Of a stretch of DNA of 64,000 nt, positions 1-64,000 are shown piece by piece. Numbering within the stretch: the stretch's first letter is position 1; the number at the start of each line of letters is the position of its first letter. The stretch is from contig NZ_CP116902.1 in the NCBI RefSeq assembly GCF_028471905.1, positions 1,586,501-1,650,500 of the forward strand, written 5' to 3'. The notes beneath the pieces are model-generated. The model was given only the letters and a program-made list of their open reading frames with translations. It was not told where the DNA came from and searched no databases. The position numbers and the translations under genes were made by a program. The stretch comes from Aneurinibacillus uraniidurans. GTDB lineage: Bacteria > Bacillota > Bacilli > Aneurinibacillales > Aneurinibacillaceae.

Positions 1-1
1 A

Positions 2-523
2 GATTTTAAAGGTCAGATCCCTGCTTTGCTTCGGACGAAGCTGCGTAGTGGAAAGTATCATATTCAGCAGCAGCTTCCGCTTGCCACATATAAGGGAAGA
101 CCGTTTGACCTGCGGGTATCTGTGCAGAAAGATGCGACTGGGCACTGGCAGGTAACGGGGATGGTAGGGAAGGCAGCACCGCAGGGTCGATTTTTAAGCA
201 ATGTTGGGCAGGGGGGACGGGTATATCCGTTGTCTGTTTTGCTAACCGATCATCCGAAATTAGAACGTAAAGCGGTCGAGAAAGCAGTAGAGATGTTTGC
301 GTTACGTGTAGTGTATAAATTGGAACGTTCGATTGAAGGTCTGGCAGATGTGGGGCTTGATATTGGGCTGACAGAGGGAGGGACTCCACTTTTCATTGAA
401 TGCAATGGACGGGATCAGAGGTACAGCTTCCGCAATGGAAAAATGACCCGGGAGTGGAAGGCAACGTATGCCAACCCGATAGGATATGCACGCTATTTGC
501 TTAGCCGTGCGCGTGAGGAGTAA
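2..523 (+). CDS. YheC/YheD-type ATP-grasp spore coat-associated protein (5' truncated by window edge)
   Basis: The frame is open from the first bases of the window, so only the C-terminal 173 residues are visible. They read as the ATP-grasp C-terminal half of the YheC/YheD family: a PFDLRVSVQ strand, VVYKLERSIEGLADVGLDIGL, and the FIECNGRDQRY metal/nucleotide-binding segment near the end. YheC and YheD are endospore coat-associated proteins in Bacillus, and their substrate is not established. A TTG at 26 is only the first start-like codon inside the window and not a real start. It is followed by a hairpin at 548-588. Confidence 0.8.
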   Translation, partial: DFKGQIPALLRTKLRSGKYHIQQQLPLATYKGRPFDLRVSVQKDATGHWQVTGMVGKAAPQGRFLSNVGQGGRVYPLSVLLTDHPKLERKAVEKAVEMFALRVVYKLERSIEGLADVGLDIGLTEGGTPLFIECNGRDQRYSFRNGKMTREWKATYANPIGYARYLLSRAREE

Positions 524-547
524 TCATGAATACCTCTCTAAAAGAAG

Positions 548-588
548 AGGCTGCCCCGTTGCCATCTTTCGGCTATGGGGACAGCTTC
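548..588. repeat. Solo copy of the GGCTGTCC-type hairpin (also possible terminator)
   Basis: An imperfect stem (AGGCTGCCCC against GGGGACAGCTTC) is followed by T-rich sequence, so it may terminate the upstream gene. The loop, read on the minus strand, resembles the CAGAACATGGCGA loop of the terminal hairpins of the composite repeats near 21-23.6 kb and 28.7-29.4 kb. It is therefore listed as a likely relic of that family. Confidence 0.55.
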
Positions 589-603
589 TGTTCTTTTACA
601 TCA

Positions 604-1236
604 TTATTTTATTTGCGGTACATTAGATAGAGTAAGCGGATCGATTGGAGTGGAAGCATCCATGTGTCCAAGGATCGTGTCTGTTTCCTTACCATCGAGG
701 ACAATTTTTGCATTCTTGAATCCAAACTGGCTCATGATCGTAGCGATTTGCTCCATAAGGAATTGTTCGCCCGTAGACCCAAGATTGGCAGCTTGCTTAA
801 CATTGGACGATAAGCTAACGATCGCTGTATGACCATCCTTTTTCACGGATTGAATCTCAACACTAGCTGGGAGCAGGCTGACAAGTTTTTTGCTTTTTGG
901 ACCGTTTTGCCATGCTTTTAGCGCGAGCAATGGAAGGTCGTCTTTCTTCTCATAAGAGATGGTATGTGTTTCTTTATATTCGGTCATCAAATTATCATCG
1001 CTGAATACAAGCTCGACAGTTTTTTTCTGAACAGTTGGTTTATCGGATTGTACAGGCTCAGTTGCTTTAGGGGTTGGCTGATTTACGGCTCCCTCTGTCT
1101 GTGTCTGAGTTCCGTTGGCCGGTACATTTGTAGTCGTTGGTGCTGGCGCATTTGTTGGTGTACTGGACGTATTTGTGCAGCCAGCCAGTCCGATTGTTAC
1201 AGTCGCAGCGGCGAGTAAAGCATAAGGTAAACGCAT
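604..1236 (-). CDS. GerM-domain (GerMN) lipoprotein, sporulation/germination related
   Basis: A lipoprotein signal peptide with lipobox LAGC is followed by a Thr/Pro-rich linker (about residues 22-65) and a single GerM domain (VELVFSDDNLMTEYKE..., LPASVEIQSVKKDGHTAIVSLSS, ...GEQFLMEQIATIMSQFGFKNAKIVLDGKETDTILGHMD). GerM-type domains occur in Bacillus sporulation and germination lipoproteins, where they are thought to act at the envelope. The start is placed at the ATG at 1236, which has GAAGGATT upstream. An in-frame ATG eight codons earlier has no ribosome site. Expected location is the outer face of the membrane. Confidence 0.8.
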   Translation of the reverse strand: MRLPYALLAAATVTIGLAGCTNTSSTPTNAPAPTTTNVPANGTQTQTEGAVNQPTPKATEPVQSDKPTVQKKTVELVFSDDNLMTEYKETHTISYEKKDDLPLLALKAWQNGPKSKKLVSLLPASVEIQSVKKDGHTAIVSLSSNVKQAANLGSTGEQFLMEQIATIMSQFGFKNAKIVLDGKETDTILGHMDASTPIDPLTLSNVPQIK

Positions 1237-1463
1237 AGCGTAATCCTTCCCTTCTGACATAATACTTGCTGTTTATATGATCTTATTGTTACATAATACT
1301 TTACCACAAAACACCTGCATAAGTCCTAACTGGTAAAAACAGTTTAGAGAATAAAAAGAATGCACAAAAATGTACGAAAATACTCGTTTTTTATGCCGAA
1401 GAGGGGCAAAATCAAGTATAGTGTAGATATAAAAAAGCAATACGATATACAGGAGTTGAATGT

Positions 1464-2135
1464 ATGGATCAATCATCGGTGCATTCGATTGTTCAAGCAA
1501 TTAGCCAGACACTTCCACAGGAAGCCTCGATTGCCATTGCAGACGAATCGAAATTTATTTATTACCAGCCGAGTCGGATGATCGATTTGAAGATCAAGCC
1601 GGGAGATATAGTGAAAGAAGGAACTCTTACACGCCGAGCCTTGTCGGACAAGCAAAAGCTTGCTCAATATCTTGAGGAGAGCGTATTTGGCGTGCCGTAT
1701 TATGCGATGAGCACCCCAATCATTACACACGGGCAGGCAGAAGGATGTGTGACGACGATTTTTCCGTCTTCTATCCAGCAGATCGACCGCTCGCTGCCGC
1801 GTCATCATTTTTTGATTGGACGTGGAGAAGATCGGTGGATTCCGATTCCGCTGTTTGATATTCAGTTCATTGAGTCGGATAAGGGAAAAACATTTTTGCA
1901 CACGGAGCGCGGCGTGTATTTAAATAAATACAGCCTGATTGAGCTTGAACGACTGCTGCCATCTGATCGATTTATACGGTGTCACCGTGCCTATATGGTA
2001 AATGTACATTCGATTATGGAGATTCACCCGGATTTTCATTCTACGTTTGTACTTATTATGAATGACCCGACACGGAGCCGCGTGCCAGTTAGTCAGAAAT
2101 ATGCCAGTATGTTCCGACGCATGCTCGGCTTTTAG
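1464..2135 (+). CDS. LytTR-family DNA-binding transcriptional regulator
   Basis: The protein has 223 residues. Residues about 1-110 form a small sensor-like region (PAS-like, not firmly assigned). Residues about 125-220 are a LytTR domain (ESDKGKTFLHTERGVYLNKYSLIELERLLPSDRFIRCHRAYMVNVHSI). There is no receiver domain, so it is not a classical response regulator. The start has AGGAG nine bases upstream. It lies 206 bases upstream of a CoA-transferase gene in the same direction, and the gap holds direct repeats ending in a GTT core, as LytTR sites do. Control of that gene is an inference from position. Confidence 0.8.
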   Translation: MDQSSVHSIVQAISQTLPQEASIAIADESKFIYYQPSRMIDLKIKPGDIVKEGTLTRRALSDKQKLAQYLEESVFGVPYYAMSTPIITHGQAEGCVTTIFPSSIQQIDRSLPRHHFLIGRGEDRWIPIPLFDIQFIESDKGKTFLHTERGVYLNKYSLIELERLLPSDRFIRCHRAYMVNVHSIMEIHPDFHSTFVLIMNDPTRSRVPVSQKYASMFRRMLGF

Positions 2136-2194
2136 AGAGGAGGACCATATTCCTTCTCTTTTTTTATTGGATTTTTTCTGGGATTTTGAAAGGG

Positions 2195-2290
2195 TTTTAT
2201 CGTTATTTTTTCTGTTTTATCGTTAAAAATTCTGCTTTATATCGAATATAAGGAGCTTATTGTACGGGCATGCTATCGTTAATGTATAAA
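2195..2290 (+). promoter_or_regulatory. Tandem ATCGTTA direct repeats and putative promoter upstream of the CoA-transferase
   Basis: TTTTATCGTTA occurs at 2195-2205 and again at 2215-2225, exactly 20 bp apart. A decayed third unit (CTTTATATCGA) begins at 2235 and a further CTATCGTTAA lies near 2273. LytTR regulators bind pairs of about 9-bp direct repeats with a GTT core spaced roughly two helical turns apart, so the geometry fits the adjacent LytTR gene. A weak sigma-A-like pair (TTGTAC at 2260, TATAAA at 2285, spacing 19) follows. Confidence 0.5.
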
Positions 2291-2341
2291 TAATTTAAAA
2301 AAAATAGATAAAGAGAATCGTTTTAGTGGGAGGCTTTACTA

Positions 2342-3865
2342 ATGTTTTCTCAACGAATTCGCAACGAAGAATTACTCAATCGTCTTGTTACAGCAGAAGA
2401 AGCTGCTACATGGATTCAAGATGGTATGACACTTGGATTAAGTGGATTTACCCGTGCCGGAGACGTTAAACAGGTTCCGCGTGCTCTTGTAGATCGTGCT
2501 AAAAAAAGTGGAGAATCATTCAAAGTTAACGTATATACAGGGGCATCAATGGGTTCTGAAATCGATGCAATCATGGCGGAAGCTGGCATCGTAAACATTC
2601 GCTTGCCATTCCAGGCAGATGGCCAGATGCGTGCGAAAATTAACGGTGGCGAGATTAACTACATCGATCAGCACTTATCGCACACATCAGAAGCTATTCG
2701 CTCCGGCTCCATTCCACCGATTGATATCGCAATTGTGGAAGCGGTTGCAGTTACCGAAGATGGAGGAATTGTTCCAAGTACATCAGTTGGGAACTCAGCT
2801 ATTTTTGCTGAATATGCGAAAGAAATCATTATCGAGCTGAACTTGCGCCAATCTCCAGCGCTTGAAGGAATTCATGATATTTATACACCGGCTGAACAAG
2901 GGGAGCGTGGGCCGATCCCATTGACCCAGGTAGATCAGCGTATTGGAACAGCGGCTATTCATGTTGATCCGGCCAAGATTAAAGGTATTGTTGTGACGGA
3001 TGAATCTGATTCACCATCAACAATCGTTCCACCGGATGAAGAAACAGCCCAAATCGCAGCACACCTGCTTGAACTACTGCGTGCCGAAGTAGCGGCAGGT
3101 CGTTTGCCGAACACACTTGCACCGATGCAGTCGGGAATTGGCTCAGTAGCGAACGCAGTATTCCATGGCTTCCTTGATTCAGAGTTCACAGATCTAGAAG
3201 TGTATTCAGAAGTACTGCAGGATGCGGTATTCGATCTGCTTGATGCCGGTAAAATCCGTTTTGCATCTGGTTGCTCAATTACACTTTCACCAGAGAAGAG
3301 TGAGCAGGTTATGAAGGATCTGGATAAATACAAAGACCGTCTGCTGCTTCGTCCACAGGAAATTTCGAATCATCCAGAAATCGTGCGTCGTCTCGGTTTG
3401 ATTGCGATTAACACGGCACTTGAGTTCGATATTTACGGCAATGTGAACTCAACACATGTAATGGGTACGAATATGATGAACGGTATCGGTGGCTCTGGTG
3501 ACTTTGCTCGTAACTCTCGTCTTGGTATTTTTGTTACGAAGTCAACCGCTAAAGGTGGAGCGATCTCAAGTGTCGTACCATTCGTATCGCATGTGGATCA
3601 TACTGAGCATGATGTTGATATCGTAGTAACTGAGCAAGGGATTGCGGATCTGCGCGGTTTAGCTCCGCGTCAACGTGCACAAGTGATCATCGATAATTGT
3701 GCGCATCCGATGTATCGCCCGCAGCTGCAGGCATACTTCGACGAAGCATGTAAGCGTGGTGGGCAAACTCCGCACGTATTAGAGAAAGCATTCTCTTTCC
3801 ATGATCGGTTCCGTGAGACACGCTCCATGCTTGAACAGGTAGAAGAAAAACAGCCTGTTTGCTAA
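2342..3865 (+). CDS. Acetyl-CoA hydrolase / succinyl-CoA:acetate CoA-transferase family protein
   Basis: At 507 residues this is full length for the Cat1/ScpC/AarC CoA-transferase family, which moves CoA between succinate (or another acid) and acetate. The YSEVLQD segment aligns with the region holding the catalytic glutamate of AarC-type enzymes. The C-terminal signature MNGIGGSGDFARNS...VVTEQGIADLRGLAPRQRAQ is typical. GGGAGG precedes the ATG. Its probable role is acetate/acyl-CoA balance in central metabolism. Regulation by the upstream LytTR protein is inferred. A terminator follows at 3931. Confidence 0.88.
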   Translation: MFSQRIRNEELLNRLVTAEEAATWIQDGMTLGLSGFTRAGDVKQVPRALVDRAKKSGESFKVNVYTGASMGSEIDAIMAEAGIVNIRLPFQADGQMRAKINGGEINYIDQHLSHTSEAIRSGSIPPIDIAIVEAVAVTEDGGIVPSTSVGNSAIFAEYAKEIIIELNLRQSPALEGIHDIYTPAEQGERGPIPLTQVDQRIGTAAIHVDPAKIKGIVVTDESDSPSTIVPPDEETAQIAAHLLELLRAEVAAGRLPNTLAPMQSGIGSVANAVFHGFLDSEFTDLEVYSEVLQDAVFDLLDAGKIRFASGCSITLSPEKSEQVMKDLDKYKDRLLLRPQEISNHPEIVRRLGLIAINTALEFDIYGNVNSTHVMGTNMMNGIGGSGDFARNSRLGIFVTKSTAKGGAISSVVPFVSHVDHTEHDVDIVVTEQGIADLRGLAPRQRAQVIIDNCAHPMYRPQLQAYFDEACKRGGQTPHVLEKAFSFHDRFRETRSMLEQVEEKQPVC

Positions 3866-3930
3866 TCAATATAAACCTATAGAAAAAGATATAATGGTGG
3901 AGAGAACCAATATAGAGACCGTAACGATAG

Positions 3931-3966
3931 CAAAACCCTCGCTTGCATTCATGAGCGGGGTTTTTG
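3931..3966 (+). terminator. Rho-independent terminator
   Basis: CCCTCGCT and AGCGGGG form a stem around a 10-base loop, followed by a run of T. It sits 65 bases after the CoA-transferase stop. Confidence 0.75.
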
Positions 3967-4037
3967 TCATTGTTTTTCTTCCATATTTTTTGTATAGTTG
4001 CATGCGTAAGCTTTTCCGGAATGAGGCCTGATACAAA

Positions 4038-6170
4038 ATGATGCAGCATGAGAACGGGATTGATCATATGGAGTCAGTACCGCGAGGAGCGGGCGGTGCC
4101 CGCGTGCCACAAGCGTATACAGCAGACGGACTGACATCCGAGCAGCTTGTTTGCTCTGATGAGGCGGATGCCCCCTTTTTTCGGGCGCTTGAGGACAGTG
4201 GGATCTATTTGAATGAAGCGCAGATTGCCGCTGTTCGTGCCGTAGATGGGCAAGTTTTGATCAATGCAGGAGCGGGAAGCGGTAAGACGACGGTGTTGAC
4301 GTGCCGGGCCGCTTATTTGCTGCTTGTGCATCGTGTTCCGCCAGAAAACATTATGCTCGTTACGTTTACTCGCCAGGCGGCCCAGCAGATGCAAGAGCGG
4401 ATGCGAGGCATTGCAGGTGTAACGGCGGGAATGGTTCGCCGAATGATTACGGGTACATTCCATTCACTGGCACGGACGATTTATTTTCATAAGCTAACCG
4501 AGCAGCCCCGAATCATGAGCCAGAAGCAGAAGGAGTTTGTACTTGGGCAATTGACGAAAGAGATGGCGACAGGTGAGCAGTATGAGGCGGAAACACTGCT
4601 TTCACTGCTCGCGTATTTAAAGAACAACCTGTATGTTGTCGGTAGTGAGTGGCATACGGAAGAAGTGGACGGGCTTAAAGAAGACGCGCGCCGTGTACTC
4701 ATGCGATATGAAGCGTACAAGCGAGAGCACAATCTGATTGATTATGAAGACTTGATTACCGGTTGTATGGAAACACTTTCTGCATACCCGACGTATCGCG
4801 AAGCTTTGCAGCGGCGGATAGCGTATATGATGGTGGATGAATATCAGGATACGAATATCGCACAATATGAAATGATTCGTCAGCTTTCTGAGCAGGCCAA
4901 TTTATGTGTCGTCGGTGACCCCGATCAAGCCATATATGGCTGGCGCGGTGCAGAACCGTCAATCATGTTACGTTTTCCACAAGAATATCCAGATTGTACA
5001 TGCATTACGCTGGATATTAATTATCGTTCCCCGGCAGGTGTTGTGGGACTCGGAAATGCGGTCATTCGCCACAATGAGGATCGCCTAGAGAAAGAACTAA
5101 AAGTGTTACCAGGTGCGCCGGGGCTTCCGATGTATTTGACAGCACGTTCGGTGGAGCATGAAGCGGAATGTGTGGTAGCGCTGATTACCCGCCTGGTAGA
5201 GTCGGGAGAGTATACGTATTCCGACATTGCCGTACTATATCGGACGCATAGCACGGTGCGGACGTTATATGAGAAGCTTTTGCTCTCTGATGTACCATTT
5301 ACGACGCACCGGGACGAACCGACATTTTATGAGCTTGGAACGATTCGTCCCGTGCTTGATTTTCTCAGGCTCTCGGTTGATCCGTATAATGAGCAGGCGC
5401 TTTCTTCGATTCTGCCCTGTCTCTACATTAGCCGGGCACGCTATGAGAAAGAAATTCACATCACAGCCATTCAGCGGGGCATCGCCTACCTAGAGGCAAT
5501 TGGGCATCTGGAAGGGCTGCCTGCTTATCAGAAGCGTAAATTACAGGAGCGAGTCACATGGCTAGCCAGCATTGCACGCATTAGTCCTTTGCAGGCGATT
5601 AAAGAAGTACGCAACGATGCAGGCGGCGGCTATGACCGTTTTCTGGGCAGTGAGCAGGACGGAGCGGTTACCTATCATAAAGAACTCATTCGAGATGATT
5701 TGCTCGAACTGGAGGAGGCAGCACGCAACTTTGCGACTGTTCCGGAATTTCTGGCCTACATTGATACGATTTTGGCAGAGAAAGAATCGCATAAGAAGCG
5801 ACAGCGGGAGCAGGCCGCACCAACAGGCATTACTTTGCAGACGATTCATGCGGCCAAAGGACTTGAATATCCGGTTGTCATTGTACTCGGGGCCATTGAT
5901 GGCGTAATGCCGCATAGTATTGCGGTTGACCCGGATGAGAAGCCAGATTTTTGGCTTCATAAAAAAACAGAAGAGCGGTGGCGGGAAGCGGTGGAGGAGG
6001 AGCGCAGACTTGCGTACGTTGCGGTTACACGGGCGAAGCGAGATCTCTACATTAGTTCCCCATTGTATTTTCGGGGCCGTCCGACGTCACCGTCACCTTT
6101 TTTGCTTGAGGCGTTTACCGGTCGCTCGCACATTGCAGCGCCGGTCATAAAGGAGGAAACAAAACGATGA
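4038..6170 (+). CDS. UvrD/PcrA-like superfamily 1 DNA helicase
   Basis: The 710 residues carry all SF1A helicase motifs in order: Walker A AGAGSGKTT (about residue 78), motif Ia LVTFTRQAA, Walker B DEYQDTN, motif III GDPDQAIYGWRGAEPS, motif IV INYRSP, motif V HAAKGLEYPVVIVLG and motif VI AYVAVTRAKRDLY. It unwinds DNA 3' to 5' in repair or replication. It lacks the typical pcrA-ligA context and is translationally linked to cvfB by an ATGA overlap, so it is probably a second UvrD-like helicase and not PcrA itself. The start has GAGG 11 bases upstream. An in-frame ATG at 4068 is an alternative. Confidence 0.9.
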   Translation: MMQHENGIDHMESVPRGAGGARVPQAYTADGLTSEQLVCSDEADAPFFRALEDSGIYLNEAQIAAVRAVDGQVLINAGAGSGKTTVLTCRAAYLLLVHRVPPENIMLVTFTRQAAQQMQERMRGIAGVTAGMVRRMITGTFHSLARTIYFHKLTEQPRIMSQKQKEFVLGQLTKEMATGEQYEAETLLSLLAYLKNNLYVVGSEWHTEEVDGLKEDARRVLMRYEAYKREHNLIDYEDLITGCMETLSAYPTYREALQRRIAYMMVDEYQDTNIAQYEMIRQLSEQANLCVVGDPDQAIYGWRGAEPSIMLRFPQEYPDCTCITLDINYRSPAGVVGLGNAVIRHNEDRLEKELKVLPGAPGLPMYLTARSVEHEAECVVALITRLVESGEYTYSDIAVLYRTHSTVRTLYEKLLLSDVPFTTHRDEPTFYELGTIRPVLDFLRLSVDPYNEQALSSILPCLYISRARYEKEIHITAIQRGIAYLEAIGHLEGLPAYQKRKLQERVTWLASIARISPLQAIKEVRNDAGGGYDRFLGSEQDGAVTYHKELIRDDLLELEEAARNFATVPEFLAYIDTILAEKESHKKRQREQAAPTGITLQTIHAAKGLEYPVVIVLGAIDGVMPHSIAVDPDEKPDFWLHKKTEERWREAVEEERRLAYVAVTRAKRDLYISSPLYFRGRPTSPSPFLLEAFTGRSHIAAPVIKEETKR

Positions 6171-7036
6171 GATTAGAAGCGGGAACAAAAGAATGGGCAC
6201 GAGTGGAGCGGAAGGCGCCGTTTGGCTACTTTGTGTCGATTGAAAATACCGATGTATTATTACACGAAAGCGATGTTGTAGAAGCGCCGGAGATTGGCGA
6301 TGACATTATGGTGTATTTGTATCATGATCATCAGGACCGACTCGCGGCTACACAAATGGAGCCGCATGTGCTGCTAGGAGATTTCGGGTGGCTTGAGGTT
6401 GTCGACATTCACCCGCGCATGGGGGCGTTTCTTGATAACGGCATTCGTAAAGATGTCCTTCTGCCAGCCGATCAATTACCAGAACTGAAAAGCAAATGGC
6501 CAACGTCAGGGGATCGGGTATACATCCAGCTGGAGCATGATAAGCAGGGCCGCTTGCTTGCTGTGCTGGGCCGAGAAGAAGACTTTGAAGAGATTGCAGA
6601 GCCAGCCACACCTGATCTATTCAATCAGGACATTAGCGGTTATGTGTACAAAATCATTAAAATCGGTGCGTTCGTGATGACAGAGGGACAACACCTGGCA
6701 TTCTTGCATCGGGATGAAACGAAAGAAGAATTACGTGTCGGGCAGTTGATTCAAGCGCGTGTGTCGAAAGTACGCGATGATGGTCGACTGAATCTGTCCA
6801 CCAAACCGCGCAAGGAAGTGAGCTACAGTCAGGATGCTGAGATGATCTATGAGTATGTGAAGCAGCGTGGCGGACGCATCCCGTATACAGACAAGACGGC
6901 ACCTGATGTTATTCTAGATAAGTTTGGCATTAGCAAAGCCGCTTTCAAACGTGCGCTTGGTAAGTTGATGAAAGAGCGCCGCATAAATCAGGAAGATGGT
7001 TGGACGTACATAACGACAGAAGATACAAAACAATAA
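6167..7036 (+). CDS. cvfB: CvfB-type S1-like RNA-binding protein
   Basis: The 289 residues match the CvfB/YitL family: three S1-like beta-barrel domains (about 1-65, 70-140, 150-215) and a C-terminal winged-helix region (about 225-285, KFGISKAAFKRALGKLMKERRI). CvfB proteins bind RNA and affect virulence or stress gene expression in Firmicutes. The ATG overlaps the helicase stop (ATGA), with AAGGAGG upstream inside the helicase gene, so the two are co-translated. A strong terminator follows at 7045. Confidence 0.88.
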   Translation: MRLEAGTKEWARVERKAPFGYFVSIENTDVLLHESDVVEAPEIGDDIMVYLYHDHQDRLAATQMEPHVLLGDFGWLEVVDIHPRMGAFLDNGIRKDVLLPADQLPELKSKWPTSGDRVYIQLEHDKQGRLLAVLGREEDFEEIAEPATPDLFNQDISGYVYKIIKIGAFVMTEGQHLAFLHRDETKEELRVGQLIQARVSKVRDDGRLNLSTKPRKEVSYSQDAEMIYEYVKQRGGRIPYTDKTAPDVILDKFGISKAAFKRALGKLMKERRINQEDGWTYITTEDTKQ

Positions 7037-7044
7037 ATATTAGG

Positions 7045-7084
7045 AAAAAGCACGGACTGGCAAGGACAGTTCGTGCTTTTTTTG
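7045..7084 (+). terminator. Rho-independent terminator after cvfB
   Basis: AAAAAGCACGGACTG and CAGTTCGTGCTTTTTTT form a long stem with a T tail. Confidence 0.85.
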
Positions 7085-7237
7085 CATACAAAAGTAAGAG
7101 AGTAATATTTTTACTACTCAGAAAGTAAAAATAAAATAATAAAGCGTTTAATTATAGTAAAAACCGGACATAAAAAGAATAACGAATACGAAAGGTGTAA
7201 CAAGCAGAGCGGATTAACAAGTGAGGAGGAAGCCAGC

Positions 7238-7507
7238 GTGAGAAAAGACTACTACAGCAACAATGATCCAGTACGGAAGTGGGAACGTCTTTCCCTCCTG
7301 CGGGCGCAGGTACGTTATATGGAACAAAGCGTACCGTACACACATTTTTCAGCAGAAGATGAGCAAAAAGCGTTAGATCTGTTTAGGCAGGATGAGGCAG
7401 CAGGAACAAACTGGATGCATACGGGTGTTTTGTGGCAGGGAGCAAGTGAATTAAACCGTGAGATTACAAAGCGACAGGGGCTAGACACATATCGGGGATT
7501 ATATTAA
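7238..7507 (+). CDS. Small hypothetical protein (89 aa)
   Basis: The GTG start has GAGGAGGAAG seven bases upstream, which supports translation. The protein is charged and soluble, with many Arg/Glu residues, no signal peptide and no membrane segment. No family is recognised. It stands alone between a terminator and a terminal-hairpin-type repeat at 7525. Confidence 0.6.
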   Translation: MRKDYYSNNDPVRKWERLSLLRAQVRYMEQSVPYTHFSAEDEQKALDLFRQDEAAGTNWMHTGVLWQGASELNREITKRQGLDTYRGLY

Positions 7508-7524
7508 TACGAAATCGTAAAAAT

Positions 7525-7567
7525 GGGGCTGTCCTAAACGCCAGAGCATGGCGAATAGAGCAGCCTC
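7525..7567. repeat. Solo GGCTGTCC-type hairpin
   Basis: GGGGCTGTCC and AGAGCAGCCTC frame a loop reading CCAGAGCATGGCGA. This loop closely matches the terminal hairpins of the composite palindromic repeats elsewhere in the window. It lies between convergent genes and may double as a weak terminator. Confidence 0.6.
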
Positions 7568-7584
7568 TTTGTGTATTCAAAAAA

Positions 7585-8886
7585 TCAGTTCCATTTTACC
7601 GTAGACAGCGGTGTACTTGCGGTGAGATCGGTGGTGAGCAGCGTGCGTCCTTCGAATCGGACGAGTACACGGCAGGTGCTAGCACCTGTGACATCACTCC
7701 AATTTTTGAATGCCGCACTGTAAATCAGCTCTTTTTTGGCGTCATCTGACAGGGCGCGGAATTTATTCAATGCATTTTGGTCCGCAAGAGTGACATACAT
7801 GACAGCTTGGCCTGTACTTAAGCCGATATCATTCGCTTTAATTCCATCGATAACAGTGCAGTCAAGGTTATTTCGCAGTTCATCAATCGCAGTCGCTTCC
7901 CGAAAGGACAGGGAGGAGAGCAGACGTGCTACATCGGTCGATCCTTGTCTATAGGCAAGAGAGAGGGCATTGTCTCCCAGTTTCGTTTGCGCGGACCGGT
8001 CAGCTTTATAAGATAGAAGCAGATTGATGGCTTCGATATTATTGCGTTCTACCGCATACATAAGGGCGGTCTGGCCTGTGTTATCTTGCATATTCGGGTC
8101 AGCTTTTTTCGTAAGCAGGACACGGGCGATTTGTAGTTTGTCCCCCGAAATCGCTGACATGAGCGGAGTTACACCCGTATCAGTAGAAGCAGCATTCGGG
8201 TTTGCGCCAGCATTAAGAGCAGTCTGGACGCTAGTGGCATTACCTGATGCGACTGCTTCCGCCAGTTGCATGGTCAATAGTTTTGAGGAGAGGTTCGCCT
8301 GCTCCTGCTCATCTGGTTCTGGGGTGGTCTCAGTCGGCTGTACAGGAGCTGGTTTTGGCTGCGTACTGGCCGATTTTTTCTCCTGAATAAAAATTGCTTT
8401 CTTTTTTGCATCCCATATTACAGCTAGATCGAATGACTCAGCGGCTAGTCGGACAGGTACCATGGTGGTACCGTTAATGATTTCGGGTGCGGTATCAAAG
8501 GTTATCGTTTTTCCGTTTTTGGTGCCTGATTTTTTTCCAATTTTTAAGATGACTTTATCATTTCCTTTTTGTGCGGTTATGGTTTGGGTTTTATCATCCC
8601 AGTAAACAGTAGCACCGAGTGAATTAAACATATCCCGCATCGGAACGAGTAGAACATCATTAACGGTAACAGGCGAGCGGGGAAAGGTAATCTTTTTATT
8701 GTTGCTGTACACGGTAACGGTCGACTTCGTATACGTTACAGGCTTGGTGTCTGCTTTAGAGGTTGTCTTCTCTTTTTTTGTGGTAGTAGATTTGGTTGAT
8801 GTCTTTGGTTGCGCGAAGACGGCTGGGGAAGCAGTAAAAGCCAGGGCCAGTGATAATGCAATCGCAGACGGGACTATTTTCTTCAT
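7585..8886 (-). CDS. Secreted copper amine oxidase N-terminal domain plus ankyrin-repeat protein
   Basis: The 433 residues begin with a Sec signal peptide (cleavage near VFA-QP). A Lys/Thr-rich stretch follows, then a copper-amine-oxidase N-terminal-like domain (about 55-170, VLLVPMRDMFNSLGATVYWDDKTQTI... and TTMVPVRLAAESFDLAVIWDAKKKAI). After a Pro-rich linker come about four ankyrin repeats (195-330, GVTPLMSAISGDKLQIARVLLTKKADPN and similar). The unassigned C-terminus has two cysteines. The domain pair suggests a cell-surface scaffold protein and not an enzyme. GGAGAG precedes the ATG. Confidence 0.8.
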   Translation of the reverse strand: MKKIVPSAIALSLALAFTASPAVFAQPKTSTKSTTTKKEKTTSKADTKPVTYTKSTVTVYSNNKKITFPRSPVTVNDVLLVPMRDMFNSLGATVYWDDKTQTITAQKGNDKVILKIGKKSGTKNGKTITFDTAPEIINGTTMVPVRLAAESFDLAVIWDAKKKAIFIQEKKSASTQPKPAPVQPTETTPEPDEQEQANLSSKLLTMQLAEAVASGNATSVQTALNAGANPNAASTDTGVTPLMSAISGDKLQIARVLLTKKADPNMQDNTGQTALMYAVERNNIEAINLLLSYKADRSAQTKLGDNALSLAYRQGSTDVARLLSSLSFREATAIDELRNNLDCTVIDGIKANDIGLSTGQAVMYVTLADQNALNKFRALSDDAKKELIYSAAFKNWSDVTGASTCRVLVRFEGRTLLTTDLTASTPLSTVKWN

Positions 8887-8988
8887 CGTTTCTCTCCTTT
8901 GATCGTATAAGTCGTTCCATGTGTATAGTTGATAAAAGGGTCTTATGTATTATAACACCTTCTGACCGATAGGAAAGATAAGATAAAC

Positions 8989-9021
8989 AAAACTCCTCAG
9001 TATTATGTGCTGAGGAGTTTT
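8989..9021 (-). terminator. Terminator of the SNase-like/LysM gene
   Basis: AAAACTCCTCAG and CTGAGGAGTTTT form a perfect 12-bp inverted repeat with a 9-base loop and a T-rich minus-strand tail. It lies just past the stop at 9029. Confidence 0.85.
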
Positions 9022-9028
9022 ATGTAGG

Positions 9029-9778
9029 TTATTCGGTGGCTGTTTCCACGGGAACATAAACGTTTGTGGATGCAGGCATGATCAGGGATTGTCCGATTTG
9101 CAAGGTAGTGTCCGCAGTTATCTTATTGGCATCACAGATCGCCTCGATTGTGGTTCCATACTGTTTGCTAAGTTTCCAGAGGGAATCGCCTGACTTAACC
9201 GTGTGGATTTTAGTGGTGCTTTGTTTCATCACAACCATGAGTTTTCCGTCTTTTAGCGTGAGTTTCAATGGTGTATTAGCTTCGTCTTGTGAGACGGGAG
9301 CAGTTGACGGTGGCGGCGGTGGTGGCGGTGGAGTTAAAGAAGTTGTAGCTGCTTTGAACAAAGATGCGTACTTTGTATTACTTCCTAATGCTGCCGGTTT
9401 TGCATAGCCTTTTCGAATCATGTCTGTATTAAATAGCTGCTTATTCAACCATACATAGGCATATAGGCGGCCATATTTATCCCGCTTTATTTTATCATAT
9501 TCAAGTGTTACGGTTTTTCCAACTACTGTTTTTTTCGTATATGTACTTGTTGTAGCTTTGACCCCAATTAGCTGAACCGTATCTGGTTTTCCGTTAATCG
9601 TAACACGTACCGTATCCCCGTCTATAAGAGCGGTTACTTTAGCGGTTTGGTTGGCCGTTGTTGTGCTGGCTGTTTTAGCAGATACTTGTGTAGCGGCTAG
9701 AGCGTCTGATGCTGTACTAAGTGGGGACAGTAGGAAAGTACAGAGCAGGGTTGCTGCGACTTGTTTGTGTAGAATCAT
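9029..9778 (-). CDS. Secreted SNase-fold (thermonuclease-like) protein with LysM domain; catalytic residues missing
   Basis: The ATG at 9778 has GAGGAGGAG upstream and begins a signal peptide. Upstream in-frame codons have no such site. Residues about 40-145 match the staphylococcal nuclease fold (ALIDGDTVRV, KIKRDKYGRLYAYVWLN). A polyproline linker and a C-terminal LysM domain (HTVKSGDSLWKLSKQYGTT...) follow. In active nucleases the strand after DGDT carries RLxxVDTPE; here it reads QLIGVKATT, so the equivalents of Arg35, Asp40 and Glu43 are lost. The helix between the motifs is also shortened. Arg in DKYGR is kept. It is probably a wall-bound, non-catalytic protein. Confidence 0.8.
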   Translation of the reverse strand: MILHKQVAATLLCTFLLSPLSTASDALAATQVSAKTASTTTANQTAKVTALIDGDTVRVTINGKPDTVQLIGVKATTSTYTKKTVVGKTVTLEYDKIKRDKYGRLYAYVWLNKQLFNTDMIRKGYAKPAALGSNTKYASLFKAATTSLTPPPPPPPPSTAPVSQDEANTPLKLTLKDGKLMVVMKQSTTKIHTVKSGDSLWKLSKQYGTTIEAICDANKITADTTLQIGQSLIMPASTNVYVPVETATE

Positions 9779-10047
9779 GATCTCCTCCTCTGAAATGTCG
9801 AATAATGTTGAAAAATGTTGTACTTTCCAAATTATTGCGTGAAATGAAAGGTACGACAATGCTACAAGGTAATCATTTATGAAATCACTCACATAGGAAG
9901 GAAGGTGGTATGATATACTAAAAATGATCTATCCTAGAATTGTCAGTCTATTCTGGATATATTTTTTTTCATTGTTTTTCTTTTCTTCTTGCGTACATAT
10001 TTGTACAATTGAAAGATACGCATACTACTTGAAGGAAGTTTGTAGGG

Positions 10048-10632
10048 GTGATTGTTATTCGTACATATGAAGAAATGACAAGCGGAGAAAAGCGAAGCCT
10101 TACCCTTTCCATTAAAAAATACGCCGATATGTTTATAGACCGGCATGGAAATAATGGAGCCGGTTTTGCGAGTGAAGAGGCGCTTGTGGATGAGTTTTAT
10201 AAAGGATGGCTGGAAGAATCGCTGGCTTCCCATTATGCCTGGTGCGCGGAGAAGAAGGCAGGGGGCGGTTATGAGATCAAAGGGTATCACGAACAGGATC
10301 AGTTTGTCACGGAAGCGAAAGTAAAAATTCGCAGTATTCTTGCGGAAAAAATGGAGCTGGACAAGCTGGGTACGAAAGCGGAGGCTCCTGCTGTGCAAGA
10401 AAAAACCGAGCAGCCGGCAGCTCGTAAGCAAGTAGACATGCTGCCAGCACGTTCAACAGATGCTGTGCCTGATGCGGAGCGTAACGCAAAAAAGGCGGCA
10501 AAGCGTAAAAAGGAAGGAAAGCTCGGACGTAATGATGCGTGTCCGTGCGGCAGCGGTGACAAGTACAAAAACTGCTGTGAGAAAAAGGGAATTCGCTATA
10601 AGCGGATTCGCAATAAGTTTCTTGCAATTTAA
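10048..10632 (+). CDS. SEC-C motif protein
   Basis: The 194-residue protein ends in a SEC-C zinc motif ([17 protein letters not shown]), like the SecA C-terminus, on a basic linker ([13 protein letters not shown]). Residues about 1-110 form a helical domain of no recognised family. SEC-C motifs bind zinc and often mediate contact with SecB, ribosomes or other partners. The start is a GTG with GAAGGAA 9-12 bases upstream. It has its own terminator at 10634. Confidence 0.7.
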
Positions 10633-10633
10633 C

Positions 10634-10679
10634 AAAAAAACCGGCAGCATGCCCTCTTCGGGATGCTGCCGGTTTTTTT
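10634..10679. terminator. Bidirectional terminator
   Basis: CCGGCAGCA and TGCTGCCGG form a stem with A7 on the left and T7 on the right, between convergent genes. It can serve both strands. Confidence 0.85.
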
Positions 10680-10699
10680 GTGTCGTTCGCTAGATGATA

Positions 10700-10912
10700 C
10701 TAGCAGCGAGGGAAACGACGGATGGCGCGGACGTTGGAGATGAGGATGCGGAATGTAGCAAATTGGTTGTGGTATAAGTATCGTAGGACAAAGATCGTAT
10801 CTGTGGTAACACGGCAAATCTTCCCTACCTGTCCGGTACCATCTTTTAAATCGAATGCGACGATTTGCCCTTCAAGTCGGCGTGCACGTCGGCGAAGTTC
10901 TCGTTCGTTCAT
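10700..10912 (-). CDS. Small basic hypothetical protein (70 aa)
   Basis: The ATG at 10912 has GGGGGGATC upstream. The N-terminus is very Arg-rich (NERELRRRARRLEGQ), followed by a beta-strand pattern (IVAFDLKDGTGQVGKICRVTTDTIFVLRY) suggesting a small beta-barrel or Sm-like fold. The family is not recognised. It converges with the SEC-C gene. Confidence 0.55.
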   Translation of the reverse strand: MNERELRRRARRLEGQIVAFDLKDGTGQVGKICRVTTDTIFVLRYLYHNQFATFRILISNVRAIRRFPRC

Positions 10913-11019
10913 ATATGATCCCCCCTGCTTCATACATACGGTATAGTGTATGGGGGAGGGGAGGCGAAAGTTTGGGCATTGAGAAAAATGGGTGGATGCC
11001 TGCTTTACTTACAGTAGAA

Positions 11020-11039
11020 AATATGCGTAATTGCATATT
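11020..11039. promoter_or_regulatory. Dyad AATATGC-N6-GCATATT upstream of the permease
   Basis: This is a perfect 7-bp inverted repeat with a 6-base spacer, 125 bp before the permease start. AATTGCATATT from its right arm recurs near 11123. A repressor site is a plausible reading; the cognate protein is unknown. Confidence 0.35.
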
Positions 11040-11164
11040 CTATGTAATTATGAATAAAAAATAAGAAAACAGGTAGGGAAAAGAAGGGATAAAAGTGGCA
11101 TAAAATTTGCAGTTTTTTAAAAATTGCATATTGAATTTTTAAATTTAATAATAAGGAGGATTGT

Positions 11165-12637
11165 ATGGATCGTCATGGATCACACATTGATCGCGATGCG
11201 GAAGATTTGGCCAGACTTGGTTATAAGCAGGAGTTAAAACGCAATCTTACGTTCTTTTCTAACTTTGCGATCGCTTTTTCATTTATTTCGGCTACAACAG
11301 GTATATTCGGCCTGTTTGGCAATGGTTTATCAACCGGTGGCCCAGCATTTATTTGGAGTTGGCCGGTTGTATTCATCGGGCAGCTGCTTGTAGCACTGAC
11401 GATGGCAGAAGTTGCTTCCCATTATCCAATCGCGGGATCGATTTATCAATGGTGCAAGCATCTAGTGGGACCTTCATATGCATGGTTTGCTGGATGGATT
11501 TATTTGATTGCCCTGTTGGCTACGATTGCCGCTGTTGACTACGGGGGAGCACCGTATGTTGCCCAGATTATCGGGTGGGATGCGGGAAATACGGATATAT
11601 TGTTTGGCATTACGGCTGTAATGGTTGTATTGCACACATTGATCAATGCTTTTGGCGTAAAATTAACCGCTCTTATTAATAACATTGGAATGGTAGCAGA
11701 AATTGCGGTGATGCTTGTGCTGGCCGCTGCTTTGTTTCTTGTCGGGGTCCATCATCCGATCACGTTTACACTTGAAACGGCGGGAACAGCCGGGGATGGC
11801 AGCTATTTACCTGTATTCCTCACCGCGATGCTTATGTCAACCTGGGTGCTGTTTGGATTTGATTCTGCTGGCAGCCTGGCAGAAGAAGTAATTGACCCGC
11901 GTCGTGTCGTTCCGAAGACAATCGTCTCTTCCCTTGTGCTTACGTTTTTTGTTGGCGGGCTTGCTCTGCTCGCATTTGTGCTGGCGATTCCAGATCTTAA
12001 TACGGCGATGCAGTCTAAGGTAGCACTTTCATATGTGTTAGAAAGCAACCTGGGGCAGGGTGTGGCCAATGCGTTTATCGTTCTGGCTGTACTGGCGATC
12101 TTTGTTTGCGGAACGGCCGTACAGGCAAGTGTTTCCCGTCTGTTATATTCGTTCGGTCGCGATGGAAAAGTACCGTTTTCCTCCTTGTGGGTGAAGGTAT
12201 CTACCAAGTATGAAACACCGATTCCGGCTATTTTGTTTAGTGGCGCCTTTACGATTATTCTAACGATGTCAGCATCTGCTCTGACATACATCGTAAACAT
12301 TTGTACGATTGGCATTTATTTAGCCTACTTAAGTATTTCACTTGGAGCGCTCATCGCTCGTAAACGGGGCTGGGATGGTACGGCTGCCCCGTGGAATCTT
12401 GGGAAATGGGGAAGGTTTGTCAATGTGCTGTCTTCCATCTGGGGATTATTTGTTATAGGCAATCTTTGCTGGCCGCGTACACCGGATGCTCCGTGGTATG
12501 TCAATTATGCCATGCCATTGCTCGTTATCGTTGTGATGACACTGGGCGGATTGTATTATATGACGATGATTCGCCCAAAAGAGAAAGCAGCAATCTTTGA
12601 AGAACGCCTTTCTTCCGCAGAGCTTTCTGAATCGTAG
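11165..12637 (+). CDS. APC-superfamily amino acid (or choline/polyamine) permease
   Basis: The 490 residues contain about 12 hydrophobic segments. The consensus helix 1-2 region is FSNFAIAFSFISATTGIFGLFG, followed by the EVASHYPIAGSIYQW motif typical of the amino acid/choline transporter branch of the APC superfamily. It acts in the cytoplasmic membrane as a solute:cation symporter or exchanger. The substrate cannot be read from sequence. ATAAGGAGG precedes the ATG. The upstream 200 bp are AT-rich and hold the dyad at 11020. Confidence 0.85.
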   Translation: MDRHGSHIDRDAEDLARLGYKQELKRNLTFFSNFAIAFSFISATTGIFGLFGNGLSTGGPAFIWSWPVVFIGQLLVALTMAEVASHYPIAGSIYQWCKHLVGPSYAWFAGWIYLIALLATIAAVDYGGAPYVAQIIGWDAGNTDILFGITAVMVVLHTLINAFGVKLTALINNIGMVAEIAVMLVLAAALFLVGVHHPITFTLETAGTAGDGSYLPVFLTAMLMSTWVLFGFDSAGSLAEEVIDPRRVVPKTIVSSLVLTFFVGGLALLAFVLAIPDLNTAMQSKVALSYVLESNLGQGVANAFIVLAVLAIFVCGTAVQASVSRLLYSFGRDGKVPFSSLWVKVSTKYETPIPAILFSGAFTIILTMSASALTYIVNICTIGIYLAYLSISLGALIARKRGWDGTAAPWNLGKWGRFVNVLSSIWGLFVIGNLCWPRTPDAPWYVNYAMPLLVIVVMTLGGLYYMTMIRPKEKAAIFEERLSSAELSES

Positions 12638-12655
12638 TCGACCAAATAGGTATGT

Positions 12656-12699
12656 AAAAAGTAAGCGGGCGTCTTTTATAGATGCCTGCTTACTTTTTT
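12656..12699 (+). terminator. Rho-independent terminator after the permease
   Basis: AAAAAGTAAGCGGGCGTC and GATGCCTGCTTACTTTTTT form a long stem with T tail. Confidence 0.85.
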
Positions 12700-12811
12700 G
12701 TAGGGAAAACATTCCTTATATTGTGCATCAAATGTATAATGGAGGAAGTTTTTGTAGAATTATAGTAGATTGGTAGTTTTGTGAATGTCATAATGGAAGA
12801 GAGGATAGAAG

Positions 12812-13594
12812 ATGAAAAGAGCATTTTATCGGGTCGGTCTGCTGCTTTTTCTCCTGATGGGAATGATGTCTGCGGTGGCTCAGGCGGCACCTGTTCCTAG
12901 TGAAAAAGCGAAAGTGATTGTTAAAAAATTCAAAATGGTAGGGTTTCTACAAGCAGGGACGTCGGTCGCGACTCCTTCAGGCGAGGGAGAGTTTCCTGTG
13001 ATTGAACCGGCGACCACACAGCCGGATACGCCAATCCCAGCAGTCCCTTTATCTACTAAAGAGAAGGTGAAAATTGTCGTTGATGCCGGGCATGGAGGAA
13101 CCGATTCTGGAGCGGTTGGTAATGGACTGCGAGAAAAAGATTTAACCTTAAGTATTTCGCAAAAGGTAGCAGAAAATTTGCGAGCTGACCCCAAATTTGA
13201 TGTGGTCATGACACGAGAAAGCGACACATATCCTACGCGGCCTGAGCGAGTCAAAATGGCCAATGAGGGAGGCGCGGACTTATTTATCTCTGTCCATATT
13301 AACGCGGCTACTGCTTCCGCAAAAGGAACTGAGACGTACTATAAAAGTGAAAAAAGTAAATCGTATGCGAATACCGTTCATAAATATCTCGTACAGGCAA
13401 CCGGGTTTACGGATCGAAAAGTTAAACCAGCAGGGTTCGAGGTCATCCGAGATACAAAAATGCCTGCTATTCTAGTGGAAATAGGCTTTATTACAAACCC
13501 TTCAGAAGCGCAGCAGATGGCGGATGAAGAATTCCAGAAGCAAGTCGCGGATGCACTGTATAAAGGGATTCGTGAATTTGTCGATCAAAATTAA
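12812..13594 (+). CDS. Secreted N-acetylmuramoyl-L-alanine amidase (Amidase_3, CwlD-like)
   Basis: A signal peptide (residues 1-26) and a short linker precede an Amidase_3 domain (about 85-258). The zinc-binding and catalytic motifs are intact: VDAGHGGTDSG (His), REKDLTLS (Glu), FISVHINAA (His) and LVEIGFITN (Glu). It cleaves the bond between MurNAc and the stem peptide. Its size resembles spore-cortex CwlD. It lacks cell-wall-binding repeats, unlike the longer amidase at 26112, whose catalytic domain is similar. GAGAGGAT precedes the ATG. Confidence 0.87.
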   Translation: MKRAFYRVGLLLFLLMGMMSAVAQAAPVPSEKAKVIVKKFKMVGFLQAGTSVATPSGEGEFPVIEPATTQPDTPIPAVPLSTKEKVKIVVDAGHGGTDSGAVGNGLREKDLTLSISQKVAENLRADPKFDVVMTRESDTYPTRPERVKMANEGGADLFISVHINAATASAKGTETYYKSEKSKSYANTVHKYLVQATGFTDRKVKPAGFEVIRDTKMPAILVEIGFITNPSEAQQMADEEFQKQVADALYKGIREFVDQN

Positions 13595-13626
13595 TAAGGG
13601 AAAGCTTGTTCAGATTAAAAAGGTGA

Positions 13627-13658
13627 GGAGAGAGAAGATATGGCTCTCTCTTTTTATT
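13627..13658 (+). terminator. Terminator after the amidase; rest of the 335-bp gap is AT-rich
   Basis: GAGAGAG and GCTCTCTC form a stem followed by TTTTTATTTT. The rest of the gap to 13929 contains a small CAACGA/CGTTG-type dyad near 13677 and the FadR-type operator at 13893. No further gene is seen. Confidence 0.7.
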
Positions 13659-13892
13659 TTCATAGAAAAAAAGCCAACGATAGACAACTCGTTGACTCTC
13701 AACCACTGCACAAGTATGTTGTGCTTGTTTTAAGTCTAGCAAATCTAACATGTAATGCCTACAGGAAAATGATACAAAGTTAGTGTGCCCCATAGATACT
13801 CTCTATATGCTCGTTAATTTTCAAAAAAAAATAATAGGCATCTAGAAATATCTGAAAATATATACTAGAATAACGATTAAGAATTTTTATTA

Positions 13893-13910
13893 TGAATGAG
13901 TATTCATTCA
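13893..13910. promoter_or_regulatory. FadR operator upstream of fadN
   Basis: TGAATGAGTATTCATTCA is a perfect inverted repeat identical in form to the FadR (TetR family) operator of Bacillus subtilis, TGAATGAnTAnTCATTCA. It ends 19 bases before the fadN ATG. FadR repression is relieved by long-chain acyl-CoA, so the fad operon should be induced by fatty acids. The fadR gene is not in this window. Confidence 0.88.
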
Positions 13911-13929
13911 ATAGTGAGGAGGTTCACAT

Positions 13930-16335
13930 ATGGAGAGAACCATTCGGAAAGCCGTTGTACTCGGCTCTGGTGTAATGGGAGCGGCTATTGCTGCACATCT
14001 GGCGAATGCGGGGATTCGCACGCATTTGCTTGATATTGTGCCAGCTGCACTGACAGCACAGGAAGAAGCACGTGGATTATCACTGAACGATACTGCAGTG
14101 CGGAATCGTCTGGCGAACGAAGCGAAAAAAAGGTTACTTACAACAAAGCCAGCTCCTTTATTTGCAGCACGCAATGCTGAATTGATTACGCCGGGGAATC
14201 TCGAAGATGATCTGGCTCGAATTACTGAAGTGGATTGGGTTATTGAAGCGGTAGTGGAGAAGTTGGAAGTAAAGCAAGATTTATGGGCAAAAGTCGAAGC
14301 TTACTGGCACCCCGGCCTAATCATTAGTACGAATACGTCAGGTGTCTCCATTAATCGGATGATAGAAGGGCGAAGCGAAGCATTTCGTCGTACTTTTTTA
14401 GGCACGCACTTTTTTAATCCGCCGCGTTATATGAAGCTGCTTGAGATCATCCCAGGACGTGATACAGACCCTGATGTGATGGCTTTTATGAAGCGGGTGG
14501 GCGAACGGGTAGTAGGCAAAGGTGTTGTGCTAGCTAAGGACACGCCAAATTTTATTGCCAACCGGATCGGAACATATGGCCTTATGGTAACGTTTGCAGA
14601 GATGGTGCGGGGTGGCTGGACGGTAGAAGAAGTAGATGCGATGACAGGGACCGCAATTGGTCGCCCGAAAAGCGCTACGTTTCGCACGCTCGATATGGTC
14701 GGGCTTGATACATTCGTCCATGTAGCAGGTAACGTATACAGCTCGGTAGGTAATGAAACGGAAAAAGCAGTATTTCGGGTGCCAGAATTGCTACATACGA
14801 TGCTAGCGAATGGCTGGCTCGGTGACAAAAGCGGGCAGGGTTTCTATAAAAAAACGAAAACAGCGACGGGAAAAGAAATTTTAGCGTTTGATTATACGAC
14901 ACAGACGTATGTGCCGCTCACGAAACGTAAGCTTGTAGGGGTAGAACAGGCAAAGGCAGCAGGTGGCTTAAAGAAACGAATCAAGGCGTTGGCTTATAGT
15001 CCGACAAAGGAAGGGCAGTTCGTCTGGAATGTCTTGAAAGCGGTGCTGCTCTATTCCGCTGCCAAACTGCCAGAGATCGCAGACGATATTGTCAGTGTGG
15101 ATAACGCAATGAAATGGGGCTTTAACTGGGAGCTAGGCCCGTTTGAGACGTGGGATGTGCTAGGTGTGCCGCAGGCGGTAGCCCGGATGAAGCAAGAAGG
15201 GGAGATTATTCCGGCCTGGGTAGAAGAGATGCTTGCATCCGGGCAGACGTCCTTTTATACGAAAGAGCGGGCGCTACGGTACTACCAGACGCTTACCGGC
15301 GAGCGGCAGGAGGAAGAGCGGGAGCGTGAACAGATGCAGCTCGCTGCGTATAAGGAAAAGGCGAAACCGATTCTTGAAAACCCCGGCGCCAGTCTGATTG
15401 ATATCGGCGATGGAGTGGCGTGTCTTGAATTCCATTCTCCGAACAACGCGATTGGGTATGACATTGTTGATATGATGTTTAAATCGATTGATGAGGTGGA
15501 GAGAAACTGGCGCGGACTTGTCATTCATAACGAAGCGAAGAACTTCTGCGTCGGTGCGAATTTGATGATGATTTTAAGTGAGGCGCAGGATGACAACTGG
15601 GATGACATTAATTATCTCGTGAATCGCTTCCAGCAGGCAGCGATGCGACTGAAATATGCGCAGCGCCCAATTGTGGCAGCGCCATTCGGTATGACGCTTG
15701 GAGGTGGAACGGAAGTATGCCTTCCTGCAGCTCGTATTCAGGCGGCGGCAGAGACGTATATGGGGCTTGTGGAAGTCGGTGTCGGTGTTATTCCAGGAGG
15801 TGGCGGCACGAAGGAAGTACTGCTGCGCATGACAAAAGCGGCAGATCAAATCGATCCTAAGGTTGATCTTCAGCCGTTTGTGAACCGGGCATTCGAGACC
15901 ATTGCATTGGCCAAAGTGTCAACAAGCGGCGAGGAAGCACACGATATAGGGCTGCTGCGAGGGCAGGATGCGGTGTCGATCAATCGTGATCACTTGCTAT
16001 ATGACGTGAAGCAGGCGGTGCTTGCTCTTGATAGAGCAGGATATACGCCACCGCGCATGGAGAAAATCCGCGTTGTTGGTGCTGATGGCAAGGCGGTGCT
16101 CAAACTCGGTGCGTACGGCATGTATCAGAGTGGGTACATCAGTAAACATGATTTGAAGATTGCTGGAAAGCTTGCTCATGTACTGGCAGGTGGGGATGTA
16201 AACCGCAGTACGTATGTAAGTGAACAGTATTTGCTCGATCTGGAACGAGAAGCATTTTTAAGCCTATGCGGTGAACCGAAATCACAGGAGCGAATGATTC
16301 ACATGCTGACAAAAGGTAAGCCACTGCGCAATTAG
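13930..16335 (+). CDS. fadN: 3-hydroxyacyl-CoA dehydrogenase / enoyl-CoA hydratase
   Basis: At 801 residues this is full length for Bacillus FadN. The N-terminal NAD-binding domain begins VVLGSGVMGAAIAAHLANAG (GxGxxG), followed by 3HCDH C-terminal regions (to about 400). A crotonase domain follows (about 490-700, ...NFCVGANLMMI and GMTLGGGTEVCLPAARI). It carries out hydration and NAD-dependent oxidation in beta-oxidation. GTGAGGAGG precedes the ATG. It is first in the fadN-fadA-fadE operon, 15 bases upstream of fadA, behind a FadR operator. Confidence 0.94.
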   Translation: MERTIRKAVVLGSGVMGAAIAAHLANAGIRTHLLDIVPAALTAQEEARGLSLNDTAVRNRLANEAKKRLLTTKPAPLFAARNAELITPGNLEDDLARITEVDWVIEAVVEKLEVKQDLWAKVEAYWHPGLIISTNTSGVSINRMIEGRSEAFRRTFLGTHFFNPPRYMKLLEIIPGRDTDPDVMAFMKRVGERVVGKGVVLAKDTPNFIANRIGTYGLMVTFAEMVRGGWTVEEVDAMTGTAIGRPKSATFRTLDMVGLDTFVHVAGNVYSSVGNETEKAVFRVPELLHTMLANGWLGDKSGQGFYKKTKTATGKEILAFDYTTQTYVPLTKRKLVGVEQAKAAGGLKKRIKALAYSPTKEGQFVWNVLKAVLLYSAAKLPEIADDIVSVDNAMKWGFNWELGPFETWDVLGVPQAVARMKQEGEIIPAWVEEMLASGQTSFYTKERALRYYQTLTGERQEEEREREQMQLAAYKEKAKPILENPGASLIDIGDGVACLEFHSPNNAIGYDIVDMMFKSIDEVERNWRGLVIHNEAKNFCVGANLMMILSEAQDDNWDDINYLVNRFQQAAMRLKYAQRPIVAAPFGMTLGGGTEVCLPAARIQAAAETYMGLVEVGVGVIPGGGGTKEVLLRMTKAADQIDPKVDLQPFVNRAFETIALAKVSTSGEEAHDIGLLRGQDAVSINRDHLLYDVKQAVLALDRAGYTPPRMEKIRVVGADGKAVLKLGAYGMYQSGYISKHDLKIAGKLAHVLAGGDVNRSTYVSEQYLLDLEREAFLSLCGEPKSQERMIHMLTKGKPLRN

Positions 16336-16350
16336 AAAGGAGTGGGCGTT

Positions 16351-17532
16351 ATGAGAGAAGCAGTATTAGTAGCGGCTGCGCGTACAGCTGTAGGGAAGGC
16401 GCCTAAAGGTGCGCTGCGCAATACACGTCCGGAAGATATGGGTGCAGCAGTGATAAAAGAAGTAATCAAGCGAGTTCCGGGCCTTATGCCGGAGATGATT
16501 GATGATGTCATTATTGGCTGTGCGATGCCAGAGGGAGAGCAAGGGCTTAATATGGCACGTATTATCTCGGTGTACGCTGGCTTGCCGACTACAGTGCCAG
16601 GTTTTACGATTAATCGCTTCTGTTCATCTGGATTGCAGTCGATTGCGATTGCAGCTGAGAAAATTATGTGCGGATTTGCCGACGTTGTTATCGCTGGTGG
16701 CGTCGAAAGCATGAGTCACGTGCCGATGGTTGGGTATAAGCCATCTCCACATCCAGACATTGTGGACTTGTATCCAGACGTATATATCGCAATGGGGCAT
16801 ACTGCCGAAAATGTCGCGTCACGTTTTGAAGTCACCCGGGAGGAGCAGGACCGTTTTGCGTTTGAAAGTCATCGAAAAGCAGCGGCAGCTATCGCAGCAG
16901 GCAAATTCAAAGACGAAATCGTTCCGCTGACGATTAAAGAAAAATATTTGGATAATAAAGGCAAGCTCCATATCGAAGAAAAAGTATTTGATACAGATGA
17001 AGGGGTGCGCCCTGACACGACGATCGAAGGGCTTTCTCGTCTGAAATCACCATTCCGTGTCGGGGGAAGTGTTACAGCGGGCAACGCCTCTCAGACGAGC
17101 GATGGTGCGGCGGCAGTTATCGTCATGTCGCGAGAAAAGGCAGAGGAGCTTGGTCTTGTGCCCCTGGCGATTTTCCGCTCGTTCGTTGTTGGCGGAGTCG
17201 ACCCGGATGTAATGGGAATTGGACCTGTAGTCGCCATTCCAAAAGCACTGCGACTTGCCGGCATTACTCAGGCCGAGGTCGATCTGTTCGAAATCAATGA
17301 AGCATTTGCTTCCCAGGCCGCATACGTCGTTCGTCATCTCGGCATTGACCCGGATAAGGTAAATGTAAACGGCGGTGCAATCGCGCTCGGACATCCGCTT
17401 GGCTGCTCAGGGGCGAAGCTGACGGTTACGTTGCTGCATGAAGCTGCAAGGCGCAGTGCACGTTATGGTGTCGTATCCATGTGCATTGGCGGCGGTCAGG
17501 GGGCAGCAGGTGTGTTTGAATTTGTGAAGTAA
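16351..17532 (+). CDS. fadA: Acetyl-CoA C-acyltransferase (3-ketoacyl-CoA thiolase)
   Basis: The protein has 393 residues. The thiolase nucleophile is Cys91 in [10 protein letters not shown], and the C-terminal signature is [18 protein letters not shown], with catalytic His and Cys. It performs the last step of beta-oxidation, releasing acetyl-CoA. The start is the ATG at 16351, with AGAAAGGAG eight bases upstream. A GTG at 16342 overlaps that ribosome site and is rejected. It is the middle gene of the fad operon. Confidence 0.94.
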
Positions 17533-17560
17533 CGTTACGATTACGATAAGGGGGATTAGG

Positions 17561-19357
17561 ATGAGCGCACAACAAATAGTTCCAAAAGGCGGCCAGTTTA
17601 TTCTCGAAGAAGTAGATTTTCAGTCTGTGTTTACACCGGAAGATGTAAGTGACGAGCAGAAAATGATTGCTCGCATGACGCGGGATTTTATTGAGGGAGA
17701 AGTAGAACCCCATGCGGAGGAAATCGAAAAGCTTAACTATGACCTGACAGTAAAGTTACTTCGGCAGGCAGGCGGGCTTGGTCTACTTGGAGCGGACGTC
17801 CCGGAAGCGTATGGGGGGGCAGCGCTTGATAAGATCAGCTCCAGTCTGATCGGAGAAAATATGGTACGGGGTGCAGCGTTTGCTTTAAGTCACGGCGCGC
17901 ACGTTGGCATCGGTACGTTGCCGATCGTATTTTTTGGTACACCGGAGCAAAAGGCTGCCTATTTACCGACCCTGACAACAGGTGAAAAGATAGCAGCCTA
18001 CTGCTTAACGGAGCCATCGTCTGGATCGGATGCACTCGGTGCCAAGACGACAGCTGTCCTAAATCAGGAAGGCACTCACTATATATTGAATGGTACGAAG
18101 CAGTATATTACGAATGCAGGTTTTGCGGATGTATTTGTCGTGTATGCAAAGGTGGATGGTGAGAAATTTACCGCCTTTATCGTAGAAAAAGAATTTTCGG
18201 GAGTGAGCACGGGCCCAGAAGAGAAGAAAATGGGAATCAAAGGCTCATCCACTCGACCGCTTATTCTCGAAGATGTAGCGGTTCCGATCGAGAATGTTCT
18301 CGGCGAGATTGGCAAGGGACATCAGATTGCGTTCAATATTTTGAATGTGGGACGATATAAGCTGGGCGTTGGTGCAGTTGGCACATCAAAATGGGCGATT
18401 GAGCTAGCGGTAAAATATGCGAAAGAGCGCAAGCAGTTCAACACGCCGATTATCAATTTTCCACTCATGCGTAATAAAGTAGCGAATATGGCGATTCGTA
18501 CGTATGTAAGCGAAAGCTTAACGTACCGTACTGGAGGGTATCTGGATGGAGCTGCTGAACATCTGAATTTGGAGACGTATGCGGCGGCAGAAGCGGCAAA
18601 AGCAATCGAAGAGCATGTAATCGAACATTCGATTGTCAAAGTGTTCGCCTCGGAAGTACTCGATTTTGTAGCAGATGAAGGGGTGCAGATGCACGGTGGC
18701 TACGGTTATATTTCAGAATACAAGATTGAACAGATTTATCGTGATTCCCGGATTAATCGTATTTTTGAGGGGACGAATGAGATCAATCGCTTGCTGATTC
18801 CAGGTACCTTGTTAAAACGTGCGATGCAGGGGCGCCTGCCACTGATGCAGAAGCTGCAAGAGCTGCAGAAGGAACTGGTTGGCTATATGCCGCCGCTTGA
18901 CATGAACGAGACGTTCGGGCTGCTCGAGGCGGAAACGAACATGCTTGCATCTGCTAAGAAAATCTTCCTCATGGTAGGAGGCGCTGCTGTACAAAAATAT
19001 ATGCAGAAACTGGAGAATGAACAGGAGATACTGAGCAATCTGTCTGATATGATCATAACGATTTATGCGATGGAATCGGCTTTGCTTCGTGCGAAAAAGA
19101 CAGCTGCAAACCAGGGAGAAGCGGCTGCCCGCATGCAAGTTGAGATGACACAGGCGTACTTCCGCGATGTGTGGGGCAATCTCGAAGTATGGGCAAAAGA
19201 AACATTGCTTGCGGTAAGCGAAGGAGATCCATTACGCACTCAGCTTTCGATCCTCAAAAAATTACTGCGTGCGCCACAAGTAAATACGATTGCACTGAAA
19301 CGTAGTATTGCGGCTCGTATTGTGAAAGCAGAGCAGTATACAACAGGAGTAAAGTAA
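17561..19357 (+). CDS. fadE: Acyl-CoA dehydrogenase with C-terminal extension
   Basis: The 598 residues are typical of the long FadE form in Bacillus. The acyl-CoA dehydrogenase core spans about residues 30-420 (AYCLTEPSSGSDALG, QMHGGYGYISEYKIEQIYRDSRINRIFEGTNEINR), with the catalytic-base region at FEGTNE. An extra helical domain of about 150 residues follows. It oxidises acyl-CoA to enoyl-CoA, passing electrons to ETF. It starts 28 bases after fadA with GGGGGATTAGG upstream and closes the operon before the terminator at 19365. Confidence 0.94.
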   Translation: MSAQQIVPKGGQFILEEVDFQSVFTPEDVSDEQKMIARMTRDFIEGEVEPHAEEIEKLNYDLTVKLLRQAGGLGLLGADVPEAYGGAALDKISSSLIGENMVRGAAFALSHGAHVGIGTLPIVFFGTPEQKAAYLPTLTTGEKIAAYCLTEPSSGSDALGAKTTAVLNQEGTHYILNGTKQYITNAGFADVFVVYAKVDGEKFTAFIVEKEFSGVSTGPEEKKMGIKGSSTRPLILEDVAVPIENVLGEIGKGHQIAFNILNVGRYKLGVGAVGTSKWAIELAVKYAKERKQFNTPIINFPLMRNKVANMAIRTYVSESLTYRTGGYLDGAAEHLNLETYAAAEAAKAIEEHVIEHSIVKVFASEVLDFVADEGVQMHGGYGYISEYKIEQIYRDSRINRIFEGTNEINRLLIPGTLLKRAMQGRLPLMQKLQELQKELVGYMPPLDMNETFGLLEAETNMLASAKKIFLMVGGAAVQKYMQKLENEQEILSNLSDMIITIYAMESALLRAKKTAANQGEAAARMQVEMTQAYFRDVWGNLEVWAKETLLAVSEGDPLRTQLSILKKLLRAPQVNTIALKRSIAARIVKAEQYTTGVK

Positions 19358-19364
19358 GCAAATT

Positions 19365-19403
19365 GGGCGGGTGAGTAGGTATCTCGCCCTCCCGCTTTTT
19401 TGA
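19365..19403 (+). terminator. Terminator of the fadNAE operon
   Basis: GGGCGGGTGAG and CTCGCCCTCCC form an 11-bp stem with one mismatch and a wobble pair, followed by GCTTTTTT. Confidence 0.8.
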
Positions 19404-19446
19404 TAAAGGAAAAGAGAGGACTCAAAATAAAGAGGAGGGATGCACC

Positions 19447-20964
19447 GTGACGTTAATAGACAATCTTGTGCGCAGTACGACTGATTATCCAGGACGAGTT
19501 GCATATGTGTATAATGGCGTTGAAACGACGTATGAAGAGCTGTATGAACAAGTCCATCATACGGCTTCCTATCTGGCGACAGCAGGCATCGGATCGGGAG
19601 ACCACGTAGCACTTTTACTCAGTAATTCGCCAGAATTTGTGATTGCCTATTATGGAATTTTGCTGTCCGGTGCGGCGGTTGTTCCGATTAATCCCTCGTA
19701 TACGGCACACGAATTGCAGTTTATTCTACACAACAGTGGTGCGCGGATGGCAATTGCTATGTCTGTACTTCTACCGGCCTTTGAAACAATGCGTCCGCAG
19801 CTTCCTGAATTACAGACGGTTGTATTGGCGGGTGTAGAAGAAACATCAGCACCGTGGACGGTACCGTTTCACAAAATGATAGCGTATACAAATTCGAGAT
19901 GGAAGGCTCCGGTTATCGACGGAGAGGATCGAGCGGTGATTTTGTATACGTCTGGTACGACCGGAACTCCGAAGGGAGCCATTCTTACGCATCGCAATAT
20001 GGCATCGAATGCGGATGCGATTTCGCAATACTTAGGTGTTTATACGAAAGATACGTTTGTGGCAGTGCTGCCGATGTTTCATGTTTTTTGCATGACGGTT
20101 TGTTTGAATGCACCGATTGCCAATGGCGCAAAGATACTCATTTTGCCGCGTTTTGGTCCGAAGCAGCTAATTGAGCTCATCGAAGAGCGACAGGCTACTA
20201 TCTTTGCAGGGGTGCCAGCGATGTACAATTTTATCATGCAGCAGCAGGATCTATCTCCGTCTGCACTGGCATCACTTCGTATTTGTGTGTCTGGCGGTGC
20301 CGCGATGCCGGTTGCGCTGCTTCATGAGTTTGAAAAGCGGTTTGATAAGGTAATATCGGAAGGGTATGGGTTGTCCGAAGCGGCTCCGGTTACCGCATTC
20401 AATCCCGTGGAAGGTGTGCGAAAACCGGGTTCCGTTGGTGTAGATATTCCGGGCGTTACAAATAAAGTGGTTGATGCAGAAGGAAGGGAGCTAGAACGGG
20501 GAGAAGTCGGAGAGTTGATCGTTAGGGGACCGAATGTGATGGTCGGATATCTGAATTTGCCAGAAGATACGGCGGTCGCTCTGCGTGATGGTTGGCTCTA
20601 CACGGGTGATATGGCATATATGGATGAGGATGGCTATGTATTCATTGTGGATCGCAAAAAAGATATGATTCTCGTTGGCGGTTATAATGTGTATCCTCGT
20701 GAAGTGGAGGAAGTCTTGTATATGCATCCGCTCGTTGTGGAAGCAGCGGTAATTGGGGTGCCTGATGAGAATTTTGGAGAACGGGTGCAGGCGTATGTAG
20801 TACGCAAGGATGAATCGTTGACAGAGAACGAGCTGTACGAACATTGCAGCCACGACCTGGCCCGCTATAAAGTTCCTAAGGATATTATTTTCATAGAAGA
20901 GCTTCCGAAGAATACAACAGGCAAAATTTTGCGTCGTTCCCTGAAAGACCGGGTTGTAAAGTAA
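19447..20964 (+). CDS. Long-chain fatty-acid-CoA ligase (LcfB-like)
   Basis: The 505 residues carry an adenylate-forming enzyme signature: AMP-binding loop ILYTSGTTGTPKGAILTH, motif GYGLSEAAPV, GWLYTGDMAYMDEDGYVFIVDRKKDMI and the C-terminal catalytic lysine region PKNTTGKILRR. It activates fatty acids to acyl-CoA, feeding the adjacent beta-oxidation operon. The start is GTG with GGAGGGAT upstream. It is separated from fadE by a terminator, so it is probably transcribed on its own. No FadR box was seen before it. Confidence 0.9.
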   Translation: MTLIDNLVRSTTDYPGRVAYVYNGVETTYEELYEQVHHTASYLATAGIGSGDHVALLLSNSPEFVIAYYGILLSGAAVVPINPSYTAHELQFILHNSGARMAIAMSVLLPAFETMRPQLPELQTVVLAGVEETSAPWTVPFHKMIAYTNSRWKAPVIDGEDRAVILYTSGTTGTPKGAILTHRNMASNADAISQYLGVYTKDTFVAVLPMFHVFCMTVCLNAPIANGAKILILPRFGPKQLIELIEERQATIFAGVPAMYNFIMQQQDLSPSALASLRICVSGGAAMPVALLHEFEKRFDKVISEGYGLSEAAPVTAFNPVEGVRKPGSVGVDIPGVTNKVVDAEGRELERGEVGELIVRGPNVMVGYLNLPEDTAVALRDGWLYTGDMAYMDEDGYVFIVDRKKDMILVGGYNVYPREVEEVLYMHPLVVEAAVIGVPDENFGERVQAYVVRKDESLTENELYEHCSHDLARYKVPKDIIFIEELPKNTTGKILRRSLKDRVVK

Positions 20965-20972
20965 ACAGAGGG

Positions 20973-21467
20973 AAGGCTGTCTCAAAAGCTGTAATATGGC
21001 GATTGAGGTAGCCTCTTTTTGTAGAATCGACAACGTTTCGGTTTACAAAAAGACTCTCATCGCCAAAATGATTTGCTCGGTACGCGGCTGGCTTTGCGCA
21101 AGCCATCTTCTTTATTTTTTACCTGCATAGCAACGCTCAGCCTCTTGATTTTGCTTGATGATGTTTACCAAGGTATGTTAGGAGCGGGATCGGGTGGGGC
21201 AACGGAACGCCTGTACGTGATTCCCCAGCGGAAGGGGCCGGACGAACGGGCTTTTGCCCACAATACTTCGATGCAAATACATCGTAGAAATCTTTTGTGG
21301 GCGAGTTCGGCTGGTACCTGGAGCGGACAGTCCCGACTTCTCTGTAAGCGTACCGAAGTGACGAGGTCCCACCCGATCCCGGCTCCTCTACCACACTTTG
21401 GAGAAAAACTTCATCAAGGAAAGAGGCTGTCCTGTTCGCCATGTTCTGACTTTTAGGACAGCCTCTT
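20973..21467 (+). repeat. Composite palindromic repeat, unit 1 (B palindrome absent)
   Basis: Order along the plus strand: terminal hairpin (20973-21014), a single ACAACGTTT at 21030-21038, a spacer (21039-21165), an A-type palindrome (21166-21402; arms GGAGCGGGATCGGGTGGG and CCCACCCGATCCCGGCTCC), then an inverted terminal hairpin (21422-21467). The spacer and A palindrome are near-identical, in reverse, to 22969-23330. Open frames across it on the minus strand are by-products of the palindrome. The outer hairpins may also terminate the ligase gene and the gene at 21477. Confidence 0.8.
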
Positions 21468-21476
21468 TCTTCTTTT

Positions 21477-21698
21477 TTATAATTCAGCAAAGCGAGCCAG
21501 GATTTCTTCATGTGCCGGATAGTTGTCGGCAGTGAAGTGTTTCTCTGCCCACGCCATCATTTCGTGGCGGCCAACAAACACAAATGTGTCTTCGCCCCAC
21601 TCCGTCGAAATTTCACGTACGGTAATTTTAGAACCTTCCGTCTCAGCTGTAATCATGTTCCAGTTATCTTCTTTATAGATGATATGTTTTTTAGCCAC
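21477..21698 (-). CDS. Small acidic hypothetical protein (73 aa)
   Basis: The start chosen is the GTG at 21698, with GGAAAGGG about ten bases upstream; a TTG at 21722 is the longer alternative. The sequence (KKHIIYKEDNWNMITAETEGSKITVREISTEWGEDTFVFVGRHEMMAWAEKHF...) looks like a genuine small alpha/beta protein. No family is recognised and there is no signal peptide. The gene ends next to the terminal hairpin of a repeat. Confidence 0.55.
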   Translation of the reverse strand: MAKKHIIYKEDNWNMITAETEGSKITVREISTEWGEDTFVFVGRHEMMAWAEKHFTADNYPAHEEILARFAEL

Positions 21699-21814
21699 CG
21701 TATTCAAACCCTTTCCATTCAAATAATCCGTCTTTAAGTCTAGCGATTGACGCGTTGTTTTGCAACTGATACGCTACTAATACTGACTATTTTGACGTAA
21801 AAAGGTGACAACAT

Positions 21815-22471
21815 ATGCTAACAAACGCTCAAATACGCCGGATTCTCGATACATTTGCCGAGATGTTTCCGGATGCGCATTGTGAATTAACTCATTCTAA
21901 TCCGTTCGAACTGACGATTGCTGTGCTTTTATCTGCTCAATGTACGGATGCGCTTGTAAACAAAGTAACCCCGCATCTGTTTGCGAAATACAAAAAGCCA
22001 CAAGATTATTTGAACGTTCCGCTTGAAGAGCTAGAGCAGGATATTCGAAGCATTGGCTTATACCGCAATAAAGCGAAAAACATTCAGAAGCTCGCTCGCT
22101 TGCTGTTGGATGAATACGATGGAGAAATCCCCAAGACGCATGCGGATCTCGTTCGTCTGCCGGGTGTCGGGCGCAAGACGGCGAATGTCGTCGTATCAAC
22201 CGCATTCGGGGTTCCGGCAATCGCGGTCGATACACACGTGGAGCGTGTCTCAAAGCGTCTGGGCATCGCGCGCTGGAAGGATACGCCCATTCAAGTGGAG
22301 GAGACGCTTATGAAGCGGGTGCCGCAGGATGAATGGAGCCTGACACACCATCGGATGATCTTTTTCGGACGCTATCATTGCAAGGCGCAAAATCCCCAGT
22401 GCCAGGTATGTCCACTGCTGGACCTATGCCGGGAAGGGAAGAAAAGAATGAAAGGGAAAAGTGAAAAATAA
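21815..22471 (+). CDS. nth: Endonuclease III (DNA glycosylase/AP lyase)
   Basis: The 218 residues are full length. The helix-hairpin-helix is LPGVGRKTANVVVS, with catalytic Asp in AIAVDTHVERVSKRLG and catalytic Lys in the preceding helix region. The C-terminal iron-sulphur cysteines are C-X6-C-X2-C-X5-C (CKAQNPQCQVCPLLDLC). It removes oxidised pyrimidines in base excision repair. It is not in the dnaD-nth arrangement of B. subtilis. Here it lies alone between two inverted composite repeats. Confidence 0.93.
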   Translation: MLTNAQIRRILDTFAEMFPDAHCELTHSNPFELTIAVLLSAQCTDALVNKVTPHLFAKYKKPQDYLNVPLEELEQDIRSIGLYRNKAKNIQKLARLLLDEYDGEIPKTHADLVRLPGVGRKTANVVVSTAFGVPAIAVDTHVERVSKRLGIARWKDTPIQVEETLMKRVPQDEWSLTHHRMIFFGRYHCKAQNPQCQVCPLLDLCREGKKRMKGKSEK

Positions 22472-22482
22472 TTAAAAATAGA

Positions 22483-22711
22483 TTGACAATTTAACAGTGG
22501 TGCTATAGTATAAACGTATAAACACGTACTGTTCCATGAAAGATCGCTCTTTCATCTCCAACATGTACGAGACTATTGATTAACAACGTTGTAACTCATC
22601 ACAGCTAACTGAGGAATCGACTGACCCGGGTATGCCAGCCGGGAGAACGAAGCGAGACCGGCCAGTTATATCGTAGCATGATATATGCTCCTGATATAAC
22701 TGGCCTTTTTG
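22483..22711 (+). promoter_or_regulatory. Promoter and structured leader with terminator upstream of the zinc-ribbon gene (attenuator or riboswitch candidate)
   Basis: TTGACA (22483-22488) and TAGTAT (22506-22511, spacing 17) form a promoter. The transcript would then contain a CGTAC/GTACG stem enclosing ATGAAAGA/TCTTTCAT, a CCCGG/CCGGG hairpin (22625-22643), and a 13-bp terminator stem GGCCAGTTATATC/GATATAACTGGCC followed by T5 (22660-22710). GCCGG at 22638-22642 can pair with CCGGC at 22658-22662, inside the 5' terminator arm, giving an alternative fold. No known riboswitch class is matched. CTGACCCGGGTATGCCAGC recalls the 3' half of a TPP element, but the 5' half is missing. Confidence 0.5.
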
Positions 22712-22743
22712 TTGTCCATGAGTTGAATTTTAAGGAGGAATGA

Positions 22744-22899
22744 ATGATGGGCTACAAAGACGAATGCATTTCTTGTGGAAAAGAGTTGGCATCTTGGGAA
22801 AGAAATCGAGCAGAGTGTCTCGATTGTCGCGAGATTGCCTGTGAAACGTATAGCGATGATGCTGATCATGAGGGCATCACGGAAGATTACGCCTCGTAG
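22744..22899 (+). CDS. Small zinc-ribbon-like protein (51 aa)
   Basis: AAGGAGG precedes ATG ATG (22744 or 22747). The product is acidic and has two Cys pairs, CISCGKEL and CLDCREIAC, the spacing of a rubredoxin-like knuckle or zinc ribbon. Function is unknown. It follows a 200-base structured leader with a terminator, which suggests expression controlled by attenuation. The stop abuts the terminal hairpin of composite repeat unit 2. Confidence 0.6.
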   Translation: MMGYKDECISCGKELASWERNRAECLDCREIACETYSDDADHEGITEDYAS

Positions 22900-22903
22900 T
22901 TAC

Positions 22904-23624
22904 GAGAGGCTGTCTCGAACGCTGTAGCATAGCGAAGGAGGCAGCCTCTTCTTTTTGGTGTGGTTTCGCCAAAGTGTAGTGGAGGAGCCGGGATCGGGCG
23001 GGGCCTCGTCACTTCGGTACGCTTGCGAAGAAGTTTGGACTGTCCGCTCCAGGTACCAGATGAACTCGCCCACAAAAGAGAGCCCACGATGTATTCGCAT
23101 CGAAGGATTGTGGGCAAAAGCCCGTTCACCTGCTCCCTTCCGCTAGGGATCGCGTACAGGCGTTCCGTTGCCCCGCCCGATCCCGCTCCTAGCACACTTT
23201 GGGTAAACATCATCAAGCAATATCAAGAGGCTGAGCGTTGCTATGCAGATAAAAAATAAAAAAGATGGCTTGCGCAAAGCCAGTCACGTCCCGAGCAAAT
23301 CATTCTGGCGACGAGAGTCTTTCTGTAAACCGAAACGTTGTGCGGGGAGTGGGAGAAGGGAGGAGCACGAGCGCCTGTACGTGCCTACGCAGCGGAGGGA
23401 GAACGGCGAGCGAGATTTTGCCCGCAATTCTTCGGTGAACGAGCATCGTAGGCAGTTCTTTGCGGGCACGTTCGCCGGGCTCCCGGAGCGGACAGTTTCC
23501 ACTTCCCTGCAAGCGTACCGAAACGAACGGCTCCTCCCTTCTCCCACTCCCTCTCACCAAACGTTGTCGATTCTACAAAGAAGACCGTCTCGCTCGCCAT
23601 GTTCGGTTTTTTAGGACAGCTTCT
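22904..23624 (-). repeat. Composite palindromic repeat, unit 2 (complete, reverse orientation)
   Basis: This is the reverse complement of unit 1 with one extra module. In plus-strand order: terminal hairpin (22904-22950), A-type palindrome (22969-23202), spacer (23203-23332), B-type palindrome (23333-23567) bounded by AAACGTTGT direct repeats (23333-23341 and 23559-23567), and a terminal hairpin (23581-23624). A and B palindromes share inner motifs (CGCCTGTACGT, TTTGCCCRCAA, GAGCGGACAGT, AAGCGTACCGAA) but have different outer stems. No credible protein is encoded across the 840 bases between genes. Confidence 0.8.
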
Positions 23625-23651
23625 GCATGTATGATCCAATACGCGCAGCAT

Positions 23652-23680
23652 TTGGAACTTGACACAGGAATGTGTACAAT
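23652..23680 (+). promoter_or_regulatory. Putative sigma-A promoter of pepF
   Basis: TTGGAA (23652-23657) and TACAAT (23675-23680) are spaced by 17 bases, 60 bases before pepF. Confidence 0.45.
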
Positions 23681-23740
23681 AAAAGAGTATCCAAACTACA
23701 GGAAGTGGAAGGAGGGAGCGGCCTTGTGCCGCGCTCATAA

Positions 23741-25561
23741 ATGGCTGAAACGACTCAAAAAACACTCCCAAAACGGTCAGAAGTCAAGCAGGAAAATAAA
23801 TGGAAGCTTGAAGATATGTTTTCATCAGATGCGGCATGGGAAGACGAATACAAGCAGGTGCAGCAGCATATTGAGGAGATCGGTCACTACAAAGGCAAAC
23901 TTGCTCAATCACCTGCTATATTGGCGGATTGCATGAAAACATACGCGAAGCTCGGCCTTGCGATGGAGCGAGTATATGTATATGCCCGCATGCGCCGGGA
24001 TGAAGATAATACGAATACGAAATATCAAGGCATGACAGATCGTGCTGGTTCGTTAAACGTTAGCGTGTCCAGTGCGACATCGTTCCTTGTTCCCGAGATC
24101 CTGGCGATGCCGGAAGAAAAACTCGAAAGCTACATTGCAGATCCTGCACTTGCATCGCATACGTTCTACTTAAAAGAAATCAAGCGTCAGAAAGCGCATG
24201 TCCTAAGTGAGATTGAAGAAAAAATCATCGCCCAGGCAGGTGAGCTGGCGCAGGCACCGCAGACGATTTTTGGGATGATCAATAATGCGGATATGGCCTT
24301 TCCAACGATTAAGGATGAGCATGGGAACGATGTGCAAATTACGCATGGCCGCTACATTCAATTGATGGAAAGCCAGGATCGCCGCGTGCGCCAGGAAGCT
24401 TTCAAGGCGGTGTATGATACGTATGGTAAGCAGAAAAATACGATTGCGGCTACCCTGAATGCAAGCGTCAAAAAAGACGCATTTTACGCCCGCATTCGTA
24501 AATATCCATCGGCACTGGCGGCAGCGCTTGATGATGATAACATCTCAACTGATGTGTACACGAATCTGATTCAGGCTGTGCGCGATAACTTGCCAGCGAT
24601 GCACCGATATGTGTCACTTCGTAAAAAACTGCTCAGTGTCGATGAGTTGCATATGTATGATTTGTATGTACCGATGGTCGGTGAAGTGAAAATGGACATT
24701 CCGTACGCAGAGGCGATCCGTCTTGTCAAAGAAGGGCTTAAGCCGCTTGGTAGTGAGTATGGGCATGTGCTCGATGAAGCATTCACATCTGGCTGGGTTG
24801 ACGTATACGAGAACGAAGGAAAAACAAGCGGCGCGTATTCCTGGGGGGCATATGGCACTCATCCATATGTACTGATGAACTACCATGATAACGTGAATAA
24901 CTTGTTCACACTGGCACATGAGATGGGCCATGCGATGCACAGCTATTACAGTGACAAAACACAGCCATACCTAGACGCACAGTACAAAATTTTCGTGGCG
25001 GAAGTAGCTTCCACGCTAAATGAATCGCTCCTTATGGATTACATGCTTAAAAATACGAAGGACCCACGTCAAAAAATGTACCTGCTCAATTATTACCTCG
25101 AACAGTTCCGCGGCACTGTGTATCGCCAGACGATGTTTGCGGAATTCGAGAAGCTGACACATGAGAAAGTGGAAGCAGGCCAGCCCCTTACGGCAGAGAC
25201 ACTGTGCAGCATGTACTATGATCTGAACAAAGACTACTATGGTCCAGACATGGTGATCGACGAAGACATTAAAATGGAATGGGCCCGCATTCCGCATTTC
25301 TATAACGAATTTTACGTCTATCAGTATGCGACCGGATTCTCCGCAGCTACAGCCCTATCCCAGCAAATCCTCAGCGAAGGCGAACCTGCGGTAAAACGCT
25401 ACTTGAACTTCTTGTCAAGCGGCGGCTCCGACTATCCAATCGAGCTCCTACGCAAAGCAGGGGTCGACATGGCATCCCCTGAGCCAGTCGTCGAAGGACT
25501 AAAAGTATTCGCTCGTCTGCTCGATGAAATGGAGAAGCTTGCAGAAGAGGTCGGCAAGTAA
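23741..25561 (+). CDS. pepF: Oligoendopeptidase F
   Basis: At 606 residues this is full length for the M3B PepF family. The zinc-binding motif HEMGHAMHSYYSD (HExxH) and the downstream Glu in FVAEVASTLNE are present, and the N-terminus LPKRSEVKQENKWKLEDMF is typical. It is a cytoplasmic metallopeptidase cleaving short peptides. The start is constrained by an in-frame stop directly upstream (TAAATG). The only good ribosome site, GGAGGG, is 24 bases from the ATG, with a GTG-CCG-CGC-TCA-TAA mini-frame between them. A terminator follows at 25577. Confidence 0.92.
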   Translation: MAETTQKTLPKRSEVKQENKWKLEDMFSSDAAWEDEYKQVQQHIEEIGHYKGKLAQSPAILADCMKTYAKLGLAMERVYVYARMRRDEDNTNTKYQGMTDRAGSLNVSVSSATSFLVPEILAMPEEKLESYIADPALASHTFYLKEIKRQKAHVLSEIEEKIIAQAGELAQAPQTIFGMINNADMAFPTIKDEHGNDVQITHGRYIQLMESQDRRVRQEAFKAVYDTYGKQKNTIAATLNASVKKDAFYARIRKYPSALAAALDDDNISTDVYTNLIQAVRDNLPAMHRYVSLRKKLLSVDELHMYDLYVPMVGEVKMDIPYAEAIRLVKEGLKPLGSEYGHVLDEAFTSGWVDVYENEGKTSGAYSWGAYGTHPYVLMNYHDNVNNLFTLAHEMGHAMHSYYSDKTQPYLDAQYKIFVAEVASTLNESLLMDYMLKNTKDPRQKMYLLNYYLEQFRGTVYRQTMFAEFEKLTHEKVEAGQPLTAETLCSMYYDLNKDYYGPDMVIDEDIKMEWARIPHFYNEFYVYQYATGFSAATALSQQILSEGEPAVKRYLNFLSSGGSDYPIELLRKAGVDMASPEPVVEGLKVFARLLDEMEKLAEEVGK

Positions 25562-25576
25562 AAAGTATCATGCTCC

Positions 25577-25614
25577 AAGGAGTTGCCCCGTATGTTAGTG
25601 GGGCAGCTCTTTTT
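25577..25614 (+). terminator. Rho-independent terminator after pepF
   Basis: GAGTTGCCCC and GTGGGGCAGCTC form a stem followed by eight T. The stem resembles the GGCTGTCC hairpins but lacks their conserved loop. Confidence 0.8.
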
Positions 25615-25683
25615 TTGGAATTCAAAAATATAGAAAAACTTGTTGGGCGAAGCTGTACAAAACTTGTGCTTGAGCGCGGACTG

Positions 25684-25913
25684 CCCAACTGTCGGCAGGA
25701 GCGGAGAAGGAAGATGCTGTGGAACGCTTTTACGCGCTACCCAGCGGAAGGGAGCAGGCATACGGGCCTTTGCCCATGACTCTTCTGCGCACAAACATCT
25801 TGTCCTTTATGGGCGAGTATGCCTGAACCCTAGAGCGGACAGTCCCCGCTTCTCCGCAGAGCGTAACCAAGTGACAAAGCGCCTTCCTTCGCCGCTCCTC
25901 CACTACACGTTGG
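25684..25913 (+). repeat. Diverged solitary palindromic repeat (A/B family)
   Basis: The outer arms CCCAAC...GCAGGAGCGG and CCGCTCCTCC...GTTGGG enclose the family's inner motifs in plus orientation: CCCAGCGGAAGGG, CCTTTGCCC, ATGGGCGAGT, AGAGCGGACAGTCCCCGCTTCTC and AGCGTAACCAAGTGAC. It is the most diverged full-length copy and has no spacer or partner palindrome. The 550-bp gap from 25562 to 26111 contains nothing else apart from the pepF terminator. Confidence 0.7.
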
Positions 25914-26111
25914 GTATCTCCATCCCTCTAGCGCATTTTCTACAGCCCTTGCCCCCAACTTTTTTCCTCCAAAACACCAATCTAGAAAAATAGTTCTAAT
26001 GTCGGAAAACTATTCTCGAACTTGTGCGTCTAAGTATAATGTTCAGCTTGTCGTTCCATTGGAAGAAGAAGTCGGAAGCAACATAGACAAACAAGGGAGC
26101 GAGATAGACAG

Positions 26112-27758
26112 ATGAAAAAACATAATTGGCTGTTTCTGGCATTGATTATGGTCATTGGCCTGATCATGCCGGGAGCAGTAAAAGCTGAGGTGCCAATGAC
26201 GCTGGTTGTCAACGGAAGCGTTGTAACACCAGACGTACCACCACAGTTTGTTGAAGAACGTACATTTGTGCCATTGTATTTTGCGGGACAAGCGTACGGA
26301 GCAGATGTTACATGGGATGAGTCGAGCCATACGGTTACCGTTAATGACCGTAAAGGCAAGATCATTACGATGAATCCAGGTTTTCGCACGGCGTATATCA
26401 ATGGTACGAAAGTGATACTGGATCAGGCGCCGCTTGTAATTAACAACCGGACCATGATACCGTTGCGCCAAATTGGCGAATGGCTGGGAGCGACAGTCGG
26501 TTGGGACCAGGCATCAAGCACCGTTATCGTTAACAGTAAGCAGTCGCTTGCTATTAATGGTCGTACTTTGACAGCACCTGTATACCAGCTGCCGTACGGT
26601 CGTTTCGTATCCATTAATGAAATGGCCAAGCCGCTTGGGTATACCGTAAGTACCGGGAACGGGAAAGTGGTTCTCGAACAAGGAACAGAGAAGTACACCA
26701 TTGCACAGGCTGATGCCTCAAATACGAACGGATGGCGCTTGATTGATGGACAGTATGCGCTTACCCCAGAGTTTCTTGCACAAGTAATCGGAGCGAAGGC
26801 AAGCTGGAACGAAGCAGGAACGGCAGGCACATTGGACAAGCTGCAGCGCATTACCGGATTTTCTGTGACAGATAATGGGGTACGGGTAGAAACAGAAGGG
26901 AAGATGACATTCAGTCACTTCTATCTAGATAGCCCGGATCGGATCGTTATTGATTTTAACCACGCGCGTATAGATACATCGATGCCTGCTCCAGCGGTGA
27001 GCGGCAAGGTGAAGGCGGTGCGCTTTAGCCAGTACAGCACAGCTCCAGATCGAGTGCGTGTCGTAGTTGAGATGACGAAGCATTTTGGATACGAGGTATC
27101 GGCAGCGGACGGAGCAACGAATGTACGTATTACGGATAACGTTATCGCTCCTATAGTGCCAACACCAGTACCGACACCAACACCAACACCAAAGCCGACT
27201 CCGCCGACAACAAATAAGGGTACATTCACCATTGTTTTAGATGCGGGACACGGTGGAAAAGACACTGGTGCAATTGGAACGGCGAATAATGCGGAGAAAT
27301 CGCTTGTTCTAGCTGTTGCGAAGCGGATGAAGCCGCTGCTTGAGCAGAATAAAAATTTCAAAGTGATTATGACACGGGAAGGCGATACATACCCAACGCT
27401 TGACGATCGAGTTAACCTGGCGAATAGCGTAAATGCGGATTTATTTATGGCGATTCATGCGAATTCTGGCCCGGCGAGTGCTCATGGTACAGAGACGTAT
27501 TATACATCGGCTCGTAGTAAAGAGCTTGCCTCCATCGTACATCGCCACCTAATTGCAGCGACTGGCTTTACGGATCGGGGTGTAAAGACAGCTAACTACT
27601 ACGTAACAAAAAACACAAAAATGCCGTCAACGTTGATCGAAATCGGATTTTTGACTAATACATCTGATAACAAGCAAATGCTGGACCCAGATTTCCAGCA
27701 GCGTGTTGCAGAAGCGATGGTAGCAGCGATTACCGAGTATTATAATTTGCACCACTAG
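26112..27758 (+). CDS. Secreted N-acetylmuramoyl-L-alanine amidase with copper-amine-oxidase-N and AMIN domains
   Basis: The 548 residues contain a signal peptide (1-25), a copper amine oxidase N-terminal-like domain (about 30-145), a second related segment (150-235), an AMIN domain (about 245-345, FSHFYLDSPDRIVIDFNHARI), a Pro/Thr linker, and an Amidase_3 domain (375-545). The active-site motifs are LDAGHGGKDTG, NNAEKSLVLA, MAIHANSG and LIEIGFLTN. It is a wall hydrolase held at the envelope by its AMIN module. GGGAGCGAG lies 11 bases before the ATG. Its own terminator follows. Confidence 0.9.
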   Translation: MKKHNWLFLALIMVIGLIMPGAVKAEVPMTLVVNGSVVTPDVPPQFVEERTFVPLYFAGQAYGADVTWDESSHTVTVNDRKGKIITMNPGFRTAYINGTKVILDQAPLVINNRTMIPLRQIGEWLGATVGWDQASSTVIVNSKQSLAINGRTLTAPVYQLPYGRFVSINEMAKPLGYTVSTGNGKVVLEQGTEKYTIAQADASNTNGWRLIDGQYALTPEFLAQVIGAKASWNEAGTAGTLDKLQRITGFSVTDNGVRVETEGKMTFSHFYLDSPDRIVIDFNHARIDTSMPAPAVSGKVKAVRFSQYSTAPDRVRVVVEMTKHFGYEVSAADGATNVRITDNVIAPIVPTPVPTPTPTPKPTPPTTNKGTFTIVLDAGHGGKDTGAIGTANNAEKSLVLAVAKRMKPLLEQNKNFKVIMTREGDTYPTLDDRVNLANSVNADLFMAIHANSGPASAHGTETYYTSARSKELASIVHRHLIAATGFTDRGVKTANYYVTKNTKMPSTLIEIGFLTNTSDNKQMLDPDFQQRVAEAMVAAITEYYNLHH

Positions 27759-27766
27759 TGTAAAAA

Positions 27767-27809
27767 AGAAAGGCTCTTCTGAAAATAACAAGGAGCCTTT
27801 CTTTTTTTT
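27767..27809 (+). terminator. Rho-independent terminator after the amidase
   Basis: GAAAGGCTC and GAGCCTTTC form a perfect stem followed by eight T. Confidence 0.85.
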
Positions 27810-27865
27810 GCAAAGTTGTCTAAGATAAGTGGAAGCAAAACCATATCACGGAGGGATCTACATAT

Positions 27866-28732
27866 ATGACCTGGCAGCGTTTGCGCCCATTTGTATTTAT
27901 TACAATTGGTGGATTTTTGTATTCGATTGCTGTAAATTTATTTTTTGTTAGCAATAAGCTTGCGCAAGGGGGCGTCACCGGGATTTCGCTTCTATTGCAC
28001 TACAAATTCAATACCCCGGTCGGATTGTTTATTATCCTGTTAAATATTCCAATCTTTATTCTCGGATATATCATACTTGGTAAAGGATTTTTGTTGCGCA
28101 GCGCTTATGGGATGCTCGCGGTATCGGTTCTGATCGATGTGACAGCTTCCTGGAAAGTTCCTCCGCTTGAAAACGTCATCCTTGCTCCGCTATATGGCGG
28201 CATTATTGCCGGAATTGGGATGGGGTTTGTGTTCCGTGTGGGTGGTACATTAGGCGGTGGCGATATTATTGCACGCGTGTTGCAGCACAAGTTCCGCAAC
28301 ATTGATCTCGGGAAGTTTTTGTTTGGGATTGATTTTACGATTATTGCCGCTTCGGCGCTCGTTGTGACGGTAGAGAAAGCGATGCTTACAATTGTAGCGG
28401 TGTACGTTACCGCTCGGGTCGTCGATCTCATTTTGTCCGGCTCCCAGAAGCAGCGCAGTGTCATTATTATTTCTAGCAAACCGGATGAGATTACCGCGCA
28501 GATTCACAAGCATTTAGTGCGTGGTGTAACGATGCTGCACTCGATGGGAGGCTATTCACGTCGAGAAGGAGAAGTGCTGCTTGTCGTCGTTCAGCTGTAC
28601 GAAATGGATCGGCTGCGCCGCATTGTCGGTGAGATAGACGAGCGTGCCTTTATTTTGGCGTTCGAGGCGAAAGAAGTACAGGGAGAAGGATTTAGCTTTC
28701 CGTCTCCTGCTAGACAGCATCTTGAACAATAG
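27866..28732 (+). CDS. YitT-family membrane protein (DUF161-DUF2179)
   Basis: The 288 residues contain five to six membrane segments in the first 190 residues (ITIGGFLYSIAVNLFFVSNKLAQGGVTGISLLL is the family hallmark) and a cytoplasmic DUF2179 domain (about 195-280, HKHLVRGVTMLHSMGGYSRREGEVLLVVV). The family is widespread in Firmicutes in several paralogues; transport is suspected but not shown. CGGAGGG precedes the ATG. Composite repeat unit 3 follows. Confidence 0.88.
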   Translation: MTWQRLRPFVFITIGGFLYSIAVNLFFVSNKLAQGGVTGISLLLHYKFNTPVGLFIILLNIPIFILGYIILGKGFLLRSAYGMLAVSVLIDVTASWKVPPLENVILAPLYGGIIAGIGMGFVFRVGGTLGGGDIIARVLQHKFRNIDLGKFLFGIDFTIIAASALVVTVEKAMLTIVAVYVTARVVDLILSGSQKQRSVIIISSKPDEITAQIHKHLVRGVTMLHSMGGYSRREGEVLLVVVQLYEMDRLRRIVGEIDERAFILAFEAKEVQGEGFSFPSPARQHLEQ

Positions 28733-28747
28733 CCTTCACACAAAAAA

Positions 28748-29436
28748 TGAGGCTGTCCCGAAGTCAGAACATGGCGAGTGGGGCAGCCTTGTTTTGTGAA
28801 ATCGAAAGTGTGGGGGAGGGAGTGGGAGAAGGGAGGAGCCGTTTGCTTTGGTACGCTTGCAGGGAAGTGATGACTGTCCGCTCCGAGAGCTCGACGAACG
28901 TGCCCGCAAAGAAAAGCCTACGATGTTGATTCTATAGAAGGATTGCGGGCAAAGGCCCGTTCGTCGTTCTCCCTTCGCTGAGTAGGCGCGTACAGGCGCT
29001 CTCTTGTTCCTCCCTTCTCCCACTCCCCGCACAACGTTTCGGTTTACAAAAAAATATGCCATGCCAGAACGGATTGGCTTGATCACTACTGACTTCTCGA
29101 AAGATAGCTTCTTGATATTGTTTGATGGTGTTTAGCCAAAGAGTGCTAGGAGCGGGATCGGGCGAGGGAACGGAACGCCTGTACGTGACTTCCTAGCGGA
29201 AGGGGCCAGGCGAACGGGCTTTTGCCCACAATATTTCCATGTACATACATCGTAGGTACCTTTTGTGGGCGAGTTCGTCTGGCACCTGGAGCGGACAGCC
29301 TCTACTCCTTAGCGAGCGTACCGAAGTGACGAGGCCTCGCCCGATCCCGATCCTCCACCACCACACTTTGGTGAAACTCTCCATCAAGAAAAACAGGCTA
29401 TCCTGTCCGCCATGTTCTGGCTTTTAGGATAGCCTT
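28748..29436 (+). repeat. Composite palindromic repeat, unit 3 (complete, forward orientation)
   Basis: Order: terminal hairpin (28748-28790, loop CAGAACATGGCGA), B-type palindrome (28804-29039, arms GAGTGGGAGAAGGGAGGAGC and CCTCCCTTCTCCCACTC), spacer (29040-29136, ending in TTGATATTGTTTGATGGTGTTTA like the other units), A-type palindrome (29137-29371, GGAGCGGGATCGGGCG and CGCCCGATCCCGATCC) and inverted terminal hairpin (29392-29436, loop CGCCATGTTCTGG). It fills nearly the whole 720-bp gap between yitT-like and PAP2 genes. No gene is seen inside. Confidence 0.8.
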
Positions 29437-29452
29437 CTTATGTGGAAATCTT

Positions 29453-30109
29453 TTAATTCGTGCTTTTCTTTTCTTCCCCCTGTACCGATTGAGCTTGTCG
29501 AAGAGGTACAGGCGGGATATTGTCGGGAGCTGGGATTACAATGAAGCGCCGAACAATCGGGATATGCGGTGCAATCCGGTAGGCTAGTCTACGAATCGGC
29601 AGGCGCATGGTTATCATGCCGGCCATAATGCCGATCACCGCTCCTGCTAGTACATCAAGCGGATAATGAACGCCTACATAGATGCGTGAATATGACATGA
29701 CAAGTGCACATGGCAGCGCCCACCAGATTGTGCGCGGGAATAGCCGGTATAGAACGTACATCGAAACAAAAGAAGAGACCGCATGACCGGATGGGAAGGA
29801 ATGAGAGACTGGCAGCTCAACAAGCTGGCGAACTGTATCCTCCACAAGCGGTGGACGAGGTCTTGAAATAAGCGGTTTAAAAATATTTTCGAGCACGCCA
29901 CCGATCCCGATCCCGACAAGCAAGGTCACACCTGGACGAAGGCCGAGTCTTTTGTGCTGCAAAAGCAGGACAAAGGCGACGAGGAACCAGAAAATTCCTT
30001 TGTCACTAATGCGAGTAGCGAGTATCATAAATGGGTCGAGAGCAGGACTATATAGTTTGGTGTTCAACCAGTGAAAAAGCCATCTATCAAACGAAAGTAA
30101 TGAGTCCAT
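29453..30109 (-). CDS. PAP2-family membrane phosphatase (undecaprenyl-diphosphatase-like)
   Basis: The 218 residues have about five to six membrane segments. All three PAP2 motifs are intact: KPLISRPRP, the PSGHAVSS loop, and SRIYVGVHYPLDVLAG (the arginine and two histidines of the active site). Such BcrC/PgpB-like enzymes dephosphorylate lipid pyrophosphates, often undecaprenyl diphosphate. AGAGGTGAAA lies ten bases before the ATG. It is divergent from the gene at 30202. Confidence 0.87.
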   Translation of the reverse strand: MDSLLSFDRWLFHWLNTKLYSPALDPFMILATRISDKGIFWFLVAFVLLLQHKRLGLRPGVTLLVGIGIGGVLENIFKPLISRPRPPLVEDTVRQLVELPVSHSFPSGHAVSSFVSMYVLYRLFPRTIWWALPCALVMSYSRIYVGVHYPLDVLAGAVIGIMAGMITMRLPIRRLAYRIAPHIPIVRRFIVIPAPDNIPPVPLRQAQSVQGEEKKSTN

Positions 30110-30201
30110 TTGTATATTTCACCTCTTAAAGATCAGAAAAAATGTGCTGGTAGTTAAATAAAACGTTCTTGTTTTTCTTGATAAATGCGATAAGATAAAG
30201 G

Positions 30202-31401
30202 ATGACAGATTTTGCTCGGAAAGTAAAGAAGACTAATGGGAGAGGAAGACGTCTGGTGTTATATCCTAATTCGAAACAATTGGAACGTGTACGCAGGGAG
30301 CGTTCGTTCTCACCTGTGAATCTCTGGCAGAGAGCTCTTGCGAAGCGTTGGATTCGTTTCATGGTATTTGCCACATATGGCTTTGTTGTACTACTGATGT
30401 GTGCGCTTGGATGGTTTTATTTTACCGAGCAAGGGACACGTGTACGCGGGATCGTAGCAGAAGCGGTCTATACATCGAAGCAAACAAAATATACCTGGCT
30501 TCTTGTTGGACAAAGCGGGGTAGAAAAAATCAAAGCGAGTTTCATGCGTCAGGCAGAAGAAAACCACCTTGCCAAACAGGACATGAGCCTTGTGAAAGTA
30601 GCGACGCCTCCAAGCTCGGAGCTTGTACCATCGCAGCTTGTACGCGTAGAAGATATTAAAGGGGAAAACTACGTCGGTAAGATTATGTACGTCAAAGATC
30701 CCCGCTACATTCATGTAGTGGCAAGCAACAACCCAGGTGGTGAGAAGCTAAGCAACATGGCGGTACGCCACAACTCGCTCGCTGCGATTAATGGCGGGGG
30801 GTTCTTCTTAGCGGATAAACAAGCGAGCATGAGTGGACCGGAGTATGAGAACATCGATTATATTATGGAGCCACTAGGCATCGTGATGAGTGAAGGGAAG
30901 CTAGTTGAAGGTACGAACCAGCCAACGAACGATATCGTTGGTTTTACTAATAGCGGTGTGCTAATTAGCGGTCGTTACACAGTGGAAGAGATGAATAAGC
31001 TTGGTGTGCGGGAAGCAGTTAGCTTCTTGCCGCGTTTAATTGTGAATGGCAAACGGATGATCACCGAGAATGATGGAGGATGGGGAGTAGGGCCGCGTAC
31101 GGCAATTGCCCAGAAAGCCGATGGAACCGTAATGTTTCTTGTGATTGACGGTCGTGCAATTCATAGTTTTGGTGCTACTTTGCGTGATGTGCAGGAAGAG
31201 CTGCTTGCACGTGGTGCGGTGAATGCTGTAAATCTAGACGGTGGTTCTTCATCAGGTATGTACTATAAAGGTAAACTGATTACGACACCATCTGGTATAC
31301 ACGGAGAGAAACCGCTGCCGAATGCATTTGTGGTGTATAATCCGGAAGCAGAGCCGGACGGTATAGCTGCTGCGATGGAACAAGGTAAGCCGCGTTCATA
31401 A
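30202..31401 (+). CDS. Membrane-anchored phosphodiester glycosidase (NAGPA domain) protein
   Basis: The basic N-terminus is followed by one membrane segment (about 52-75) and an extracellular NAGPA-type domain (about 145-390, VRHNSLAAINGGGFF, RTAIAQKADGTVMFLVIDGR, VNAVNLDGGSSSGMYYKGKLIT). The family acts on phosphodiester-linked sugars, for example in exopolysaccharide or wall polymers. The ATG at 30202 has no clear ribosome site. A GTG at 30256 has GGGAGAGG eight bases upstream and may be the true start, leaving the membrane anchor intact. A terminator follows. Confidence 0.85.
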   Translation: MTDFARKVKKTNGRGRRLVLYPNSKQLERVRRERSFSPVNLWQRALAKRWIRFMVFATYGFVVLLMCALGWFYFTEQGTRVRGIVAEAVYTSKQTKYTWLLVGQSGVEKIKASFMRQAEENHLAKQDMSLVKVATPPSSELVPSQLVRVEDIKGENYVGKIMYVKDPRYIHVVASNNPGGEKLSNMAVRHNSLAAINGGGFFLADKQASMSGPEYENIDYIMEPLGIVMSEGKLVEGTNQPTNDIVGFTNSGVLISGRYTVEEMNKLGVREAVSFLPRLIVNGKRMITENDGGWGVGPRTAIAQKADGTVMFLVIDGRAIHSFGATLRDVQEELLARGAVNAVNLDGGSSSGMYYKGKLITTPSGIHGEKPLPNAFVVYNPEAEPDGIAAAMEQGKPRS

Positions 31402-31403
31402 AA

Positions 31404-31440
31404 AAAACGGGTGGGCATTCGTGCTCCCACTCGTTTTTTT
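31404..31440 (+). terminator. Rho-independent terminator
   Basis: ACGGGTGGG and CCCACTCGT form a stem with A-rich left and T7 right sides. It sits between convergent genes. Confidence 0.8.
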
Positions 31441-31451
31441 ATTTCTGGTAG

Positions 31452-31628
31452 TTAAATCTTTAGATCAAGATTTTGACCGATATGAGGCGTAACGCTTTGC
31501 TCCATAAGCTGAATCATCTCTGTACTTTGGGCAGTTTGTATGTCCATCGCTTTTTTCAGAACTGATATACCGACCTGATTGGACAGAGAAGCTGACGATA
31601 GCTGAGTAGACAATGCAGCAATATCCAT
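31452..31628 (-). CDS. YjfB-family putative motility protein (58 aa)
   Basis: The ATG at 31628 has AGAGGTGATC upstream. The product MDIAALSTQLSSASLSNQVGISVLKKAMD... matches the small YjfB family found in Bacilli and often under motility control. A longer in-frame extension to 31751 is not supported by a ribosome site. Its exact role is unknown. Confidence 0.8.
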   Translation of the reverse strand: MDIAALSTQLSSASLSNQVGISVLKKAMDIQTAQSTEMIQLMEQSVTPHIGQNLDLKI

Positions 31629-31718
31629 ATGATCACCTCTTTTCGCTGAAATGGTTGGATATGTACGTACATTATACATATCGTCAGAAAGTCGGACAAA
31701 ACAAAGGGGGAAATAAAC

Positions 31719-32669
31719 ATGAATACAGTAGGAGAGAAAAAAAGTACACATTCTGTCCGAACTGGGATCGCATATGCAGCCGCAGCATATGTTGCATGGG
31801 GGCTTCTCCCCTTGTACTGGAAGCTGCTAAAAAGCGTTCCACCCGGTCAGATTCTAGCACACCGGATTATCTGGTCGTTTTTGTTTACGCTTATACTACT
31901 TTTTATCTTAAAGCGGGGCACTGCATTGAGGCAGGCGCTAACAAGTGGGAAGACACTGTTTGTGATGCTTTTGTGCGGTGTGCTGATTAGTGGCAACTGG
32001 TTTATTTATATATGGGCCATCAATCATGATCATATTGTTGAAACAAGTCTCGGGTATTATATCAATCCGTTGTTTAGTGTATTACTGGGAATGCTTGTCT
32101 TAAAAGAGCGAATGAATATTTGGCAGCAAGTGGCACTGCTGTTGGCCGCCTGCGGTGTAACGATTCTCGCTGTACAGTATGGTAAAATCCCGTGGGTTGC
32201 GCTCGCCCTCACTTTTTCGTTCGGTCTGTACGGACTAGCCAAAAAGCTGCTTGCATCGCTTGATTCTACGGTTGGTTTAGCGCTGGAGACATTGGCGGTT
32301 ACGCCGGTCGCACTCGGATACATTTGGTTAACCGAAGTAAGGGGAGACGGAGTATTGGGGCAGGCTTCGCTGTTTGAGACGCTGCTTTTGATCGGAGGCG
32401 GCGTGGTGACAGCGCTCCCGCTGCTCTGGTTTGCTCAAGGGTCGAAAACTGTGTCACTGTCTACGATGGGATTTGTGCAGTATATTTCTCCGACAATTAC
32501 ACTTGCGCTGGGCGTGTTTTTGTTTCATGAACCGTTTACGACTGTGCATTTGATTAGTTTCTCGTTTATTTGGAGTGGACTTGCGGTGTATTCGTTATCG
32601 TATACACCATGGCTTACGCGCCTTACTGCTTCACATTCGCCAAAGGAAGAGAAAAACGTTTCAGGATAA
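31719..32669 (+). CDS. rarD: EamA-family transporter RarD
   Basis: The 316 residues contain ten predicted membrane segments and two EamA halves. The opening G(I)AYAAAAYVAWGLLPLYWKLL and the AHRIIWSF and YINPLFSVLLGMLVLKERM motifs are characteristic of RarD. It is a drug/metabolite superfamily exporter of unknown substrate. AAGGGGGAAAT precedes the ATG. It converges with the 3' half of the split sleL gene across a terminator. Confidence 0.88.
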   Translation: MNTVGEKKSTHSVRTGIAYAAAAYVAWGLLPLYWKLLKSVPPGQILAHRIIWSFLFTLILLFILKRGTALRQALTSGKTLFVMLLCGVLISGNWFIYIWAINHDHIVETSLGYYINPLFSVLLGMLVLKERMNIWQQVALLLAACGVTILAVQYGKIPWVALALTFSFGLYGLAKKLLASLDSTVGLALETLAVTPVALGYIWLTEVRGDGVLGQASLFETLLLIGGGVVTALPLLWFAQGSKTVSLSTMGFVQYISPTITLALGVFLFHEPFTTVHLISFSFIWSGLAVYSLSYTPWLTRLTASHSPKEEKNVSG

Positions 32670-32674
32670 GGGAA

Positions 32675-32722
32675 AGAAAGCAGCAGATTTTGGGCAGATG
32701 CTCTGAAATCCGCTGCTTTTTT
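32675..32722. terminator. Terminator between rarD and the sleL 3' half
   Basis: AAAGCAGCAGATTT and AAATCCGCTGCTTTTTT form a long stem with A-rich and T-rich sides, usable in both directions. Confidence 0.75.
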
Positions 32723-32730
32723 GGGGAGGA

Positions 32731-33153
32731 CTATAATTTTTTGACGGTAAACATATCTTGCAGTACAAGCCAGTTCTGGGGAAATTCGTTGCCAAGGACC
32801 CAGTAGCTAAATCCGCGCAAGCCAAGGCGTGCCCCAAGTAAATAGCGGGCACGGACGCTGCGTGCATCCTCAAACCAGACAACGTGCTCTGCACCGTTTT
32901 TATCATAATAGTGGAAGTAGGGCGCTTGATCTTTTTGGTCATAGGAAATAGCCGCGTTATTCGCAAGTGCGATTTCTAGCGCCTGCTGTGGGCTTACGCT
33001 GCGTGCCCAGCGGCCTGGCTGATAGGGAAGCGTCCAGTCATAGCCATACAAGTTCATGCCCATCATAATTTTATGTGGCGGGATTTGTGAGACGGCGAAG
33101 CGAAGAACTTTCTCGACCTCGCCAATTGGAGATACAGCACGCGGCGGTCCTCC
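32731..33153 (-). CDS. sleL: 3' half of split sleL/yaaH (GH18 C-terminal part), interrupted by a recombinase-bearing element
   Basis: From 33145 downward this encodes 137 residues of a GH18 spore-lytic glucosaminidase (PPRAVSPIGEVEKVLRFAVSQIPPHKIMMGMNLYGYDWTLPYQPG... SYWVLGNEFPQNWLVLQDMF). The frame has no proper start; codons upstream of 33153 belong to the inserted element. The 5' half lies at 45963-46828, 12.8 kb away on the same strand. Joining the halves at the shared GGTCCTCC gives an uninterrupted 427-codon gene reading ...EWGWSGG-PPRAVSPIG. As it stands the gene cannot make a whole enzyme. Confidence 0.88.
   Translation of the reverse strand, partial: GGPPRAVSPIGEVEKVLRFAVSQIPPHKIMMGMNLYGYDWTLPYQPGRWARSVSPQQALEIALANNAAISYDQKDQAPYFHYYDKNGAEHVVWFEDARSVRARYLLGARLGLRGFSYWVLGNEFPQNWLVLQDMFTVKKL
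33146..33153. other. Left junction of the intervening element (core direct repeat)
   Basis: GGTCCTCC, identical to 45963-45970. On the minus strand it reads GGA GGA CC in the sleL frame. One copy remains in the rejoined gene. Confidence 0.8.
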
Positions 33154-33380
33154 ACTCCATAACATAGGCACTCCTGAAAATAAATTTATTCTCACCTGCT
33201 ATTCTGGAACAAAGTGTGTTATACTACATATAGAAAATACTTACTATAAACATAGAATAATTCACGTGTTATCAGGGACTATGTTTCTCAGTGTATATGT
33301 GGTCCGTGATAATATGTGAATTTTTATTTTTATGATAAATATAAGAAGCATATTATATTATAAATTTTGGAGGTTTTCTC

Positions 33381-33581
33381 ATGAACACAGGTACAGTAAA
33401 ATGGTTTAATGCAGACAAAGGTTTCGGTTTCATCGAGCGTGAAGGCGGAGATGATGTATTCGTTCATTTCTCAGCGATCACTGGAGAAGGTTTCAAGTCC
33501 CTTGAAGAAGGTCAACGCGTAAGCTTTGACATCGTTCAAGGCAATCGTGGCGACCAAGCTGCAAACGTTACAAAGTTATAA
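33381..33581 (+). CDS. Cold-shock protein (CspA/CspB family)
   Basis: The 66 residues form a single cold-shock domain with both RNA-binding motifs, KGFGFIER (RNP1) and VFVHFSAI (RNP2). It acts as an RNA chaperone. AGGAGG-like TTTGGAGG precedes the ATG. A long AT-rich untranslated leader (about 33200-33370) is typical of csp genes. Its location inside the sleL element is unusual. It is closed by a terminator at 33613. Confidence 0.92.
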
Positions 33582-33612
33582 GATCGAACTTTTATTGTAA
33601 AAGCAGATACAG

Positions 33613-33646
33613 AAACCACTGACATTATATGTTAGTGGTTTTTTTG
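33613..33646 (+). terminator. Terminator of the csp gene
   Basis: AAACCACT and AGTGGTT form a stem followed by a T run. Confidence 0.8.
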
Positions 33647-33659
33647 CTTGTTTATAAAA

Positions 33660-33679
33660 AAATAGCCTATAGGCTATTT
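33660..33679 (-). terminator. Terminator of the CarD-like gene
   Basis: AAATAGCCTATAGGCTATTT is a perfect palindrome with a T-rich tail on the minus strand, 14 bases past the CarD-like stop. Confidence 0.75.
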
Positions 33680-33692
33680 GGATTGTACTTCG

Positions 33693-34172
33693 TTATTCTG
33701 GTTTATCGTCTAACAAGTGCTCGGCCTCGGTTTCTGTTACCCCGTTAACAAGCACAAGCTCACTGATTAAAATTTGTTTTGCGCTATCAAGCATTTTCTT
33801 TTCACTTGAATTCAGTGCCTTTTCTTGTTTTCTTCGCATTAAATCACGAACAACTTCAGCACCGTCACACGTAGATCCTGTACGTATCTTATCCATGTTT
33901 AAGCGGTAGCGCTGGCTCCAGGGCAGTGAGGTGTCAGATTGACCATGATAAAACGTATCAAGTACATGTTCCATTGTTTGTCGGTCGACCACCAGACGGA
34001 TTCCGAGAGCGGATACCTTGCCTACAGGCACAAGCAACTGCATATTGCCAATCGACATGTGTATGACATAGTAATTCTCTTTTTCTCCTAGGATTTCTTT
34101 TTCTTCTATCGCTTCGATTATGCCGGCACCATGCATCGGGTACACAACTTTATTACCAACCTGAAACAACAA
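33693..34172 (-). CDS. CarD/CdnL-family transcription regulator
   Basis: About 159 residues. The N-terminal RNA polymerase-interacting Tudor-like domain (FQVGNKVVYPMHGAGIIEAIEEKEILGEKENYYVIHM) is followed by a helical DNA-binding region (about 70-155, RYRLNMDKIRTGSTCDGAEVVRDLMRR...). CarD/CdnL proteins bind the RNA polymerase beta subunit and stabilise open complexes. The start is TTG at 34172 (or the next TTG at 34169), with GGGAGG upstream. It lies in the intervening element next to the recombinase gene. Confidence 0.85.
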   Translation of the reverse strand: MLFQVGNKVVYPMHGAGIIEAIEEKEILGEKENYYVIHMSIGNMQLLVPVGKVSALGIRLVVDRQTMEHVLDTFYHGQSDTSLPWSQRYRLNMDKIRTGSTCDGAEVVRDLMRRKQEKALNSSEKKMLDSAKQILISELVLVNGVTETEAEHLLDDKPE

Positions 34173-34290
34173 ATCCACCTCCCATATCGTATCTAATTTA
34201 AGAATAACATAGAAGATGATTATTGGCAAAAATAAAATAATATCATAAATAAATAATTTGAGTCAATAATTTTATAAAAAATAAGTGGAG

Positions 34291-35760
34291 TCAGTTGAAG
34301 GCGAGTTCAATAATCTCTACCTTCTTGTTCTTGCGATTTTTTCGCTGCTCGTCAGGAAGGTCCACGACCATTCGTTTCACCAACAAGTATGCCATGTGCT
34401 TCTTCTCCTCCGGGCTGGCATACGGCCATACACGTCTTGTGTTCATGATGATCTCAATTAAATCTTCTTTAGACAACGCTTTTTCCTGTACGTTGTACGA
34501 TTCAAGTTTTTGCTTAATGCTCGTTTCTTTCTCTCGTAGCTCCCCGATCCTTTCACGCAATTCCTCCAGTTCAATCAGTCCTTCTGAGAAAGCAATTTGA
34601 AGTCGCTTACGCCGATCATTCATCTTCTGCAATTCAGCTTCCAGAAGCTCATGTTCCAAGCGTTCTTTTTTTTGCGGTGTCTTTCGTGTAGACTGGGCAA
34701 CTGTTGAATAAGAGTCGGACATCTCATCCAACTTTTCTGTGAATGCTTCCTCGACAAAGTAATCAGTCAGCGCCGGACAGTCGCATTTTTTGAGCTTGAC
34801 GTTCTGGCATAGATATTGCCGAATCACATATCCACTTTTTTTGCTGATGGTGTGACCTACCATGCTGCTCCCACATCGAGCGCAACGGAGAAGGCCGGAG
34901 AAAACATATGTAGACGTCACTTGTCGGGGATGCATAGGGCGCTTACGCTGCATGATCAGTTGTGCCTGTTCGAACGTTTCTTTCTCGATGATGGTTGGAT
35001 ATACACCTTCGAGTAGAATCCAATCCTCAGGGGCGTTGATCTTGGTTCCATTTCCATATTCTTTGTAGTTCCAACGCAGAGAGCCGTAATAAGCAGGGTT
35101 GTTGAGGATATCAAAAATCGCGGTGCGTTTGAACTCGTTACCTTTCTTAGTACGGTAGCCCAGTTGGTTGCATTCTACGGCGATGGAGACCATGCCAGCA
35201 CCTTGTAGGTATCGGTCATATATATAACGTACAACAATAGCTTCTTTTTCATTTACGACAAGTTTTTGATCAACAAGTTCAAAACCGAATGGAGGGGGGG
35301 CACCAGGACGCTTCGCTTGGCGCACCATTTGCTCCATACCGAAGCGAACACGTTCCGCTAGATTCTCCCTTTCCCATTGTGCCAACGCGGCTACAAGGGT
35401 CAGGAACAGGCGTCCGATAGCACTGGTCGTATCGTATACCTCGGTTGCGGATTTGAACTTTACATCGTACTTCTCGAAGTCTTGCAGAAGCTGATACAAA
35501 TCCAATACAGAACGGGTGAGGCGATCCAGGCGGTATACGAGTACGATGTCAACTTTTCTGCTGCTGATATCGTGCATCATGCGTTGCAGCTCTGGGCGGT
35601 TTGTATCCTTTGCTGATACACCTTCTTCGATGTAGTAGTCAAATATGTCCCAGTCCTGCGATTGAACATATTGGGTCAGCCGTTCCTTCTGGGCAGGTAT
35701 CGAGAAACCTTCTTTCGCTTGTTCATCTGTAGATACACGAATGTACAGGGAGACTCTCAT
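34291..35760 (-). CDS. Large serine recombinase (SpoIVCA-like), probable excisionase of the sleL element
   Basis: The 489 residues contain a resolvase catalytic domain (1-145; YIRVSTDEQ with Ser10 as nucleophile, VYRLDRLTRS with catalytic arginines), a Recombinase domain (about 155-260), a zinc-ribbon (LLRCARCGSSM ... CDC) and a coiled coil (about 360-430). The length is close to SpoIVCA (500 aa), which excises skin from sigK. The gene is intact, with TAGGAG before the ATG. Being 1.1 kb from one end of the element, it is the obvious candidate to rejoin sleL. A possible sigma-E/K -10 box lies about 205 bp upstream. Confidence 0.92.
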   Translation of the reverse strand: MRVSLYIRVSTDEQAKEGFSIPAQKERLTQYVQSQDWDIFDYYIEEGVSAKDTNRPELQRMMHDISSRKVDIVLVYRLDRLTRSVLDLYQLLQDFEKYDVKFKSATEVYDTTSAIGRLFLTLVAALAQWERENLAERVRFGMEQMVRQAKRPGAPPPFGFELVDQKLVVNEKEAIVVRYIYDRYLQGAGMVSIAVECNQLGYRTKKGNEFKRTAIFDILNNPAYYGSLRWNYKEYGNGTKINAPEDWILLEGVYPTIIEKETFEQAQLIMQRKRPMHPRQVTSTYVFSGLLRCARCGSSMVGHTISKKSGYVIRQYLCQNVKLKKCDCPALTDYFVEEAFTEKLDEMSDSYSTVAQSTRKTPQKKERLEHELLEAELQKMNDRRKRLQIAFSEGLIELEELRERIGELREKETSIKQKLESYNVQEKALSKEDLIEIIMNTRRVWPYASPEEKKHMAYLLVKRMVVDLPDEQRKNRKNKKVEIIELAFN

Positions 35761-35772
35761 AAATAATCACTC

Positions 35773-36009
35773 CTAAAGGTAGAGAGAAGGTGGATTTTTC
35801 TTATTAAAGTTTCTGATTCCGCTTCTTGTAAGTAACCAGTAGTCATACATGTCATCGTAACTTTTGTATTTAATGTTATGTACATGCTGCATTTTCTTTC
35901 CTGTGTTTAATGCAGTGTACTCAATGAACTGCGTAAAACTTACTTTTATTTCACTCAAATTCGATACTGTATGCGATTGTGAAAGAAAGAAGAGATAGCA
36001 AAAAATCAT
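35773..36009 (-). CDS. Small hypothetical protein just upstream of the recombinase (78 aa)
   Basis: The ATG at 36009 has GAGGA seven bases upstream. A second possible start is the ATG at the MQHVHNIKYKSYDD segment, with GGAAAG nearby. The first half is hydrophobic; the second half is basic and aromatic-rich. It is 13 bases before the recombinase start region and so may be co-transcribed. A recombination directionality factor is a possibility, based only on position and size. Confidence 0.4.
   Translation of the reverse strand: MIFCYLFFLSQSHTVSNLSEIKVSFTQFIEYTALNTGKKMQHVHNIKYKSYDDMYDYWLLTRSGIRNFNKKNPPSLYL
35966..35973 (-). promoter_or_regulatory. CATACAGT, possible sigma-E/sigma-K -10 element upstream of the recombinase
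   Basis: On the minus strand CATACAGTA matches the -10 consensus of sigma-E (CATACAnT) and of sigma-K (CATAnnnTA). A good -35 element is not evident, so this is a weak call. A mother-cell promoter here would fit developmentally timed excision. Confidence 0.3.
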
Positions 36010-36061
36010 AGGGCAGTCCTCATTGTCCTACACCATATCCTGTTACAGGGAGGGGGGGGAT

Positions 36062-36247
36062 ATGGATATGCAACCAGTTCACACCATGATTGTTTCCGGA
36101 ACGCGTGTTATTTTTAACTCGCCGCCTGAGGAAACATTTGGGAGGTACTTTGATTATCTTGCAAATTCAGGCATCCCAGAGCGCGTTAAAGCCGCGGAAG
36201 AAAAAGAAAGAGCTGAGCAAGAGATTGCCAAGTCTGTTACCGGGTAA
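36062..36247 (+). CDS. Small hypothetical protein (61 aa)
   Basis: GGGAGGGGGG precedes the ATG at 36062 (an ATG at 36068 is also possible). The product is MDMQPVHTMIVSGTRVIFNSPP... with an acidic helical C-terminus rich in Glu/Lys/Ala. No family is recognised. Divergent from the recombinase operon. Confidence 0.5.
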   Translation: MDMQPVHTMIVSGTRVIFNSPPEETFGRYFDYLANSGIPERVKAAEEKERAEQEIAKSVTG

Positions 36248-36265
36248 CTAATTCCCGGGCTTTTT
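36239..36265 (+). terminator. Weak terminator
   Basis: CCGGG and CCCGG form a short stem around an AT loop, followed by GCTTTTTC. It overlaps the end of the preceding small gene. Confidence 0.45.
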
Positions 36266-36309
36266 CTCAAGGACAAGCTTTGAAAATTGAATAGCAAGGA
36301 GGAAACTGC

Positions 36310-36567
36310 ATGACCTCACAACATATGCTCGAAAAGCTGGAAGAAGAAACAGAGGAAATGCTAGGCAAGATTAAGCAAGCTCGACGCGCGCTGATCAATA
36401 GCCGGAAAGAGTCGAGCTGATGCAAAGATACGAGTGCTTCCGTTAGTGGATGGTTCCGAGAAATGATCGATGTGGCCCATGTGGTCCAGAATGAAAGTAT
36501 GGCATTGGTTAGAGATAACAATGCTAGATCGGGTTATGGTATGGTCTATCGGTATGAGCGTACCTAG
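36310..36567 (+). CDS. Small gene with internal in-frame TGA (36 aa, then 48 more in frame)
   Basis: GCAAGGAGG precedes the ATG. The first 36 residues (MTSQHMLEKLEEETEEMLGK...) form a charged helix ending at TGA (36418-36420). The same frame then stays open for 48 codons (...SASVSGWFREMIDVAHVVQNES...) to TAG at 36567. Either the gene is a 36-residue protein or an 85-residue one broken by a nonsense change. The rest of this gap to 36744 holds only a doubtful 57-codon GTG frame (36585-36758) that runs into the terminator of the next gene. Confidence 0.4.
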
Positions 36568-36717
36568 TGGAGTGAGTTGAAGCAGTGGAAAAAGCGTGGA
36601 CGGAAAGTGATTGTATAGACGGTTGTCTGCCGGTGTTGAGTGTGCTGGCAGGTTCGCCAATCTGCGGTTTTGCGAAAAGCAAGGCGATGGATGAAACAAA
36701 AAGAGGAATAGGTGCAC

Positions 36718-36754
36718 AGAAAAAACCAGTAAGCTTTACTGGGCTCACTGGTTA
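36718..36754 (-). terminator. Terminator of the signal-peptidase-like lipoprotein gene
   Basis: On the minus strand AACCAGT and ACTGGTT pair, followed by TTTTTTC. The stem overlaps the gene's last codons. Confidence 0.7.
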
Positions 36755-37233
36755 CTAGAAATTTTCCTAACAACCTTACCGATGATGTGTTCCATCTTTA
36801 TAGAACCTAAGAATCGACTATCTAGGCTATTTCGGCGATTATCACCTAGCACAAACACTTCTCCTTGAGGAATTGTGTATGGGCCAAAGTCTCCTGTAAT
36901 TTGAAGTGTTTTATCTTGCTTTGCTTCTAGCTTGTATTCAGCTAAATAAGGTTCATCAATCGGATTGTTGTTTATGTACAGGATATCATTTTTATACTCA
37001 ATGGTTTCACCGGGGAGGCTGATTACTCGCTTGACATATTTTTTAGTATCTTCAACCTTAAATAAAATTACATCACCGCGTGTAACGGGATGATCTTGGT
37101 AGTAATTCTTATCTACAACGAATTTTTCTCCATCCTGTAAAAAGGGTGCCATACCATTGCTTGTTGAAGTGAATGTACTTTCGCAGGCTACTAAGGAAAA
37201 AATGAGCATTAAAATAATAGCTAAAATTTTCAT
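36745..37233 (-). CDS. Signal peptidase I-like lipoprotein lacking the catalytic serine
   Basis: The 162 residues match the S26 signal peptidase fold: VKRVISLPGE holds the catalytic Lys, and VLGDNRRNSLDSR is the GDNRxxSxDSR box. The active-site SMxPT motif reads GMAPF instead, so the nucleophile is Gly (codon GGT, one base from Ser AGT). The N-terminus is a lipoprotein signal (MKILAIILMLIFSLVAC) in place of the usual membrane anchor. It is probably an inactive, lipid-anchored relative. AGGGGGATAC precedes the ATG. An apparently active homologue lies at 38768. Confidence 0.78.
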   Translation of the reverse strand: MKILAIILMLIFSLVACESTFTSTSNGMAPFLQDGEKFVVDKNYYQDHPVTRGDVILFKVEDTKKYVKRVISLPGETIEYKNDILYINNNPIDEPYLAEYKLEAKQDKTLQITGDFGPYTIPQGEVFVLGDNRRNSLDSRFLGSIKMEHIIGKVVRKISSNQ

Positions 37234-37384
37234 GTATCCCCCTGATTGATACCTATTTTTTCCTAATCATAGCATAAATACAAAAATGGATAAATATTAC
37301 TTCCGACTTAGCTAATATAAGATTTCGCAAAACAGGCCATTTTGTAAATAAAAAGGGTCGGTATATATCAGCAACTATTTATGA

Positions 37385-37525
37385 TTAATGAACCAACATA
37401 ATAATTCGCTCGGTTTCGTTGAAAAACACGAGTTTCCAAACATTATTGTCATATATTTCTCTAACCACATTATACGTTTTCCCATAATAATCGACTGTTC
37501 CTAAGTTTACAGTTTTAATAATCAT
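37385..37525 (-). CDS. Small hypothetical protein (46 aa)
   Basis: AAAGGA precedes the ATG at 37525, giving MIIKTVNLGTVDYYGKTYNVVREIYDNNVWKLVFFNETERIIMLVH, likely a small beta-sheet protein. A longer in-frame version reaches 37588 without a ribosome site. No family is recognised. Confidence 0.35.
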   Translation of the reverse strand: MIIKTVNLGTVDYYGKTYNVVREIYDNNVWKLVFFNETERIIMLVH

Positions 37526-37742
37526 ATATGGTCCTTTCTTAAAACCTAGAAACTTTTTTATGTTAGTGTTTGTGCCGTTTTGTATCAATCTGTAAATGAT
37601 TCCAATCCGTTTAACACATAAGAAAGAACTGATGCAAACCGACTCAAGTAGGGGGAGTAAGTGAGATGATCAATCTTATACACTATAATATGCATAAAAA
37701 CTGTATAAATGTTACGAGTGGCTTTGTGAAAGGAGCGGGAGA

Positions 37743-38138
37743 ATGCGAGAGCTGAAGTTTCGAGTGTGGGATAAAGACTTAAATAAGATGCATGTATGTG
37801 GAGAAAACTCACACGATAGCATTGGTTTTACATGTGACGGGTCTGTTTATTACTGCAACTTGCAGAATGGTTGCGGAAGTATGCCGGACGGAAGTGGAAC
37901 TTACGATTTAATGCAATACACTGGCTTGAGGGACAAGAACGGTCGGGAGATTTATGAGGGGGATATTCTCGAATACAAAGCGATCTTTTCTGATGACAAT
38001 GAACGAGGTTTTGTGGGGTACAACGAGTACGCCGAATAGTCCGTAAATAATTGGTTGCTTAATAAGCTCTTCAGACGCGCTGAGATCATTGGAAACATAC
38101 ACGCTAACTCGGAGCTGCTGAAAGGGGAGAAGGTATGA
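37743..38138 (+). pseudogene. YopX-family phage protein interrupted by an in-frame TAG
   Basis: Residues 1-98 match YopX (MRELKFRVWDKDLNKM..., LMQYTGLRDKNGREIYEGDILEY). TAG at 38037-38039 stops the frame. The same frame continues for 32 sense codons with the typical YopX ending (AEIIGNIHANSELLKGEKV) to TGA at 38138. The total of 131 codons is the normal family length, so a single nonsense change is the simplest account. AGGAGCGGGAG precedes the ATG. It marks phage ancestry in the element. Confidence 0.78.
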
Positions 38139-38149
38139 GTTTTACTACA

Positions 38150-38416
38150 TCAGCTTTGCTTTTTGACCATGCTCACAGCTATACAAATAAATTTGTAAAT
38201 GGCATAAACACCTAAAATACCATGAATGATTGTCAGCACAGTAATACCAGGTGGTACTCTACCGGAACCACTTAACATTGAAATAAAAATCCATACATAT
38301 AGTGTAGTGCTTATAATCACGTCAAAAATTGCTAATACCCACCTTTTTGAACCAAGTAGTAGTAGAGGTATTAAGAAGTAAGTAGGTAAGAGCCATTCAT
38401 AAAGTAAGGAAATCAT
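38150..38416 (-). CDS. Small membrane protein (88 aa)
   Basis: AGGGGTGAAG precedes the ATG. Two to three hydrophobic segments span most of the protein (LLYEWLLPTYFLIPLLLLG, VLAIFDVIISTTLYVWIFI, VLTIIHGILGVYAIYKFICIAV). No family is recognised. Confidence 0.55.
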   Translation of the reverse strand: MISLLYEWLLPTYFLIPLLLLGSKRWVLAIFDVIISTTLYVWIFISMLSGSGRVPPGITVLTIIHGILGVYAIYKFICIAVSMVKKQS

Positions 38417-38451
38417 AACTTCACCCCTGTTTGTTATAGCTAAAAACCCTC

Positions 38452-38604
38452 TTATCTGGTAGCGTTAGGGTACTCTTTATAGTCGTAAACGATGGTTGTG
38501 CCATAACCGTTGTATTGTTGGTTGGCTTCAGATATAAGAATCACCTTCGGATTAGATTTAACTTCTATATCATAGCAGATGAAGATCGAGGGAAGTAGGT
38601 TCGG
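38452..38604 (-). pseudogene. C-terminal gene fragment, copy 1 of a decayed duplicated gene
   Basis: Reading minus, the frame gives ...ICYDIEVKSNPKVILISEANQQYNGYGTTIVYDYKEYPNATR followed by a stop at 38452. A TAG lies upstream in frame and no start or ribosome site is present. The same C-terminus, diverged, occurs at 39693-39811. The parent protein is not recognised. The rest of the 350-bp gap holds only AT-rich sequence before the signal peptidase gene. Confidence 0.45.
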
Positions 38605-38767
38605 CCCCTAAAGTTTGCATCAGAAGATAAGCAAAGGGCTATGCCGAGAAGAGTATTCTTTTTTAATTGGAAAAAATAGAAACTTCCCCTTATCTTTTTC
38701 GTTTAAATAAATGGAAGGATAAAACTTATAAATGTACTAAGGAGTATAAAATAATGGAGGTATGTTT

Positions 38768-39307
38768 ATGAAGTGGATCAAGGAGTTTTCAGAATGGATT
38801 ATCATTCCTTTTATTCTTGTGGTATCAATTACTACCTTTGTGATTCAACCGACTGAAGTTTTAGGAAGCTCAATGGAACCAACTTTGCATAATGAAGATC
38901 GAGTCTACATATCGAAAATATCACATACATTAAATTATGAACCGGATTATGGAGATATCGTAATTATTGATAGTCACATTAATAGTGATCATACACTTAA
39001 GGAAGACATCATAGAAAACCCTATTATTTCGCTTATCTATCAAAATCAGGACCATAATGTTTGGATAAAAAGAGTAGTAGGAAAGTCGGGAGATACGTTG
39101 GAATTTAAAGATAATAAGGTTTATAGAAATGGCAAGCTTTTAGAAGAACCATACATAAAAGAAGCGATGCTGGATAATCCTGATAGAACAGTTGTTGTTC
39201 CAGAAAATCATGTTTTTGTTATGGGAGATAACAGAAACAATAGTAGCGATAGCAGGATTATAGGTTGTGTACCACTCGATCATATTCTAGGGAAAAGGTT
39301 ATTTTGA
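38768..39307 (+). CDS. Signal peptidase I
   Basis: The 179 residues contain one N-terminal membrane anchor (about 8-28), the catalytic Ser in GSSMEPTL, the catalytic Lys in WIKRVVGKSGD and the MGDNRNNSSDSR box. It removes signal peptides on the outer face of the membrane. The second of two close ATGs (38768) is chosen because GGAGGT lies six bases before it and directly abuts the first (38762). It is followed by a 42-residue gene and flanked by two copies of a decayed gene. Confidence 0.85.
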   Translation: MKWIKEFSEWIIIPFILVVSITTFVIQPTEVLGSSMEPTLHNEDRVYISKISHTLNYEPDYGDIVIIDSHINSDHTLKEDIIENPIISLIYQNQDHNVWIKRVVGKSGDTLEFKDNKVYRNGKLLEEPYIKEAMLDNPDRTVVVPENHVFVMGDNRNNSSDSRIIGCVPLDHILGKRLF

Positions 39308-39459
39308 AAATTTTATAATACAGTAGACATTTGGCCACTTTCGGAAATGGATTTTTCTTTTACCCTAAAACGGAGATTTGTAATTCAAATTACATTTTCA
39401 TCTTAATATATCCTGTTAGAATATATTTATCAATGGCGATATAGAAAGGAGGTTTTAAC

Positions 39460-39588
39460 ATGATTCCGATGATGCCTAGATTGAAAGACGGAGTAAAACG
39501 TCCTTTTAGCATTACAACAACTCCTTCTCAAGCTTTCGCACAATTGCTTAAAAAGAATGAGCAGTTGAGAGTTGTTGTTACGAAGTAA
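39460..39588 (+). CDS. Small hypothetical protein (42 aa)
   Basis: GAAAGGAGG lies seven bases before the ATG and a terminator follows, so expression is likely. The product is MIPMMPRLKDGVKRPFSITT... ending LRVVVTK; it is basic, with no membrane segment. Not recognised. Confidence 0.5.
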   Translation: MIPMMPRLKDGVKRPFSITTTPSQAFAQLLKKNEQLRVVVTK

Positions 39589-39597
39589 ATGCCAACC

Positions 39598-39640
39598 GAA
39601 AAAGGCTTACCTTCATGATTCGTGAGGTAGGTCTTTTTCT
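39598..39640 (+). terminator. Rho-independent terminator
   Basis: AAAGGCTTACCT and AGGTAGGTCTTTTT form a stem with one mismatch and a T tail. Confidence 0.7.
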
Positions 39641-39692
39641 TTTGCATAACGTTACAACCGAGCCAGCGCAACAGTGTAATGAAACAGTCACT

Positions 39693-39811
39693 TCATCTAT
39701 ACCGTTCGATGGTTGTGTCATAACCGTTGTATTCTTGATTGGTTTCGGTCAAGGCGATCACCCTTATATTGGATTTAGCTTCTATATCATAGAAGATCAG
39801 TAGTAAGGGAG
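39693..39811 (-). pseudogene. C-terminal gene fragment, copy 2 of a decayed duplicated gene
   Basis: The minus frame reads ...LLLIFYDIEAKSNIRVIALTETNQEYNGYDTTIERYR and stops at 39693. It aligns with the fragment at 38452 over about 35 residues. No start is visible. Nothing else was found in the 335-bp gap between 39589 and 39923 apart from the terminator at its left. Confidence 0.4.
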
Positions 39812-39923
39812 GTAGATACTATGTAACGTTAAAATCCAGTATTATACTGTTGATTCCTCAAAAGGTAATAACAACCTAATATAGAATATATTTATATATT
39901 GGGTTGAGGGGGAATTAATTAAA

Positions 39924-40622
39924 ATGGTTAAATTTTGGGCTAATCTTTTGGTCATTCTATTTATGCTAATATTCGTAATGGGGTGTACATCTACCAGAAG
40001 CTCACAGACATCTGGTGAAAGTCCCAAGATATCCACTAAGAGCCAGAAAAAGTCTGAAGAGTGGATCAAGGCAGAGGTGACGAATGGGCGCCACAAGTAT
40101 AGTTATAAGGTCCCGGGGTGGAGTGAACCGGCTTCAAAAGAGTTTTTTGATGAAATGTCAAAGGTGTCTACCGGAATTGCAGAAGAAACAGGAGGATTGA
40201 AGTTTAACTCTGCATTTTTTTTGGACAAGAATCATTCTCCTAAACATAAAATACCTTGGGTAGCAGTTACAGTTTTTGATGATAGTAATAAAAATTTTGA
40301 AATGTACAGTACCATAGTAAAGGAATATGAATTTCTCAAAAAAAAAGCTGGTGCAGTTGTTTGTGAAAATAATGCAGAATTGATAGAAGCCATTCATAAG
40401 CAACCCCATAGAAGCATAATAATCTCCAAGGACAAAAAAGCGCTGTTTTATAAATTCGTGGATGTGGATGAACTAGAAAATGAGAAATATGTGAGCTTTA
40501 CAATTATATATATAGGTGAGAACTCTGCGGTTTATTTTACCTTCTTAGAGAAAGAGAAAGAGTTCAAAAAACAATTACCAATGTTTTTGAAGATTGGAGA
40601 TACAGTCACTCTAGTAAAGTGA
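39924..40622 (+). CDS. Lipoprotein, paralogue A (232 aa)
   Basis: MVKFWANLLVILFMLIFVMGC is a lipoprotein signal with lipobox VMGC, followed by a Ser/Thr/Lys linker and a globular domain (about 48-232). Its C-terminus (KEKEFKKQLPMFLKIGDTVTLVK) is shared with the next gene. Family unknown; likely surface-exposed. GAGGGGG lies 13 bases before the ATG. Low-GC codon use fits the element. Confidence 0.7.
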   Translation: MVKFWANLLVILFMLIFVMGCTSTRSSQTSGESPKISTKSQKKSEEWIKAEVTNGRHKYSYKVPGWSEPASKEFFDEMSKVSTGIAEETGGLKFNSAFFLDKNHSPKHKIPWVAVTVFDDSNKNFEMYSTIVKEYEFLKKKAGAVVCENNAELIEAIHKQPHRSIIISKDKKALFYKFVDVDELENEKYVSFTIIYIGENSAVYFTFLEKEKEFKKQLPMFLKIGDTVTLVK

Positions 40623-40808
40623 AGTTATGACGTCCTAAGCATGACGTAAAAAGTTTTTTTATTTTGCACTCGTAGGCGCGAACTACGAGGTCACAAGGGT
40701 TAACGGGAATAAAACAAGATAAATCAAGTGGGTATAAAGCCATTTTTATGCCAGGTTTTTTAAGTGAATAGTCATGTGTAGTTATCGCCCTCCTCCTTCT
40801 TTTTGATC

Positions 40809-40878
40809 ATATAAATTACATATATGTAAAAAAATACATTTTAAAGAAGGAGAAAATTTCACCGCATGTAATTTATAT
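40809..40878. promoter_or_regulatory. 13-bp perfect inverted repeat in the leader of lipoprotein B
   Basis: ATATAAATTACAT (40809-40821) and ATGTAATTTATAT (40866-40878) flank a 44-base AT-rich stretch, ending 30 bases before the start of the next gene. It could be a leader hairpin or a split operator. The remainder of the gap from 40623 has a weak ACGTC/GACGT terminator followed by T7 near 40645-40662. Confidence 0.45.
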
Positions 40879-40908
40879 AAGGTGATTAAAAGGGGGATGT
40901 TTACTAAA

Positions 40909-41547
40909 ATGGTTAAATTAAGGTTTTTATTTTGGGTGATTGCTTTTATGCTAATGTTTCTGGTGGGGTGTACCTCTACCGAAAGTTCACAGAAACCTGT
41001 AGAAAATTCTAAAGTACTTGTCGATCATCCGGAAAAATCTAAAGAAAGCCCGAAAGCAACTAATGAATCTTGGATAACATCTGAACTTCCAACCTATAAA
41101 TTTCAGGTTCCTTCAAGTAGCAAGACGCTGACTCAAAAGTACGTGAAGGAAATAGAGTCTAACATGCAAGCAGGATTCCTTATTGGCGAGGCAATGTTAT
41201 TAGTTGGTGAGTATAAGGAAGGCACACAATTCTTTGATGCATATAATACAGGTGCATTAGAGCAGAAAATTAATTTGCTGGATAAGGAACATAAATTAGC
41301 TGTTGCTAAAAATCAGAAGGAATTGAATACAGCGATACAAACTGCTAAAGCAGACAAGTGGATACTCTACAAAAATAAAAACACAAAATTTTTTGTTCAA
41401 GATCAGGGAACTTTAAGACAGCTATTTGTTGTTTATTTAAGAGATAATTCAATGGTTATTATGCTGTTTGCTGTTGAGAAAAAAGAGTTTAACAAGAATG
41501 TACCACTATTTTTAAAGATCACAGATACAATTTCCTTTAAAAAGTAG
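40909..41547 (+). CDS. Lipoprotein, paralogue B (212 aa)
   Basis: MVKLRFLFWVIAFMLMFLVGC is a lipoprotein signal. The mature part aligns with paralogue A at the C-terminus (KKEFNKNVPLFLKITDTISFKK against KEFKKQLPMFLKIGDTVTLVK) and through the ESSQK/RSSQT linker. The start at 40909 is chosen by alignment with paralogue A, both having a G-rich ribosome site 12-13 bases upstream. The tandem duplication is old, since identity is low in the middle. Confidence 0.68.
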   Translation: MVKLRFLFWVIAFMLMFLVGCTSTESSQKPVENSKVLVDHPEKSKESPKATNESWITSELPTYKFQVPSSSKTLTQKYVKEIESNMQAGFLIGEAMLLVGEYKEGTQFFDAYNTGALEQKINLLDKEHKLAVAKNQKELNTAIQTAKADKWILYKNKNTKFFVQDQGTLRQLFVVYLRDNSMVIMLFAVEKKEFNKNVPLFLKITDTISFKK

Positions 41548-41588
41548 AGCGAGAGTATCTCTGTCCTATGATATTACCCCCTTTAGGT

Positions 41589-42242
41589 TGACAGTGTGAA
41601 AAAGCCCATTGTTATAATGGACCTTTCACAGTTAACTAGAGGGGATTTTTCATGGCTAAAAAAGGACAGATGTTTCAACGATATACGATCGAATTCAAAG
41701 CAGAAGCCGTTCAACTTTATGAAAAGGGAGGGATGAGTTATCAGGCTGTGGCTGATCAGTTGGGTATCAAAAGTAGTACACAAGTAAAGCAATGGGTTAA
41801 GAAGCATCGGAATGATGAAACATTTGAAGATAAAAGAGGAAAAGGAACGGCTTGGAGAAAAGATCTCAAAAAAGAGCGATTCCAAGTAATTCGCGAACTG
41901 AGTTCTGCTTATCGCTTATGTTGGTTGCTTACCATTGCTCAAGTGTCACGCCAACAGACAGAACAGAAATTGAAAGCACATATCCAGGCGATCCACAAAC
42001 AGCACCCGTACTACGGCTATTTGCGTATGACGGTTGTTCTTCAAGAAGGAGGATATCGAGTCAATCATAAGCGTGTTTATCGCCTAAGTGTACGTCAATG
42101 GACGAACTTCATCAAGTAGTCGGGGAATATATTATCTTTTACAACAAAGAACGGTTCCAGAAAAAACTTGGCCACCTATCCCCGATTGAATATCGAGAAA
42201 AGATGGTCGCATAAAAAATATAGGCTTTTTTAGTACTGTCTA
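41589..42242 (+). mobile_element. Decayed IS3-family (IS150-like) insertion sequence, about 654 bp
   Basis: The ends are imperfect inverted repeats: TGACAGTGTGAAAAAGCCC at the left and, reversed, TAGACAGTACTAAAAAAGCC at the right. Inside are an orfA start (41652), a piece of orfB (HKQHPYYGYLRMTVVLQEGGYRVNHKRVYRL) fused to it by deletion, and the orfB C-terminus in another frame (42098-42214, GEYIIFYNKERFQKKLGHLSPIEYREKM). The catalytic DDE core is gone, so the copy is dead. Confidence 0.78.
41652..42119 (+). pseudogene. IS3-family transposase remnant (orfA fused to truncated orfB)
   Basis: Residues 1-70 are the orfA helix-turn-helix (YTIEFKAEAVQLYEKGGMSYQAVADQLGIKSSTQVKQWVKKH). From about residue 80 the frame enters orfB-like sequence (LKAHIQAIHKQHPYYGYLRMT) and stops early after a frame slip. 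AGAGGGG precedes the ATG. Confidence 0.8.
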
Positions 42243-42395
42243 CTTGACAGAGGTAAGACCACTGCCCGTTTGGGTGGTGGGGGTGTTTGGCATGGATTAA
42301 AAATGTGCGCTCAAGCTAAACTATGGGAAACTATGAAATGATATGAGGCTTATTTAACATATTTCTCACACAAAGTAGAAGTAGAATGAAATTCA

Positions 42396-43070
42396 TTGAA
42401 ATACTTTGTGTTTGGAGATGAGAAGGTGTTGGGTACTGAACGTGATAATGCGGGAGAGACTACAGTAAAGTTGTCCGTAAAACTTACGACAAAACTAGAC
42501 CATTTTGTTGTAGTAAATGTTGACTTGAAAGGTGATATTGTCAGCGAATCAGTACGAGAGACTAGGAATATGGGGAAAGCAGAATTAATTGTTTTTAATG
42601 AAGACTGGATTTCCGGTTCGATGCTTGATTATCTCTCATATTGTCTCAATAAAAGTGATCCGGAGCACTTTGGTGCTTTAAATTGTTTGCAACAAACATT
42701 ATCTTGGATGGATACAAACCAGCTAAGATTAAAAGGAAAAATAGCATATTTGCATCATTTTGAGATTTTTACAACGTATAGGGGAGTGGGATTCGCTAGG
42801 CCGTATATTTGGTTGTTGCTTCAAAAGTTAAAAAAGGAACTTGAAATAGATGGAGTTATACTTATAGCTTATCCCTTTAAAAGTGAGGGACCTAATGAGG
42901 TGGAGTTTCGAAGACAAAAACGTATATTGGAAAAGCTATATTTAAAATCAGGCTTCACCATATTAAATAAAGGCGGAGGGAAGCTTTATTCTAAGACCGG
43001 TGTAGAGCTTGAGCATCTATTTTGTGATATGAAGCATAAAACATTTTCAGAATTTATAGCATCTAGGTAA
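42396..43070 (+). CDS. GNAT-like acetyltransferase-fold protein
   Basis: The 224-residue frame has a GNAT-like C-terminal half: AYLHHFEIFTTYRGVGFARPYIWLLLQKL resembles the acetyl-CoA loop (R-x-x-GxG/A), and LYLKSGFTIL resembles the closing strand. The N-terminal 100 residues are not assigned. The substrate is unknown. The TTG at 42396 lacks a ribosome site. A GTG at 42426 has GGAG eight bases upstream and is a good alternative start. Confidence 0.55.
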   Translation: MKYFVFGDEKVLGTERDNAGETTVKLSVKLTTKLDHFVVVNVDLKGDIVSESVRETRNMGKAELIVFNEDWISGSMLDYLSYCLNKSDPEHFGALNCLQQTLSWMDTNQLRLKGKIAYLHHFEIFTTYRGVGFARPYIWLLLQKLKKELEIDGVILIAYPFKSEGPNEVEFRRQKRILEKLYLKSGFTILNKGGGKLYSKTGVELEHLFCDMKHKTFSEFIASR

Positions 43071-43129
43071 CTAATCTCCTACTGCTTGTCTGTACATTTT
43101 ACTTTCATACTACGGACGCTTAGACACTT

Positions 43130-43207
43130 GTGAGTGCTGGTTCCACTCTGGTAGCTGGCGTGACGGCCATTGCGCTGCATTGGAGACAGAAGAAAGCCAA
43201 GAAATAA
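43130..43207 (+). pseudogene. C-terminal remnant of a small membrane (holin-like) protein
   Basis: GTG-AGT... encodes VSAGSTLVAGVTAIALHWRQKKAKK, a hydrophobic helix with a basic tail as in small phage holins, immediately before a strong terminator. No start with a ribosome site is present. The assignment as a holin relic is tentative. Confidence 0.3.
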
Positions 43208-43211
43208 GACA

Positions 43212-43250
43212 ACCCCACTGCCCGTTCGGGCGGTGGGGATTTTTGTTTTT
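43212..43250 (+). terminator. Strong terminator
   Basis: CCCCACTGCCCG and CGGGCGGTGGGG form a stem followed by ATTTTTGTTTTTT. A close relative (CCACTGCCCG/GGTGGTGG) lies at about 42260-42290, just past the IS relic. Confidence 0.85.
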
Positions 43251-43323
43251 TAAGGTTATTGGAAATAAAAAGCAACCTTTATTCTTTACTTCCCGTCTAA
43301 CTATTTTGGAAAGGAGAGGAAAA

Positions 43324-43917
43324 ATGAAGGAATTTTTAATAGGTTTGGTATGCGGTGTTGTTTTATCGGCATCTGCAGTATACGCAAAGGATACAATGAA
43401 ATTTGTCCAAGCATCGGTATCTTCTACTACAGTAATGATTAATGATGAGTATAAAAAAATGGATAGTAATTACGAGGTATTAAGTTATAAAGATCATCTG
43501 TATGTGCCGGTGCGCTTTATTACGGAGAATACAAGTATGTCCGTACAATATGATGGAAAGAAGAATGCTATTTCTCTTTTCGAGGCTCCTTTTTATCCGA
43601 ATGCAACATTTAAGGATATCGTAAAAGGTGAAGCCGAAAAGATTGTTTTTGATGTGTATGGCGGTCCTGAGGTAATCACAGATAAGAAACTAGTTGCTGA
43701 TCATTTAAAAAGATGGGAGGAATTCAAATACACACGAGTGAAAGAGCCTGACTATGCGCATATGAGAAGGGAAGATCTACGTATTTTAATAGGGGGAAGT
43801 ACTATACATCTTTATGATAAAAATAATAATGAAATCGCAAATATGCATCTTGTAGAAGAGGAGCTTATGCGTATTAATAACAATTACTATAGGTTGGATA
43901 AATCGGCGCTTAATTGA
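43324..43917 (+). CDS. Secreted protein with copper amine oxidase N-terminal-like domain (197 aa)
   Basis: GGAAAGGAGAGG precedes the ATG at 43324; the longer upstream frame runs through a terminator and is rejected. A signal peptide (MKEFLIGLVCGVVLSASAVYA) is followed by one domain of the copper-amine-oxidase-N type (SSTTVMINDEYKKMDSNYEVLSYKDHLYVPVRFITENTSMSVQYDGKKNAISLFE). The C-terminal region (about 85-197) is unassigned. It is the third protein in this window to use this surface module. Confidence 0.72.
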   Translation: MKEFLIGLVCGVVLSASAVYAKDTMKFVQASVSSTTVMINDEYKKMDSNYEVLSYKDHLYVPVRFITENTSMSVQYDGKKNAISLFEAPFYPNATFKDIVKGEAEKIVFDVYGGPEVITDKKLVADHLKRWEEFKYTRVKEPDYAHMRREDLRILIGGSTIHLYDKNNNEIANMHLVEEELMRINNNYYRLDKSALN

Positions 43918-44325
43918 TATACATAAATCTTCTTCTCATATACTTCTTGTCTTTTCAGCATGTATAAAATGTATTTAATTTTTTATCCAAACCATTATTC
44001 GTATAGTTGTTCGAAAGAAGATGGTTAAGATGGGAATCGGTTGAAAGTTGATGAAAATGGTCGGGTCCCAATTCTACGTCTATTCAATAGGAAGAAGCCC
44101 GACGCTGACCGAACTTTTTGTATACCTAATATGATGCTTTCCTGATAGCATAGAGATCAGGAAAGAAAAGAGAATAATACAAAAGAAAACGATATTGTTT
44201 ATTATCAAAACCGAGTCCTCCTCGATTTTTTGTAAGATTGTTTCCGAATAATACATGACCTGTTCTCTTGTATAGAAAAAGGACATTATTTGAAGCAAAC
44301 AATGTCCTAAGATGATGTGTCATTA
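43918..44325. other. Intergenic stretch without a confident gene
   Basis: It contains a hairpin-like segment at about 44096-44121 (GCCCGACGCTGACCGAACTTTTTG) that resembles the terminator at 45900. A minus-strand frame at 44080-44298 (72 codons, one hydrophobic segment) begins with TTG and has no convincing ribosome site. Neither is called as a gene. Confidence 0.4.
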
Positions 44326-44793
44326 TTATTTGGTACTGAGTTTTTTAAGCGCTTTAATGGTTTCGGCATGAGCTCCTTCGTGGTATAAACTCAGAGTAAG
44401 AATTTCGCCAACTGTATTCATCGCTAAGCCGGGAAACGTAAAAGGGGTAGTAAGGGTCTCGGTTAACCGGTTTTCTAGTTTTTCTTTAATTCGGACTGGT
44501 TGTTCTTGTAAGAGCTCGATGATCTCGGATAACGTCGGCGGTTGAATTGTCCAATCAGCTGGCTTGGTTCCTAATCCGAATAATTCTCTAAATCCATCCG
44601 GGATTAGCTTCGGCTCGTCAATAAAATGAAAAGCGAATTGTTCCTGAATCAAGTAAATGTGGCCGAGATTCCAGCGAATGTTGTTATTGAATCCTTCTGG
44701 TATGATATCTGCTTGTTCTTCCGTTACTTCTTGTGCGATGCGTAAGGTAACATTCCGTGCAAAATTCAAATGGTTAAATAAAAAGTTTTCCAT
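44326..44793 (-). CDS. DinB-superfamily protein
   Basis: The 155 residues form a four-helix DinB/YfiT-like fold. The metal-binding histidines are in WNLGHIYLIQ and in the C-terminal LYHEGAHAETIKAL. Members are metal-dependent thiol transferases or unknown stress proteins. GAGGTGAG precedes the ATG at 44793; an in-frame start three codons earlier is not supported. Confidence 0.8.
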   Translation of the reverse strand: MENFLFNHLNFARNVTLRIAQEVTEEQADIIPEGFNNNIRWNLGHIYLIQEQFAFHFIDEPKLIPDGFRELFGLGTKPADWTIQPPTLSEIIELLQEQPVRIKEKLENRLTETLTTPFTFPGLAMNTVGEILTLSLYHEGAHAETIKALKKLSTK

Positions 44794-44910
44794 TCTTCTC
44801 ACCTCAGAATTGGATTAAGGATAGTATCTATCATTATTGTAAACGAGATGGCTTTACACAGCTATAATTACCGGGTAAATCAAGGGCTCTTTCCTCGGTA
44901 CAAGCTCATA

Positions 44911-44946
44911 AAAAAGACAGCAGAAAAAGATAACCGCTGCCGTCGA
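44911..44946 (-). terminator. Terminator of the lipoprotein gene
   Basis: On the minus strand GGCAGC and GCTGTC pair around an AT-rich loop, followed by TTTTTT. It starts ten bases past the stop. Confidence 0.55.
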
Positions 44947-44955
44947 TTAATATGC

Positions 44956-45501
44956 TTACTTTGCAGAGTGTTTGCTAATTTCATTAATGAGGAAAGCACC
45001 TTTAGGATCTTTTACTAAAACAAAATTTTCATCGATACCAGAAGTCCCAATCGAACGATTTTCCTTTTTACTGTGATAGGTGATGACAGCTTTTCCTTCT
45101 ACCAGGTATTGATCTTTTTGCTGTGAGATGAACTTTGCTTCAATTGAATCTACACTTGCTTTTACTTGATTTTCCTTAAATGCTTTTTGCTTTGTCTCTT
45201 CATTTTTTTGAATCGATTTTGCAAATGATGGTGTTACATATTTTTCAGGTGCTTTGTAAGCAGACGGATCAGTGTAATCGATACTTCCTTGTGCCTTCAG
45301 GTATTGTTTGACTGCCTCAGTAGCTGCTTGTTTTTCACTCTCGGGAGTGCTGGAATCTTTTGATGGATTTGATGCTTGATTTTGTAGTTGTTCCTTTTGA
45401 GGTGTAGACTTTGATGAGTCAGAAGCCTTTTCTCCACAACCGGCAACTAGTGAGCTAAGCAGTAGCAGGGCGATGGAGGAAGTAAGTATACTTTTTTTCA
45501 C
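44956..45501 (-). CDS. Hypothetical lipoprotein (181 aa)
   Basis: Lipoprotein signal with lipobox VAGC, then a long Ser/Gln/Lys linker (about 23-60) and a compact domain (65-180) with the pattern of an NTF2/SnoaL-like or DUF4878-type fold (AVKQYLKAQGSIDYTDPSAYKAPEKYV... VEGKAVITYHSKKENRSIGTSGIDENFVLVKDPKGAFLINEI). The fold is an inference. GTG start with GAGGAGA upstream. Confidence 0.65.
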   Translation of the reverse strand: MKKSILTSSIALLLLSSLVAGCGEKASDSSKSTPQKEQLQNQASNPSKDSSTPESEKQAATEAVKQYLKAQGSIDYTDPSAYKAPEKYVTPSFAKSIQKNEETKQKAFKENQVKASVDSIEAKFISQQKDQYLVEGKAVITYHSKKENRSIGTSGIDENFVLVKDPKGAFLINEISKHSAK

Positions 45502-45699
45502 AATAATCTCTCCTCATTATGTTTATTTGACATAGTAATAATCTTAATGTTTTTATCAAAAAAATAAATGGATAAGTTTGCCGGGAATAAAGAACCTTAG
45601 ATAGCTGGAGAGGTTAGATATAGTTCTTTCTTGACTTTATTATAGAGAGGGATAAATAACTAGTAATAGCACATCCTATCCGAACGGAGGTGGATAGTA

Positions 45700-45843
45700 A
45701 TGTGGATACTATTGGGGATCATAGCTGCGATTATTTTGTGGAAGTTATTTAAACTGACGGTTATGGGCTTATTTTTACTCCTTGTTATTGGTGTAATCTT
45801 AGGAGCGATACCGATGTTCCGAAAAAGAACGAAGAATCGATAA
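45700..45843 (+). CDS. Small two-helix membrane protein (47 aa)
   Basis: CGGAGGTGG precedes the ATG. The product is MWILLGIIAAIILWKLFKLTVMGLFLLLVIGVILGAIPMFRKRTKNR: two hydrophobic helices and a basic tail. It is the last gene of the intervening element, 120 bp from its right junction. Function unknown. Confidence 0.55.
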   Translation: MWILLGIIAAIILWKLFKLTVMGLFLLLVIGVILGAIPMFRKRTKNR

Positions 45844-45864
45844 GTAAAGATAAAACAATGATTT

Positions 45865-45926
45865 GGGGGCTAATACAGCTCCCTTTTATTTTGTCCTGGA
45901 AAGTTCGGCGCTAACCGGACTTTTTG
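45865..45926 (+). terminator. Two consecutive terminator hairpins at the right end of the element
   Basis: GGGGGCT/AGCTCCC followed by TTTTATTTT (45865-45900) and AAAGTTCGG/CCGGACTTTTTG (45900-45926). Both read on the plus strand and close the small membrane gene. Together they would prevent antisense reading into the sleL 5' half. Confidence 0.6.
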
Positions 45927-46828
45927 TTTTCTAGAAAATCAAGAATGCTTATAATACAGTGTGGTCCTCCGCTCCATCCCCATTCATATGTCATGATCAC
46001 CACAAAATCGACGATTCGCCCATGTGCTGCATAATCATGTGCCCCGTGCCATGCTCCGGTTTTAATATCAAACGACTTCGGTGCAAGGGCAGTTGAAATC
46101 AACAGTCCATGATCATGCATCACCTGCGTCATACGTGTAAGAAACGCATTGTACAACTGACGTTGCTGCGGATAAATGCGCTCAAAATCAACATTCACAG
46201 CACGATACCCTTTCTCCTGAGCGATCGCTAGTACGTTGGTGAATAGCTTATCCTGCAGCTCTTTGCTCGTTAAAATCGCGCTTGCTGTGTCTGGATTGAA
46301 GTTCCCTCCCTCAAAATTTGTAATAACCATCATCGGAGCAATCTTATTGGCGGTTGCCTCCTTGATAGCAGGCTCATCATTTATTGGAACAAGTGAAGCA
46401 TCTGGCTGTACGTGATAGCTAAATACGGATAAATACGTAAGGTCTGGCCCTACACTACGGACGATAGGGATATCGCGGTCTGCACCGTGTGGCTCGATGT
46501 ACCCGTTTGTTTCTACAACCCCGAATTGTTTTGTTGCCGCAGGAATAAGCAAAACTTGCCCAATTGTTAACACATAAGGTGCTGGTAGTGGGTTCAAAGT
46601 AAGGATTGCTTCTACCGTTGTACCGAAGCGGTGGGCAATCGTATACAGGGAATCCCCTGGTTTTACAACATAGCGGCGTACCGCAGTCGGAATGACGAGC
46701 GCTTGCCCGACAATAAGACGGTTCGGGGTTTTCCATTTGTTAACGGTAGCGATTTCTTCCGCGTCTACACCATACTTTTGGCCAATCGACCATAGTGAGT
46801 CCCCCGGCTTTACGACATAAATATCCAC
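45911..46828 (-). CDS. sleL: 5' half of split sleL/yaaH: LysM-LysM-GH18 N-terminal part
   Basis: The start is GTG at 46828 with GAGGAGGA seven bases upstream; the longer frame to 47023 has no ribosome site. Two LysM domains (residues 2-46 and 50-96, YVVKPGDSLW... and YVVKPGDSLY...) lead into a GH18 domain with the catalytic-site segment RAVNVDFERI. Homology ends at ...YEWGWSGGP (45963), after which 17 codons of element sequence run to a stop at 45911. Joined to 33145-32731 it forms a 426-residue enzyme, the length of SleL/YaaH, which degrades cortex fragments in germination. Confidence 0.88.
   Translation of the reverse strand: MDIYVVKPGDSLWSIGQKYGVDAEEIATVNKWKTPNRLIVGQALVIPTAVRRYVVKPGDSLYTIAHRFGTTVEAILTLNPLPAPYVLTIGQVLLIPAATKQFGVVETNGYIEPHGADRDIPIVRSVGPDLTYLSVFSYHVQPDASLVPINDEPAIKEATANKIAPMMVITNFEGGNFNPDTASAILTSKELQDKLFTNVLAIAQEKGYRAVNVDFERIYPQQRQLYNAFLTRMTQVMHDHGLLISTALAPKSFDIKTGAWHGAHDYAAHGRIVDFVVIMTYEWGWSGGPHCIISILDFLENKKSG
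45963..45970. other. Right junction of the intervening element (core direct repeat)
   Basis: GGTCCTCC, identical to 33146-33153 and in the same sleL reading phase (GGA GGA CC on the minus strand). Confidence 0.8.
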
Positions 46829-47016
46829 AAAGCATTCCTCCTCTATAAGAATCAGGATAGTGTATTCAACAGACGCCCATTCGGAAACAGCACAGAAAAT
46901 TAATGAGGAATACAAAAATATAAGGCGGGAGAAAAAAATGTGTAAATAATAAAGCATCTGGGTAAATACTAAGCATATTACGATACACACTACACAGAAT
47001 GAAGGAGGCATTACAC

Positions 47017-47277
47017 ATGTCATTTTTATGGTCTTTAATTGTAGGCGGTATAATTGGGTGGGCAGCAGGAGCTATGCTTGGTCGCGATGTTCCGGGTGGA
47101 GTTATCGGAAACATTATTGCCGGTTTTATTGGAGCGTGGATTGGTACGGCGCTGCTCGGTAGATGGGGCCCGGTAATTGGCGGGTTTGCGATTATTCCAG
47201 CTATTATCGGGGCAGTTGTACTCGTGCTTATCGTAAGTATGATTATGCGCAGCATGGGACGCAGTCGCCAATCTTGA
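47017..47277 (+). CDS. GlsB/YeaQ/YmgE-family membrane protein
   Basis: The 86 residues contain three glycine-rich hydrophobic segments (LWSLIVGGIIGWAAGAMLGRDVPGGVIGNIIAGFIGAWIGTALLG...), the hallmark of the transglycosylase-associated (GlsB) family linked to envelope stress. AAGGAGG lies nine bases before the ATG at 47017. An earlier ATG (46999) would overlap that site. Divergent from sleL. A terminator follows. Confidence 0.85.
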   Translation: MSFLWSLIVGGIIGWAAGAMLGRDVPGGVIGNIIAGFIGAWIGTALLGRWGPVIGGFAIIPAIIGAVVLVLIVSMIMRSMGRSRQS

Positions 47278-47295
47278 ATGAGCATACTAGCATAG

Positions 47296-47341
47296 CACAA
47301 GGAGCTGTTCCATTATGATGTAGGACAGCTCCTTGTTTTTG
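47296..47341. terminator. Terminator between convergent genes
   Basis: CAAGGAGCTGT and ACAGCTCCTTG form a perfect 11-bp stem followed by TTTTTG. Confidence 0.85.
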
Positions 47342-47345
47342 TGTT

Positions 47346-48299
47346 TTATTGTTTCGCTTTTGTCTGCATATAATGATACATACCTTTGGCATTCATATCG
47401 ATATCGAACTCAAATGCTTCTAGAATTGGATCATCTGCTGTGACACCGAGAGCAGCCAGTTCTTCATGGAAGTACGCACGTAGCGCTGCAATCATCTCTT
47501 CGAGTGTTCCGCCGTCGCGATACGTTTGCTGGGCTACGCGTGCGTACCCTTCTGTGCGGCGAAGGTTATCGGCAATGACCTGCTGTGCGTTACTGTGCCG
47601 ACCGTAGTGCGTTAAATAAATGTGCTCCAGATCAAGTTCTGCAAATCGGCGCAAGGTTGCACTCATAGCATCTGGATCGAACTGGGTTGGCGATGAAGTT
47701 GGGGCATAAAACTCCACGCCTTTGGCATCCGCGAAGCGTGGGAATGTGATGCCGATTGCATCTCCGCTGAAAATTCCCCGGCTTGCCGCATCATAGACTG
47801 CATAATGATGATATGCATGACCTGGACTATCATAAAACACGAGCGTTCGGTTTCCCCCAATCGGCAGCTCCATGCCATCGTCAGCAACGAGAATCCGCTC
47901 CTCAGCAATGGGCAGAATCGGTGCAAATAGCCGGTCAAATGAGTCACCGTACACCGCGCGAGCACCTGCAATTAATTTCGTTGGATCAACCATATGGCGC
48001 ACACCGCGTGGATGGACGATTAGCTTCGCATTTGGGAGTTTTTCCAGCAGAAGCCCAGCTCCTCCAGCATGGTCAAGGTGAATATGAGTGACGATGACAT
48101 ACGAGATGTCTTCGGGTGAGACATGGAGTTGTTCGAGAGTGTCAAGCACACGCGGTACAGATACGCTAGCTCCCATCTCGACAATCGTTTTCTTTTCAGC
48201 ATGAATGAAATAGCCAGCTGAGCGACCGTTCAGTTCGCGGTCAACAAGTTCAATCTGGAAAATATCGTGACCAAGGTCTACAATAGGAGTGGCAGTCAC
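47346..48299 (-). CDS. Metallo-beta-lactamase-fold hydrolase
   Basis: The metal-binding motif THIHLDHAGGAG (HxHxDH) is near residue 72, and DSPGHAYHHYAVYD and IFSGDAIGI complete the site. A C-terminal extension of about 80 helical residues is present. The substrate is unknown; glyoxalase II-like, quorum-quenching or general hydrolase roles are possible. GTG at 48299 with GAGGG six bases upstream is preferred over the ATG at 48305, which the site abuts. Confidence 0.82.
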   Translation of the reverse strand: MTATPIVDLGHDIFQIELVDRELNGRSAGYFIHAEKKTIVEMGASVSVPRVLDTLEQLHVSPEDISYVIVTHIHLDHAGGAGLLLEKLPNAKLIVHPRGVRHMVDPTKLIAGARAVYGDSFDRLFAPILPIAEERILVADDGMELPIGGNRTLVFYDSPGHAYHHYAVYDAASRGIFSGDAIGITFPRFADAKGVEFYAPTSSPTQFDPDAMSATLRRFAELDLEHIYLTHYGRHSNAQQVIADNLRRTEGYARVAQQTYRDGGTLEEMIAALRAYFHEELAALGVTADDPILEAFEFDIDMNAKGMYHYMQTKAKQ

Positions 48300-48385
48300 A
48301 AACATCCCTCGCTTTTTGAAGTAGTATAAAGAATTGCGAATTTTAAGAAATCGTTTTCATTATATCATACATAAGGAGTTAATAG

Positions 48386-49519
48386 ATGAGTAAAGTGGAA
48401 ATTATTGCGACCTCAACATTCGGTTTAGAAGCGGTGGTCGCCCGTGAAGTAAAAAATCTCGGCTATGAAAACGCAACGGTTGAGAATGGAAAAGTTACGT
48501 TTACTGCGGACAAGCTGGCGATTTGCCGCGCGAATCTCTGGCTGCGTACCGCTGAGCGCATTCGCCTTAAAATTGGCGAGTTCAAGGCGGTTACATTTGA
48601 TGAGCTGTTTGAGAAAACAAAAGCGCTCCCGTGGGCAGAATGGCTACCGGTGGATGCCGAGTTCCCCGTTGAAGGAAAATCAGTCAAGTCAACATTGTTC
48701 AGTGTTTCGGACTGTCAGGCCATCGTGAAGAAAGCGGTTGTGGAAAGCATGAAAAAAAGCTACAACCGTCAGTGGTTCGATGAGACTGGCCCGCTGTTCA
48801 AAATCGAAGTCGCACTTCATAAGGACATTGCGACACTGACAATCGATACGTCCGGTGTGGCGCTGCACAAACGGGGCTACCGTCGCTTGATTAGCGAAGC
48901 ACCGCTAAAGGAAACGATGGCGGCAGCGATGATCCAGCTATCGTATTGGAACCCGGATCGTCCCCTGCATGATCCATTCTGCGGCTCAGGGACGATTCCG
49001 ATTGAAGCGGCACTCATCGGTCGTAACATTGCGCCGGGGATGAACCGCGAGTTTGCATCGGAGCAATGGCCATCGATTCCGAAAAAGCTGTGGCAGGAAG
49101 CGCGGCGGGAAACGCATGATCTTGCGAACTATGACCGCCCGCTTGAAATTACAGGCTCGGATCTGAACGGAGAAATTATTGAAGTGGCACGTGAGAATGC
49201 GGAAGAGGCGATGGTGGATGATGCGGTGCGATTTAAGCGTCTGCCGCTCGGCTCGTATCAGACTGATGCCAAATACGGCTGCATCATCACGAATCCACCA
49301 TACGGGGAGCGGATCGGTCAGGAGAAAGAAGTGGCTCAGCTGTATAAAACGATGGGCAAAGTATTCAAAAGTCTCGATACGTGGTCGTTATACGCGATTA
49401 CATCGCATCCAGAGTTTGAAGCATTGTTTGGGAAGAAAGCAGACCGGAATCGGAAGCTGTATAACGGGAACTTGAAGACGTACTACTATCAGTATTACGG
49501 ACCAAGACCGCCCCGTTAG
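48386..49519 (+). CDS. rlmL: THUMP-domain 23S rRNA guanine-N2 methyltransferase (YpsC/RlmL type)
   Basis: The 377 residues contain a THUMP domain (about 45-155) and a Rossmann methyltransferase domain (160-375) with DPFCGSGTIPIEAAL for AdoMet binding and the TNPPYGERIG catalytic motif. The length and order match B. subtilis YpsC. It methylates 23S rRNA. AAGGAG precedes the ATG. A terminator follows. Confidence 0.92.
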   Translation: MSKVEIIATSTFGLEAVVAREVKNLGYENATVENGKVTFTADKLAICRANLWLRTAERIRLKIGEFKAVTFDELFEKTKALPWAEWLPVDAEFPVEGKSVKSTLFSVSDCQAIVKKAVVESMKKSYNRQWFDETGPLFKIEVALHKDIATLTIDTSGVALHKRGYRRLISEAPLKETMAAAMIQLSYWNPDRPLHDPFCGSGTIPIEAALIGRNIAPGMNREFASEQWPSIPKKLWQEARRETHDLANYDRPLEITGSDLNGEIIEVARENAEEAMVDDAVRFKRLPLGSYQTDAKYGCIITNPPYGERIGQEKEVAQLYKTMGKVFKSLDTWSLYAITSHPEFEALFGKKADRNRKLYNGNLKTYYYQYYGPRPPR

Positions 49520-49525
49520 AAGTAT

Positions 49526-49566
49526 AAAAGGCTGTACCCCTGTATTAGGAGTGCAGCCTTTTTTTC
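49526..49566 (+). terminator. Rho-independent terminator after rlmL
   Basis: AAAAGGCTGTACCCC and GGAGTGCAGCCTTTTTTT form a stem with mismatches and a T7 tail. Confidence 0.75.
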
Positions 49567-49802
49567 ATGGAAGATAATGATCGATGAGGTCAGGATGTTT
49601 TACGTTAAACCGTAATGAGTTGACGCCCATTGCTACCATGCGTACATACTTGCTTTTCTCTGGAAGCCCCAGTCTTCTCCTCCAAAAGATAAGCCGGGAA
49701 GGAAGGGTATCCGAATTCGATAACATCTCCGCACGTTTTGCACACCTTGTTCCCCGCGTTTGTTTGTACGTTCTGTTCAGCATGACATAATGGACATTTC
49801 AT
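49565..49802 (-). pseudogene. Small zinc-ribbon protein gene, possibly frameshifted
   Basis: From the ATG at 49802 (GGAGG upstream) the product begins MKCPLCHAEQNVQTNAGNKVCKTCGDVIEFGYPSFPAYLLEE, with a CxxC...CxxC zinc ribbon. It then continues with unlikely sequence to a stop at 49605. In an overlapping frame the sequence ...GLPEKSKYVRMVAMGVNSLRFNVKHPDLIDHYLP reads like a natural C-terminus ending at 49565. A one-base slip near 49680 would join them to about 78 residues. The short frame (49605-49802) may still be the true gene. Confidence 0.45.
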
Positions 49803-50108
49803 TTTTATACACAACCTCCGTTTAGTCGTATGATTTGATAATCGGAATTACGCTTCCTATTATCACACTTCCGTGAAGAGAATTTTGTCAAACGATAGTA
49901 GTGTATTTAGGGAAAGCGCCTTCTATTTTTGTCGATTGTGACAAAGTTGTGAACAAAAAATCAAATGATCTCCTATGCTACGAGATGTGTGCTAGCTGAG
50001 CTCACATATTCGCCTTATTTTTGGTTGCAGTACATGGAGAATATAGATTCTTGTTTTTATTCTGAAATGGGAAAGTGTACAATGGAAATAACAAGAGGAG
50101 ATGATTAT
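49803..50108. other. 306-bp intergenic stretch
   Basis: AT-rich, divergent promoter region. An open frame continuing upstream of the next gene's GTG has no ribosome site. No repeat or RNA element was recognised. Confidence 0.4.
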
Positions 50109-50420
50109 GTGAACGAACAACTGCAGAAGCCATTCCGGCAAGTGCTGCAGCAGTGGCAGCGAAACCAGCAGGCTCATATTTTAGAGGGGGCGGAAGACGA
50201 GGCGACGCTTCTTGAGCATCATTTTTATAAGTTTATTGAAGCATTTAGCGCATGGTTTAAGACAATTGATAGGCCAGCTAGCTTAGAAGAAGCGCTTGCG
50301 CTGCCCGATGTTCAGGAGATTGCCCGGGAATTACCTGCGCCGCTCTACATTCCGTTCGAGAATGAACTCGATCTTTTGGTGGACGGGATTGAGCAGGAAA
50401 ATGATGAGAAATATGACTGA
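50109..50420 (+). CDS. Hypothetical protein (103 aa)
   Basis: GTG at 50109 with AAGAGGAG eight bases upstream is the chosen start; the frame extends to 49965 without support. The product is acidic and helical (NEQLQKPFRQVLQQWQRNQQAHILEGAEDEATLLEHHFYKFIEAFSAWFKTIDRPASLEEALALPDVQEI...). No family is recognised. It lies 62 bp before the GGDEF-EAL gene in the same direction. Confidence 0.6.
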   Translation: MNEQLQKPFRQVLQQWQRNQQAHILEGAEDEATLLEHHFYKFIEAFSAWFKTIDRPASLEEALALPDVQEIARELPAPLYIPFENELDLLVDGIEQENDEKYD

Positions 50421-50482
50421 AGCATCATAAATGAAAATATCCAGTATATTCCTGTGTATCTAACTTTGTATGAGGTGCAAGT

Positions 50483-52621
50483 ATGATAGAGAAACTAGAA
50501 AGGAAGCAGCGAAAATCAGAACTTATTTCGTTCCTTGCGATTCTTATTTTTATCATTGTTCGGGTTTTTCATGAACAAATTTATCGTGTATACGATAAAG
50601 TGGAGTATCTAGGAATTCATACGCTGCTTGAGTTTTTTAGTATTGTTGTCGGGTTTTCGATTTCCCTGCAAGGATGGGTTTCCTTTCCGTATGCTTCATC
50701 TAAAAGACGTTTATTATTCGGTGGTTCTTTTTTTGCGGTAGCAACAATTGATTTGTTTCATACGTTATCTTATCAGGGCATGCCTTTTCTTGTTACCGAA
50801 AGCTCTATGCAAAAAGCTTCCTGGTTCTGGATTATCGCTCGCATAACAGAGGCGATGTCTTTTCTTTGTATATTGATGATCAAAGATGGAAAAGAAAATA
50901 CATATTGGCGAAAGTGGATCTATCTTTTTTCTTTTGTATATACGAGTCTCATTATTTTTGTGGTGATTAAATACGTGAATTGGTTGCCCGTGTTAGTTAA
51001 TGAGAAGGCAGGGACAACCCCACTAAAGACATATCTTGAATACTTTGTTGTTTTCCTTCATTTAACTACATTAGTAGTCATTCTTTTGGAATATAAGAAA
51101 ATGAGAAATGCAGCCATTCTTTCTATGGCATCAGCGATAATTTTTTTAGTGGTAAGCGAATGGAACTTTGCATTTTACAAAAGTGTATATGATTTTGATA
51201 ATTTATTCGGACATATCTACAAATTTTTGGGGTACTATTTTTTGTTGGAGGCCATTTATGTTACCTCGGTGAAAGAGCCGTATTTACGTCAAGTAGAAAC
51301 AGAAAAAATGGTGAATCATTTAGCGTATCATGATCCGCTGACTGACTTGCCGAATCGGCTTTTATTTAATGAGCGGCTTCGTATAGCTTTGATGGAATAT
51401 GAACAGCAAAATAAAAATTTTGCGGTGGCCTTTTTTGATCTGGACCGATTTAAACATGTGAATGATTCATTAGGACATGGTATTGGTGATTTATTGCTGC
51501 AAGCAGTAGCGGAACGTTTAAGAGAGTGCATACAGGAGCCTGATATCGCGTCTCGACTCGGTGGCGACGAATTTACGATTTTACTGGTAGATGTGGAAAG
51601 TAAGGAAGACCTTGAGAAAAAAGCGCGAGCCATTGTTGCTCGACTTGCCGAACCGTATCAATTAAATGGTCATGAGATTTATATTACTATTAGCATGGGA
51701 ATTAGCTTATATCCAGAACATGGGCGGACGTATCATAGTTTAATCATGAATGCTGATACAGCTTTGTATTATACAAAACAAACAGGGCGGAACGGATATG
51801 CGTTTTACAACAATGAGATGAACGAAAAATCACGAGAGAAATTATCATTAGGAAACGATCTACATAAAGCGCTGCTACATAATCATTTTTTGTTGTATTA
51901 CCAGCCGCAGGTTGATGTACAAAGTGGTCAGATCATTGGCGCAGAAGCATTAATTCGCTGGAAGCATCCCGAAAAGGGATTTATTTCTCCGGCGGATTTT
52001 ATCCCGTTAGCGGAAGAGAATGGGTTGATTTTGCAGATGGGAGAGTGGGTGCTACGAACAGCCTGTCAGCAAAATAAAGCATGGCAAGAGGCGGGGTATG
52101 AACCGATTCGAATGTCTGTCAATTTGTCGATACATCAATTTCAGCAAAAAGATTTTATTGAAAGCATTTTACGTATACTTGAAGAAACTGGACTTAAGGC
52201 TAACTTCCTTGAGTTAGAGGTAACAGAAAGTATTGCGATGTATGATATTGAACATGTAATTGAAAAGCTAGATGTATTAGATAAAGCCGGAATCCATGTA
52301 TCGGTGGATGACTTTGGTACAGGGTACTCATCCTTAAATTATTTAAGACGTTTGCCTGTGCACACATTAAAAATTGACCAGTCTTTTGTACGGGATATTA
52401 ATATAGACTGGGATGATACCGCAATTGTTAGTTCTATTATTACGTTAGCTCATACATTACGTATGAATGTAGTGGCGGAGGGAGTAGAGACAAAAGAGCA
52501 ACTTGACTTTCTTAAAGAGCATGAGTGCGATCGGATTCAAGGTTATTTGGTTAGTCCACCTGTTCCTGCAGCGCAGTTTGAACAATTGTTAAAGAAAAAC
52601 GTACAGGGAGTGACTGTTTAA
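50483..52621 (+). CDS. Membrane GGDEF-EAL protein with MASE3-type sensor (cyclic-di-GMP turnover)
   Basis: The 712 residues have an N-terminal membrane sensor of about eight helices (15-240) of MASE3 type, a GGDEF domain (about 275-440, intact RLGGDEF) and an EAL domain (455-705, EALIRWKHP, LELEVTES, DDFGTGYSSL, LKIDQSF, AEGVET all present). Both catalytic sites look intact. The RxxD inhibitory site before GGDEF reads QEPD, so product inhibition is probably lost. It makes and/or degrades cyclic-di-GMP in response to an unknown membrane signal. GAGGTG precedes the ATG. Confidence 0.92.
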   Translation: MIEKLERKQRKSELISFLAILIFIIVRVFHEQIYRVYDKVEYLGIHTLLEFFSIVVGFSISLQGWVSFPYASSKRRLLFGGSFFAVATIDLFHTLSYQGMPFLVTESSMQKASWFWIIARITEAMSFLCILMIKDGKENTYWRKWIYLFSFVYTSLIIFVVIKYVNWLPVLVNEKAGTTPLKTYLEYFVVFLHLTTLVVILLEYKKMRNAAILSMASAIIFLVVSEWNFAFYKSVYDFDNLFGHIYKFLGYYFLLEAIYVTSVKEPYLRQVETEKMVNHLAYHDPLTDLPNRLLFNERLRIALMEYEQQNKNFAVAFFDLDRFKHVNDSLGHGIGDLLLQAVAERLRECIQEPDIASRLGGDEFTILLVDVESKEDLEKKARAIVARLAEPYQLNGHEIYITISMGISLYPEHGRTYHSLIMNADTALYYTKQTGRNGYAFYNNEMNEKSREKLSLGNDLHKALLHNHFLLYYQPQVDVQSGQIIGAEALIRWKHPEKGFISPADFIPLAEENGLILQMGEWVLRTACQQNKAWQEAGYEPIRMSVNLSIHQFQQKDFIESILRILEETGLKANFLELEVTESIAMYDIEHVIEKLDVLDKAGIHVSVDDFGTGYSSLNYLRRLPVHTLKIDQSFVRDINIDWDDTAIVSSIITLAHTLRMNVVAEGVETKEQLDFLKEHECDRIQGYLVSPPVPAAQFEQLLKKNVQGVTV

Positions 52622-52640
52622 GTCGCTCCCTGTTTGTCAT
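52604..52640 (+). terminator. Terminator overlapping the GGDEF-EAL stop codon
   Basis: ACAGGGAGTGAC and GTCGCTCCCTGT form a stem whose loop contains the TAA stop, followed by TTTGTC. Confidence 0.7.
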
Positions 52641-52657
52641 CAGACAGAGCTGTACAG

Positions 52658-52849
52658 CTAAAAAGCCACTCCATCCTTAATCGTTTTCATAATAGCTTGA
52701 TCGATACAGTCTTCCGTGGAAAGAGAAGGGTCTGTTTCCTGGATACGCTGTGCATGGCGGACTGCGATGTCGACGACTTTATCTTTTACTTTCCGTCCGG
52801 CAAATTCTTCAAAAGCGACCTGTACTTGTTTTTTAAAGGCTTTGTCCAT
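52658..52849 (-). CDS. Small hypothetical protein (63 aa)
   Basis: AAAGGAG lies nine bases before the ATG at 52849. The helical, charged product is DKAFKKQVQVAFEEFAGRKVKDKVVDIAVRHAQRIQE... No family is recognised. It converges with the GGDEF-EAL gene. Confidence 0.6.
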   Translation of the reverse strand: MDKAFKKQVQVAFEEFAGRKVKDKVVDIAVRHAQRIQETDPSLSTEDCIDQAIMKTIKDGVAF

Positions 52850-53053
52850 ATGTATGACTCCTTTTTATGAAGTAAAGTGAGTAGCTTGATTCATGTTCAT
52901 ATTCGGTATGATTGTGCCTGTTCCTTCTTTTCGATACTAATCATGACATGAAGGGCTGGTGGTCGATTGGTATATGGCTCTGTTCGTTTTACTAGTATCG
53001 ACCAAGTCGGATATATAAATAGATTTATCTGTACCTTGAGAGGAGAGCCACTT

Positions 53054-53509
53054 ATGAAACGCTTATGCATTATTCCATGCGGAGCTAAAAAAATTTGGGA
53101 CAAGCACCCGGAAATCGGAGCGGTAGAAGCGAAGAATGCTTACATAAGTCCGTTCGGGAAAGCATGTCAAGCATATGCAACCCGTTTTTTTACGGACTGG
53201 GTATTCCTGTCTGCCAAATACGGCTTTCTCGGGCCGACTGATCGTATACCGCAAAACTATGATCTCGCGTTCGATCATAAAAGCCCAGATATTATCACGC
53301 TTGAATCCTTGCAGCAGCAGGTCGAGAAACAGGCGCTTCATCATTTTGATGACATTATTGTGCTCGGTGGAAAAAAGCATCGCCGTGTTGTCGAGCAGTT
53401 GTTTGAGAAGGAGAAGTTACAATATCCCCTTGAAGGATGCCAAGGCATCGGGTACATGCTACAGCGACTTCAGCATGCTGTGCAAGAGGGGCAGGAGATC
53501 GGTTTTTGA
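53054..53509 (+). CDS. DUF6884-like protein (151 aa)
   Basis: ATG at 53054 with GAGAGGAGAG upstream. The N-terminus MKRLCIIPCGAKKIWDKHPEIGAVEAKNAYISPFGKACQAYA and the segment WVFLSAKYGFLGPTDRIPQNYD are typical of the DUF6884 family, found in bacteria and phages. Relatives are associated with nucleotide or base-modification proteins, but the biochemical role is unknown. It stands alone. Confidence 0.72.
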   Translation: MKRLCIIPCGAKKIWDKHPEIGAVEAKNAYISPFGKACQAYATRFFTDWVFLSAKYGFLGPTDRIPQNYDLAFDHKSPDIITLESLQQQVEKQALHHFDDIIVLGGKKHRRVVEQLFEKEKLQYPLEGCQGIGYMLQRLQHAVQEGQEIGF

Positions 53510-53523
53510 GTCCTAACTTTGTT

Positions 53524-53620
53524 TGGGAGGAGAGAAGAGAGGAGCAAGAGAACGTCTGTATGTTTGTTCCCTGGTGGAAGGAGAGTACTTGCCCACAACT
53601 CTTCCGTGCCCCTCCTCACA
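53524..53620 (+). repeat. Truncated copy of the palindromic repeat
   Basis: GGGAGGAGAGAAGAGAGGAGCAAGAGAACGTCTGTATGT...CCTGGTGGAAGG...TTGCCCACAACTCTTCCGTGCCCCTCCTCAC carries the left half of the family (B-like outer stem, CGCCTGTACGT-like and TTGCCCACAA motifs). Its right half is missing. It abuts the 3' end of the tetR gene and overlaps its last codon. Quoted pieces are discontinuous segments of 53524-53620. Confidence 0.65.
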
Positions 53621-54215
53621 TAGCTGCCCGTAAAATCTGTCCAAACAACCGCTGTATATCTGCCTGGTTCGGTACCGGAGTGTCTGGTGCGATCATGCGC
53701 TGTACGAGCTGCCCATATGTCCACGCGAGCAGCTGGCGGGAGACGGCTTCCGCATCGATCTCCACAGGAATTGCTTCATACTTTTGACCAATTCGGATCC
53801 ATTCCGCCCCGGTGGCCAGTGATCGGTCATAAATCTGGCGCAACAGCAGAGCAACATCTGGGTTATCTTGCTGGCTGAGTAAGTATAAAAAAATGTTATT
53901 TACGACATGGTCACGATCAACAAACTGCGACAGCAGCCCAGCGGTAATAGCACCGAGCGGCCCATCTAATTCTCCCAGTTTCGCACGGGATACCGCCTCG
54001 TCAAATGCTTGCCCAATGCCTTGCATTTTCGTTACGAGCAGTAGACCGAACAGTTCATCTTTACTTTTTACATAATGATAGATAGCTCCTTTGGAAAGAC
54101 CGGAGCGCTTCATGATTTCTTGCAGGGTTGTTTTTTTGCATCCTAATTCTTGAATTAGGGTCGTAGTTGTCGCAAGTAAGTGCTGAAATGTGGGGGTAGC
54201 TGGTATTTCAATCAT
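53616..54215 (-). CDS. TetR-family transcriptional repressor
   Basis: The 199 residues have an N-terminal helix-turn-helix (about 28-65, TTLQEIMKRSGLSKGAIYHYVKSKDELFGLLL) and a ligand-binding C-terminus that names no subfamily. It is divergent from the FAD oxidoreductase gene, with paired dyads between them, so it most likely represses that gene and itself. Its 3' end meets a truncated palindromic repeat, which may have replaced its terminator. Confidence 0.87.
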   Translation of the reverse strand: MIEIPATPTFQHLLATTTTLIQELGCKKTTLQEIMKRSGLSKGAIYHYVKSKDELFGLLLVTKMQGIGQAFDEAVSRAKLGELDGPLGAITAGLLSQFVDRDHVVNNIFLYLLSQQDNPDVALLLRQIYDRSLATGAEWIRIGQKYEAIPVEIDAEAVSRQLLAWTYGQLVQRMIAPDTPVPNQADIQRLFGQILRAAM

Positions 54216-54264
54216 TGTCTATCGTCCTTTCTATTCCGTAGTTATGTAAGTTTTATCGTACAAT

Positions 54265-54307
54265 CCGACTAGCGGTTTGTCAAACCTATTTACAAACCGT
54301 CAGTCGG
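54265..54307. promoter_or_regulatory. Paired operator dyads between tetR and the oxidoreductase gene
   Basis: CCGACTAGCGGTTTGT (54265-54280) and ACAAACCGTCAGTCGG (54292-54307) are inverted copies with two mismatches and an 11-base spacer. Each also contains a small dyad (CCG...CGG). A TTTACA/TAAAGT promoter (54289-54294 and about 54313, spacing 18) for the oxidoreductase overlaps the right arm, the usual arrangement for TetR repression. Confidence 0.65.
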
Positions 54308-54352
54308 TATGGTAAAGTCGGTTTATGGATACATGTGGAAGGAGAGATTGTG

Positions 54353-56473
54353 ATGAAAACAATGGGATTAATTGCGAGGGATTTTATTCCGCTTTTGCTA
54401 GCGCTGTTTGTACAGCCGCAAGAGATGGGATTATTGCTTGCGGCATTGACAGCGCTTGGTCTGTTGATGATGCAGATACGTACGAAAAAAGTGAAAACAC
54501 TGTCTGCTGTTAATGCACTATTTTTTGCGCTGGCGGCAGTAGGTTCTTGGGTTATGCCTGATATTACGATACTTGAATACAGTCAGCTGGCTGTGTATAC
54601 CATTCTTGCCTGCACAACGCTTATTTCTCTTGTAATCGGTGAGCTGTTTACGATGCAGTATGCGAAAGAGACAACACCGGAAGCGATATGGAAGCATCCA
54701 CTGTTTTATCGGATTAACTGGATATTGACTGGCATGTGGGCGGGTGTATTTTCGCTAGGTGCCCTGTTTGCTGCCCTCACAACGTTTGGGATACTGGATC
54801 ATACAATCGGGATTTTGCTGGCGAATGTTTGGTGTGTGCCTGGTTTTATTGCCAATGTGAAGCTGCCATCGTATATGCAGCGTCGTTATGCAGAAAGTAT
54901 GCGCGGTACGAAACACCCTGAATTGGACTGGGAACCTGTCGTATCGTCTGAAGCTTCCGTACAGGCAGGACAGTATGATGTCATCATTGTCGGTTCGGGT
55001 ATCGGCGGACTGACAGCAGGAGCCGAACTTGCGGCGGCAGGAGCGCGTGTGCTTGTGCTTGAGCAGCACATGCTGGCCGGTGGAGCCTGCACGACGTATA
55101 CACGCAGAGGTGGATTCCGGCTGGAAGCGGGAGTTGAATCGGTGAGTGGACTAGACGAAGGGGGGCCGCTGCGGCATTTATTGGCCAGGCATGGACTACT
55201 CGATCGGATCGAATGGCTGAAAAATACGTATGAATTCCATGATGGGGGAGAGTGTACGATTATTCCAGAAACGTTTGACGCATGGCGTGATCGACTTGCT
55301 GAGCGATTCCCGGAGGAAAAAGAAAAGATACAGGCGCTGTTTGCTGAGCTTGCCGTTTGTTTTGCACAGATGCGCACGGTATTTGCCCCGGATCGTATTT
55401 CGCCTCGTATTCCGCATACGATTGAAGAAATGAACCGCTTTGCCGAACAAAATCCGAATTACTTGCGGTGGCAGGGTCGAACATGGAAAGAGCTGCTTAG
55501 TACGTATACGTCCAATCGGGCGATTCATCGGGAACTGTCGTTTTTAGCTGGGTATATCGGAGATGCGGGCGAAGAGACGAAAGCAGATGCAATGATTCCA
55601 CTCATGGGCTATTTCATATACGGCGGATTCCGTCCACGCGGAGGTTCACAAGTATTGGCCGATGCGTTCGTGGCACGCATTCGTGAATGCGGTGGGGATG
55701 TACTTGTTTCAACGGATGTACAGAAGATTATCATTGAGAATAACCAGGTACAGGGTGTACAGACGAAAAAGCAAACGTATGATGCGCCAATCGTCATTTC
55801 GAACGCGGATCCACGCCTGACGTATGAAACACTTGTTGGATTGGAAAAGCTGCCTTCTGCGTATCAGGATGAAGTGCAGAAATTAATCCCGTCGATGTCG
55901 CTCTTTGTCTGGAGTGCAGCGTTAAGCAGGCCATTTAGCACGAAGAACCTCATTCATTACAAGCTCCCTGAACCGATTACGTTACCGGGAACGAATCAGA
56001 CAATTACGGGGATAGGCATACACTCACCATCTGCATGTGACGCTTCGCTGGCGCCAGAAGGATGCGGGACATTAACGGTTAACATCATCACAGATGCGTC
56101 CGCTAGCCGCTATAAGGCAATGACTTTAGAGGAGTACAATGCGGTGAAGCAGGAGGTTGACCGCTTATGTCGGGCAGCGATATGCGAGATCGATCCGGCT
56201 ATAGCGGATGCAATTGTATGGACAGAAGTGGCGACACCGAAAACGATGGCACGTTACTTGCGGACATATGAAGGATCAGTTTACAGCAGCCGTCGTTCCG
56301 ATGGAAATGCGCCAGACTTCCCACATCATAAAGCCCCGGTGCAAGGACTGTATCTTGCAGGTGCTGGTGTTGGATACGGACCGGGCATTGAGGCGGTTGT
56401 TATTAGCGGCGGGGCTGTAGCGGAAGAGCTTGCACCGTATTTTGCGAATCGCTCGCATATCCACACGGCATAG
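54353..56473 (+). CDS. Membrane domain fused to a phytoene desaturase-like FAD oxidoreductase
   Basis: The 706-residue protein starts at the ATG at 54353 (AAGGAGAG eight bases upstream). The first about 175 residues hold four to five membrane segments. An FAD-dependent oxidoreductase of the CrtI/NAD(P)-flavin amine type follows, with YDVIIVGSGIGGLTAGAELAAAGARVLVLEQH for FAD binding and the C-terminal GLYLAGAGVGYGPGIEAVVISG motif. The substrate may be a polyprenoid or carotenoid-like lipid, which is an inference. Regulation by the divergent TetR protein is likely. Confidence 0.82.
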   Translation: MKTMGLIARDFIPLLLALFVQPQEMGLLLAALTALGLLMMQIRTKKVKTLSAVNALFFALAAVGSWVMPDITILEYSQLAVYTILACTTLISLVIGELFTMQYAKETTPEAIWKHPLFYRINWILTGMWAGVFSLGALFAALTTFGILDHTIGILLANVWCVPGFIANVKLPSYMQRRYAESMRGTKHPELDWEPVVSSEASVQAGQYDVIIVGSGIGGLTAGAELAAAGARVLVLEQHMLAGGACTTYTRRGGFRLEAGVESVSGLDEGGPLRHLLARHGLLDRIEWLKNTYEFHDGGECTIIPETFDAWRDRLAERFPEEKEKIQALFAELAVCFAQMRTVFAPDRISPRIPHTIEEMNRFAEQNPNYLRWQGRTWKELLSTYTSNRAIHRELSFLAGYIGDAGEETKADAMIPLMGYFIYGGFRPRGGSQVLADAFVARIRECGGDVLVSTDVQKIIIENNQVQGVQTKKQTYDAPIVISNADPRLTYETLVGLEKLPSAYQDEVQKLIPSMSLFVWSAALSRPFSTKNLIHYKLPEPITLPGTNQTITGIGIHSPSACDASLAPEGCGTLTVNIITDASASRYKAMTLEEYNAVKQEVDRLCRAAICEIDPAIADAIVWTEVATPKTMARYLRTYEGSVYSSRRSDGNAPDFPHHKAPVQGLYLAGAGVGYGPGIEAVVISGGAVAEELAPYFANRSHIHTA

Positions 56474-56477
56474 AAAA

Positions 56478-56497
56478 GACGGCAGATTGCTGCCGCC
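56478..56497. terminator. Bidirectional terminator between convergent genes
   Basis: GACGGCAG and CTGCCGCC form a stem with a short loop. T-rich tails lie on both strands (TCATTTTTC on plus, TCTTTTC on minus). Confidence 0.7.
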
Positions 56498-57949
56498 TCA
56501 TTTTTCATGTAGTAAGTATCGAAGCGTTCGAACGCTGATATTCAGCTGTTCGGACGCTTTTTTGCGATTGCCGAGCGTTTCGCGGAGTGCTTTTTTCACG
56601 AAGGCTTCCCCAACGATGCGCTCTAGCTCTTTCACGTGCGTAAGCACTTCCGGCAGGCTGACTGTACCGTCTTGATTCCAGGCAGTGAGAATCATCTGCT
56701 TCCATGTATCAAGCTCTCGTTCGAGCTGGGGTACAGGAGAGCTGACAGTCGGTAGAGAAAGAGAACGATCTGAGCGTGTAGCGGCTGCTTCAGCTACGGG
56801 AAGCAGTGCCTGTGGTAAGTACTCGGATGTTAGCACAAACGTATCGCCGTCCGCCAGCGCAAGTGCACGTTTTACAACATTCGCCAGCTCTCGGATGTTG
56901 CCAGGCCAGTCATATGCCTGCATAAGTGTTAGGGCATCGGCAGAGAATGAGAAATTTTTACCGTCATTCTGGTCGAGCAGATGGCGTGCAAGTAGCGGGA
57001 TATCCGCTCGTCTCTCGCGCAGTGGTGGAATGGATAGCTTGACGACATCAAGCCGATACAGCAGGTCTTCCCGGAATGTACCGGTTGCGACTGCATGCGG
57101 CAGATTTACATGAGAGGCAGCGATAATCCGGGCATCGGTGCGCAGCGTATGTTCGCCACCGACTCGCAGAAACGATTTCGTCTCGAGTACCCGCAACAGC
57201 TTGACCTGGATAGCTGGGGTAGCATCGCCAATCTCATCAAGAAACAGCGTGCCCCGACTGGCGACTTCGAACAGTCCGCGCTTGAGCGATAAGGCACCGG
57301 TAAAGGAGCCTTTTTCGTGGCCAAATAATTCTGACTCAAGTAGTGTTTCAGTTAGAGCACCACAGTTGACCTCGATAAACGGCTCATCTCGTCTCATGCT
57401 GGCTAGATGGAGAAAGCGGGCGAGCACCTCTTTGCCGCATCCGGTTTCCCCTTCAATCAGCACGGTCACATTTTTGCGCGCGATTTTCCAGGCGAGTGAG
57501 ACAAGTTCACTCATCGCATGGCTCGTGCCGATGACAAGCCCAGATTCCTTCGCAATCCGCAGTCGATCATCATGGCCGCCGAGCGGTTGTGGAACAAGTA
57601 GGCTGTCGATCAGTCGTTCTAGCTCGTCTATATCAGAAAATGGTTTTTCGATGTAATCATCTGCTCCCAGGCGAATCGCTTCCAGTGCCGATTTAACGGT
57701 ACTGTAACCGGTCATCAGTACAACGCGGCAGGCGGGATGAGTCTTTTTAAGTAAACGTAAAATATCCAATCCGGTTCCATCCGGCAGCTTCAGATCGAGT
57801 AGGGCTGCATCGTATGTGCCAGCCTGAATCAAGCGATTCGCTTCGGCAGCGTTGCTCGCAACAGTCAAATGAATCGGTTTATTCCGGAGCAGATAAGCAA
57901 AAAAATTCCGGACTTCCTGCTCATCATCAACAATCAGTAATTGACTCAT
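56498..57949 (-). CDS. Sigma-54-dependent NtrC-family response regulator
   Basis: The 483 residues contain a receiver domain (1-120, phospho-acceptor Asp52 in LLDLKLPDG), an AAA+ sigma-54 activation domain (about 140-370, Walker A GETGCGKE, Walker B TLFLDEIGD) and a C-terminal Fis-type helix-turn-helix (ETLGNRKKASEQLNISVRTLRYLL). The sigma-54 contact loop reads GSFTGA and not the usual GAFTGA. It overlaps the kinase gene by 23 bases. The predicted target is the sigma-54 promoter at 60946. Confidence 0.92.
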   Translation of the reverse strand: MSQLLIVDDEQEVRNFFAYLLRNKPIHLTVASNAAEANRLIQAGTYDAALLDLKLPDGTGLDILRLLKKTHPACRVVLMTGYSTVKSALEAIRLGADDYIEKPFSDIDELERLIDSLLVPQPLGGHDDRLRIAKESGLVIGTSHAMSELVSLAWKIARKNVTVLIEGETGCGKEVLARFLHLASMRRDEPFIEVNCGALTETLLESELFGHEKGSFTGALSLKRGLFEVASRGTLFLDEIGDATPAIQVKLLRVLETKSFLRVGGEHTLRTDARIIAASHVNLPHAVATGTFREDLLYRLDVVKLSIPPLRERRADIPLLARHLLDQNDGKNFSFSADALTLMQAYDWPGNIRELANVVKRALALADGDTFVLTSEYLPQALLPVAEAAATRSDRSLSLPTVSSPVPQLERELDTWKQMILTAWNQDGTVSLPEVLTHVKELERIVGEAFVKKALRETLGNRKKASEQLNISVRTLRYLLHEK

Positions 57950-59624
57950 ACGTCTCCCCCTTCTCCATCGATAGCGGGGCGGCAGGCAGCAGCAGGGTAA
58001 AGCGGCTGCCTGCGCCCGGGTTGCTTGTCACTTCAATCCTCCCGTTATGCGCACGGGCAATGCCAAGGCTGACTGATAGCCCGAGTCCGGTTCCCCGGCG
58101 TGCTTCTTTCGTTGTAAAAAAGGGATGGAAAATTTCCTCTAACCGATCCGGTGCGATACCGCAGCCTGTATCTTCGATATGAAGACAGACAATAGTCTGT
58201 CCGTCGTGTTGTACAGCTTCGGTGCGCAGCACGATGCGTCGTATGCTGTCGATAGTGTCAAACACTGCATCTTTGGCATTAAGCAGTAGGTTCAGTACGA
58301 TTTGTTCGATCTGTTGCAGGCTGCCTTCAAAAAGTGGCAGGTCGTCTGCGAGATTGATATGCAGCTCGATGTCGCTTTGTTCAATCTGGTAGCGAATCAG
58401 ACTTAGTACTTGTTCAACCGCTTCGTTTAAGGAGCATGGTTCGAATGTGTATGCATCCTGACGAGAGAATGTGAGCAGGTTTTGAATGATGTTCTGGCAT
58501 CGCTTGCCACATTCGAGAATGTCGTGCAGAAGTTTCCCTTCCGGTGTATCGGTCGCGAATTCACGCAGTAAAAGCTGCGTGTTGCCAAGAATGGCAGTGA
58601 GCGGGTTGTTTAATTCATGCGCCACGCCAGCGGCCATCTCTCCGATGGCGGCTAGTTTACCGGACTGGATGAGCTGGGCTTCGATATGAACTTTCTTCGT
58701 AACATCTTTCATATAAAGAATCGCACCGTACATCTGCCCGGTGTCATCGAGAACCGGATAAGCGAAAGCATCACACAGCCGCCCGCCCGAAAATGTCATT
58801 CGCGCATATGCGGTATGTTCAGTTGCAAAACATTCTGTAACTGGGCATGGATCTGTATGTAGCGCCTCGAACAGTTCGGTGCATGTACGACCCTGTATCT
58901 GGTCAGTATGCATCGCGAAGAAAGCGGTTACAGCTGGGTTGAAGCGGGTGATACGCTGGGAACTATCGAAATAGAACAGCATATCTGTGACGGCGCTGAA
59001 CGTATTTTCCCAGTCATTTTTACTGCGCAGCACCTCATTATACAGGCGGGAATTCTCGATACAGACTGCGAGCTGGTCCGCGAGCTGCTGCAGAAAAGCA
59101 AGATCAGCCCCTGTATAGGAAGCAGCAGATGTACTGCAGAGGCTAAGTACACCGAGCGGGCGGTGACGACTGATAAGCGGCAGCAGAAACATTTGGGTCA
59201 TGCCAAGTTGCTGTAGCATGTCATCTTCGATGTAAACCGAAGGACTGGCGATATGATACAGCACCGTTTCCCGGCGGCGTAATGCATCTGTATAGAGAGA
59301 ACGGTCCGGGTCAAGCACGGTTCCTGGTGTTAGTACCGCCAGTTCGGGCGGATAACAGCCGTTTACGACAAGGGAGTTGTTTTCAACCGTACACAGAGAG
59401 AGATGGTCAAATGGAAACATCTGTCGCAGGCGGTGTAAGACATGCTGCAGCATATCGTCAAACGGCATGTCGATGTTGAAGCTTTTGACGACTTGATTAA
59501 TCAGATCGAGCTGCATATTTTGCTTTTCGATTTTGCGGACATTTTTTTTCAATTCATGGTAGTAGTTACGTTTGGAAGATTTGACGCCGGTCAGGCGCTG
59601 GATCATGTCTTCTTTTTCTTGCAT
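57927..59624 (-). CDS. Cytoplasmic sensor histidine kinase (GAF-PAS-HisKA-HATPase)
   Basis: Start at 59624 (AAGGAG nine bases upstream); the frame extends 11 codons further without support. The 565 residues contain an N-terminal coiled coil (1-45), a GAF domain (about 55-195), a PAS domain (205-310), the HisKA site GEMAAGVAHELNNPLTAILG with the phospho-His, and ATPase boxes NLLLNAKDAV, DTGCGIAPD and GTGLGLSVS. No membrane segment is seen, so the signal is intracellular. It pairs with the overlapping sigma-54 regulator and follows an alcohol dehydrogenase gene in the same operon. Confidence 0.92.
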   Translation of the reverse strand: MQEKEDMIQRLTGVKSSKRNYYHELKKNVRKIEKQNMQLDLINQVVKSFNIDMPFDDMLQHVLHRLRQMFPFDHLSLCTVENNSLVVNGCYPPELAVLTPGTVLDPDRSLYTDALRRRETVLYHIASPSVYIEDDMLQQLGMTQMFLLPLISRHRPLGVLSLCSTSAASYTGADLAFLQQLADQLAVCIENSRLYNEVLRSKNDWENTFSAVTDMLFYFDSSQRITRFNPAVTAFFAMHTDQIQGRTCTELFEALHTDPCPVTECFATEHTAYARMTFSGGRLCDAFAYPVLDDTGQMYGAILYMKDVTKKVHIEAQLIQSGKLAAIGEMAAGVAHELNNPLTAILGNTQLLLREFATDTPEGKLLHDILECGKRCQNIIQNLLTFSRQDAYTFEPCSLNEAVEQVLSLIRYQIEQSDIELHINLADDLPLFEGSLQQIEQIVLNLLLNAKDAVFDTIDSIRRIVLRTEAVQHDGQTIVCLHIEDTGCGIAPDRLEEIFHPFFTTKEARRGTGLGLSVSLGIARAHNGRIEVTSNPGAGSRFTLLLPAAPLSMEKGETYESITDC

Positions 59625-59657
59625 GGCGCGCAGCTCCTTTTCTATACAAACGTGCAA

Positions 59658-60806
59658 CTAGAGTGCCCGATAAAATAGCGCTTCTAAATCTCGAACTGAC
59701 ATATCGCGTGGGTTTGTAATGAGACAGGCATCTTCTCGGGCGGCCCGACTTAACTCTGGAATGCGTGCATCATCGAGACCGATATCTGAGAGACGTGCCG
59801 GAATATCGATATCGGTGGCCAGCATTCGAACATGATGAATTGCTCGCTTGCCCGCTTCCGCTACTGTCATGCCGCTTACATTCTGACCCATCAGTTCAGC
59901 GATATGCATGAATTTCTCGGGGGCAGCGAGATAATTGTATTCCATTACATACGGGAGTAAAATCGCATTTAGCTTGCCATGTGGCAGGTCGAGGCAGCCA
60001 CCAATTGCATGGGACATGGCGTGTACCGCACCGAGAATCGCGTTCGAGAACGCCAGACCTGCTTGCAGACTTGCCATTGCCATCGCTGTTTTGGCTTCTT
60101 CATTCGTTCGGGATGCTGTAGAAGCACGCAGATGTTTGGAGACGAGTGAGATCGCATTTTTAGCTTGCACGTCAGTCAGGGGGGTAGCCGCGACACTGAC
60201 GAATGCTTCAATACCGTGCGTGAGTACATCCATGCCGGTCTCAGCTGTCAGTTCTGTATCTTTAGTTGCGAGTGTGCGCGGATCGATGATAGCGATATCC
60301 GGAACAAGTGATTTTGAGATGATTGTCATTTTGACCTGACGGGTTGAGTCCACAATTACGGAGAACTGGGAAACTTCCGAGCCAGAACCGGCGGTTGTTG
60401 CAATCATGACCATAGGAGGAAGCGGTGTGTGAATGTTATCGATGCCTTCATAATCATGAATAACGCCTTCATTCGTTGCAAGAATCGCGATCGCTTTGGC
60501 GGCATCAATCGCGCTGCCGCCTCCTACACCAATGACAGCATCACAATCGGTTTGCCTGTAGTGGAGAGCACCTGCCGTGACTTCATAATCTTTTGGATTC
60601 GATGTGATGGAATAGAACAGTTCGTACTCAAGTCCGCTGTTTCGACAAAAAGTAATGATATGCTCGACCCAGCCCGCTTCCAGCACACCTGCATCACTCA
60701 CAATAAGCGCTTTGCGGGCTCCTAGTCTCCGGCAGCTTTCGCCTGCTTGTTCAAGTCCTCCGATGCCGAAAATAATCTCTGGCGCGACGAATTTTGAGAT
60801 GTTCAT
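59658..60806 (-). CDS. Iron-containing (group III) alcohol dehydrogenase, first copy
   Basis: 382 residues. The NAD-binding GGGSAIDAAKAIA motif and the metal site residues in GMDVLTHGIEAFVS and AMSHAIGGCLDLPHGKLNAI are present. It oxidises primary alcohols or reduces aldehydes with NAD(H). Of two adjacent ATGs, 60806 is favoured by spacing from GGAGG (60809 is possible). It is first in an operon with the kinase and sigma-54 regulator. The dyads at 60824-60861 lie 18-55 bases before it, so autoregulation is plausible. Confidence 0.88.
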   Translation of the reverse strand: MNISKFVAPEIIFGIGGLEQAGESCRRLGARKALIVSDAGVLEAGWVEHIITFCRNSGLEYELFYSITSNPKDYEVTAGALHYRQTDCDAVIGVGGGSAIDAAKAIAILATNEGVIHDYEGIDNIHTPLPPMVMIATTAGSGSEVSQFSVIVDSTRQVKMTIISKSLVPDIAIIDPRTLATKDTELTAETGMDVLTHGIEAFVSVAATPLTDVQAKNAISLVSKHLRASTASRTNEEAKTAMAMASLQAGLAFSNAILGAVHAMSHAIGGCLDLPHGKLNAILLPYVMEYNYLAAPEKFMHIAELMGQNVSGMTVAEAGKRAIHHVRMLATDIDIPARLSDIGLDDARIPELSRAAREDACLITNPRDMSVRDLEALFYRAL

Positions 60807-60823
60807 CATGAACCTCCATACAG

Positions 60824-60861
60824 ACGGCATAATGTGCCGAATTTTCGGCTAAATGTGCCGA
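60824..60861. promoter_or_regulatory. Two 17-bp dyads (TCGGCA-type), probable activator binding sites
   Basis: ACGGCATAATGTGCCGA (60824-60840) and TCGGCTAAATGTGCCGA (60845-60861) are partly palindromic with GGC/GCC arms and centres 21 bp apart, about two helical turns. They lie 85-120 bp upstream of a sigma-54 promoter that faces right, the usual position for an NtrC-type enhancer. Confidence 0.65.
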
Positions 60862-60945
60862 TAATTTGGTTGTTGGCTACGTACGAATACGAGAATTATG
60901 TAGAGAGAAGGCAGTAAAATAAGTGATTCGGAATAGTTAAATAAT

Positions 60946-60962
60946 TTGGCATGTGGATTGCA
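60946..60962 (+). promoter_or_regulatory. Sigma-54 (-24/-12) promoter
   Basis: TTGGCATGTGGATTGCA matches the sigma-54 consensus TGGCACG-N4-TTGCW with the invariant GG and GC exactly 10 bases apart. It precedes the second alcohol dehydrogenase gene by about 100 bp. Confidence 0.8.
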
Positions 60963-61020
60963 GTAAGAAAATACTGAACGTATGGTGTACTAGCTTTAGT
61001 GTACCTGCGTACATAGCAAA

Positions 61021-61036
61021 AAGAAAGCGCTTTATT
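61021..61036. promoter_or_regulatory. cre-like catabolite repression site
   Basis: AAGAAAGCGCTTTATT has the AAAGCGCTTT core of Bacillus CcpA operators. It lies about 50 bases past the expected sigma-54 transcription start and 27 before the ATG, a roadblock position. Confidence 0.55.
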
Positions 61037-61062
61037 ATTGATTGCGAAAAGGAGAGGGTACG

Positions 61063-62220
61063 ATGGCGGAGCAAGTATTCGGGTTTTACATGCCGGCAGT
61101 GAATCTGATGGGGATTGGAGCAGCAAGAGAAATTGGGGGGCGCATGAAGTCATACGGCAAGAAGAAAGCGTTGATCGTAACAGATGCTGGTCTGCACCAG
61201 TTTGGTGTGGCGGATCAGATCGCAGCATATGTCGAGGAAGCAGGTCTGTCAGCCGCAATCTTCCCGGGTGCGGAGCCGAATCCAACCGATCATAATGTAG
61301 AAGCGGGACTTGCTGTATACGAGCAGGAACAGTGTGACTGTATCATCTCACTTGGCGGAGGCAGCTCGCATGACTGTGCCAAAGGAATTGGACTAGTAGC
61401 AGCGAATGGGGGACGTATTCATGATTATGAAGGTGTCGATCGCTCGGACAAACCGATGGTGACATTGCTTGCGATTAATACAACATCCGGTACGGCGAGT
61501 GAGATGACACGCTTCTGTATCATTACGGATTCCTCCCGTCATGTGAAGATGGCCATTGTTGATAAGCATGTAACCCCGACTGTGTCGATTAACGATCCGC
61601 TTCTGACCGTAAAGAAACCGGCTGGCCTGACTGCAGCAACTGGCATGGACGCGCTGACACATGCTGTTGAAGCGTATGTCTCCACAGGAGCAACTCCGAT
61701 TACGGATGCCTGTGCGCTGCAGGCTATTCGCCTGATTAGTCGCAACTTGCGTCAAGCAGTGGCGAATGGGGAGGACCTGGTGGCACGGGAGAATATGTCC
61801 TACGCCCAATTCCTTGCTGGCATGGCGTTCAACAACGCGTCACTCGGCTATGTGCATGCGATCGCCCATCAATTTGGCGGTATTTACAATCTGCCGCACG
61901 GTGTATGTAACGCGATTCTGCTCCCGCACGTTGAGCGCTTCAACCTGATCGCGAAAGCGGATCGCTTTGCCGATATTGCAGAAGCACTCGGTGAAAACAT
62001 TGAAGGACTGCCGCTTCGTGAAGCAGCGGAAAAAGCGCTCGACGCCATCGTCGCCCTCTCCGCAGATGTCGGCATCCCATCTGGATTCCGTGAACTCGGT
62101 GCGAAGGAAGAAGATATCGAGCTTCTCGCTGTAAATGCAATGAACGATGCATGCGCGCTGACCAACCCGCGTAAGGCATCGCTCGAAGAAATCAAAGATA
62201 TCATTCGTGCTGCGTACTAG
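61063..62220 (+). CDS. NAD-dependent methanol dehydrogenase-type iron alcohol dehydrogenase
   Basis: The 385 residues are closely similar, from memory, to Bacillus methanolicus Mdh and 1,3-propanediol dehydrogenase-like enzymes: FYMPAVNLMGIGAAREIG, LIVTDAGLHQFG, EPNPTDHNVEAGL, LGGGSSHDCAKGI, MAIVDKHVTPTVSINDP and GYVHAIAHQFGGIYNLPHGVCNAILLPHV. Catalytic metal ligands are conserved. The physiological alcohol (methanol, ethanol or a diol) cannot be told from sequence. AGGAGAGG precedes the ATG at 61063. It is transcribed from the sigma-54 promoter with the next gene. Confidence 0.9.
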   Translation: MAEQVFGFYMPAVNLMGIGAAREIGGRMKSYGKKKALIVTDAGLHQFGVADQIAAYVEEAGLSAAIFPGAEPNPTDHNVEAGLAVYEQEQCDCIISLGGGSSHDCAKGIGLVAANGGRIHDYEGVDRSDKPMVTLLAINTTSGTASEMTRFCIITDSSRHVKMAIVDKHVTPTVSINDPLLTVKKPAGLTAATGMDALTHAVEAYVSTGATPITDACALQAIRLISRNLRQAVANGEDLVARENMSYAQFLAGMAFNNASLGYVHAIAHQFGGIYNLPHGVCNAILLPHVERFNLIAKADRFADIAEALGENIEGLPLREAAEKALDAIVALSADVGIPSGFRELGAKEEDIELLAVNAMNDACALTNPRKASLEEIKDIIRAAY

Positions 62221-62230
62221 GAGGATCAAG

Positions 62231-62881
62231 ATGAAGAGAGACGACAGCTTGTACAAGCGCTCCTACTTTTCTAACATTGTACAGATGGGCGAGCTTGTTC
62301 CAGATGCATTTCGTAGTTTTATGGCTTTTGACCGAGCAGCGTTGGCACCAGGAAGACTGTCTGCCAAAACAAAAGAGTTGATTGCGATTGCGATTGCACA
62401 TATTACGGGCTGCCCATATTGCATTGAAGTACATGTGGAAGGTGGGCGCGAGAAGGGCGTAACGAAGGAAGAAATGGGCGAAGCCATTGTTGTTGCTACT
62501 GCTTTGAAAGCGGGCGCTGCCCTGGCTCACGGTGTTAACGCTTTGAATGCGTATGAAGGGAACGGGGATGACGAGCTGTACCGCAGTTCTTATTTCAAAC
62601 GTCTTGCTGAATTCGACATCATTGCTCCAGATGGGTTTACTGCATTTGTAGCATTTGACAAAGCAGCACTGGATGCAGGTGTTATCGGACGACGGGAGAA
62701 GGAGTTAATTGCGGTAGCATGTGCACATGCTACCGGCTGTCCATACTGCATTGAGTTACACACTAAAGCAGCTAAGCGAGAAGGCATTGATGCGGCGGAG
62801 CTTGCAGAAGCGATCATGGTTGCAGCCGCACTAAAAGCGGGGGCAGCACTGGCACATAGTGTCAATGCGCTCCGAGTCTAG
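62231..62881 (+). CDS. Tandem AhpD-like/carboxymuconolactone decarboxylase double-domain protein
   Basis: The 216 residues are two copies of an about 108-residue CMD/AhpD domain: LYKRSYFSNIVQ...KELIAIAIAHITGCPYCIEVHVEGG and LYRSSYFKRLAE...KELIAVACAHATGCPYCIELHTKAA. Each has a CPYC disulphide and the following His. Such domains act as alkylhydroperoxidase-like thiol proteins. AGGAGG precedes the ATG, ten bases after the dehydrogenase stop, so it is the second gene of the sigma-54 operon. A link to aldehyde or peroxide stress during alcohol oxidation is inferred. Confidence 0.88.
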   Translation: MKRDDSLYKRSYFSNIVQMGELVPDAFRSFMAFDRAALAPGRLSAKTKELIAIAIAHITGCPYCIEVHVEGGREKGVTKEEMGEAIVVATALKAGAALAHGVNALNAYEGNGDDELYRSSYFKRLAEFDIIAPDGFTAFVAFDKAALDAGVIGRREKELIAVACAHATGCPYCIELHTKAAKREGIDAAELAEAIMVAAALKAGAALAHSVNALRV

Positions 62882-62889
62882 TAGAAGGA

Positions 62890-62923
62890 AAAAGGTCCGG
62901 GAAGTTTTCCGGACCTTTTTTTC
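62890..62923 (+). terminator. Terminator of the sigma-54 operon
   Basis: AAAAGGTCCGG and CCGGACCTTTTTTT form a perfect stem with an eight-base loop. Confidence 0.88.
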
Positions 62924-63024
62924 ATGCGACCCGGAAGTTATAGAAAGAAACGTCCATATTTTTTCGTTCGCTGTCATACATATAAGGATTCACAATCTAG
63001 CAAACGAGAAAGGATGGGTACAGC

Positions 63025-63939
63025 ATGGTGGAAGAAGGACTGAAAAGCTTTTTCTTATTCTTGTCACAAAGCCGGATGCTGAACCGGGTCGCGAAAAAGT
63101 GGGGCTTACGTTTTGGAGCAAGTCGCTTCGTCGCCGGGAAAACGATTGCGGAAGCGGTAGCTAAAGTGAAGCAATTAAATGAAGCCGGACTCATCTGTAC
63201 ACTTGATCACCTTGGTGAATTCGTTACAAGCCGCACTGAAGCAGAAGAGGCGACCGATTATTGCATCAAGACGATTGAGGCGATTACAAAAGCTGGTGTG
63301 GTAAGTAACTTGTCGTTAAAACTCACACAGCTCGGGCTTGATCTCGATGAATCCCTTTGTGAGGCGAATATGCGCCGTATTCTACATGCGGCCAGGCGGC
63401 ATCGTAACTTTGTTCGGATCGATATGGAAGATTACAGTCGCTGCCAGAAAACACTGGATTTGCTTGGCAAACTACGGCGGGACTACTCGAATGTAGGAAC
63501 GGTTATTCAGGCATACTTATATCGTTCCGAGCAAGACGTAGCAAACTTACGGGGCGCTCCGCTTCGACTTGTGAAAGGGGCGTATAAAGAATCGCCTGAC
63601 GTGGCCTATCCGCAAAAAACAGAGGTGGACCGTAATTTCAAACGTCTAATCGAAGCACATCTGCAAAGCGGAGCATACACGGCGATTGCAACGCACGATG
63701 ATGCGATTATTGCGTTTGTGAAGCAGTTTGTCGCGGAGAAAAACATTACACATGACCGTTTCGAGTTTCAGATGTTATATGGCATTCGTACGGATACACA
63801 GCGGGCGCTTGCAGCGGAAGGATACACGATGCGTGTATATGTTCCATATGGGCGTGATTGGTATGGGTATTTTATGCGCCGGCTTGCTGAACGTCCAGCG
63901 AATGTTGCGTTTGTCGTAAAAGGAATGTTTTCGCGCTGA
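63025..63939 (+). CDS. putB: Proline dehydrogenase (monofunctional PutB/PRODH)
   Basis: 304 residues, full length for Bacillus PutB. The beta-barrel motifs LDHLGEFVTS, SLKLTQLGLDLD, VRIDMEDY, VIQAYLYRSEQD, LRLVKGAYKE, ATHDD and FEFQMLYGIR, and the closing VYVPYGRDWYGYFMRRLAERPAN, are all present. It oxidises proline to pyrroline-5-carboxylate with FAD. AGAAAGGATG lies upstream of the ATG. A terminator follows at 63949. The partner P5C dehydrogenase is not in the window. Confidence 0.92.
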   Translation: MVEEGLKSFFLFLSQSRMLNRVAKKWGLRFGASRFVAGKTIAEAVAKVKQLNEAGLICTLDHLGEFVTSRTEAEEATDYCIKTIEAITKAGVVSNLSLKLTQLGLDLDESLCEANMRRILHAARRHRNFVRIDMEDYSRCQKTLDLLGKLRRDYSNVGTVIQAYLYRSEQDVANLRGAPLRLVKGAYKESPDVAYPQKTEVDRNFKRLIEAHLQSGAYTAIATHDDAIIAFVKQFVAEKNITHDRFEFQMLYGIRTDTQRALAAEGYTMRVYVPYGRDWYGYFMRRLAERPANVAFVVKGMFSR

Positions 63940-63948
63940 AAGGCAGAC

Positions 63949-63980
63949 AAAAGGCAGCCGATCTACCAGGCTGCCTTTTT
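63949..63980 (+). terminator. Terminator after proline dehydrogenase
   Basis: AAAAGGCAGCC and GGCTGCCTTTTT form a perfect stem with an eight-base loop. Confidence 0.85.
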
Positions 63981-64000
63981 ATGTGCGTATGTATGTGGTG

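What the first reader, a model, noticed from the sequence alone, without database searches (positions are those of the whole stretch)
20973..29436. A composite palindromic repeat family with modular order: hairpin, B palindrome, spacer, A palindrome, inverted hairpin
Three units (20973-21467, 22904-23624 reversed, 28748-29436) share the same module order and inverted terminal hairpins of about 45 bp, like a non-autonomous element of about 690 bp. Further pieces exist: a solitary palindrome (25684-25913), a truncated one (53524-53620) and solo hairpins (548, 7525). None encodes a credible protein. I do not recognise it as a described repeat.
Basis: seen in the sequence. Interest (0 to 1): 0.8.

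Follow-up and report, generated by a model that had tools for sequence, protein, structure and literature searches.

The report
Terminator-targeting mini-transposons sharing one fold
The repeats are copies of a small mobile DNA element that carries no genes, settles at the stop signals at the ends of bacterial genes, and carries a folded module that recurs, undescribed as far as I could find, in many Bacillus-class bacteria.

Summary
The repeat family is real and mobile. The genome (genus Aneurinibacillus) holds 91 copies of one 160-nt folded core, "P"; a congener holds at least 150. "A", "B" and the solitary palindrome are forms of P. P occurs in 45 of 398 sampled Bacilli genomes, and in 0 of 397 others in a phylum-wide sample. 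Across 69 copies, 30 of 33 base pairs change on both sides while still pairing, and AGCGGA / AGCGGACAG motifs are nearly invariant.

P sits in non-autonomous elements that often lie at intrinsic terminators. In two related Bacilli, 11 of 12 P elements are flanked by duplicated, locus-specific sequence, in 7 a complete hairpin. They share ends and target habit with a resident IS1182-family insertion sequence. The window's ~690-bp composite has IS1182-type hairpin ends and no target duplication. In 3 of 8 informative two-genome comparisons it stands where the other genome has an ordinary terminator, resembling reports for IS1272. The solitary 25645-25955 copy has ISL3-type ends.

Verdict: a new variant of a known kind (MITE). 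Why P's fold is conserved is open. No intact transposase for the composite was found in this genome.

The parts
20973..21467 (+). Composite unit 1 (B palindrome absent): hairpin - scar - spacer - A - hairpin, between convergent genes
   Evidence: the sister genome has an unrelated terminator in this place
20974..21020 (+). Unit 1 left terminal hairpin with T-run (IS1182-type end)
21016..21051 (+). Junction TTTTTGTAGAATCGACAACGTTTCGGTTTACAAAAA where palindrome B is missing
21204..21362 (+). P core (A copy) of unit 1
   Evidence: E 6.7e-41
21423..21465 (-). Unit 1 right terminal hairpin
22904..23624 (-). Composite unit 2, reversed; present at the same place in sister genome G005
22906..22950 (+). 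Unit 2 terminal hairpin (A side)
23008..23166 (-). P core (A copy) of unit 2
   Evidence: E 1e-40
23368..23527 (+). P core (B copy) of unit 2
   Evidence: E 7.5e-42
23578..23623 (-). Unit 2 terminal hairpin (B side)
25645..25955 (+). Solitary P element (311 bp) with ISL3-type terminal inverted repeats; imperfect 8-bp direct repeats AACTTGTT / AACTTTTT outside
   Evidence: shared with G005
25721..25875 (+). P core of the solitary element
   Evidence: E 3.2e-34
28748..29436 (+). Composite unit 3: hairpin - B - spacer - A - hairpin; interior inverted in G005 while the outer hairpins stay in place
28749..28795 (+). Unit 3 left terminal hairpin
28842..29002 (-). P core (B copy) of unit 3
   Evidence: E 8e-42
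29052..29138 (+). Spacer between B and A of unit 3 (approximate limits); its 3' part resembles the ISL3-type end, by eye
29172..29330 (+). P core (A copy) of unit 3
   Evidence: E 6.7e-41
29389..29435 (-). Unit 3 right terminal hairpin
547..588 (+). Solo terminal-type hairpin (terminator-like, no P)
7525..7570 (+). Solo terminal-type hairpin; sister genome G005 has a unit at this place
53524..53620 (+). Truncated P-like fragment (by eye; below the model's threshold)
   Evidence: not reported

Best explanation
The composites are non-autonomous, MITE-like elements. Their outer ends are IS1182-type terminal repeats that double as inward-facing terminator-like hairpins, and their interior carries two inverted copies of the folded module P. 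An IS1182-family transposase acting in trans probably moved them. Such transposases choose stem-loops by shape rather than by sequence, so the elements landed on intrinsic terminators. At the clearest Aneurinibacillus sites they stand where an ordinary terminator would be, and their own end hairpins probably do that job. In other Bacilli, related P elements duplicate the target hairpin on both sides. P also travels in elements with ISL3-type ends, as in the solitary window copy. Shown here: the copies, the P fold and its covariation, presence/absence sites, flanking hairpin duplications, and a resident IS1182 with similar ends and the same target habit in G204. Inferred: mobilisation of the composite by an IS1182 transposase now lost from this genome, replacement of the target hairpin, and termination by the end hairpins. 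Not explained: why P's fold is conserved.
For: Copies: 20 near full-length in G000; 91 P cores in G000 and >=150 in G005. Composite ends: GAGGCTGTCYCAAAAGC plus hairpin plus T-run, against GAGGCTGTCTCAAAAGG / GAGGGTGTCCCAAAAG with inward hairpins at both ends of a G006 element whose ORF is NF033551 IS1182 transposase. Inward terminator-like hairpins: left 42, right 38, both 27 of 56 P-bearing units or fragments of G000 and G005, against 30 of 168 control windows. Gene context: G000 21 convergent, 20 codirectional, 1 divergent of 42; G005 8, 4, 1 and 1 undetermined of 14; background in G000 32, 107 and 34 of 173 gene pairs. Sister-genome sites: at E1, E2 and E3 G005 has an unrelated terminator where G000 has the unit, right-truncated in E3. 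No target duplication: 1 of 20 units has 3 bp. P elements flanked by a direct duplication: G204/G240 11 of 12 (>=10 bp; 7 shared words fold as a hairpin) against 0 of 132 mismatched pairs; G054 14 of 17 (>=12 bp; 5 of the 17 lie in two tandem arrays) against 100 of 3400 random pairs. In G204, 14 of 21 PF13751 matches lie 1.0-1.5 kb from an exact TGTAGACAAAG. P elements of G204/G240 have such ends with 0-3 mismatches left and 0-4 right. Of 13 IS copies examined, 8 have >=10-bp flanking duplications (7 hairpins), against 2 of 156. Solitary type: ISL3-like ends in relatives, some with TSDs, and a decayed ISL3 copy with such ends in G000. [quoted passage not shown] TnSha1/IS1272 inserts into hairpins, several confirmed as terminators, with partial deletion (PMC4923244, passages).
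Against: No intact IS1182 was found in G000 (one fragment, no such ends seen) and no PF13751 match in G005, so the composite's mover is inferred from a congener. Of 8 informative sister-genome sites only 3 show a terminator in the empty place. One unit sits beside an intact terminator (F2), one empty site has none (F8), and three face a solo hairpin (F5, F6, F9). Nine further unit sites were degenerate or rearranged. Terminators differ between species even without units, so replacement could be later turnover. Copies are old (about 20% divergent), so TSDs may have eroded. In 30 loci of other lineages, terminators near P are only about twice background (34 of 60 sides against 33 of 120 windows), and most show no duplication. 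Five G006/G004 IS1182-type copies, by eye, show no clear palindromic target in their flanks. The IS1272 paper's abstract also lists non-IR targets.
Confidence: 0.72

Rival explanations
1. P is a functional non-coding RNA (cis or trans) and the transposon ends are only its vehicle. The fold is kept because the RNA does something for host or element.
For: Strong covariation across lineages with different ends together with nearly invariant letters (AGCGGA, AGCGGACAG, CTTC). If the module acted only as duplex DNA, the paired changes would not be needed.
Against: No transcript evidence could be obtained. The most invariant letters lie partly in helix 3, which has little covariation support. P lies on both strands and in both orders, mostly at gene 3' ends. 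A hairpin acting as single-stranded DNA or cruciform, or correction between palindrome arms, would leave similar covariation.
Confidence: 0.28
2. They are host-useful bidirectional terminators or mRNA 3'-end stabilisers, spread by recombination and kept by selection, like REP/BIME arrays; mobility is secondary.
For: Position at gene ends and between convergent genes; inward hairpins with T-runs; units shared by two species at the same sites.
Against: Presence/absence between sister species, flanking duplications in other genera and a resident IS with similar ends point to transposition. Many copies are truncated or decayed.
Confidence: 0.2
3. The composites are ISL3-type elements throughout; the end hairpins are merely host terminators they sit beside.
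For: Solitary P elements in Aneurinibacillus have ISL3-like ends, some with ~8-bp TSDs. Some composite copies end at other hairpins (L028, L061); at L061 that hairpin is also in the other genome.
Against: In the other copies the end hairpins are homologous between units and inverted at the two ends. They match an IS1182 end. No 8-bp TSD lies outside the 20 units tested.
Confidence: 0.12

Closest known systems
IS1272 / TnSha1 (IS1182 family) of staphylococci, PMC5678879 and PMC4923244 (passages read)
   Same: IR/stem-loop targets of any sequence; in PMC4923244 several targets are confirmed terminators; target hairpin replaced or partly deleted; no TSD, as at the composite's best sites. [quoted passage not shown]
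   Different: Those encode a transposase or carry genes. Here the elements are gene-less and carry the folded P module. IS1272's own end letters were not compared here.
IS1182-family IS of G204 (L291) and G006 (L166), NF033551
   Same: Same terminal sequence type as the P elements of G204/G240/G054, and as the composite, respectively; in G204 the same hairpin-sized target duplication.
   Different: No P module at E<=0.01 in the 17 loci holding them that were scanned.
ISL3-family IS (decayed copy at G000 2565934-2567426; PF01610)
   Same: Ends GGCTCTACACCAAAGTCTGTTCTTGAC / GGCTTTACACCAAACTCTGTTCTTGAC, like those of solitary P elements.
   Different: The composite units do not have these ends on the outside; this copy shows no clear TSD itself.
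REP/BIME, bcr1 and other palindromic bacterial repeats (recalled; bcr1 named in search listings and a reference list)
   Same: Multicopy, intergenic, palindromic, gene-end location.
   Different: Length and terminator-hairpin duplication, as far as recalled; no comparison with their sequences was made.

Membership tests
MITE / non-autonomous IS derivative | Short multicopy element with terminal inverted repeats and no transposase gene | tested here: met
MITE / non-autonomous IS derivative | Ends match an autonomous IS | tested here: met
   G204/G240 P elements and IS1182 share TGTAGACAAAG-like ends; the composite consensus matches a congener's IS1182 end in 16 of 17 letters
MITE / non-autonomous IS derivative | Autonomous partner in the same genome | tested here: not met
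   for the composite: only an IS1182 fragment in G000, none in G005; met for G204
IS1182-type (IS1272-like) element | Target is a stem-loop or terminator | tested here: met
   met for P elements of G204/G240 (11 of 12 with a duplication, 7 of them a full hairpin) and G054 (14 of 17); for the composite only 3 of 8 informative sites
IS1182-type (IS1272-like) element | Target hairpin replaced, no TSD (composite) | tested here: inconclusive
   no TSD; E1-E3 fit replacement, F2 and F8 do not
IS1182-type (IS1272-like) element | Moved by an IS1182 transposase | not testable with these tools
   needs a transposition assay
ISL3-type MITE (solitary P) | ISL3-like ends | tested here: met
   L184, L190, L196 by pattern; L013, L069 and window S by eye
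ISL3-type MITE (solitary P) | ~8-bp TSD (8 bp is recalled for ISL3) | tested here: inconclusive
   direct repeats at L069 (ATATTTAT), L184 (TATATATT) and L190 (A-run), imperfect at window S; none clear at L196 and L013
Rfam families | Match to any of 4227 models | tested here: not met
   0 at gathering score, 0 at E<=1 in 20900-29500
REP/BIME with RAYT transposase | 20-40 bp GTAG/CGTC-tagged palindromes with a TnpA_REP gene | not tested
   no RAYT search made; P elements are ~230-310 bp
Group IIC intron remnant | Insertion just 3' of a terminator, ribozyme domains, no target duplication (recalled) | tested here: not met
   duplications in other genera and no Rfam intron match in the window

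The most novel reading that the evidence does not exclude
P is a conserved structured RNA (or single-stranded DNA) module of unknown function, spread over the class Bacilli by riding on at least two unrelated transposase systems and docking at gene terminators. It would be a portable regulatory or anti-readthrough RNA, or a cofactor that lets a transposase see stem-loops.
Probability: 0.28. Interest if true: 0.88.

Novelty: new variant of a known kind. Interest (0 to 1): 0.7.

Why it matters
Mobile elements that find their target by DNA shape are rare and poorly understood. Here are about thirty insertions at unrelated sites, largely terminators, in G204, G240 and G054, with the target duplicated; in G204 a resident IS1182 does the same. 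At the clearest Aneurinibacillus sites the hairpin appears to be replaced instead. The duplication and replacement outcomes proposed for IS1272 can therefore be compared on natural insertions. Separately, P is a strongly covarying fold with nearly invariant motifs that Rfam lacks and that is found in 17 of 145 sampled Bacilli genera. It poses a concrete question: which molecule reads this fold?

Tried and rejected
Rfam for a known RNA: nothing. Unit or G054 P element on plasmids, unit on phages: no match. Pattern scan of named genomes: 14 loci; the 4 of A. danicus and A. terranovensis are plausible, and the other 10 lie in other groups, were not examined and are taken as chance. A flanking-dyad test of 20 units gave a weak excess (5.95 against 5.09 +- 0.28) that rests much on one locus. 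An autonomous IS with TGTAGACAAAG ends was not found in G054: 18 of 20 loci fetched there hold P-like sequence; the other two (L274, L282) have an end but no P by blastn or model and were not followed. Protein coding in the units: six ORFs, no credible Pfam match. Alignment A1 included a wrongly cut outgroup row (L013), so it was not used for counts; A2 replaced it (33 of 96 core copies, chosen for diversity). Of 20 regions, five in G240 hold P, one a weak match, and the seven of G204 none; they were not analysed further. L227 was not used. Sister loci L138, L144, L145 and L256 gave no syntenic match above my cut-off, L250 only one flank, and L254/L033 was not examined. Literature: searches; passages or outline. 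No description of this family was found there; ISfinder was not available.
Full report
WHAT IS THERE. The three units, the solitary palindrome and the solo hairpins are at the stated places. A covariance model of the inner 160 nt finds six copies of one core in the window: 21204-21362 +, 23008-23166 -, 23368-23527 +, 25721-25875 +, 28842-29002 -, 29172-29330 +. So A, B and the solitary palindrome are versions of one module, here called P, and in a full unit the two P copies are inverted relative to each other. Unit 1 lacks B; the short junction ATCGACAACGTTTCGGTTTAC stands in its place, also at L037 and L047. Unit 3 as one strand folds at -365.2 kcal/mol against -236.2 +- 7.8 for 20 shuffles. 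Six ORFs overlapping the units or the solitary copy gave no credible Pfam match.

GENOME AND RELATIVES. The window is G000:C1:1586501-1650500 of a 3.85-Mb one-contig genome. Contig lengths identify G003 as A. danicus and G008 as A. terranovensis, so the genus is Aneurinibacillus. Unit 3 finds 20 near full-length copies in G000, many in G005 (same genus), and short matches in G003, G004, G006 and G008 (6 of 41 genomes with a match, G000 included). By model R1, G000 has 91 P cores, G005 at least 150 (the number scored was capped at 150), G007 22, G008 13, G006 6 and G003 2; 6 of 15 genomes of the order match.

P ACROSS BACILLI. R1 (33 sequences, 33 pairs) hits 45 of 398 genomes drawn from the class, 17 of 145 genera. 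In a phylum-wide sample of 398 genomes only G000 itself is hit. Both scans used Infernal's stricter filters and scored at most 7 candidates a genome. On 69 matches from 59 held loci, 94.9% of cells pair (62.3% when 3' letters are shuffled, 33.8-47.2% when slid). 30 of 33 pairs have changes on both sides, against 27.4 +- 1.1 in shuffles, a measure that nearly saturates; the cells with double change, 689 against 209 +- 13, are the clearer signal. This alignment is fitted to the model, which favours the structure. A2, aligned without a structure model, gives 21 of 33 pairs and 105 cells against 32 +- 8, though its structure was derived from it. The motifs C..AGCGgA and G.AGCGGACAg...CTTC..GC are the most constant letters. 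They are partly unpaired and partly in helix 3, the one helix with little covariation. Palindromes can be corrected between their arms, so covariation alone does not prove an RNA; the near-invariant letters on one strand are the further argument that a folded strand is read.

TARGETING OF TERMINATORS. In G204 and G240 (one genus of family f23), 11 of 12 P elements have at least 10 bp in direct duplication on both sides, different at each locus; in 7 the shared word itself folds as a hairpin, for example AGGCGTTCCCCGCCGGGAACGCCGC (L235). None of 132 mismatched flank pairs reach 10 bp. In G054, 14 of 17 near-full elements show at least 12 bp, against 100 of 3400 random pairs; five of the 17 lie in two tandem arrays, which also raise that background. 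TGTAGACAAAG occurs 32, 13 and 63 times in G204, G240 and G054, against 4, 3 and 1 for the reversed pattern. The ends of the 12 P elements match it with 0-3 mismatches on the left and 0-4 on the right. In G204, 14 of 21 PF13751 matches lie 1.0-1.5 kb from an exact copy of it. The ORF of one such element scores 491.5 bits against NF033551 IS1182 (cut-off 270). Of 13 copies examined, 8 are flanked by duplications of at least 10 bp (7 of them hairpins), against 2 of 156 mismatched pairs. The P elements of G204 and G240 are therefore best read as MITEs of an IS1182-family element that targets terminator hairpins; those of G054 have similar ends, but no intact IS1182 was found there (only split, partial PF13751 matches at one place). 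No P core is found in the IS loci scanned.

THE COMPOSITE. The consensus of its outer ends, GAGGCTGTCYCAAAAGC followed by a complementary arm and a T-run facing inward, matches in 16 of 17 letters one IS1182 end of congener G006 and in 15 of 17 the other. The G006 element has such a hairpin at both ends, and its ORF is NF033551 at 463.9 bits. In G000 only an IS1182 fragment was found, in G005 nothing. Of 56 P-bearing units or fragments in the fetched G000 and G005 loci, 42 have an inward terminator-like hairpin on the left, 38 on the right and 27 on both, against 30 of 168 control windows. In G000, 21 of 42 units lie between convergent genes, 20 between codirectional and 1 between divergent genes; in G005, 8, 4 and 1 of 14, one undetermined. 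The background in G000 is 32 convergent, 107 codirectional and 34 divergent of 173 gene pairs. Gene calls were made by a simple longest-ORF rule.

SISTER-GENOME SITES. I compared 17 unit sites that differ between G000 and G005; sites with a unit in both genomes are not in this count. E1, E2 and E3: G005 has a short unrelated terminator (for example GGACAGGGCGCCCTGTCCTTT) where G000 has the unit; the E3 unit is truncated on its right. F2: the G005 unit stands beside a terminator kept in both. F8: no terminator in the empty site. F5, F6 and F9: G000 has a solo hairpin where G005 has a unit. The other nine (E4-E7, F1, F3, F4, F7, F10) are degenerate or rearranged; F1 and F3 are clear deletion remnants, and in E6 a host hairpin kept in both genomes borders the G005 unit. 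Unit 2, unit 3 and the solitary element are shared with G005, but the interior of unit 3 is inverted there while the outer hairpins keep their place. At the unit 1 site four other genomes (G001, G002, G004, G006) hold no unit: three have an ordinary terminator, G001 another MITE-like stretch. At the unit 3 site the same four hold no unit. Terminators differ between species anyway, so 'replacement' is likely but not proven. Units have no TSD (1 of 20 with 3 bp).

SOLITARY TYPE. In G003, G006 and G008, P lies in elements (306-311 bp for three in G006) with ends such as GGCTCTACAYCAAACTCTGTGCTTGAC. Direct repeats flank L069 (ATATTTAT), L184 (TATATATT) and L190 (an A-run); L196 and L013 show none clear. 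A decayed ISL3 element with such ends lies in G000 (PF01610). The window's solitary copy, 25645-25955, has the same length and similar ends, with AACTTGTT / AACTTTTT outside. So P rides on two kinds of ends.

MECHANISM. Passages of PMC5678879 describe IS1272 (IS1182 family) inserting into stem-loops of any sequence, replacing them, with no TSD; its abstract also mentions non-IR targets, and its model predicts a second route that duplicates the whole stem-loop. Passages of PMC4923244 describe TnSha1/IS1272 entering hairpins, several confirmed as terminators, with partial deletion. The best composite sites fit the first outcome, the G204/G240/G054 elements the second. What P itself does is open: a fold needed for transposition, or a passenger RNA.

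LIMITS. There were no transcripts, no ISfinder and no assay. In 30 loci of further lineages, terminators near P are enriched only about twofold (34 of 60 sides against 33 of 120 windows), and their movers are unknown.

Noticed in passing
L278 (G054:C1:655200-658800), L283: Tandem arrays of P elements separated by copies of the same hairpin-bearing stretch (spacing about 353 and 364 bp), as if the duplicated hairpin was hit again or recombined.
   Followed up: partly
L069 (G003, A. danicus); perhaps L063: P element with a foreign stretch of roughly 200 bp in the apical loop, leaving both flanks of the fold recognisable (by eye).
   Followed up: no
L131 (G001), orthologous site of unit 1: A different MITE-like stretch with one ISL3-like end (rc GGGTCTACACCAAGCTCTGTGCTTG) occupies the intergenic place that holds unit 1 in G000: possibly independent insertions at one site.
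   Followed up: no
L128 (G006), orthologous site of unit 3, and L066: Another repeated element (GTAGCGTGGTTGGAAGTAGG...) in G006 intergenic regions, unrelated by eye to P.
   Followed up: no
L126:8254-9126 (G005): A B-like P fragment and further sequence with what looks like an ORF lie directly upstream of the solitary element in G005, absent from the window (by eye).
   Followed up: no
L134, L143: Next to two units the two sister genomes carry different gene-sized stretches (not identified): units may mark recombination points.
   Followed up: no
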